From: Microbacteriaceae bacterium
GTDB taxonomy: Bacteria; Actinomycetota; Actinomycetes; Actinomycetales; Microbacteriaceae
Assembly (NCBI GenBank): GCA_024645175.1
Contig: JAHEGB010000010.1
Coordinates: 1 to 34,398 of the forward strand
Direction: 5' to 3'
Length of the DNA: 34,398 bases
The notes under the pieces are model-generated. The model ran no database searches and was not told the origin of the DNA. It saw only the letters and a list, made by a program, of their open reading frames with translations. Below are positions 1-34,398 of this stretch, piece by piece. The position numbers were made by a program, and so were the translations under genes. Numbering within the stretch: position 1 is the first letter of the stretch; the number at the start of each line of letters is the position of its first letter.

Positions 1-153
1 GGCGAAGTTGTTGAAGTGAACAACTCGGTTACCGCGTCACCCGAGTTGGTTAACCAGGATGCCTTCGGTGCTGGCTGGCTAATCAAGGTTCGTTTCGAAT
101 CGCTTCCTGAACTTCTATCTGCTGCTGACTACGACGCATTGATCGGCGAATAA
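1..153 (+). CDS. gcvH: Glycine cleavage system H protein, C-terminal part
   Basis: The window opens inside a reading frame that ends at TAA 151-153. The 50 visible residues run from GEVVEVN to LIGE and match the C-terminal half of the lipoyl carrier protein GcvH, including the family's 'N.....P.L.N' segment and the 'GAGWL.K' strand. GcvH shuttles the aminomethyl group between GcvP, GcvT and the lipoamide dehydrogenase. The lipoyl-lysine lies upstream of the window and cannot be checked. gcvP starts seven bases downstream, so the two are probably co-transcribed, and gcvT may precede this gene outside the window. Confidence 0.9.
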
Positions 154-160
154 AACACAA

Positions 161-2980
161 ATGCCACTCGACCACGAAAAATTTCAATACCGTCACATTG
201 GCACTTCATCAACCGAACAGCAGACCATGTTGTCTGCACTCGGTTATGAAACCCTCGACTCGCTTCTAAGCGCAGCGGTTCCTGAGGTAATTCGTTTTCG
301 TGGTGACAGCACTTTAGACCCTGCTCGCAGTGAGGCTGAGGCACTTGCCGAGCTTCGCAAGATTGCAAGCAAAAACCGCGTCACCACTTCGATGATTGGT
401 TTGGGTTACTACGGCACCCACATTCCTGGTGTAATCAAGCGCAACGTTCTCGAAAACCCTTCGTGGTACACCGCATACACGCCATACCAGCCTGAAATCT
501 CACAGGGTCGCCTCGAAGCGCTGATCAACTTTCAAACCATGGTCACCGACCTCACCGGCATGAAGACCGCTAATGCTTCGATGCTCGACGAATCAACGGC
601 TGCTGTTGAAGCCATGATGATTGCAAAGCGAACCGCGAGCAACGAGTCGAACGTCTTCTTGGTTGACGCAGACACCCTTCCTCAGACCAAGGCACTTCTC
701 GAGCACCGCGCAGAACCAATGCAGTTCGAGATCAAATATTTCGAAAGCGACAGCGATATCGCTGCTCACGGCGAGCACTTCGGTTCACTTCTGCAGTATC
801 CGGGCGCGAGCGGTCGAATTACTGACCTCTCTCCAGTGATTTCGGCTACTCATGCAGTCGGCGGTGTTTCGGTTGTTGCAGCTGACCTCTTGGCACTGAC
901 CCTGTTGACCTCTCCTGGCGAGCAGGGTGCAGACGTTGTCGTTGGTACAACCCAGCGATTCGGCGTGCCAATGGGCTTTGGTGGCCCACACGCGGGCTAT
1001 CTCGCGGTTCGCAATGACCTAGAGCGCTCAATGCCTGGTCGTTTGGTTGGTCTCTCTGTTGACGCAGATGGTGCCGCCGCCTATCGCCTAACCCTGCAGA
1101 CTCGCGAGCAGCACATTCGTCGTGAGCGTGCTACCTCGAACATTTGTACCGCTCAGGTTTTGCTTGCCGTAATTGCAGGCATGTATGCCGTTTATCACGG
1201 CCCTGACGGCTTGAAGGCGATTGCTAGCGAGGTGCACTCTAAGACGGCTCGTCTGGCAAAGGGGCTCTCGGCTGCCGGCATCAAGGTGAAGCACGCAGAC
1301 TTCTTCGACACTCTCGAGTTGTGCGATGTCGACGCAAACAAACTCTTCGCGGCTGCACGAGCAAAGAACATCACGATGCTGGTTAGAAGCGAAAACTGCC
1401 TTCAGCTTTCGCTAGACGAAACCACAACAGAAGAAAACCTGGCAGATCTCGGCGAGGTTTTCGGTGCGACAATTCCTTCTTCAGCAAGCAGCCAACTTTC
1501 GACATTTGCTCGCACGAGTGAATATCTAACTCACCCAGTTTTCAACTCACACCACAGCGAAACCGCAATGCTTCGCTACCTAAAGCGACTTGCAGATTAC
1601 GACTATGCGCTTGACCGCGGAATGATTCCGCTTGGCTCTTGCACCATGAAGCTGAACGCAACCAGCGAGATGGAGCCAGTCACCTGGCCAGAGTTCGGAA
1701 ACATTCACCCATTCGCACCGGCCGAAGATGTCAGCGGATATCTCGAACTTGTCGACACTTTGCAATCTTGGTTGAGCGACCTAACCGGTTACGACAACGT
1801 TTCGATTCAGCCAAACGCAGGCAGCCAGGGCGAACTTGCCGGACTGATGGCTATTCGCGGTTACCACCTAAGCCGCGGCGATGTTCAGCGTGACGTTTGC
1901 TTGATTCCGTCTAGCGCACACGGCACCAACGCTGCCTCTGCCGTTCTCGCTGGCATGCAGGTAGTCGTAGTTGCTTGCGACGATAACGGAAACGTTGACC
2001 TCAACGACTTGCAAAACAAAATCGATGAGACTGGCGACAAGCTTTCGGCAATCATGATCACTTACCCTTCGACTCACGGTGTTTATGAAGAGTCTGTTGT
2101 TGAGCTTTGCGAAAAGGTTCACGCAGCCGGCGGTCAGGTATACATCGATGGCGCGAACACTAACGCTGCCATCGGCTATGCCAAGTTCGGCAAGTTTGGT
2201 GGCGACGTGAGCCACCTCAACCTGCACAAGACCTTCGCGATTCCTCACGGTGGCGGTGGCCCAGGCGTTGGCCCAGTAGCCGCTCGTGCTCACCTTGCGC
2301 CGTTCTTGCCAGGCCACCCGATGGCTCAAACCAAGCTCGCTAACTATGGGCCAATCTCGGCTGCGCCGTTTGGCTCTGCGAGCGTTCTGCCAATCTCATG
2401 GGCATACATTCGCATGATGGGTGCCGATGGCCTGCGCAATGCCACCGCTGCCGCGGTGTTGTCTGCAAACTACGTTGCCAAGAAACTTGAGGGCCACTAC
2501 CCACTGCTCTACTCGGGGCACAATGGTCTAGTCGCACACGAGTGCATCATCGACATTCGCCCGATTCAAAAAGAAACCGGCATCTCAGTCGACGACGTTG
2601 CCAAGCGCTTGATTGACTATGGCTTTCACGCGCCAACCATGTCGTTTCCGGTAGCAGGAACACTCATGATTGAGCCAACCGAGAGCGAACCGCTCGAAGA
2701 GCTAGATCGCTTCGTTGACGCAATGATTGCGATTCGCAACGAGAGCCGCGAAGTTGCTGCTGGCACCTGGCCAGCAGAAGACAACCCGCTTCACAATGCA
2801 CCACACACAGCCAAGATGATTGCTGGCGAATGGAACCACCCATATTCGCGTGAGCTAGCTGTCTATCCGGTTGCTGGTCAGCACCGTCACAAGTACTGGC
2901 CGATCGTGCGTCGCATTGACTCTGTCTATGGTGACCGCAACTTGTTCTGCAGTTGCCCACCACCAGAGGCCTTTAGCTAG
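161..2980 (+). CDS. gcvP: Glycine dehydrogenase (aminomethyl-transferring), P protein
   Basis: A 939-residue PLP enzyme that decarboxylates glycine and loads the aminomethyl group onto lipoyl-GcvH, releasing CO2. It is the long, fused single-chain P protein, close to the usual ~950 aa. The N-terminus has the family 'RHIG' motif. The PLP lysine is K690 in 'NLHKTF', followed by the glycine-rich loop IPHGGGGPG. The frame runs without interruption to TAG 2978-2980. The ATG at 161 gives a normal N-terminus, but the seven bases after the gcvH stop (AACACAA) have no Shine-Dalgarno, so translation may depend on ribosomes finishing gcvH. The last four bases (CTAG) are shared with the stop of the opposing hydrolase gene. 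Identification is secure. Confidence 0.97.
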
Positions 2981-3954
2981 CCAATCTCAGTTCTAACGGC
3001 ATCAACAAATACCGCTGGGTTCTCTTCATGCAACAAGTGACCTGCGTTTGGCACAACCACAAGCTTTGCCTTAGGCATCTTTGTTGCAAGTTTTTCGGTC
3101 AGCGCAGTTTCAACAACTGTGTCATCATCACCGGTTATTAGAAGCACTGGCATTTCAAACTCGGTTAGGCGCGAAGCAACGTCGTTGGTCTTGTCTGCTC
3201 GCGAAAACTCCCAGAAGGCAAACTCCCAATTCTTAATCTTGAGCGGTGCGTGATAACCGTCATAGGTTTCCCCAGTCAACTTGCTCTTGTCGTGAAAACT
3301 CGATTCGAGCAGCGCATCGCCCGTTGTTGCAATCGAAGCAACCAGAGCTGGCCCAAGGTGATTGATCTGCGGAACATAAGTCAGCCACGCCATGCCAGCA
3401 CCGGGAGTGCCATTCAAGATGGCCGGCGACTCGAGAATCAGGTTTGAAACCTTGCTCGCATTATCGAGGGCATATTGCGCGGCAACTTGCCCGCCTGCCG
3501 AATGCCCAATCAAGACAACCTTGCGGCCATTGGCGAACTTGGTGACGAGGTCATCCAAGATTTGCATTTGAGCTGCCATCGAATAAGGGTTCAAGCCCTT
3601 CCAGCTGAGTGGTCGCTCGGTGAAGCCAAAGGCCGGGCGATCATAGGCAATCACGGTGTCGCAAGGCGAAAAGCTCTGCTGAATCGGCTTCCACGAGAAT
3701 GTGCTCGCGCCGAATCCGTGAATCAAAATGATTGTCTTGCCCTCAATCAGACATGAGGCGCGAACCGGGGTCTGCACATAGTGAATATCGATGCCAAGCG
3801 ACATGAAGAAAGTTGCGTCTTTGCCAGCAGCCTCAACGTTTGAAACCGTGCCCGATGTCGACACCGGCACCATCAGTGGGCCGAGAAGAATGGCGAGCAC
3901 GATGCTCAGCCAAATCATTTTTCGACGCTGCGGGTTCTTCGGTTTTCTGCTCAT
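2977..3954 (-). CDS. Alpha/beta hydrolase with N-terminal membrane anchor
   Basis: A 325-residue alpha/beta-hydrolase fold protein of unknown substrate. Residues 1-13 are basic and about 13-32 form one hydrophobic helix, so it is probably membrane-anchored or exported with the catalytic domain outside. The oxyanion 'HGFG' lies at 79-82, the nucleophile is S152 in GHSAGG, the acid is in GDDD (276-278) and the histidine is H306 in '[11 protein letters not shown]'. The triad therefore looks complete and the enzyme active. The general resemblance is to esterases and haloalkane dehalogenase-like hydrolases; nothing in the sequence fixes the substrate. It is convergent with gcvP, overlapping by four bases, and divergent from argG across 69 bp. 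Confidence 0.85.
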
Positions 3955-4011
3955 GGCTCTACTTTGACACCAAGACGGCGCAGAAGCCTGCCAATCGGGG
4001 CCGTTATTCGG

Positions 4012-4017
4012 TAGCCT
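4012..4017 (+). promoter_or_regulatory. -10 box of argG, leaderless type
   Basis: TAGCCT ends exactly six bases before the argG ATG at 4024. With the usual spacing to +1, the transcript would start at or next to the A of the ATG. No Shine-Dalgarno precedes this start. No convincing -35 was found. Confidence 0.5.
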
Positions 4018-4020
4018 TAA

Positions 4021-5334
<1,314 letters not shown>

Positions 5335-5337
<3 letters not shown>

Positions 5338-5364
5338 AATAATGTCAAACATTTCTTTGGGGGA
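5335..5364 (+). promoter_or_regulatory. Possible -10 (TAGAAT) and Shine-Dalgarno for the small-gene cluster
   Basis: TAGAAT at 5335-5340 overlaps the argG stop. A purine-rich GGGGGA at 5359-5364 lies four bases before the ATG at 5369. Together they support transcription from here and the choice of 5369 rather than the in-frame ATG at 5342, which would lie upstream of the predicted transcript start. No clear -35 was found. Confidence 0.35.
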
Positions 5365-5368
5365 AATA

Positions 5369-5623
5369 ATGACAATTAGGAACACCTACAAATTCGCTAT
5401 AGCGCTTGCGTTGATTTTCACAGCTGTTGTCGCGTCCACTCCGTCTGCATCGTCTACGCCCACTTCAAGCGAAGCTGGATTAGCCGGAAACGAGTGTTCA
5501 TTAGTTGAAGAGGTTTACCGAGACCTTTCTTGCCTTGCTACAGGAATTGACGGCGGGGCTGGTGGCGGGGGCTTTGGTGGTCGCCTTTGCAGCGGCATGT
5601 GCATGCTGTCAATTCGAATCTAG
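5369..5623 (+). CDS. Small exported Gly/Cys-rich peptide, unrecognised
   Basis: An 84-residue ORF with a strong GGGGGA ribosome binding site. Residues 1-8 are basic (MTIRNTYK). Residues 9-22 form a hydrophobic core (FAIALALIFTAVVA), followed by a Ser/Thr/Pro-rich stretch, so a Sec signal peptide is likely. The predicted mature part contains four cysteines and the run GIDGGAGGGGFGG, ending in LCSGMCMLSIRI. The stop TAG 5621-5623 lies three bases before the ATG of the first tandem copy, with AGAAG between, which suggests an operon. I do not recognise the family; a bacteriocin-like or signalling peptide is possible but unproven. A second frame (5505-5774) over the same bases encodes a hydrophobic Ala/Val segment, so a frameshifted or alternative product cannot be excluded. 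Confidence 0.5.
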   Translation: MTIRNTYKFAIALALIFTAVVASTPSASSTPTSSEAGLAGNECSLVEEVYRDLSCLATGIDGGAGGGGFGGRLCSGMCMLSIRI

Positions 5624-5626
5624 AAG

Positions 5627-5920
5627 ATGCCAAAACTCATTGGATGGTTCGTCAGGGCCCTGTTTCCAAACAGTGGGCTCGCAAATCGCCCTGTCAAAGT
5701 TTCTCGCAAATAATATTTGGCGCTCCAGAGAGAAATTGCCGAATCGAGCAAATACTCAATGGGTGAAACAGTGAAACCTGAGATGTTCTACAAAGATGGC
5801 AACCTAAGGCCCAGTGGAAATTCGAAAGTATGGAACCCGGTCTTACACGACTCAGTCCAATTGTTGAATTACGGCAAACGCCTAGATGGAACAGACATCG
5901 AAGAATCGAAAAACGGCTGA
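5627..5920 (+). pseudogene. Tandem small-protein copy 1, interrupted by an in-frame stop
   Basis: Copy 1 of three tandem paralogues. From ATG 5627 it reads 28 residues (MPKLIGWFVRALFPN...VKVSRK) and then meets TAA at 5711-5713. At the equivalent position copies 2 and 3 have glutamate codons (SREEYLALK, SPKEFVALK). The frame continues homologous after the stop (YLALQREIAES...TVKPEM...GKRLDGTDIEESKNG) to TGA 5918-5920, so a single nonsense change best explains it. Intact, it would be 97 residues, ten more than its siblings. Re-initiation at TTG 5717 could give a 67-aa C-terminal fragment. The function of the family is unknown. Confidence 0.6.
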
Positions 5921-5921
5921 C

Positions 5922-6185
5922 ATGGCAGACCCAATTCGTTGGATCGCCATGGCGCTTTTTCCGAACAGCAAAATAGCTACTCGGCCTGTGAAAGTTTCCC
6001 GAGAAGAATATCTCGCGCTTAAGCGTGAAAATGCTGAATCCAACCAAAGCGCGATGGGTGACACCGTTAAACCGGACATGATGCGCAGAGCTCAGTTCAG
6101 CGACTTCAACCATGACTCCGTCGAGTTTTTGAATTCTGGCAAGCGCCTCGATGGCACGAACATCGAAGAATCGAAAAATTACTGA
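5922..6185 (+). CDS. Tandem small protein, copy 2 (87 aa), unrecognised family
   Basis: An 87-residue protein beginning MADPIRWIAMALFPNS. It shares with copy 3 the core 'RPVKVS..E..ALKRENAES' and 'AMG.TV.P', and with copy 1 the C-terminal 'GKRLDGT.IEESKN'. There is no clear signal peptide. The first 14 residues form a short amphipathic hydrophobic helix (IRWIAMALF) and the remainder is charged and helical, suggesting a small membrane-surface or binding protein. ATG 5922 follows the copy 1 stop by one base (TGA-C-ATG), and the same junction recurs before copy 3, so the copies are probably translated by coupling. The upstream neighbour is an exported peptide. An immunity role can only be guessed. 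Confidence 0.6.
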   Translation: MADPIRWIAMALFPNSKIATRPVKVSREEYLALKRENAESNQSAMGDTVKPDMMRRAQFSDFNHDSVEFLNSGKRLDGTNIEESKNY

Positions 6186-6186
6186 C

Positions 6187-6450
6187 ATGGCAAACCCTTT
6201 TCGCTGGATCGCAATGGCGCTGTTTCCTAACAGTCGTCTGGCAAATCGCCCTGTTAAAGTCTCGCCTAAAGAATTTGTAGCCCTGAAGCGTGAGAACGCA
6301 GAATCAAATAAGCGTGCGATGGGCGAAACTGTGCCCTCGGGCTTACTAGGCAAGTACATTCCTTGGAAACCTTTGGGAACGAGCTCTCGATACAAGAAGA
6401 CCGGCAAGGGCCTCGAAGTTAACAATCTTGAAGACCCTTCAGAGTTTTGA
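6187..6450 (+). CDS. Tandem small protein, copy 3 (87 aa), diverged C-terminus
   Basis: An 87-residue paralogue of the preceding ORF, identical in length. Residues 1-50 follow the shared pattern (MANPFRWIAMALFPNS, RPVKVS, VALKRENAES, AMGETV). Residues 51-70 diverge (SGLLGKYIPWKPLGTSSRYK), and only the framework 'GK.L...N.E' remains from the tail of copies 1 and 2. Divergence concentrated in one segment suggests that part contacts a variable partner; this is inference. ATG 6187 follows the copy 2 stop by one base. The stop TGA 6448-6450 is followed after six bases by the promoter of the aldo/keto reductase gene. I do not recognise the family. Confidence 0.6.
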   Translation: MANPFRWIAMALFPNSRLANRPVKVSPKEFVALKRENAESNKRAMGETVPSGLLGKYIPWKPLGTSSRYKKTGKGLEVNNLEDPSEF

Positions 6451-6456
6451 GCCAAC

Positions 6457-6462
6457 TAGTCT
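6457..6462 (+). promoter_or_regulatory. -10 box of the first aldo/keto reductase gene
   Basis: TAGTCT lies exactly six bases before ATG 6469, the same geometry as the argG box. It separates the reductase from the small-protein cluster transcriptionally. No Shine-Dalgarno is present, so a leaderless start is likely. Confidence 0.45.
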
Positions 6463-6468
6463 TTCAAC

Positions 6469-7392
6469 ATGACTATCTTTCGCGACACAATCGGCGACAT
6501 CGGTTTCGGTTCGATGTATGCCCAGTTCAATGGCATCGCCCTCGGCTCTGAAGAGGCCTACCAAGGCGTTTTGAGTGCATTGCATGCAGCCATGGATGCC
6601 GGTGTGACGTTCTTTGACACCTCAGACATCTATGCCTCAGCGTGGAACAAGTTTGGCGAGAACGAGCTAATGGTCGCTGATGCACTGCGCACCTGGAACG
6701 GCTCTTCAGCCGACAAAGCGAAAATCGTGATCGGCACAAAGGCTGGCATCACACGCAAGCCTGGTGAAGTCTGGGGTCGCAACGCGACGGTCGACTATCT
6801 TCTGCGCGCAGCCGAGGCATCTGCCGGCCGACTGGGAGTTGCAAAGCTACAGCTATGGCAACACCACCGACTTGACCCAAACCTAAAATTAGAAGAGCAG
6901 GTTCAGAACCTCGACGCTTTGCGCCAGCGCGGAATCATCGAACACCTCGGTGTTAGCAACTACAGCGCGAAGCAATTGCGCAGAGCCATCGAGATTCTCG
7001 GCACCCCTTCCGAAGGCGGAATCGTCAGCGTTCAGAATCAATTGAACCCGGTTTACCGTCAAGAACTTGACGTGCTCGAAGTTTGCGAAGAGTTTGGCAT
7101 TGTCTATCTGCCTTGGTCGCCATCAAAAGGCGTCAAAGATCTCGATTCGGTTTTCGCAACAATCGCTAAAAATCACCAATGCTCAACTCACGCAGTTGCG
7201 ATGGCCTGGTTGCGTTCACTCTCCCCATCGATCGTTCCGATTCCGGGAGTCACTCGCATCGAGACAGTTCTCGATAACGTGAGCGCCCTCAAGGTGACAC
7301 TCAGCGACGAAGAGCTATCTCAAATCGAGAAGTCTTTGCCGGCGACCCAACCCATGGATGCCGAACTGGTTACGGACCAACCAAAGAACTAG
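6469..7392 (+). CDS. Aldo/keto reductase
   Basis: A 307-residue NADPH-dependent oxidoreductase with the (beta/alpha)8 fold of the aldo/keto reductase superfamily. The catalytic tetrad is visible: D50 and Y55 in FFDTSDIY, K91 in IGTKAG and H133 in QHHRLDP. The 'GVSNYS' strand and the C-terminal 'IPGVTRIETVLDN' cofactor loop are present. The 'QHR.DP' form resembles the YajO/AKR13-like groups that reduce small aldehydes, but the substrate cannot be read from the sequence. It is probably cytoplasmic. It starts from its own leaderless promoter and ends convergently with the XRE regulator, with CTAG 7389-7392 forming both stops. Confidence 0.9.
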   Translation: MTIFRDTIGDIGFGSMYAQFNGIALGSEEAYQGVLSALHAAMDAGVTFFDTSDIYASAWNKFGENELMVADALRTWNGSSADKAKIVIGTKAGITRKPGEVWGRNATVDYLLRAAEASAGRLGVAKLQLWQHHRLDPNLKLEEQVQNLDALRQRGIIEHLGVSNYSAKQLRRAIEILGTPSEGGIVSVQNQLNPVYRQELDVLEVCEEFGIVYLPWSPSKGVKDLDSVFATIAKNHQCSTHAVAMAWLRSLSPSIVPIPGVTRIETVLDNVSALKVTLSDEELSQIEKSLPATQPMDAELVTDQPKN

Positions 7393-8654
7393 CGGGCGTC
7401 AAGCGAGGCCGCGATTGGGCTTGCGTTGAGCCCAATCAAATCAGTCGCGGCTTTTAGGCAAGCCAGTGCCGATTCGGCCTCGCCTAGCTCTTCATAGATA
7501 GCCGCGAGCTGACGCCAGGCATAAGCCTCTGAACGGGTGGCTCCGCTGGCTTCGAGCAGGTTTCGAGCCGACAGCAAGGCACTCTTGGCGGCCCCGCTGT
7601 CGCCCAATCGAACATGGGCATTGGCTTGCAAGATCAATGCTCCAGCAAGGTCGCTGCCCTGCAATTGCGATAACGCCGAAGCGAAGTAGTTTTCTGATGC
7701 CGACGAGTTTGCTCGCATTGCTTCGACGAGACCAAGCACAGCTCGGCAATTTGCCTGCATAACCTGAGCATCGGCCATTGAGGCGATTGCGATGCACTCG
7801 AGCAACTCTTGCTCTATGAAATTTAGATCTGCATTTTCGTCTTGCAAGAGATACCAGGCATGGGTTTGCTTGAGCGCTGCAAGTTTCATGGGTCGCTCCA
7901 TTTTCTCGAGCAATGCAAGAGCGCTCTTAGAAAGCACGGCTGCTTCTTCGAACTTTGATTCGGCGGCTAGAACATATGACCTTGACCAGAGTTCTTGCAC
8001 TTTAGTTCGATCTTCGGCGTTTGAATCGTTCAATGCCGGGTCGGTCAGTTGTCTTGCTCGAAGCATGTCGCCGGTTTCGCAATAGACACCCGAGAGAGTA
8101 GCCCTGAGTTCTGAAACACTCGCTGAGTCAACGTCGCTTTGGTTTGCAAGTTCGCGAAGAGCCCTCTCTCCCACTTCGATTGCTGTTGACACCTGAAGTT
8201 GATTCGCCGCGATTCGACAAATAGCAATTGAGCTATCGAGTCGCGTCTGATTTGACGCTTCGAGATTGTTTAGGCAGGCCTCTTGAAAGTTCATGGCCGA
8301 TTCAAAATTGCCTTCAACCTCGGCAATCAATCCGTGAACAAAGTTGGCTCGCTCATCGGTCGAGTCTTTGGCAAGCAGTTCTTTGGCTTGCTTTTTGTTG
8401 CCGGTGCGAATCGCCAATTCGGCTTCGAGAGCAATCGCCTGGGCCTTGGTCTGCCGCTTTTGAGCAGGTGCCGAAACACTAAGCCGAGAGGCCAGTTGCC
8501 GAGACATTTTGACGCTTGCCTGGCGCTTGCCAGATTCGATCAGCGAGAGGTAACTCTCAGAGCAGATGCCCTCAGAGGCCTCGGCCAAGCTCATGCCGAG
8601 GTTCAGTCGCGCAGTCTTGAAGGCCCTGCCCTGAGCCGAATCGATTGTGACCAT
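7389..8654 (-). CDS. XRE-family regulator with C-terminal TPR domain (RRNPP-like)
   Basis: A 421-residue protein. Residues 8-60 form an XRE/Cro helix-turn-helix (FKTARLNLGMSLAEAS, then CSESYLSLIESGKRQ, the typical recognition helix). From about 70 to the end it is all-helical with repeated A/L/Y patterns (for example AYAWRQLAAIYEELGEAESALACL near the C-terminus), as expected of tetratricopeptide repeats. This is the architecture of peptide-responsive regulators such as PlcR, NprR and Rgg, though TPR-containing XRE proteins exist that bind no peptide. The ATG has a TAGACT box six bases upstream and no Shine-Dalgarno. Divergent from it, 76 bp away, is a 39-aa exported-looking peptide gene, and three TTGACAA repeats lie between. 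Autoregulation and control of the peptide gene are the natural inference. Confidence 0.85.
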   Translation of the reverse strand: MVTIDSAQGRAFKTARLNLGMSLAEASEGICSESYLSLIESGKRQASVKMSRQLASRLSVSAPAQKRQTKAQAIALEAELAIRTGNKKQAKELLAKDSTDERANFVHGLIAEVEGNFESAMNFQEACLNNLEASNQTRLDSSIAICRIAANQLQVSTAIEVGERALRELANQSDVDSASVSELRATLSGVYCETGDMLRARQLTDPALNDSNAEDRTKVQELWSRSYVLAAESKFEEAAVLSKSALALLEKMERPMKLAALKQTHAWYLLQDENADLNFIEQELLECIAIASMADAQVMQANCRAVLGLVEAMRANSSASENYFASALSQLQGSDLAGALILQANAHVRLGDSGAAKSALLSARNLLEASGATRSEAYAWRQLAAIYEELGEAESALACLKAATDLIGLNASPIAASLDAR

Positions 8655-8660
8655 GTCGTG

Positions 8661-8666
8661 AGTCTA
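8661..8666 (-). promoter_or_regulatory. -10 box of the XRE/TPR regulator
   Basis: On the minus strand TAGACT stands six bases before the ATG (8654-8652). A TTGTCA, the complement of the middle TTGACAA repeat, lies 16 bases upstream and could be the -35. The repeat array therefore overlaps the regulator's own promoter, consistent with autoregulation. Confidence 0.5.
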
Positions 8667-8672
8667 TTTCGC

Positions 8673-8699
8673 TTGACAAATTTTGACAATCTTTGACAA
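8673..8699. repeat. Three TTGACAA direct repeats at exact 10-bp period, putative operator
   Basis: TTGACAA occurs at 8673-8679, 8683-8689 and 8693-8699. The start-to-start distance is 10 bp each time, about one helical turn, so all copies face the same side of the DNA. The array fills the space between the divergent XRE/TPR regulator and the small-peptide gene and overlaps the regulator's predicted -35. TTGACA is also the sigma-70 -35 consensus, so one copy may act as a -35 element, but three phased copies look like a multi-site operator. Confidence 0.6.
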
Positions 8700-8727
8700 T
8701 ATCGTGTCATCGATGCCGTTAGGGGGA
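8700..8727 (+). promoter_or_regulatory. -10-like box and Shine-Dalgarno of the small-peptide gene
   Basis: TATCGT at 8700-8705 abuts the last TTGACAA repeat, and AGGGGGA at 8721-8727 precedes ATG 8731. No TTGACA copy sits at the ideal 16-18 bp from TATCGT. This fits a weak promoter that needs an activator bound at the repeats. An alternative pairing is TTGACA 8683 with TGTCAT 8705-8710 (16-bp spacer). Confidence 0.35.
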
Positions 8728-8730
8728 ATC

Positions 8731-8850
8731 ATGAAAAGGGTAAAGATGATCCTGATGACTGGAGCTCTGGCGATTTTGGTCTCATTGACCGCGATCACCA
8801 TTGCCCCAATGTCAGGCACCGGTGGCGCTCAGCCATGTTGCGGAATTTAG
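8731..8850 (+). CDS. 39-aa exported-looking peptide, candidate signalling pro-peptide
   Basis: A 39-codon ORF from ATG 8731 to TAG 8848-8850 with a strong AGGGGGA ribosome binding site. The N-terminus is basic (MKRVK), residues 6-25 are hydrophobic (MILMTGALAILVSLTAITIA), and a short polar tail PMSGTGGAQPCCGI follows. This is the shape of a Sec signal peptide with a ~14-residue releasable tail, as in Phr/PapR/NprX-type pro-peptides. A canonical lipobox is absent, and the paired cysteines near the C-terminus are notable. It is divergent from the XRE/TPR regulator and shares the TTGACAA array with it. A terminator-like hairpin follows at 8885, making this a one-gene transcript. Alternatives are a single-pass small membrane protein or a bacteriocin precursor. 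Function is inferred from layout only. Confidence 0.6.
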   Translation: MKRVKMILMTGALAILVSLTAITIAPMSGTGGAQPCCGI

Positions 8851-8884
8851 AGAGAGCAGCCAACTGACCGCATGGGGGAAACAC

Positions 8885-8920
8885 AGCGGGGCCGAAGTCG
8901 ACGTCGGTCCCGCTTTCTTC
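8885..8920 (+). terminator. Intrinsic terminator after the small-peptide gene
   Basis: AGCGGGGCCGA (8885-8895) pairs with TCGGTCCCGCT (8904-8914) through 11 pairs including one G-U, with an 8-base loop. A T-rich tail (TTTCTTC) follows. It lies 35 bp after the peptide stop and before the SDR operator. Confidence 0.6.
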
Positions 8921-8931
8921 TGCCCCTCGAA

Positions 8932-8956
8932 GTTAGGTAATCATTAGTTGCCTAAC
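8932..8956. promoter_or_regulatory. Inverted-repeat operator upstream of the SDR gene
   Basis: GTTAGGTAA (8932-8940) and TTGCCTAAC (8948-8956) are inverted repeats with one mismatch around a 7-bp centre. Inside is a smaller dyad, TAATCATTA (8938-8946). The right arm contains a -35-like TTGCCT (8948-8953), 17 bp from TAGTCT at 8971-8976. A dimeric repressor of TetR or MarR type would block this promoter; the regulator is not identified. Confidence 0.5.
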
Positions 8957-8970
8957 GACTTTTGCAGGCG

Positions 8971-8996
8971 TAGTCTGCGCATGTAGACCTAGGAGG
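8971..8996 (+). promoter_or_regulatory. -10 box (TAGTCT) and Shine-Dalgarno (AGGAGG) of the SDR gene
   Basis: TAGTCT at 8971-8976 is a TANNNT-type -10. AGGAGG at 8991-8996 stands five bases before the GTG at 9002, which fixes the start codon. Unlike several neighbours this gene has a leader. Confidence 0.5.
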
Positions 8997-9001
8997 CCAC
9001 C

Positions 9002-9805
9002 GTGAAGGTGAATGGAAAAGTTGTAGTTGTTACTGGTGCAGGCAGTGGCATGGGGCGCGAACTAACTCTTGAGCTGGTGCGCCGAGGTGCTCGCGTTGCC
9101 GCCATCGACATGCGCAAAGCCACTCTCGATGAAACCAAGTTGCTTGCAACCGCCATCGGCGGAACAGTCGAGACTTTCGTTGTCGACATCACCGACGCGG
9201 TCAAGGTCGCAAAACTGCCGGCAGACATCACCAAGAAGCTCGGTGCCGTTGATGCGCTAATCAACAACGCCGGAATCATTCAGCCATTCGTCAAGATCAA
9301 CGAACTTTCGCTCGAATCGGCCGCTCACGTGATGAACGTGAACTTTACTGGCCCGCTGATGTTGGTCAAGGCTTTCTTGCCCGGATTGCTTGCTCGCGAA
9401 GAAGCACACATCTTGAACGTGTCATCTATGGGTGCCTATGCCCCGGTTCCGGGTCAGAGCGTTTATGGTGCATCGAAGGCGGCAGTCAAACTCTTTACCG
9501 AGGGGCTGCGCTCTGAACTCATGGATACCAGGGTCGGCGTAACCATCGTGTTTCCGGGAGCGATCTCAACGAACATTGCACAGAACTCTGGAATGGCTAT
9601 TCCGGCAGGTGCTGAACAAGCTGAGAGTCAGTTCAAGCAGACCGCAGCTGACGTTGCCGCCAGGGCCATGGTCGACGCGATTGAGAACAACAAACCGAGA
9701 ATCACCATCGGCTCAGATGCAACCATGATGGATCGCCTAAGCCGCTTGAACCCGGTGATGGCAGCGAACATCATCTATAAGCAGATGAAGAGCTTGCTAG
9801 GCTAA
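9002..9805 (+). CDS. Short-chain dehydrogenase/reductase
   Basis: A 267-residue classical SDR. The NAD(P)-binding motif TGAGSGMG is at residues 11-18, the NNAG motif at 88-91, and the catalytic Ser-Tyr-Lys set is S142, Y155 and K159 in 'NVSS...YGASK'. The substrate is unknown; the C-terminal region ([21 protein letters not shown]) is typical of SDRs annotated as generic oxidoreductases acting on hydrophobic alcohols or ketones. GTG 9002 is supported by AGGAGG. An inverted-repeat operator overlaps the promoter, so expression is probably inducible. The gene ends convergently with the phnA-like gene, with a four-base stop overlap (CTAA 9802-9805). Confidence 0.92.
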
Positions 9806-10158
9806 AGAACTTTCTTTACAACGCTCGACTTCAACATAATCGAGCCAAAGCCATCGACCTTTGCGTCAATGTCGTGACCGTCAGCACCATTGACCAAGCG
9901 AATGTTGCGCACCTTTGTGCCAACCTTGATTGAGCTCGAACTGCCCTTGACCTTAAGGTCTTTCACAATCGTCACGGTGTCACCATCGGCGAGCACGTTG
10001 CCGACGGAATCCTTGATTTCTTTTGAGCTTTCAGCTTGCTCTTCAGCGGCTTCAGACTGCTGCCACTCGTGAGCGCACTCCGGGCAGACAAGCAGAGCAC
10101 CCATTTCATAGGTGTATTCACAAGCGCACAGCGGGCACGCAGGCAGTTGGTCGCTCAA
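9802..10158 (-). CDS. PhnA-type zinc-ribbon protein
   Basis: A 118-residue protein matching the YjdM/PhnA family (E. coli ~111 aa). The N-terminal zinc ribbon has C8-x2-C11 and C25-x2-C28 (ACPLC, VCPEC), followed by an acidic linker and the family core '[17 protein letters not shown]' and '[10 protein letters not shown]'. The true cellular role of this family is poorly known; despite the PhnA name it does not itself degrade phosphonates. I choose TTG 10158-10156 because it gives the family N-terminus (MSDQLPACP) and sits four bases after the terC stop. The open frame extends further upstream into terC, which is less likely. It is probably co-transcribed with terC. Confidence 0.85.
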
Positions 10159-10162
10159 ACGG

Positions 10163-11146
10163 TTAGCTCTTGTTTTTGCTCTTGCGGCGAGCTGAGATGA
10201 GGCTGGCCGCTGCAGAAATAACAATCGAACCAACAATCACCATAAGAGAGGTGTCGGTGCTGATCTCAGGTGCCCAGTAAATGTGCTTGCCGCCGTTGAT
10301 GAACGGAAGCTCATTTACGTGCATTGCGTGAGAGACGAGTTTGAAGCCGATGAAACCAAGGATGAATGCAATTCCGTACTTGAGGTATTCGAGTTTGTCG
10401 AGAAGACCACCCAGCAAGAAGTAGAGCTGGCGCAGACCCATGAGCGCAAACACGTTAGCTGTAAACACGATGAACGGGTCTGTCGTGATTCCGAAGATTG
10501 CCGGAATCGAGTCGAACGCGAACATCACGTCGGTTGCCGCAATCGCAATGAATACGACAAGCATCGGGGTGAACATCTTGCGACCATTTTGAACGGTGCG
10601 AATCTTGGCGCCGTCGTAGTCTTTCGAAACTTCGATTCTCTTGCGAAGCCAGACAATCAGTTTGCTCTCTGATTCTTCTTCGTCTTTGTGAGATCTAAAC
10701 GCCTGGTGCCATGCGGTGTAAAGCAAGAAAGCGCCGAAAACATAGAAGATTGCGCTAAACGATTCGATCAGCGCCGCACCAACCGCAATGAAGATTCCGC
10801 GAAGAATTAGCGCAAGCACAACACCAACCATCAACACCTCTTGCTGGTACTTCTTGGGCACCGCGAAGCGAGTCATGATGATTACGAAAACGAAGAGGTT
10901 ATCGAGGCTGAGGCTGTATTCGGTCAACCATCCGGCAAAGAACTCTGTCGCCTTAGTTGCTCCGAAGAGATTCCAGAGCACAAAACCGAAGGCCACTGCT
11001 AATGCAGCGTAGAAAAGCACCCAGAGGGTCGATTCTTTTGCACTCGGAATGTGAGGGCGCTTGAAGATCAGAAGCACGTCTGCAAGCAAAATGCCCGTCA
11101 GAACTACCATCGAGATGATTTCAAAGGACAAGTAAGCAGAGTTCAT
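10163..11146 (-). CDS. TerC/Alx-family integral membrane protein
   Basis: A 327-residue polytopic membrane protein of the TerC family, with about eight or nine hydrophobic helices. The family's acidic membrane motifs are present: 'SLDNLFVF' in an early helix and '[11 protein letters not shown]' in the middle. A charged cytoplasmic loop ([11 protein letters not shown]) separates two halves. Relatives (Alx, YkoY) export manganese or support metallation of secreted proteins; others are tied to tellurite resistance. Which applies here is not decided. The ATG at 11146 follows a TAGACT box. There is no room upstream (29 bp) for a yybP-ykoY manganese riboswitch, which controls many relatives. The phnA-like gene follows in the same transcript. 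Confidence 0.9.
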
Positions 11147-11155
11147 AATGCCTTA

Positions 11156-11161
11156 AGTCTA
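11156..11161 (-). promoter_or_regulatory. -10 box (TAGACT) of terC
   Basis: On the minus strand TAGACT ends nine bases before the terC ATG (11146-11144), in the 29-bp gap after the aminotransferase stop. It would give a leader of only a few bases. The gene could alternatively be read through from the aminotransferase. Confidence 0.4.
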
Positions 11162-11175
11162 AGTTGAGAATCGGG

Positions 11176-12531
11176 TTAGCGCCCGACTAATTCACTGATC
11201 GCAGCCTCGAAAACCTCGTGGTGAGCATCGACATCGGCCTTTGTGGTGGTTGGGCACATCAGAGCCATGTTGTGAAACGGAGTCAGCAGAATGCCGCGGT
11301 TCGCAAGGTAGAGGTGCAAGAAGTCCTCTAGTTCGGCATCTGCCGACTCATAGGCTGCCGTTCCGGTAATCGGATACGGCTTGGCGAAGCGATATTCAGC
11401 TCTTGTTCCAAGCTGGTTGATAGCCCAAGGAAGGTCGTACTTCTCGAATAGGGCGTTCACACCGTCGGTGAAATAGGTAGCCAGGTCGATCATCTTCGCG
11501 AAAGCTTCTTCGGTCAGAACGTGCTCGAGGGTTGCTCGCATAGCAGCGACTGAAAGCGGGTTTCCGGCAAGTGTGCCGCCAACGCCGCCCATATCTACCA
11601 AGTCGAGGTCGGTTCGAGCCAATACCTTTTCTGCGAATTCAGCGCTCAGGCCGTAGGTTCCAGTTGGGATTCCCCCGGCAATTGCTTTTCCAATTACAAA
11701 GACATCTGGTTCAAGACCATCGCGCTTGGTCATGCCTCCATAGCCAGCAGAGAACGTGTGAGTCTCGTCGATGATCAGCAACGCGTCATACTTGCGAGTC
11801 AGTTCGCGAACGCCCGCGAGATATCCAGGTTCAGGCAAAACGATTCCGATGTTAGTCATCGCCGGTTCCATCAGCACAGCAGCAACATCGCCACGCTTTA
11901 GTTGGCGCTCTAGACCTTCGAGGTCGTTGAACTCAGCAACGCGCGAGGTCTCGGTGACATCAACAGGCGAACCTACGTTGCCTGGGCGGCTCATGCCTTC
12001 ACCGTCTGGGCCAACGACGATTAGCGCTTCGTCGACTGATCCGTGATAGCAGTATGCGTTGAATAAAATCTTTGGCTTGCCGGTAATTGCGCGAACCAAA
12101 CGAATTGCCCAGCGGTTTGCGTCGGTGGCTGTTAGCGAGAAGCTCCACTTGGCCATGCCGAAACGCTCGCTCAAGTTTGCTGCAACCCATTCGGCGTCTT
12201 CGGTCGGCAACATAGTTGTCAAACCACCCTGGTGCTTGATGCGCTTTTCAATTGCTTCGACTACGACTGGGTTTGAGTGACCCGCCATTGCTCCGGTGTC
12301 GCCAAGGGCAAAGTCGATGTATTCGTTTCCGTCGATGTCCCAGATGCGATTGCCGACTGCCTTGTCGAAGTAGACCGGAAAACCACCGGCCTTCTTGTTC
12401 ATCCATGTCATCGGAACACGGCCGAATAGGTGATCGGCTTTTTCATAGGCTGCGCGCGACTTTGGGTTGCGCTCGGCGAAGGTAGAAAGTTCGCGCTGGT
12501 TTAGCTTGGCTAGTCTGTCGCGATTAATCAC
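11176..12531 (-). CDS. Class III (GSA-like) PLP aminotransferase
   Basis: A 451-residue fold-type I, class III aminotransferase. The Schiff-base lysine is K282 in 'VIGKAIAGGIPTG' and the pyridine-N aspartate is D255 in 'IIDETHTF'. The phosphate-binding segment reads LTATDANRW instead of the N-[SG]-G-[TS]-E-A seen in hemL-type glutamate-1-semialdehyde aminomutases. It is therefore probably not HemL but a related transaminase; its substrate is not recognisable. GTG 12531-12529 is supported by GAGGAG upstream. A TATCCT at 12600-12595 is a possible -10. A hydrophobic 39-codon ORF lies on the same strand about 195 bp upstream. terC and the phnA-like gene follow on the same strand. Confidence 0.85.
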   Translation of the reverse strand: MINRDRLAKLNQRELSTFAERNPKSRAAYEKADHLFGRVPMTWMNKKAGGFPVYFDKAVGNRIWDIDGNEYIDFALGDTGAMAGHSNPVVVEAIEKRIKHQGGLTTMLPTEDAEWVAANLSERFGMAKWSFSLTATDANRWAIRLVRAITGKPKILFNAYCYHGSVDEALIVVGPDGEGMSRPGNVGSPVDVTETSRVAEFNDLEGLERQLKRGDVAAVLMEPAMTNIGIVLPEPGYLAGVRELTRKYDALLIIDETHTFSAGYGGMTKRDGLEPDVFVIGKAIAGGIPTGTYGLSAEFAEKVLARTDLDLVDMGGVGGTLAGNPLSVAAMRATLEHVLTEEAFAKMIDLATYFTDGVNALFEKYDLPWAINQLGTRAEYRFAKPYPITGTAAYESADAELEDFLHLYLANRGILLTPFHNMALMCPTTTKADVDAHHEVFEAAISELVGR

Positions 12532-12639
12532 GGATGGCTCCTCGGGTGGGTCCCCCGCCGCGGCATCTTCGCCCGGCTACTGCCCGAATCCAAGAGGATA
12601 TTCAGTCTCTATTTTTACACTTTTGGCGGCGTTTTCGAC

Positions 12640-12669
12640 TTGCGTTCGAGGTATTGGCCCATGTAATAC
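12640..12669 (+). promoter_or_regulatory. Possible plus-strand promoter opposing the small hydrophobic ORF
   Basis: TTGCGT (12640-12645) and TAATAC (12664-12669) are 18 bp apart. A transcript from here would start near 12676 and run antisense across the 12727-12846 ORF. No credible plus-strand gene follows before the DoxX-like gene at 13029. Confidence 0.3.
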
Positions 12670-12726
12670 TGAGTGCAAGAAACGCCCGAGTGGTTTGGGG
12701 AAACGCGAGCTCGGACGACTCCGCTA

Positions 12727-12846
12727 TTAGTTCAGAAGCTGAATCAGCCAAAGAATTAGCAGCTGTATTGCGTTATTCGTTGTTGTGATGGCGCTAAGCA
12801 CGATGCTTGGCGTCATCCAACGTCGAACGATTACGAGAATCTTCAC
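12727..12846 (-). CDS. 39-codon hydrophobic small ORF with perfect Shine-Dalgarno
   Basis: From GTG 12846-12844 to TAA 12729-12727. The ribosome binding site AGGAGGTGAT (12860-12851) is a full-length match to the 16S anti-SD, with about eight bases from its core to GTG, which is hard to dismiss as chance. The peptide starts MKILVIVRRW, continues MTPSIVLSAI and ends LLILWLIQLLN, so it is almost entirely hydrophobic with two arginines. A membrane-inserted micropeptide is likely. An 11-base inverted repeat would pair the ribosome binding site with an upstream segment, and a plus-strand promoter could make antisense RNA. This resembles type I toxin loci, but a leader peptide for the downstream aminotransferase gene is also possible. 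Size and isolation keep confidence moderate. Confidence 0.45.
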   Translation of the reverse strand: MKILVIVRRWMTPSIVLSAITTTNNAIQLLILWLIQLLN

Positions 12847-12847
12847 G

Positions 12848-12930
12848 CAAATCACCTCCTATCGCTTCCCGGGGGAAGTCAACGACGGCCAAGCTGTTGA
12901 TCTCCCGAGCCCAAACCTCAGAGGTGATTT
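12848..12930 (-). promoter_or_regulatory. Inverted repeat able to sequester the ribosome binding site
   Basis: CAAATCACCTC (12848-12858) and GAGGTGATTTG (12920-12930) are perfect inverted repeats of 11 bp, 61 bp apart. In the minus-strand transcript the downstream arm contains the GAGGTGAT of the ribosome binding site of the 39-codon ORF, so pairing would block its translation. Between the arms is a smaller dyad, CTTCCC-GG-GGGAAG, at about 12864-12877. Confidence 0.5.
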
Positions 12931-13016
12931 GAAAAAACTAAGAGACCGAGTGCCCTTGATGTGGTCGGGCTGGTTTTCTGTTGAAAAGTTTTGAAACTTC
13001 AATTGCTGTGCAGTGA

Positions 13017-13022
13017 TACCTT
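13017..13022 (+). promoter_or_regulatory. -10 box (TACCTT) of the DoxX-like gene
   Basis: TACCTT ends six bases before ATG 13029, the geometry seen for other genes here. A short dyad TTGAA-AC-TTCAA (12991-13002) lies upstream, where a regulator could bind. This favours ATG 13029 over the in-frame GTG at 13023. Confidence 0.4.
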
Positions 13023-13028
13023 GTGGCC

Positions 13029-13457
13029 ATGAACCTAATCAGGAACGCCGCGCGAATTCTTCTTGGAGCAGCTCTGGTTTTTGCCGGCACCGGCCACCTC
13101 ACATTTGCGCGGAGCGAGTTCACCGCTCAGGTTCCGCCGTGGTTGCCGCTTGACCCAGACTTCGTTGTTCTTGCTTCGGGCGTTGTCGAAATAGCTCTTG
13201 GATGCGCGTTGATTCTTCTCAAATCACGACGCAAATCGGCCGGGGTGCTGACGGCACTATTCTTCATCGCCATTTTTCCGGGCAACATCGCCCAGTTTCT
13301 AGAGCACAGGGATGCCTTCGGGCTCAACACCGATCAGGCGCGAGCGATTAGATTGCTCTTTCAACCACTGCTAGTGCTTTGGGCTCTCTGGAGCACGGGA
13401 GCTCTTCCTTGGCGCCCTCGGCAGGAATCGAACCCGAAAAGCGCAAAAGCGCTTTGA
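13029..13457 (+). CDS. DoxX-like small membrane protein
   Basis: A 142-residue protein with about four hydrophobic segments (ILLGAALVFAGTGHL, LASGVVEIALGCALIL, VLTALFFIAIFPGNIAQF, LLFQPLLVLWALWS). The pattern and the 'FAGTGHLTF' and 'FPGNIAQ' motifs match DoxX-like membrane proteins, a family with few defined functions, sometimes linked to redox and thiol stress. The last ~10 residues (PRQESNPKSAKAL) are not family-like: they are encoded by a 23-bp copy of the neighbouring tRNA-Arg 3' end and an adjacent hairpin, so the C-terminus appears to have been replaced or extended. ATG 13029 is chosen from the TACCTT box; GTG 13023 adds only two residues. Confidence 0.75.
   Translation: MNLIRNAARILLGAALVFAGTGHLTFARSEFTAQVPPWLPLDPDFVVLASGVVEIALGCALILLKSRRKSAGVLTALFFIAIFPGNIAQFLEHRDAFGLNTDQARAIRLLFQPLLVLWALWSTGALPWRPRQESNPKSAKAL
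13412..13434. repeat. 23-bp duplicate of the tRNA-Arg 3' end (att-like)
   Basis: The 23 bases here are identical to 13500-13522, which include the 3' acceptor arm and part of the T-arm of tRNA-Arg, offset by 88 bp in the same orientation. A direct repeat of a tRNA 3' end is the usual footprint of tyrosine-integrase attachment. Here only 65 bp lie between the copies, so at most a remnant remains. Confidence 0.55.
13438..13455 (-). terminator. Hairpin between the DoxX-like gene and tRNA-Arg
   Basis: AAAGCGC (13438-13444) and GCGCTTT (13449-13455) pair perfectly around AAAA. On the minus strand it reads GCGC followed by TTTT, so it could terminate the tRNA-Arg transcript. It also overlaps the last codons of the convergent DoxX-like gene. 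The T-run is short, so strength is uncertain. Confidence 0.4.
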
Positions 13458-13500
13458 GCCCAATTAACTTGAGCACTAAGAATTTCTTGTGCGGTGCGAG

Positions 13501-13573
13501 CGCCCTCGGCAGGAATCGAACCTGCGACCAAGAGATTAGAAGGCTCTTGCTCTATCCACTGAGCTACGAGGGC
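13501..13573 (-). tRNA. tRNA-Arg (anticodon TCT)
   Basis: The minus strand reads GCCCTCG at the 5' end, pairing with CGAGGGC at the 3' end, then discriminator G. The D-arm (GCTC..GAGC), anticodon loop CTTCTAA with anticodon TCT, and T-arm GCAGG-TTCGATT-CCTGC are all clear. The gene is 73 nt with no encoded CCA. The last pair of the anticodon stem is a C-T mismatch. It reads AGA codons. The 3' end is duplicated at 13412-13434. Confidence 0.93.
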
Positions 13574-13662
13574 ATGGCTGCTTCAAGCCGTGCCAAGTTT
13601 ATCGAAGTCAACGAGTATGAGGTATTAGGATTTTTTGAAATTCGAAATTATGGGGTCACTGA

Positions 13663-14475
13663 ATGAAATCTTCAAGGACAATTCTTTTTGCAACTGCGGC
13701 AATTCTTAGTGCGCTCTTTGGAGTCAGCTCAATGGCTAACAGTGCCTCGACGGGGATAGCTGTTTGTGTATCAAAGAGCGATGGAAATCTTCGCAAAATG
13801 ATTGGAAAATCTTGCAAGTCCTCCGAAATCAAAGAAACATGGATGACCAGGGGGGAACCCGGAATCCAAGGCCCGGTAGGAGTGCGAGGAATTCAAGGAC
13901 CCGCCGGAATCAATGCAACCCTGCCTACGTCGGCAACATTGCACATTTTTGACGGTCAAGGAAATGATTTGGGAGTTAAATTTCCAGAAATAAACCCATG
14001 TTTCTACGACTCTTCCTTGGTGTCGCAGACCTGTTTGTCTCCGTGGGACGGATCAATTCTTCCTTGGAATCTTGAAGGAGATACTCCGGTTTACTTCAGT
14101 CAGGCAAACTGCACTGGGGACTTGCTGGCAAACACCTCTGTAACCCCACCTTTTCCAACTAAGTATGCCGCTGTCAAAAATCACGTTGGAACAACCTGGA
14201 CGGCTGGCTATCAGTACTTTTCATTCTTGAATGGCCAGTTGCAAGTACCGCAGTCAGTCCTTTGGGATGTGGCCGGAGGTTCGGCGGGAACAGTGAATTC
14301 ACATATTGTCTGCGTTGCCTACGCACCTGGTGGGCATCTTCCAGATACAGACAACGTATATGGTGGAGCAACACTCACGCCAACAATGGAATCTGGAACC
14401 TGGCATACTTATCGAGCACTTCAGGCTCTCCCACAATTCGCGGTCCCACTAACTTTTAGAACGGTCTTTAACTGA
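13663..14475 (+). CDS. Secreted protein with a short collagen-like stretch
   Basis: A 270-residue protein. Residues 1-28 are a signal peptide (basic start, core ILFATAAILSALFGV, likely cleavage near ANSAS). Residues 31-62 (GIAVCVSKSDGNLRKMIGK..C....I.ETW) match a small two-cysteine module that commonly precedes collagen-like repeats in actinobacterial secreted proteins. Residues 64-84 are seven Gly-X-Y triplets (GEPGIQGPVGVRGIQGPAG). The remaining ~185 residues have several cysteines and aromatic residues and no recognised domain; it may be a trimeric surface or extracellular protein. Codons look A/T-richer than neighbouring metabolic genes, suggesting recent acquisition next to a tRNA. ATG 13663 has only a weak upstream GGGG. 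Confidence 0.7.
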   Translation: MKSSRTILFATAAILSALFGVSSMANSASTGIAVCVSKSDGNLRKMIGKSCKSSEIKETWMTRGEPGIQGPVGVRGIQGPAGINATLPTSATLHIFDGQGNDLGVKFPEINPCFYDSSLVSQTCLSPWDGSILPWNLEGDTPVYFSQANCTGDLLANTSVTPPFPTKYAAVKNHVGTTWTAGYQYFSFLNGQLQVPQSVLWDVAGGSAGTVNSHIVCVAYAPGGHLPDTDNVYGGATLTPTMESGTWHTYRALQALPQFAVPLTFRTVFN

Positions 14476-14479
14476 CGAC

Positions 14480-14485
14480 TATCCT
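14480..14485 (+). promoter_or_regulatory. -10 box (TATCCT) of the second aldo/keto reductase gene
   Basis: TATCCT ends six bases before ATG 14492 and lies in the 16-bp gap after the collagen-like gene. Leaderless geometry as at 4012 and 6457; no Shine-Dalgarno is visible. Confidence 0.45.
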
Positions 14486-14491
14486 TAGCAA

Positions 14492-15415
14492 ATGACTCTT
14501 CGCACTCTTGCCAAAACTGACCTCGTAATCTCTGACCTTTGCCTCGGCGGAAACGTGTTCGGCTGGAGCGCCGACGAACGCCAGAGCCACGACGTGCTGA
14601 ATGTTTTCACTGAGCTCGGCGGCAACTTCATCGACACCGCAGACGTCTATAGCGAGTGGGGCGACGGCCACGTTGGCGGCGAGAGCGAATCGGTCATCGG
14701 AACCTGGCTGAAGAGCCGCGGCAACAGCGACGAAGTTGTGATCGCGACAAAGGTTGCCAAGTTGAGCACACGACCAGGCCTGAGCCGAGCCAACATTATT
14801 GCGGCTTGCGACGATTCGCTTAAGCGTCTTCAGCGCGACCATATCGACCTTTACTACGCCCACGAAGACGACGCCACTACCCCACTCGAAGAGACACTGG
14901 CCGCGTTCACCGAATTGCAGAAAATTGGCAAGATTCGTTTTGCCGCAGCAAGCAACTACTCCGGCGCACGCCTGCTCGAGGCGGCAAGCATTTCAAAGCA
15001 AAACAACCTGACCGAGTATGTTGCGCTGCAGAATCACTACAACCTGCTTGAGCGCGAAGAATACGAGCGCGACAGCGTGCCTGCGCTGAAAGTGCTTGGC
15101 ATTGAAGGTTTGCCATACTTTGGTTTGGCCAGGGGCTTCTTGTCTGGAAAGTACCGCGAAGGCGTTTCAGTTGAATCAGTTCGTGCCGGTGGCGTAACTA
15201 AATACACCAATGACCACGGATGGGCCGTGCTCGCCAAACTAGATCGCTTGGCAAACCACCACTCGGTTAGCCTCTCAGCCATCGCCCTGGCTTGGTTGCG
15301 TCAGCAGCCAACCGTCGCTGCACCTATTGCTAGTGCCAGAACGGTTGAGCAGTTGCGCGAAATCATGGTTTCGGTGACCCTTAGCCCAGAAGAAATGGCG
15401 TTCTTGAAGGCCTAG
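14492..15415 (+). CDS. Aldo/keto reductase
   Basis: A 307-residue aldo/keto reductase, equal in length to the one at 6469 but clearly different in sequence. The tetrad is D48 and Y53 in FIDTADVY, K87 in IATKVAK and H124 in YYAHEDD. The 'ASNYSG' strand and the C-terminal 'SARTVEQLREI' cofactor segment are present. The 'R.LG.TDL.IS.LCLG' start and 'WLKSRG' motif match the large bacterial group related to voltage-gated potassium channel beta subunits and YghZ/YdhF-type reductases. The substrate is unknown. It is a single gene with its own promoter, ending 82 bp before the RND gene. Confidence 0.9.
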   Translation: MTLRTLAKTDLVISDLCLGGNVFGWSADERQSHDVLNVFTELGGNFIDTADVYSEWGDGHVGGESESVIGTWLKSRGNSDEVVIATKVAKLSTRPGLSRANIIAACDDSLKRLQRDHIDLYYAHEDDATTPLEETLAAFTELQKIGKIRFAAASNYSGARLLEAASISKQNNLTEYVALQNHYNLLEREEYERDSVPALKVLGIEGLPYFGLARGFLSGKYREGVSVESVRAGGVTKYTNDHGWAVLAKLDRLANHHSVSLSAIALAWLRQQPTVAAPIASARTVEQLREIMVSVTLSPEEMAFLKA

Positions 15416-15455
15416 GAGTTGCCTGAGAGCGGAATAGCCCGAAAGTCCAGACGGT

Positions 15456-15492
15456 TAGGCTAAGTAAGGCCGTTAGCCGTCAAATCAGAGGA
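15456..15492 (+). promoter_or_regulatory. -10 box (TAGGCT) and Shine-Dalgarno (AGAGGA) of the RND gene
   Basis: TAGGCT at 15456-15461 would start a transcript near 15468, giving about a 30-base leader. AGAGGA at 15487-15492 stands five bases before GTG 15498. This is a conventional leadered start. Confidence 0.45.
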
Positions 15493-15497
15493 CATCC

Positions 15498-18400
15498 GTG
15501 CACCGTTTATCAAAACTCAGTCTTGCCAACCGCTCAGTCGTAGCCCTAATTACCGCGATTATCGCGATCTTTGGCTTCGTCTCACTTGGTTCACTAAAGC
15601 AAGAGCTCATTCCGAGCATCGAGACCCCGCAGGCCGCAATCGTCACTACTTACATCGGCGCTTCGCCAGAGGTAATTGACAAGCAGGTAAGCCAGCCAAT
15701 CGACGAGGCCATGCGCGCACTCGACGGATTGGTTTCATCGACCACGACCTCGCAGAGCAACATCTCGATCGTTCGCGTCGAGTTTGAATATGGCACCCCC
15801 ACTTCAAAGGTCACCGAGAAGATTAACGCGGCTCTTGCCGGAGTCACCCTTCCGGGTGAGGCGAAGGCCAAGGTTCTCAGCGGCTCATTTGACACCGTGC
15901 CAATCATCGTTCTCGGAGTCTCTGCCGACAGCGGCGACAACGAAGCCCTTGCTAAGAACATCTCGAGCGTTGCAAACGCAGAATTCGCTGGCATCAGCGG
16001 TGTTCGCGATGTAGCCATTTCGGGTGTCGTCGAAAAGCGCGTGAACTTGAAGTTCAACCAAAGCAAGTTGACTGCAAATGGTCTCACCTCTCAGTCGGTC
16101 GCATCAGCGCTTCAGGCAAACGGTTTTGTGATTCCTGCCGGAACCATCGACGACAAGAAGGGAACGATCTCGGTTGAGGTCGGCACCCCGGTCAATTCAC
16201 TCGAAGACTTCAAGAACCTTCCGCTAATCGGATCAAAGACTTCAATCAGTTCGCCAACCTCGGGTTTTCCGACGAGCGGTTTTCCAACCACCGGCATCCC
16301 AGGTGGAATTTCGATTCCGAGCACTCCGACCGTAACGACTAGCGCGACCGCACTGCGCATCCGTGATGTTGCAACCGTGACCCTCGAGAATGCACCGACC
16401 ACTTCAATCTCACGAGTAAACGGCAAAGCAACACTGTCGATCTCAATCACCAAGACTCAAGACGCAAACACCGTTTCTGTTTCGCACGCGGTTCAAGACA
16501 AACTGGGCGAATTCAAGAAGAAGCTCGGCGCTGTGACAATCGTCACCGTGTTCGACCAGGCACCATTTGTTGAGCAGTCGCTTGAGAACCTTTCAACCGA
16601 AGGAACCCTTGGCCTCGCCTTTGCGATTATCGTGATTCTGATTTTCTTGCTTTCGGTTCGCTCGACAATCGTGACCGCGATTTCGATTCCAACATCGGTG
16701 CTAATTACATTCATCGGCCTCGGATTCTTCGGTTACTCGCTGAACCTATTTACCCTCAGTGCGCTAACTATCGCCATTGGTCGTGTGGTTGATGACTCGA
16801 TCGTTGTTATCGAAAACATCAATAGACACCTCGCATATGGCGAGCCAAAGAAGAAGGCGATTCTTCGTGCCGTGCGCGAGGTTGCAACAGCAATTACCGC
16901 CGCAACAATCACCACAGTTGCAGTGTTCTTGCCAATCACCTTCGTTGGCGGCCTAATCGGCGAGCTATTCCGCCCATTCGGCTTCACATTCGCAATCGCG
17001 CTTGTCGCATCGCTGGTCGTTTCGTTGACCATTGTGCCCGTGCTTGCTTACTGGTTCCTCAAGACTCCAGCGCAGGTTGAGCACGAGAACGAAGCGGCAG
17101 CCAAGGCGCACGAAGAGCAGGTTCGTCACGAAGAAGAAGAGCGCGAGCGCAAGTCATGGCTTCAGCGTGGCTATCTGCCAGTGCTTTCATGGACTCAGCG
17201 ACGCCCGGTAATCACTCTGGTCGCGTCGTTTGTGATTCTTGTAATGACCTTCGGGTCGTCTGCATTGCTCAAGACCGACTTCATCGGTTCAAGCGGAGCA
17301 ACCAGCTTCGTGATCAACCAGACCTTGCCATCTGGCGCGACGCTCGAGCAGCGTGACGCGGCGGCGGCAAAGGTCGAAGGAATTCTTCTCGCCCGCAAAG
17401 AAGTGACCGTTGTGCAGACAAGCATCGGTTCTTCTGGCGATGGTCGCGTTGCCTTCGGCGGCGCTGCCGGTGGCACAAGCATCCAGGTAACTGCCAAAGA
17501 TGGCGTTGACCAGGTTGCCCTTCAAGACAGCCTGACCAAAGAATTTGCCAAGGATGCCTCGCTCGGCGAAGTGAAGTTCGCGAGCGGAGGCGGCCCAGCA
17601 GTTGGAAGCAGCGGCACCATCGACATCAAGGTAACCGCGGCAACCGACGAGCAGCTGAACGCTGGCATCGCGGCAGTCGAAGCAGCAATGGCTGGTACCA
17701 AAGACACTAGTGAGATCACGAATTCACTTGCAGACAAGCAGCGCACCTTGCGCGTCACAGTCGACCGTCTGGCAGCCGCGAAGCGCGGGCTAACCGAAAT
17801 CACAATCGGCGGAATCGTCGCAGCTGCGATGAAACCATCGAGCATCGGAAACGTGAACCTAGACGGTGTTTCAACCGCTATCTACGTTGTGAAGACCGAC
17901 GTCGCAAACACCGTAGCCAAGGTGAAGAACATCTCGATTCCGACGGCATCCGGGTTCATCAAGTTGTCATCAATCGCAGACATCGAAGAGGTTGAAGTTC
18001 CGACTGCAATCACAACCGAGAAGGGTGACCGCAGCGCGAAAGTTATGCTCACCCCAAGCGGCGACAACCTCGGAGCACTCACAGCTGATGTGACCAAGCG
18101 TCTCGATGGCGTTGAACTGCCAGCAGGAGTCACGGCGACAATCGGTGGTGTTTCGGCATCACAGGCTGACTCGTTCTCACAGCTCGGCGTTGCGCTGCTC
18201 GCAGCGATCGCGATCGTGTTCATCGTCATGGTGGCCACCTTCTCGAGCATCGTTCAGCCGCTAATTCTGTTGATCTCGATTCCGTTTGCGGCAACCGGAG
18301 CCATCGGCTTGCTTCTCGCAACCGACACCCCGCTTGGCGTATCGGCAATCATCGGAATGCTCTTGCTCGTCGGTGTTGTGGTTACCAACGCGATTGTGTT

Positions 18401-18731
18401 GATCGACTTGATCAACCAGTACCGTCGCGAAGGCAAGCCAACCCAGCAAGCAATCATGGATGGCGCTCGCCAGCGCTTGCGCCCAATCTTGATGACCGCA
18501 CTTGCGACCATCTTCGCGCTAACCCCGATGGCAGTCGGACTAACCGGCAGCGGTGGCTTCATCTCGCAGCCGCTAGCAATCGTTGTTATCGGCGGTCTAT
18601 TCTCATCAACCGTTTTGACCCTGGTTATCGTGCCAGTGCTCTACTGGTTGGTTGAGGGTCGCAAAGAGCGTCGCGCAGCCCGCAAGGCTAACAAGCCTGC
18701 AAAGGTTTCGCGCAAGGCCAAGACCGCATAA
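15498..18731 (+). CDS. RND-family efflux permease (AcrB/HAE-like)
   Basis: A 1077-residue resistance-nodulation-division transporter with the duplicated 6-TM plus large loop architecture. The N-terminal helix follows MHRLSKLSLANRSVVALI. The proton-relay aspartates are D432 and D433 in 'GRVVDDSIVVIEN' of TM4. The C-terminal half repeats the permease fold ('FIVMVATFSSIVQPLILLISIPFA', split here only by TM boundaries). No membrane-fusion or outer-membrane channel gene is adjacent, as expected in a monoderm. A low-complexity segment at about residues 250-285 (SGFPTSGFPTTGIPGG and following Ser/Thr/Pro) is inserted in the first porter domain. A Glu/Lys-rich linker (EHENEAAAKAHEEQVRHEEEE) follows TM6. 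It probably exports hydrophobic compounds; the substrate is unknown. Confidence 0.93.
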   Translation: MHRLSKLSLANRSVVALITAIIAIFGFVSLGSLKQELIPSIETPQAAIVTTYIGASPEVIDKQVSQPIDEAMRALDGLVSSTTTSQSNISIVRVEFEYGTPTSKVTEKINAALAGVTLPGEAKAKVLSGSFDTVPIIVLGVSADSGDNEALAKNISSVANAEFAGISGVRDVAISGVVEKRVNLKFNQSKLTANGLTSQSVASALQANGFVIPAGTIDDKKGTISVEVGTPVNSLEDFKNLPLIGSKTSISSPTSGFPTSGFPTTGIPGGISIPSTPTVTTSATALRIRDVATVTLENAPTTSISRVNGKATLSISITKTQDANTVSVSHAVQDKLGEFKKKLGAVTIVTVFDQAPFVEQSLENLSTEGTLGLAFAIIVILIFLLSVRSTIVTAISIPTSVLITFIGLGFFGYSLNLFTLSALTIAIGRVVDDSIVVIENINRHLAYGEPKKKAILRAVREVATAITAATITTVAVFLPITFVGGLIGELFRPFGFTFAIALVASLVVSLTIVPVLAYWFLKTPAQVEHENEAAAKAHEEQVRHEEEERERKSWLQRGYLPVLSWTQRRPVITLVASFVILVMTFGSSALLKTDFIGSSGATSFVINQTLPSGATLEQRDAAAAKVEGILLARKEVTVVQTSIGSSGDGRVAFGGAAGGTSIQVTAKDGVDQVALQDSLTKEFAKDASLGEVKFASGGGPAVGSSGTIDIKVTAATDEQLNAGIAAVEAAMAGTKDTSEITNSLADKQRTLRVTVDRLAAAKRGLTEITIGGIVAAAMKPSSIGNVNLDGVSTAIYVVKTDVANTVAKVKNISIPTASGFIKLSSIADIEEVEVPTAITTEKGDRSAKVMLTPSGDNLGALTADVTKRLDGVELPAGVTATIGGVSASQADSFSQLGVALLAAIAIVFIVMVATFSSIVQPLILLISIPFAATGAIGLLLATDTPLGVSAIIGMLLLVGVVVTNAIVLIDLINQYRREGKPTQQAIMDGARQRLRPILMTALATIFALTPMAVGLTGSGGFISQPLAIVVIGGLFSSTVLTLVIVPVLYWLVEGRKERRAARKANKPAKVSRKAKTA

Positions 18732-18747
18732 CTGGCGGTTTAGAATT

Positions 18748-18785
18748 AGGGAGGTCTCAGATGTCTGAGGCCTCCCTTATTTTTT
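18748..18785 (+). terminator. Intrinsic terminator of the RND gene
   Basis: AGGGAGGTCTCAG (18748-18760) pairs with CTGAGGCCTCCCT (18765-18777) through 13 pairs including one G-U, with an ATGT loop. The tail TTATTTTTT (18777-18785) follows. It lies 16 bp after the RND stop. Its T-tract contains the predicted -10 of orn. Confidence 0.85.
18778..18783 (+). promoter_or_regulatory. -10 box (TATTTT) of orn, inside the terminator T-tract
   Basis: TATTTT ends six bases before GTG 18790. The box is inside the T-tract of the preceding terminator, so any -35 contact would fall in the hairpin-coding DNA. No Shine-Dalgarno fits the GTG, supporting a leaderless start. Confidence 0.4.
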
Positions 18786-18789
18786 AGGC

Positions 18790-19389
18790 GTGATCAACAT
18801 TTCAGACAACCTCGTATGGATCGACTGCGAAATGACCGGGCTCAACCCAGGAGTTGACTGCCTTGTCGAAATCGCGGTTGTCATAACCAATTCTGAGCTC
18901 GAAATTCTTGATCAGGGCATCGACATTGTCATCAAGCCAACCACCGAGGGCCTGGCAAACATGGGCGAATTCGTTCGAAACATGCACACCGAGAGCGGCC
19001 TAATCAACGAATTCGAAAACGGGGTTGAACTTGCAGAGGCCGAGAGCATAGTTCTCGAATATGTGAAGCGCTTTGTGCCTGAAGCCCGCACCGCTCCCCT
19101 TGCCGGCAACACAATTGGAACCGATCGCATGTTTATCAATCGCTACATGCCTGCACTAGACAGTCACTTGCACTACCGAAACATCGACGTTTCTTCGGTT
19201 AAAGAACTAAGTCGCCGCTGGTATCCACGCGTTTACTTCAACATGCCTAAGAAAGACGGCGGCCATCGAGCGCTTGCCGACATTCTCGAGTCGATCAAAG
19301 AGTTGCAGTACTACCGCAAGACCGTTTTCGTTGAACTGCCTGGCCCAAGCAGCGAGGCAGCGAAGGCAGCAGCCGACTCACTTAACTAA
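18790..19389 (+). CDS. orn: Oligoribonuclease
   Basis: A 199-residue DEDDh 3'-5' exoribonuclease that degrades 2-5 nt RNAs, and pGpG where c-di-GMP is used, to mononucleotides. The catalytic residues are visible: D12 and E14 in [10 protein letters not shown]112 in 'NTIGTDR', H159 and D164 in 'GGHRALADI'. The length is close to the usual ~180-200 aa, with a short Ala-rich C-terminal tail. The GTG start at 18790 gives the family N-terminus. It is a monocistronic gene bounded by the RND terminator upstream and a bidirectional hairpin downstream. Confidence 0.96.
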
Positions 19390-19506
19390 AAGTCAGGGAC
19401 ACTGTTTACAAGACAATGCTCTCTGCATTCAAGGATTCGACGAACTGACTTTCAGCAGAAAATCCCTGTGATAACTTCACAGGTTCCTCGCACACGCGCG
19501 AATGCA

Positions 19507-19534
19507 AAAAAGACCCGAATTGTCGGGTCTTTTT
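19507..19534. terminator. Bidirectional intrinsic terminator between orn and tRNA-His
   Basis: AAAAAGACCCGA (19507-19518) and TCGGGTCTTTTT (19523-19534) form a perfect 12-bp stem around ATTG. The A-run on one side and T-run on the other make it work on both strands, serving orn (+) and the tRNA-His/gat transcript (-). The 117 bp between the orn stop and the stem hold no recognisable gene. Confidence 0.85.
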
Positions 19535-19542
19535 CGTTCGCG

Positions 19543-19616
19543 GGTGAGTAACGGGACTTGAACCCGCGGCCCCCTGGACCACAACCAGGTGCTCTACCAG
19601 CTGAGCTATACCCACC
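19543..19616 (-). tRNA. tRNA-His (anticodon GTG)
   Basis: On the minus strand the acceptor GTGGGTA pairs with TACTCAC, with discriminator C73 and a genomically encoded G-1 at 19616, the tRNA-His hallmark. The D-arm (GCTC/GAGC), anticodon stem CCTGG/CCAGG with anticodon GTG, and a T-arm with TTCAAGT are clear. No CCA is encoded. The gene lies 67 bp downstream of gatB on the same strand. A TAGAAT at 19653-19648 may be its own -10. Confidence 0.95.
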
Positions 19617-19683
19617 ATGTATCGCGACTAATCGCGACAACCTGCCAATTCTAACAGGCAGCCGTAAAGCCGCGAAAGGCTTG

Positions 19684-21183
19684 TTACTTGTTTGCCATTT
19701 CGATCAGCAACTCGCGCACGCGAGCAGCATCTGCAGAACCGGCCATCGCCTTCATCACGGCACCGATAACCTGACCAGCTGCCTGCATTCGACCCTCGCG
19801 AATCGCAGGAATCACATCTGGCTGGCTGGCAAGGGCTGCTTCGATAGCGGCGATCAACGCACCGTCATCTGAAACTACCTCTAGACCTCGAGCTGCCACG
19901 ATTTCGGCAGGTGAACCTTCGCCCGCCAAGACATATCCGAGCACTTCACGAGCCAAACGGTCGTTGATCTTGCCGTCTTCGATTAGTTTGGCAAGTTCTG
20001 CAACCTGAGCAGGAGTGATGTTCGGAACAGCACCTTCTTCGCTCTCGTTTGCGATGCGTGCGAGCTCACCCATCCACCACTTGCGCGCAGCCTGAGGCTT
20101 TGCTCCCGCGGTAACGGTCTCTTCGATTTGGTCAAGCAAGTCTGCGTTGACCACGTCGCGAAACTCTAGTTCGCTAAAGCCCCACTCGCCCGCCAAACGC
20201 TTGCGGCGATCTGCTGGCTTCTCAGGAAGAGTTGCGCGCAGTGCCTCAATGAGTTCGCGTGATGGCTGAACCGGAACAAGGTCTGGCTCAGGAAAGTAAC
20301 GGTAGTCATCGGCGTCGCTCTTAGGGCGGCCAGCGCTGGTCGCACCCTTGTCTTCGTGCCAGTGGCGAGTCTCTTGAATGATGGTGCCACCATTCGCAAG
20401 GATGTGCGCCTGGCGCTGAATCTCATAGCGAACCGCGCGCTCGATCGACCGAAGCGAGTTTACGTTCTTGGTCTCGGTTCGGGTTCCGAGCTTCTCGGCT
20501 CCGTGCTTGCGAAGCGAAACGTTTGCATCACAGCGCACGTTTCCGCGCTCCATGCGAGCATCGCTTACGCCAAGGCCCTTCACTATTTCACGAATAGACC
20601 GCACATAAGCAGCAGCCAACTCAGGAGCCTCGGCACCTGCGCCATAGACAGGCTTAGTCACGATCTCGACGAGTGGAACACCCGCGCGGTTGTAGTCAAC
20701 TAGCGAATACTCAGCGCCCTGAATGCGGCCGGTTGAGCCACCGATGTGAGTCAGCTTGCCGGCGTCTTCTTCCATGTGAGCGCGCTCAATGAGAACGGTG
20801 TGAACCTTGCCCGATGGAACCTCAACATCAAGCGAGCCTTCGAAAGCAATTGGCTCGTCATACTGCGAAGTCTGAAAGTTCTTGGCGAGGTCTGGGTAGA
20901 AATAGTTCTTGCGAGCGAAGCGGCCGGTTGGCGCGATTTCGCATCCGAGCGCAAGACCAATCTTGATGCTCGACTCAACGGCAGTCTTGTTTACTGCTGG
21001 CAGAGCACCAGGCAACGCGATGCAGATTGGGCAAACGTTTGTATTTGGCTCGTTGCCAAACTCGTTCTTGCAACCGCAGAACATTTTGGTGTTGGTGTTC
21101 AACTCGACGTGAACTTCAAGACCGATAACTACTTCGAACTGCTCGAGCGCTTGCTCGTAGTTCATCAATTCGGCTTTAGCCAT
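19684..21183 (-). CDS. gatB: Asp-tRNA(Asn)/Glu-tRNA(Gln) amidotransferase subunit B
   Basis: A 499-residue subunit that binds the mischarged tRNA and activates its side chain before transamidation. The N-terminus '[20 protein letters not shown]' and the zinc-site cysteines C-x-C (MFCGCKN) with VCPIC are typical. The central '[14 protein letters not shown]', '[10 protein letters not shown]' and the C-terminal YqeY-like tail are all present. I choose ATG 21183-21181 because GAGGTGA lies upstream and it follows the gatA stop by two bases; the frame stays open 26 codons further into gatA. It is the last gene of gatC-gatA-gatB. The presence of GatCAB implies indirect synthesis of Gln-tRNA and/or Asn-tRNA. 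Confidence 0.97.
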
Positions 21184-21185
21184 GA

Positions 21186-22688
21186 TTACTTCACCTCTAA
21201 CTCTGGAGCGAAATCGATCATTCGCTTGCCCCAAATTTCTTCGTGAGCCTTTTCGAGCCACCCGCCAACTTGGTAGAGACGAGCGTCTTCGCGAGCCGGT
21301 GCGAGCAACTGAATTCCAACCGGAAGTCCGTCTTCGTCTGCGAGACCGTTAGGAACAGACATTCCCGGAATTCCAGCAAGGTTCGCCGGAATAGTCGCGA
21401 TGTCGTTTAGATACATCGCCAATGGGTCATCAATCTTGTCGCCGAACTTAAACGCGGTTGTCGGAGCGGTTGGCGAAACCAAAACGTCTGCCTTTGCAAA
21501 GGCTGCGTCGAAGTCGCGCTGAATCAATGTGCGAACTTTGAGGGCCGCGCCATAGAACTTGTCATATGAACCGCTCGAGAGAGCATAGGTTCCGAGAATG
21601 ATTCGGCGCTTAACCTCAGGACCAAAACCAGCCTCGCGGGTTGCTGCCATCACTCGTTCGATGGTTGCGTTCTCGTTTGGCTCAACGCGCATGCCGAAGC
21701 GAACGCTGTCGAACTTTGCGAGGTTAGAAGATGCCTCTGCCGGCAAGATCAGGTAATAGGCGGCAATCGCATATTCGAAGCTTGGGCAGTCAACCTCAAC
21801 GATCTCGGCGCCAGCAGCGGCGAGAAGGTTCAGGCTCTCTTTGAAGCGAGCGGCAACACCAGGCTGAAAACCTTCGCCTGAAAGCTGCTTAATTACGCCG
21901 ATGCGCATGCCCTTGACGTCTTGCTTCAGGGCAGCAGCCGTCATCGAACCGAGCGACTCAGGCAGTGATGTGCTGTCGTGTGGGTCGTGCCCAGCAATGA
22001 CGTCTTGCAACATTGCGGTGTCGAGAACGTTTCGAGCAACTGGGCCGATCTGGTCTAGCGATGACGCAAGAGCAATCAAGCCGTAGCGAGAAACAGCGCC
22101 ATAGGTTGGCTTGGTGCCAACGGTTCCGGTAACAGCACCCGGAAAACGAATTGAGCCACCGGTGTCAGAACCGATTGCAAGCGGAGCCTGGAACGAAGAA
22201 ACAACAGAAGATGAGCCACCTCCAGAACCACCAGGAATGCGAGTTAGATCCCACGGATTCTTCGAAGGTCCATATGCGCTGAACTCGGTTGATGAACCCA
22301 TTGCAAATTCATCGAGGTTGGTCTTGCCAAGAATTGGCATGCCAGCTGCGCGAAGTTTCTTCACGACGGTTGCGTCATATGGCGGAACCCATCCCTGAAG
22401 AATTTTCGAACCAGAAGTTGTTGGCGCATCGGTCGTGGTCAAGTTGTCTTTGACTGCAATTGGAACACCGGCGAGAGGCGAGGTAATTTCGCCAGCTGCG
22501 CGTGCGCGGTCAACCTCAGCTGCCGCGATTAGCGATGCCTCTGGGTTCTGATAAAGGTATGAGTGCACTGCGCCGTCAACGGCCGCGCTGCGGTCTAGGT
22601 GTGCTCGAGTTACCTCAACAGACGAGACTTCGCCCTTGCTGATGAGTTCTGCGAGTTCGCTCGCTGATTTGCGAATCAAGTCGGTCAT
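21186..22688 (-). CDS. gatA: Asp-tRNA(Asn)/Glu-tRNA(Gln) amidotransferase subunit A
   Basis: A 500-residue amidase-signature enzyme that releases ammonia from glutamine or asparagine for the GatB site. The Ser-cisSer-Lys catalytic set is K80 in 'PIAVKDNL', S155 in '[10 protein letters not shown]' and the nucleophile S179 in 'SDTGGSIR'. The length is standard (~485-500 aa). It starts three bases after the gatC stop and is followed by gatB after two bases, so the three subunits are translated as a unit. No truncation or unusual residue was seen. Confidence 0.97.
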
Positions 22689-22691
22689 GGC

Positions 22692-22988
22692 CTACTCCTC
22701 ATCCAAGATTGCGTTGACCTTGAAGCGACCCTCTGCACTGTCAGGTGCACCCGAAAGCGCCTCTGCCTGGCTGAGTGATGGCTCGACCACGTCTTCGCGA
22801 AATACGTTTGCCATCGCGATCGGGTGGCTGGTCGAAGGGGTGTCGGCGTCGATTGCCTTGCTAACGTGCGCGACCGAGTCGGCAATTAGCGATAGCTGCT
22901 TGGTGAACTGCTCGACTTCTTCGTCAGAGACGAGAATTCGGGCAAGACCAGCCAAATGACGCACTAGGTCAGGGGTAATTTCAGACAT
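22692..22988 (-). CDS. gatC: Asp-tRNA(Asn)/Glu-tRNA(Gln) amidotransferase subunit C
   Basis: A 98-residue small subunit that wraps around and stabilises the GatA-GatB pair. The family pattern is visible: 'VRHLAGLARI..SDEE.E.F..QLS.I' in the N-terminal helices, then the extended 'HP......FREDVVEPSLSQ.EAL..AP' belt and the C-terminal 'GRFKVNAIL'. The ATG at 22988 is preceded by GAGAG. The gene lies 66 bp downstream of ligA and may have its own promoter (TAAACT, 23029-23024). Confidence 0.95.
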   Translation of the reverse strand: MSEITPDLVRHLAGLARILVSDEEVEQFTKQLSLIADSVAHVSKAIDADTPSTSHPIAMANVFREDVVEPSLSQAEALSGAPDSAEGRFKVNAILDEE

Positions 22989-23023
22989 TGAGCTCTCTCA
23001 GAACGAGGGATGATTACCCTCTG

Positions 23024-23029
23024 AGTTTA
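23024..23029 (-). promoter_or_regulatory. Possible -10 box (TAAACT) of gatCAB
   Basis: On the minus strand TAAACT lies 35 bp before the gatC ATG in the 66-bp ligA-gatC gap. It would give a ~28-base leader carrying the GAGAG ribosome binding site. The genes could also be read through from ligA. Confidence 0.35.
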
Positions 23030-23054
23030 GCTGACAGCCTGTTTCGGCGGTGTT

Positions 23055-26206
<3,152 letters not shown>

Positions 26207-26212
26207 GGTTCA

Positions 26213-26218
26213 AGTTTA
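26213..26218 (-). promoter_or_regulatory. -10 box (TAAACT) of mnmA
   Basis: On the minus strand TAAACT ends exactly six bases before the mnmA ATG (26206-26204), inside the 40-bp gap after the desulfurase gene. This suggests an internal leaderless promoter for mnmA-ligA. Confidence 0.45.
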
Positions 26219-26246
26219 AGCAGGGCTATGACGCTGAGCCACCGAA

Positions 26247-27407
26247 CTAGTTGGCTTGGCGAGCAGATTCGACGGCCGGCACTAAGGCCTGCACGAAGGC
26301 GTCGATGTCGGCCGCGGTGGTTTCAAGCCCGAAGGTGATGCGCAGGCAGGCGTTTGCCTCGTCTTCGCTGCGACCCATGGCAAGAAGCACGTGAGAAGCA
26401 CGGGCAACACCGGCCTGACAAGCAGAGCCTGCCGACACGGCAAAACCGGCCTGATCTAGCAAGAACAGCAGCCCATCAGACTTCAGACCTTCAAATGTGT
26501 AGTGCGCGTTCATCGATAGCCCAGGCGCATCTGCTCGGCTGAATCGAGCGCCGGCAATGCTGGTTTCGATAGATTCACGCAATTTTGCAAGCAGTGAATC
26601 GGTGTGCCTTATGTGCTGGTCTAGGTTTTTGACCGCCAGCTCGGCCGCGTGAGCGAAAGCCTTTGCCCCAGCCGCATTCATCGTGCCACTTCGCACCGAA
26701 CGTTCTTGGCCACCACCGTGAATAAGTGACGTGACTTTGGATGCTCGCGAAAGAATAAGTGCGCCAACGCCAACCGGGCCGGCAACCTTATGCGCGGTAA
26801 TGCTCATGGCAGCCAAGCCTGAATCGGCAAAGTTTGTTGACATGTGGCCGAAGGCAGCAACGGCGTCGCTGTGAACCGGAATCTTGTGCTTCGCCGCGAG
26901 CGCGGTTACTGCCTGAATGTCTGTAATAACGCCGGTCTCGTTGTTAGCCCACATAAGCGAGACCAGCGCCACTTCGTTAGCTCGGTCAAGAAGAACGTTT
27001 TCTAGAGCCTTAAGATCGACTTGGCCGTTTTCTAGCACGGGCAGCCAGATGACTTCGGCACCCTCGTGAGTCTCGAGCCATTCGATTGGGTCGATAACGC
27101 CGTGATGTTCCGTGTATGCCGAAACAATTACGTTTCGGGCCGAGTCTTCGCCCCTGCGCTGCCAGAACAGCCCCTTGATTGCAAGGTTGTCGCTCTCGGT
27201 TCCGCCAGAGGTAAAAATCACTTCGCTGCGATCGCAACCTACCGCGAGCGCGATTTGCTCTCTCGACTCCTCTAGCATCATGCGTGACGTCTGCCCGAAT
27301 GAGTGGGTTGAACTGGCGTTTCCGCTAACCGTTAACGCCTCTGTGAAAGTTGCTAACACCTCGGCATTAATTGGCACGGATGCCGCGTAATCGAGGTAAA
27401 TAGCCAT
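26247..27407 (-). CDS. Cysteine desulfurase (NifS/IscS family)
   Basis: A 386-residue PLP enzyme that takes sulfur from cysteine and passes it on as a persulfide. The N-terminus 'YLDYAAS.P' is typical. H101 is in 'TEHHGV', the PLP lysine is K207 in 'ITAHKVAGPVGVG', and the persulfide cysteine is C330 in 'SAGSACQAG'. Its immediate neighbour mnmA is a sulfur acceptor, so tRNA thiolation is the likely main role, with iron-sulfur cluster supply possible. No iscU, iscA or suf gene is adjacent. ATG 27407 lies six bases after a TAGGCT box that mirrors the glgX promoter. The symbol iscS is plausible but family-level naming is safer. Confidence 0.93.
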   Translation of the reverse strand: MAIYLDYAASVPINAEVLATFTEALTVSGNASSTHSFGQTSRMMLEESREQIALAVGCDRSEVIFTSGGTESDNLAIKGLFWQRRGEDSARNVIVSAYTEHHGVIDPIEWLETHEGAEVIWLPVLENGQVDLKALENVLLDRANEVALVSLMWANNETGVITDIQAVTALAAKHKIPVHSDAVAAFGHMSTNFADSGLAAMSITAHKVAGPVGVGALILSRASKVTSLIHGGGQERSVRSGTMNAAGAKAFAHAAELAVKNLDQHIRHTDSLLAKLRESIETSIAGARFSRADAPGLSMNAHYTFEGLKSDGLLFLLDQAGFAVSAGSACQAGVARASHVLLAMGRSEDEANACLRITFGLETTAADIDAFVQALVPAVESARQAN

Positions 27408-27413
27408 GGGGCA

Positions 27414-27419
27414 AGCCTA
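27414..27419 (-). promoter_or_regulatory. -10 box (TAGGCT) of the cysteine desulfurase gene
   Basis: On the minus strand TAGGCT ends six bases before ATG 27407. It faces the identical box of glgX 24 bp away, so the two promoters share their upstream DNA. Confidence 0.5.
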
Positions 27420-27443
27420 AACAAATTCGAAACACGGCGGGCT

Positions 27444-27449
27444 TAGGCT
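27444..27449 (+). promoter_or_regulatory. -10 box (TAGGCT) of glgX
   Basis: TAGGCT ends seven bases before ATG 27457. It forms an inverted repeat, TTAGGCTT against AAGCCTAA at 27413-27420, with the divergent promoter. This supports ATG 27457 over the in-frame TTG at 27451. Confidence 0.5.
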
Positions 27450-27456
27450 TTTGCCT

Positions 27457-29502
27457 ATGTCTTTCGCCGAACCACGTGCCGCACTTGGCGTAAGTTTTGC
27501 CAACGAGCTTGGCACTATCCGTGTTTATTCGGCTAACGCTTCACAGATCTGGATAGTCCTTCTCGACGACGAGAACCCGAGAGAGATTCGCCGCGAGATT
27601 GAACTGCTCAGAGGCGAAAACTTCATCTGGAGCGCCACCTCGGCGGCTCTAAAGCCGGGCATGAAATATGCTCTTCGCGCAGATGGCCCAGAGGGTCCGC
27701 GCCACGCATTCAACAAGGAACTGCTACTGATTGACCCATACGCCCGGGGCATCAAGCGTGAGACCGCCCGTGACTACTACTGTGTGGCGGTTGACAACAG
27801 TTTTGACTGGCAGGGCGTAACTAAGCCAAACGTGCCACTCGACAAGGTCATCATCTACGAAGCGCACGCTCGCGGCCTGACCAGAGGCAACACTGCGCTG
27901 CCAGATGACATTCGCGGAACCTACGCCGCCCTTGCTCACGAAAGCACAATCGCCCACCTGAAGAAGCTGGGAGTCACCTCGGTCGAGCTCTTGCCGATTC
28001 ACCAGATCATTTCTGAGCCGCACCTGCTGAACATGGGGCTGTTCAACTACTGGGGCTACAACTCAATCAACTTCTTTACAGCACACCACCGCTATGCCAG
28101 CCTGAGCGCTATCGAGGCCGGGCCGCAGGCAATTCTCAACGAGGTCAAGACCGCCATTCGAGAACTACACCGAAACGGCATCGAGGTCTTGCTAGACGTT
28201 GTCTACAACCACACCGCCGAGGCTGGCAGCCGTGGTCTCACCTTTAGTTATCGCGGCCTCGATGCGAGCAGCTATTACCGTCAAGACGACAACGGCAACT
28301 ATCACGACACAACCGGCTGCGGAAACTCACTGAACTTCGCGAACCCACACGTTGTCGACTTGGTTATTGATTCGCTTCGTTACTGGACGAACGAGATGCA
28401 GGTCGATGGATTCAGATTTGATCTCGCCACCACTCTCGCGCGCGACGCTTCAAACACCTTCGACCCGCAGCACCCGCTGCTTCAGCGAATTGTCGAAGAC
28501 CCTGACTTTGCAAATTCAAAGATGATTGTTGAACCCTGGGATGTCGGCCTCGGCGGCTGGCAGACCGGCGGGTTTCCTGATCGATTCAGCGAATGGAACG
28601 ACCGCTACCGAGACACGATTCGGCGTTTCTGGCTGAGCGATATCGCAAACGCTCGCAACAGCGGGCACCACGGCAATGGCGTCGGCGAACTTGCCACTCG
28701 CCTATCGGGTTCGCGCGATATCGTTGATGGTCCTAGCGGGCCGCTCGGAGGTGTGAACTTCATCACAGCTCACGACGGATTCACCCTGCACGACTTGGTT
28801 AGCTACAACGTAAAACACAATCAGGTGAACGGCGAGAGCAACCGCGACGGAACCAACAACAACTATTCGTTCAACCACGGTGGCGAAGGCGAACAGGTTG
28901 ATGCCGAGACGCACGCTCAGCGCAGACGGGCCATGCGAAACATGATGGCAACCATGTTGTTCTCAGCAGGCATTCCGATGATTGCCGCTGGCGACGAGCG
29001 AGCAAAGACTCAACTGGGCAACAACAACGCCTATTGCCAAGACACCGTTTTGAGCTGGGTCAACTGGCAACTCAACCAGCACCAACTCGACCTCGAAGAC
29101 ACCGTGGCGCACTTGATTCGGCTTCGAAACGAGAACCCGGTGCTGAGGCCGAAGCGCTTCAACAATTTCGACGAGGCGACCACCGAGTCAGACCTCGCGC
29201 GCTGGTACAACGTTTTCGGGCAGATCATGACCGAGGATGACTGGAACAACAGCGAAAACCGCAGTTTCGCCAAATTGGGCAAGAGCATCGACGAAAACGG
29301 CAAAGTGAACCAGCTTTTGCTCGTTGTTCACGGCACCGAGACAGACATCGACTTCACCCTGCCAAACGAGATCGAAACTGCCGGTTTCGAACTTCTCTGG
29401 GATAGCTCGCTCGAACGCCCGACCGCTAAACCCGCAACCGACAAGCCTGGCATTGTCATAAAACTGCCGGCAACCAGTATTCGCCTTTATAACGTTCTAT
29501 AA
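27457..29502 (+). CDS. glgX: Glycogen debranching enzyme (GlgX/TreX type)
   Basis: A 681-residue GH13 enzyme that hydrolyses alpha-1,6 branch points of glycogen. An N-terminal CBM48-like domain (about 1-130) precedes the (beta/alpha)8 barrel. Catalytic residues are visible: nucleophile D322 in 'GFRFDLATTL', acid E359 in 'VEPWD' and D440 in 'AHDGF'. 'YNHTAE' of region I and the GlgX-type 'NRDGTNNN..FN.GGEGE' loop are also present. The length is usual for the family (~660-700 aa). It is the first of three glycogen genes on this strand and starts from a leaderless promoter divergent from the desulfurase gene. Confidence 0.95.
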   Translation: MSFAEPRAALGVSFANELGTIRVYSANASQIWIVLLDDENPREIRREIELLRGENFIWSATSAALKPGMKYALRADGPEGPRHAFNKELLLIDPYARGIKRETARDYYCVAVDNSFDWQGVTKPNVPLDKVIIYEAHARGLTRGNTALPDDIRGTYAALAHESTIAHLKKLGVTSVELLPIHQIISEPHLLNMGLFNYWGYNSINFFTAHHRYASLSAIEAGPQAILNEVKTAIRELHRNGIEVLLDVVYNHTAEAGSRGLTFSYRGLDASSYYRQDDNGNYHDTTGCGNSLNFANPHVVDLVIDSLRYWTNEMQVDGFRFDLATTLARDASNTFDPQHPLLQRIVEDPDFANSKMIVEPWDVGLGGWQTGGFPDRFSEWNDRYRDTIRRFWLSDIANARNSGHHGNGVGELATRLSGSRDIVDGPSGPLGGVNFITAHDGFTLHDLVSYNVKHNQVNGESNRDGTNNNYSFNHGGEGEQVDAETHAQRRRAMRNMMATMLFSAGIPMIAAGDERAKTQLGNNNAYCQDTVLSWVNWQLNQHQLDLEDTVAHLIRLRNENPVLRPKRFNNFDEATTESDLARWYNVFGQIMTEDDWNNSENRSFAKLGKSIDENGKVNQLLLVVHGTETDIDFTLPNEIETAGFELLWDSSLERPTAKPATDKPGIVIKLPATSIRLYNVL

Positions 29503-29532
29503 AACGAATTGGTCGTCTAGCCCATTGATGAC

Positions 29533-29538
29533 TAGCCT
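29533..29538 (+). promoter_or_regulatory. -10 box (TAGCCT) of glgE
   Basis: TAGCCT ends six bases before GTG 29545, in the 42-bp gap after glgX. The box equals that of argG. It gives glgE-glgB their own leaderless start; no Shine-Dalgarno precedes the GTG. Confidence 0.5.
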
Positions 29539-29544
29539 TGCCTT

Positions 29545-31569
29545 GTGAGCAAAGCGCAAGACATCAACTATCGCCACGAGGCTGCGATCGGCCGCCTGCC
29601 GATCACAAAGGTGACTCCTGCTGTCGATGGCGGTCTTTGGCCGGCTAAAGCCTTTGTTTCTGAGGTAATTCCGTTCTCGGCCGTGGTGTTTCGCGAAGGT
29701 CACGACTCACTTGGCGTCGAACTTCTGCTAACCAGCCCGAGCGCAAAAACTTCGATTCACCGAATGGCAGCAGGCGCACCAGGAACGGACTCTTGGCATG
29801 CAATCGCTCAGCTGACCGAGCAGGGCAAATACAAGTTTCAAATTCGCGCATTTGGCGACGACTATGAAACCTGGCACCACAATGCGTCTGTAAAAATCGC
29901 GGTCGGTGTTGACGAAGAGCTAATGATGCTCGAAGGTGTCGCTCTATTCGCGAAGGCAGCAGGCGAACCTCAGCGCTCGAAGGCAGACGCCAAGAAACTC
30001 GTTGAGCTCGCAGAGAAGTTGAGCGACAAAACTAAGTCTGCAAAAGCACGCCTGGCCGAAGCCGAGTCTGCCGACATTGTCAATATGTTGACAGACGAAC
30101 CAATTCGAAGCCTGATCACTCTGAGCGACGAATTCGAGATTAACTGCGAACGCGAATATGCGGGTTCTGCTGCCTGGTATGAATTCTTTCCGAGAAGCGA
30201 AGGCGCAACTTTCGACGCCAAGACCAAGACCTGGACTTCAGGAAATTTCAAAACCGCAGCAAAGCGATTGCCGGCCGTTGCCGAAATGGGTTTTCAGATT
30301 CTTTACATGCCGCCGATTCACCCAATCGGCAAGGCGTTTCGCAAGGGCCCGAACAACACACTGAATGCAGGCCCACAAGACCCTGGCTCACCGTGGGCAA
30401 TTGGCAGCGAGGCCGGTGGTCACGACGCAATTCACCCAGACCTCGGCACCGAAAAAGATTTCACTGAATTCGTCAAGAAGGCCAAAGAACTCGGTCTCGA
30501 AATTGCTCTCGATCTAGCGTTGCAGGCGTCACCAGAGCATCCGTGGGTGAAGTCGAACCCAGAGTGGTTCACAACTCGTGCCGACGGCTCGATCGCATAC
30601 GCAGAGAACCCACCTAAGAAGTATCAAGACATCTATCCGGTCAATTTCGACAACGATCGCGACGGCATCTATCTAGAGGTTCTTCGCGTCGTGAAGCACT
30701 GGATTTCGCTTGGAATCAAGGTCTTCAGGGTCGACAACCCTCACACCAAGCCGGTCAATTTCTGGCAGTGGCTGATTGCAGAGGTTAACGCAGAGTTTGC
30801 CGATGTCATCTTTTTGGCAGAGGCCTTCACCCGCCCAGCGATGATGCACACGCTCGGCAAGGTCGGCTTTCAGCAGAGCTATACCTACTTCACGTGGCGC
30901 AACACGAAGGCCGAACTCGAGAGCTATCTGACCGAGCTCGCGCACCAAAGCGCAGACTTTTTCAGACCGAACCTGTGGGTGAGCACGCCAGACATCTTGA
31001 CCGAATATCTTCAGTTCGGCGGGCCGGCCGGTCACAAGATTCGCGCAATCGTTGCCGCAATGGCAGGTTCGAGTTGGGGCATGTACGCAGGTTTTGAACT
31101 CGTTGAGTCTGTTGCTCGCCCTGGTGCTGAGGAGCACATCGACAGCGAGAAATATGAATACAAGCCTCGCGACTTTAAAAGTGCAGAGAAAAACGGTCGC
31201 TCAATAGCGCCGCTCATTGCAAAGCTGAACGAGATTCGTCAAGACCACCCGGCGGTGCGACAGCTTCGCAATCTTCAGATTCACTTCAGCGACGACCAGT
31301 CAATCTTGGTTTTCTCAAAGCACCTTGCCGCTGAACACAGCACAACTGGCAAGGCCGACACAGTCATTGTTGTCGTCAACGTCGACCCGCACTCTGTTCG
31401 CGAAACGACAGTTCACCTCGACCTCAAGCGCGCCGGCATTGACGGCAGCGACTTTGAGGTGCACGATCTGCTGACAGATCAAAAGTTCAACTGGACAGCC
31501 GATAACTATGTTCGACTTGACCCGAGAGAAACTCCGGCTCACATTCTTCACGTAACGAAAGTTAGTTAG
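29545..31569 (+). CDS. glgE: Alpha-1,4-glucan:maltose-1-phosphate maltosyltransferase
   Basis: A 674-residue GH13_3 enzyme that extends alpha-1,4-glucans using maltose-1-phosphate. The nucleophile is D397 in 'FRVDNPHTKP' and the acid is E426 in 'FLAEAFTRP', close to D394/E423 of Streptomyces GlgE. The N-terminal domain includes 'GGLWPAKAFVSEVIPFSAVVF' split across strands, and the 'GSPWAIGSEAGGHDAIHP' loop is typical. GlgE is characteristic of actinobacteria. The partner genes treS and pep2, or glgM, which make maltose-1-phosphate, are not in the window. GTG 29545 gives the family start (MSKAQDINYRHEAAIGRLPI). glgB follows after eight bases. Confidence 0.96.
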   Translation: MSKAQDINYRHEAAIGRLPITKVTPAVDGGLWPAKAFVSEVIPFSAVVFREGHDSLGVELLLTSPSAKTSIHRMAAGAPGTDSWHAIAQLTEQGKYKFQIRAFGDDYETWHHNASVKIAVGVDEELMMLEGVALFAKAAGEPQRSKADAKKLVELAEKLSDKTKSAKARLAEAESADIVNMLTDEPIRSLITLSDEFEINCEREYAGSAAWYEFFPRSEGATFDAKTKTWTSGNFKTAAKRLPAVAEMGFQILYMPPIHPIGKAFRKGPNNTLNAGPQDPGSPWAIGSEAGGHDAIHPDLGTEKDFTEFVKKAKELGLEIALDLALQASPEHPWVKSNPEWFTTRADGSIAYAENPPKKYQDIYPVNFDNDRDGIYLEVLRVVKHWISLGIKVFRVDNPHTKPVNFWQWLIAEVNAEFADVIFLAEAFTRPAMMHTLGKVGFQQSYTYFTWRNTKAELESYLTELAHQSADFFRPNLWVSTPDILTEYLQFGGPAGHKIRAIVAAMAGSSWGMYAGFELVESVARPGAEEHIDSEKYEYKPRDFKSAEKNGRSIAPLIAKLNEIRQDHPAVRQLRNLQIHFSDDQSILVFSKHLAAEHSTTGKADTVIVVVNVDPHSVRETTVHLDLKRAGIDGSDFEVHDLLTDQKFNWTADNYVRLDPRETPAHILHVTKVS

Positions 31570-31577
31570 AGGTCAGC

Positions 31578-33782
31578 ATGGTGTTTGGCAAGAAAGAGCC
31601 AGAGTTGCCGTCAATCGACGCCGACACTCTTTATCGAGTCTCGAACGGTTCTCACCACTCACCTCACTCAGTGCTCGGCGCACACCCGGCAGATGGCGGT
31701 TGGGTAATTCGAACTCTCAAGCCACTCGCAACCAAAGTCGCTGTCGAACTCGACGGCGGAATTCAGCACGAACTCGAGCATCTCGAGAACGGCATATTTC
31801 ACGGATTCATCAAGACCAAGAAGGCTCCCGACTATCGCATTGTTGCAACCTATTTGCAGAACGGCGAGCTGGTCGACTGGCGCACAGACGACGCATATCA
31901 CTACCTGCCAACGCTTGGTGAGGTCGACATTCACCTGATCGCCGAAGGCCGCCACGAAGAGCTCTGGAAGGCCCTTGGTTCGCACGTTCGAACCATTGAC
32001 GGCGATCTAGGCGGCAGCACCGGCACCAGCTTTGCCGTCTGGGCACCGAACGCCCAGGCAGTGCGAGTCGTCGGTGACTTCAACCACTGGAGCGGCGTCG
32101 GCCACGCAATGCGAGTCATGGGCTCGAGCGGAATCTGGGAACTCTTCATTCCAGGCCTTGGCGCTGGCACCAAGTACAAATACGAGATTTTGACCAAGAG
32201 CGGTCAATGGATAACCAAGATTGACCCGCTCGCTCGCCACACCGAGACTCCCCCTGCCACAGCCTCGATTGTCACCGAGTCGTTTCACAAATGGAACGAC
32301 GGCGCTTGGCTCGATCAGCGAGCAAAGCGCGATGCGCTAACCTCACCGATGTCAATCTATGAGTTGCACGTTGGCTCGTGGCGCAAAGATTTGAATTACC
32401 GTTCACTCGCGGCCGAGCTGATTCCATACATTCAAGAACTCGGTTTCACACACGTCGAATTCATGCCGATCGCTGAACACCCATTTGCGCCATCTTGGGG
32501 CTACCAAGTCACTGGCTATTACGCGCCGACATCGCGCTTCGGATCACCCGACGACTTGAAGTTCTTAATCGACGAATTGCACAACGCGGGCATCGGAGTA
32601 ATTCTCGACTGGGTGCCAGCGCACTTTCCGAAAGATGATTGGGCTCTCGCTCGCTATGACGGCGAGCCACTCTATGAGCATGCCGACCCTCGTCGCGGCG
32701 AACACCCCGACTGGGGAACCTACATCTTTGATTTTGGTCGCACCGAAGTTCGAAACTTCTTGGTAGCGAACGCGCTCTATTGGCTAGAGGAATTTCACAT
32801 CGACGGATTGCGCGTCGACGCGGTTGCTTCGATGCTTTATCTCGACTATTCGCGCGAGGGTGGCGACTGGTTGCCAAACGAATTTGGTGGTCGCGAAAAC
32901 CTAGATGCAATTAGATTCATGCAAGAGGCAAACGCAACCGCTTATCGTCGCAACCCTGGCATCATGATGATTGCAGAAGAGTCGACAAGCTGGGGTGGCG
33001 TTAGCGCACCAACCGATGGCGGCGGACTCGGCTATGGCTTCAAATGGAACATGGGCTGGATGAACGACACTCTTCGTTACATCGAAAAAGACCCTGCCTA
33101 TCGCGCACACCACCACGGCGAGCTGACTTTCTCGATGCTCTATGCCTATGACGAGAAATTCATTCTGCCTATTAGCCATGATGAGGTTGTTCACGGCAAG
33201 GGCTCGCTGCTGGGCAAGATGCCTGGCGACCGTTGGCAGCAGTTGGCGAACGTTCGCGCCTATCTGGCATACATGTGGGCGCATCCGGGCAAGCAATTGC
33301 TGTTTATGGGCAGCGAGTTTGGCCAGCATTCAGAGTGGAACCAAGAGCACGGGCTCGAGTGGTGGATTCTCGAACAGCCGAGCCACCAGGGGCTGCAGAA
33401 GCTAGTCGCTCGCCTCAACCAGGTTTATCTAGAGAACCCAGCCATGTGGCAGCAAGATCACTCGCAGGGCGGTTTCACCTGGATCGATGGCGGTGCTGCC
33501 GAGTCGAACGTTTTGACCTTCTTGCGCTGGGATGCCGCCGGCAACCCGATTGCCGTAGCCATCAACTTTGCCGGCCACCCGCACTACGACTGGACTCTGG
33601 GCTTGCCAAAGGCTGGCCAGTGGCAAGAGATTCTCAACACAGATGCTCACGAGTTTGGCGGGTCAGGGGTTGGCAACCTCGGGTCGGTTCAGGCAAACGG
33701 CGAGGGCTCACACGGTCAGCCACACTCGGCAAAAATCAACATTCCGCCGCTTGGTGCGGTTTGGTTCAAACCGCAGAGTTAG
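31578..33782 (+). CDS. glgB: 1,4-alpha-glucan branching enzyme
   Basis: A 734-residue GH13_9 enzyme that makes alpha-1,6 branches in glycogen. It has the long form with an extra N1 domain (about 1-120) and a CBM48 domain (about 130-235, 'FAVWAPNAQAVRVVGDFNHW') before the catalytic barrel. Nucleophile D414 in 'LRVDAVASML' and acid E467 in 'AEESTSW' are present, as is the third carboxylate in 'ISHDEVVHGK'. AGAGGT at 31567-31572, overlapping the glgE stop, is its ribosome binding site. GlgE and GlgB alternate in extending and branching the polymer. The stop (TAG) is interlocked with that of the convergent thioredoxin-like gene. Confidence 0.96.
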   Translation: MVFGKKEPELPSIDADTLYRVSNGSHHSPHSVLGAHPADGGWVIRTLKPLATKVAVELDGGIQHELEHLENGIFHGFIKTKKAPDYRIVATYLQNGELVDWRTDDAYHYLPTLGEVDIHLIAEGRHEELWKALGSHVRTIDGDLGGSTGTSFAVWAPNAQAVRVVGDFNHWSGVGHAMRVMGSSGIWELFIPGLGAGTKYKYEILTKSGQWITKIDPLARHTETPPATASIVTESFHKWNDGAWLDQRAKRDALTSPMSIYELHVGSWRKDLNYRSLAAELIPYIQELGFTHVEFMPIAEHPFAPSWGYQVTGYYAPTSRFGSPDDLKFLIDELHNAGIGVILDWVPAHFPKDDWALARYDGEPLYEHADPRRGEHPDWGTYIFDFGRTEVRNFLVANALYWLEEFHIDGLRVDAVASMLYLDYSREGGDWLPNEFGGRENLDAIRFMQEANATAYRRNPGIMMIAEESTSWGGVSAPTDGGGLGYGFKWNMGWMNDTLRYIEKDPAYRAHHHGELTFSMLYAYDEKFILPISHDEVVHGKGSLLGKMPGDRWQQLANVRAYLAYMWAHPGKQLLFMGSEFGQHSEWNQEHGLEWWILEQPSHQGLQKLVARLNQVYLENPAMWQQDHSQGGFTWIDGGAAESNVLTFLRWDAAGNPIAVAINFAGHPHYDWTLGLPKAGQWQEILNTDAHEFGGSGVGNLGSVQANGEGSHGQPHSAKINIPPLGAVWFKPQS

Positions 33783-34398
33783 AACAACATTGAGGTCAAG
33801 CGGTTTCGCGCCGCAATGACCTCTGGTGTCTGCTTGCCAACGATTTCGAAATACTGAAGCAAACGCTCGCGCATCGCATTCTTGTTTTCTTGAGTTGCAT
33901 CGGCGAAGTTAATCAGCAGCGCATCGAAGCCATCTGCATAGTCACCGATCGCGATTAGCGCATCGGCAGCAACGAGCAACTCGTCGAAGTTCTGTGGCGG
34001 GGTGTTGAGCACCTTGTCTACATCTACACCCTGCAAACGCAACAGAAGCTCAACCTGCGCAAGACCCGCGGCGGCCATCGGGTCGCTTGGTGTGTCACGG
34101 ATGATCTGCAAATAAAGTTCTTTCGCCTGAGCGTATTCACCAGAGTTAAGCGCATCTACCGCGGCTTTGTGTTGCGGCGGAAGCTGCGGGGCGGTCGACA
34201 CAGGTTCAACGTTCTCGTCGACAACAACCCATCCGGTGATTGCATTGTTCTCGGCAACAACGAGAATCTTTTCGATTATCTGCTGCACTTTTTCGATGTC
34301 TTGATCGCCTGCGAACAGTGGAACCGGCTGGCCGGCCATCATTGCCAAGAACGTTGCCGGCTGAGCAACCGAGAAAGCCTCTGCAACGCGCTGCTGCT
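33779..34398 (-). CDS. Thioredoxin-TPR (CnoX/YbbN-like) protein, N-terminus beyond window
   Basis: The reading frame is open to the window edge, so the start is missing; 205 residues are visible. The first visible part (VAEAFSVAQPATFLAMMAGQ, then PVPLFAGDQD) matches the end of a thioredoxin fold in the TPR-thioredoxin group ('P...V.G.PV..F.G'), here with P-A-T at the cis-proline region. A helical region with tetratricopeptide pattern follows (ALNSGEYAQAKELYLQIIRD..SDPMAAAGLAQVELL), ending at 'RNRLTSMLF'. Relatives act as chaperone-holdases protecting substrates during oxidative stress. The C-x-x-C site, if any, is outside the window. It is convergent with glgB. Confidence 0.8.
   Translation of the reverse strand, partial: QQRVAEAFSVAQPATFLAMMAGQPVPLFAGDQDIEKVQQIIEKILVVAENNAITGWVVVDENVEPVSTAPQLPPQHKAAVDALNSGEYAQAKELYLQIIRDTPSDPMAAAGLAQVELLLRLQGVDVDKVLNTPPQNFDELLVAADALIAIGDYADGFDALLINFADATQENKNAMRERLLQYFEIVGKQTPEVIAARNRLTSMLF

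Follow-up and report, generated by a model that had tools for sequence, protein, structure and literature searches.

Peptide quorum sensing through an intracellular TPR receptor has so far been described essentially in Firmicutes. In the PlcR-PapR and NprR-NprX pairs of the Bacillus cereus group, a regulator with a helix-turn-helix (HTH) domain and TPRs lies beside a small exported pro-peptide, and the C-terminal part of the pro-peptide is the ligand. The Rgg-SHP and ComR-ComS pairs of streptococci use very short hydrophobic pro-peptides that are often divergent from the regulator, and ComS/XIP has a conserved aromatic pair near its C-terminus. In Rap-Phr of Bacillus, the receptor is a TPR superhelix without a DNA-binding HTH. 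Surveys of RRNPP systems have been limited to Firmicutes and viral genomes (PMC10075063, PMC9765709). Signalling in Actinomycetota is reviewed as the work of enzyme-made small molecules, and a keyword search of a review of actinobacterial quorum sensing found no intracellular peptide receptor of the XRE-TPR type (PMC4748050).

We analyzed a locus in a 34,398-nucleotide stretch of DNA (the window) from a freshwater actinobacterium, a Rhodoluna-like microbacterium with a draft genome of 1.29 Mb. Its HTH-TPR regulator and adjacent small pro-peptide ORF resemble the B. cereus group pairs, from which it differs in its Actinomycetota host, nine TPRs, a tail that in the family mostly ends in CC, a mostly divergent gene order, and low identity. 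SHP-like ORFs of sister clades resemble the Rgg-SHP pro-peptides, and the CC pair may be used here as the aromatic pair of XIP is; however, the window regulator does not match an Rgg-type model. Unlike Rap, it has an HTH. The NsdA family of Streptomyces shares the HTH-TPR architecture, and 32 of 45 homologues of the regulator have a weak NsdA-family match in NCBIfam (best E = 2.9e-9), but the window protein itself matches neither NF053720 nor any other NCBIfam model. No link has been shown between this family and the extracellular Streptomyces peptide imported by BldK. In the open-licence full-text literature searched, we found no description of CC or NWP tails and no paper on the NWPDPM motif as a signal; subscription papers and preprints were outside this scope. 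We consider it likely that the locus is an RRNPP-like pair of exported peptide and TPR receptor that regulates its own promoter, with export, processing, re-import, and binding inferred.

Results

Layout of the locus

The original prediction described a 421-aa XRE-TPR regulator and a divergent 39-codon ORF, with 76 bp between them; the ORF has its own ribosome-binding site and terminator, and three phased TTGACAA repeats separate the genes. We confirmed all of these features on the sequence (Table 1). The gap runs from 8655 to 8730 and is exactly 76 bp, and the TTGACA starts at 8673, 8683, and 8693 have an exact 10-bp period, which is one helical turn. The closest relative is a Rhodoluna record that is 84% identical (L002). 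Where short ORFs of this kind are present in annotated records, they are labelled hypothetical proteins.

TABLE 1 Features of the regulator-peptide locus (positions in the window)
Feature	Position	Strand	Basis
XRE-TPR regulator (421 aa); putatively a transcription factor and cytoplasmic peptide receptor	7389..8654	-	ORF; HTH_3 E=1.3e-7, weak TPR matches; AF2 pLDDT 90.7
HTH DNA-binding domain, residues 6-57	8484..8639	-	HTH_3 match and AF2
TPR domain of nine helix pairs (residues 70-407) with putative peptide groove	7434..8447	-	AF2
Three TTGACAA repeats, probable operator overlapping promoter	8673..8699	+	Sequence; similar repeats in L002, L004, L006
Ribosome-binding site AGGGGG of peptide ORF	8721..8726	+	Sequence; retained in L002
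Pro-peptide ORF, 39 aa, MKRVKMILMTGALAILVSLTAITIAPMSGTGGAQPCCGI	8731..8850	+	ORF; conservation; dN/dS about 0.11 vs L002
Basic start and hydrophobic core, residues 1-25, export-signal-like	8731..8805	+	Sequence; inference
Tail PMSGTGGAQPCCGI; all of it, or only its C-terminal part, is the candidate signal	8806..8847	+	Position equivalent to homologues' hypervariable tails
Codons of conserved CC pair	8836..8841	+	Homologue comparison
Intrinsic-terminator-like hairpin with T-rich tail, 3' of peptide ORF	8885..8914	+	Sequence

The exact paired repeat occurs only once in the genome sequence, which is about 81% complete, and its sole occurrence is the peptide promoter. This points to local autoregulation. 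A genome-wide regulon of TTGACAA pairs was dropped, since the exact match was found at the peptide promoter only. A site with one mismatch (G000:C10:5963) is palindromic and adjoins another small regulator-like gene.

Fold and relatives of the regulator

An AlphaFold2 model built with 45 homologues had a mean pLDDT of 90.7, with helix pairs that fit nine TPRs; the TPR register was assigned by hand from the motif. The HTH matched HTH_3, several TPR models matched weakly, and none of the RRNPP-specific Pfam and NCBIfam models matched the window protein. Structural matches included Rap-CSF (4gyo, Z 22.8), whose superhelix has a similar geometry, NprR (Z 21.6), and AimR (Z 18.9). When the family profile was searched against PDB sequences, PlcR was the best-matching nonsynthetic entry (E = 4.7e-16 over the HTH and first TPRs), and Foldseek also matched the model to PlcR (E = 8e-6, about 15% identity). 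However, the unrelated TPR proteins LGN, APC/C subunits, and MalT match the model equally well. Thus, the fold alone cannot identify a peptide receptor. The original prediction would have failed had the C-terminal half not formed a TPR superhelix; it passed, in that the predicted fold is one and is similar to Rap, NprR, PlcR, and AimR, as it is to unrelated TPR proteins. The RRNPP(A) criterion of a cytoplasmic receptor with an N-terminal HTH and a C-terminal TPR superhelix is met by this fold, which is predicted and not solved. Although E112, R147, and W223 are invariant in the 45 homologues, we rejected them as a universal CC-binding triad, because other CC clades lack E112 and R147.

The small ORF is conserved beside the regulator

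Two further outcomes would have counted against the original prediction, namely decay of the small ORF by frameshifts and its absence beside regulator orthologues. No such decay was seen. Between the window and L002, the ORF has 6 synonymous and 2 nonsynonymous changes (ratio 0.11), and the peptide ends in CCGI in the window and in CCAI in L002. A second pair, L003/L019, was left out of the dN/dS comparison because its length difference caused misalignment. As judged from these codon changes, purifying selection acts on the small ORF.

Homologous loci were gathered by regulator sequence alone, and the flanks are therefore independent evidence. We scored an ORF of 25 to 90 aa with a hydrophobic stretch and a CC in its last 14 residues, located at most 500 bp upstream. 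Such an ORF was present in 98 of 113 homologous loci across Actinomycetota. By contrast, the criteria were satisfied in 2 of 113 downstream flanks, in 1 of 229 distal windows lying another 1 to 3 kb away, and in about 1.1 of 113 loci when the flanks were shuffled. Among the 15 misses, at least five (L008, L026, L031, L077, and L102) do carry a CC peptide, placed differently or with an extended end. The 113 loci are not independent; the pairing nonetheless covers many families of the regulator tree. In a second set, mostly from other families of the class, a CC ORF was found at 33 of 49 loci, a few of them doubtful. No recognised peptide was found at homologues L024, L025, L035, and L212 to L217. 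The regulator itself is patchy within the window's own genus (9 of 67 genomes), and no homologue was found in phages. Neighbor genes in GC-rich loci were called by codon scoring, because naive longest-ORF calling yielded spurious antisense genes.

Together, purifying selection against the closest relative and linkage in 98 of 113 loci against controls indicate that the presence of the small ORF beside the regulator is more than chance. By this comparison of loci, the export-type pro-peptide ORF and the receptor are conserved as a unit, which meets a further RRNPP(A) criterion. The expectation that the ORF would always be divergent held for most loci but not for one family, the genus coded g120 and its allies (L104 to L113, L117), whose peptide gene lies upstream of the regulator and shares its strand. 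That the tail would always contain CC also held only in part: CC is the commonest tail, but other clades carry other tails.

The tail co-varies with the TPR domain

In 59 Streptosporangiales loci, the mean pairwise identity was 88% for the HTH, 71% for the neighboring CopD/CtaG, and 53% for the TPR domain, and the seven residues preceding the CC had a mean identity of only 0.10. The constancy of the CC itself is partly a matter of selection, because this set was picked for tails ending in CC. In a partial Mantel test given CopD, tail distance correlated with TPR distance (r = 0.35, p = 0.0005), whereas HTH distance showed no such relation to it (r = -0.10). When ranks and a quadratic correction were applied, the correlation over all loci was smaller, at r = 0.12 (p = 0.0017) for the TPR domain and r = 0.05 (p = 0.15) for the HTH; in 30 Nonomuraea loci, these values were r = 0.42 (p = 0.0003) and r = 0.18 (p = 0.012). 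A correlation with the TPR domain is likewise seen for the signal region of the peptide (r = 0.26). In these alignments, the tail co-varies with the TPR domain and not clearly with the HTH. To the extent that such correlations can tell, this is the pattern expected from receptor/signal specificity, and it is unlike that of a fixed metal ligand or a structural peptide. The RRNPP(A) criterion of receptor/peptide co-diversification is thus met by the partial Mantel test, although the groove-site test was not significant: TPR columns tied to tail change were not enriched among ligand-facing positions (p = 0.40). We therefore make no claim that specific groove residues co-evolve with the tail.

Other clades carry other tails

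In the f6 family, which we guess to be Micrococcaceae-like, exported precursors that face the regulator carry GNWPDPM or GNWPDRF two to five times, with spacers between the copies, and the repeats of sister clades follow the pattern [VI]GNWPD[PR] (2 to 5 repeats). In their repeated units these precursors resemble multicopy signal precursors, a further likeness to Rap-Phr. The f6 regulators are 16 to 18% identical to the window regulator. In other Actinomycetota classes, the divergent SHP-like ORFs have only 28 to 36 aa (with the start as chosen) and end in ANWPHH, ANWPHVP, ANWPKH, AKWPWG, SFPWGGT, or GFPWPK. The WP-type and CC-type tails are combined in f38 (probably Micromonosporaceae), with ends such as ...DWPGMCC and ...NWPTMCC. 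One Streptosporangiaceae clade (L188 to L191) has retained the signal region and peptide gene and has lost the CC (...AWNGPW and others). Tail classes track the regulator tree: they require 6 changes on it, compared with 20.5 when shuffled. The evidence for non-CC tails is weaker, because the ORF filter was lenient and had no separate control. The CC pair is probably an anchor that the receptor recognises, and one that is replaceable, since related clades use other tails.

Export and processing of the peptide

An [AV]xA site 8 to 24 residues from the C-terminus was present in 62 of 68 CC peptides (61% in shuffles), and cutting there would leave a median length of 15 residues. A classical AxA site is missing from the window peptide, for which cuts at TIA/P and GGA/Q are possible by inference. 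Several other Rhodoluna peptides (L004, L005, and L006) have weak signal sequences. The genome contains a complete Opp set, made up of two substrate-binding proteins (SBPs), two permeases, and a fused ATPase; transport itself is inferred. Opp ATPase genes near the Streptomyces pairs at L052, L064, and L082 are separated from them by another gene and were set aside as likely synteny.

That these proteins are short and hydrophobic, and that some, including those of the window and L004 to L006, lack a clear cleavage site, would also fit a membrane-anchored partner, in which an uncleaved hydrophobic helix acts on the regulator directly, by sequestration or activation, and neither export nor re-import takes place. 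The [AV]xA sites and short predicted mature lengths stand against such an anchor, and the variable tail would be extracellular were the N-terminus to function as a signal peptide. The repeated GNWPDPM units are also difficult to reconcile with it. We regard a membrane anchor as quite improbable, and less likely than exported-peptide signalling.

Discussion

The data allow copper handling as the most concrete rival, one that is real in the Streptosporangiaceae clade. Vicinal cysteines could plausibly coordinate Cu(I). The tail would bind Cu(I) or another metal in the manner of the CC pair of Cox17, and the regulator would sense the metal-loaded peptide and control copper genes. In Streptosporangiaceae, CopC and then CopD/CtaG follow the regulator on the same strand, and most Nonomuraea conserve a gap of 48 bp. 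However, copper genes are linked to the regulator in Streptosporangiales only, and linkage does not hold across the family: they do not adjoin the pair in the window or in those g120-type, f16/f19, and Streptomyces loci that we inspected. The peptide gene persists without CC in L188 to L191, the NWP tails of sister clades have no cysteine, and metal chelation fails to predict co-diversification of tail and TPR domain with a conserved HTH. Copper as a general function was therefore dropped, because the linkage is limited to one clade, neighbors differ in other clades, and the CC can be absent; we hold it very improbable for the family as a whole. The regulator-copC-copD operon would also fit a variant of the signalling model, in which a vicinal-cysteine pheromone is redox or metal switchable (dithiol, disulfide, or Cu(I)), so that the receptor of a phylum-wide actinobacterial family reads density together with oxygen or copper. 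This variant seems to us unlikely.

Small exported cysteine-containing peptides are common beside regulators in antimicrobial or RiPP-type loci, and two Streptomyces plasmid copies do sit among biosynthetic-type genes, but a secreted antimicrobial, toxin, or modified-peptide (RiPP) precursor under control of the regulator is likewise less likely and, in our view, scarcely tenable. Genes for modification, immunity, or export are not conserved next to the pair, neighbors vary between clades, and the predicted mature tails of about 6 to 15 residues co-vary with the TPR domain.

The RRNPP-like model is supported by the linkage, by the co-diversification of tail and TPR domain, and by the repeated or minimal tails of sister clades. 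It is not proven, because export, processing, re-import, and binding remain inferred without experiment. The signal-like N-terminus of the 39-aa precursor would direct its export, and trimming would release a short peptide that lies within the C-terminal tail PMSGTGGAQPCCGI. An oligopeptide permease would re-import this peptide, which would then bind the TPR groove of the XRE-TPR regulator and change its DNA binding at the TTGACAA repeats. From the 10-bp-phased repeats, the regulator may control both the peptide gene and its own gene. The direction of regulation, and targets other than the peptide promoter if there are any, likewise belong only to the inferred part of the model.

Our results suggest a widespread, apparently undescribed peptide-signalling family in Actinomycetota. 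What is new is the host phylum and the tail classes; the RRNPP-like mode of working is known, and descent from RRNPP receptors is unproven. If the model is true, it would add a second branch of communication in a phylum that makes many antibiotics, and the hypervariable tails suggest many signalling types. The tails also provide concrete candidate signals, and these bear on a long-standing question too, namely what peptides Streptomyces Opp systems such as BldK import.

Cysteine-free, repeated and altered peptide tails

At loci carrying regulator homologues (L119-L124, L159-L163, L168 and L169), the XRE-TPR regulator gene lies divergent to a precursor gene whose product, of inferred export type, carries two to five spacer-separated copies of [VI]GNWPD[PR][MF]. 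This layout resembles that of a multi-copy pheromone precursor. The motif was absent from the literature that we searched (open-licence full texts). Among homologues from other classes of Actinomycetota (L233-L239), the upstream flanks hold divergent SHP-like ORFs of 28 to 36 aa ending in NWPHH, NWPHVP, NWPKH, KWPWG, FPWPK, FPWGGT or FPGP. Upstream of the Streptomyces-like homologues of family f37 (L218-L221 and L223), we observed a GTG-started divergent ORF, also inferred to be exported, with a cysteine-free and often His/Arg-rich tail. In the upstream flanks of L188-L191, the peptide gene is kept with its signal region unchanged, and the CC tail (a vicinal cysteine pair in or near the C-terminus) is replaced by others, for example ...QHSAWNGPW.

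Duplicated and plasmid-borne systems

At L204, L208 and L209, which belong to family f38 (probably Micromonosporaceae), two differing CC peptides occur, one on either side of the regulator. Regulator homologues form tandem arrays at L146, where several are joined in a single long frame, and at L147, where each of two regulators has a separate CC peptide. In strain MWH-Ta3, a second TPR protein apparently lacks an HTH, an arrangement similar to Rap. The CC peptides of the plasmid-borne copies are annotated only as hypothetical proteins.

Other elements

The tandem ORFs in the window encode about 70 to 100 aa (e.g., MARTSKNRKITDMANPFRWIAMALFPNS...). The palindrome in the draft genome of its host is probably an operator for a different regulator.

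Coordinates of accessory features
Location	Feature
L180:7511-7726	CC peptide downstream of plasmid-borne Streptomyces regulator
L181:7446-7661	Same
L179:9130-9294	Same
L047:6270-7355	TPR protein 7 bp 3' of regulator, Microbacteriaceae bacterium MWH-Ta3
Window 5342-6450	Secreted-type 93-aa ORF with several cysteines, then 2-3 related tandem ORFs
G000:C10:5963-5979 (L158)	Palindrome TTGACAAACTTTGTCAA, flanked by small HTH-like gene and membrane-protein gene
L029:6329-8922	CopC and CopD/CtaG genes immediately 3' of regulator

Equivalents of the L029 copper genes are similarly placed in Streptosporangiaceae, separated from the regulator by 48 bp in most Nonomuraea. It is possible that the CopC and CopD/CtaG genes of Streptosporangiaceae form an operon with the regulator and are its targets.
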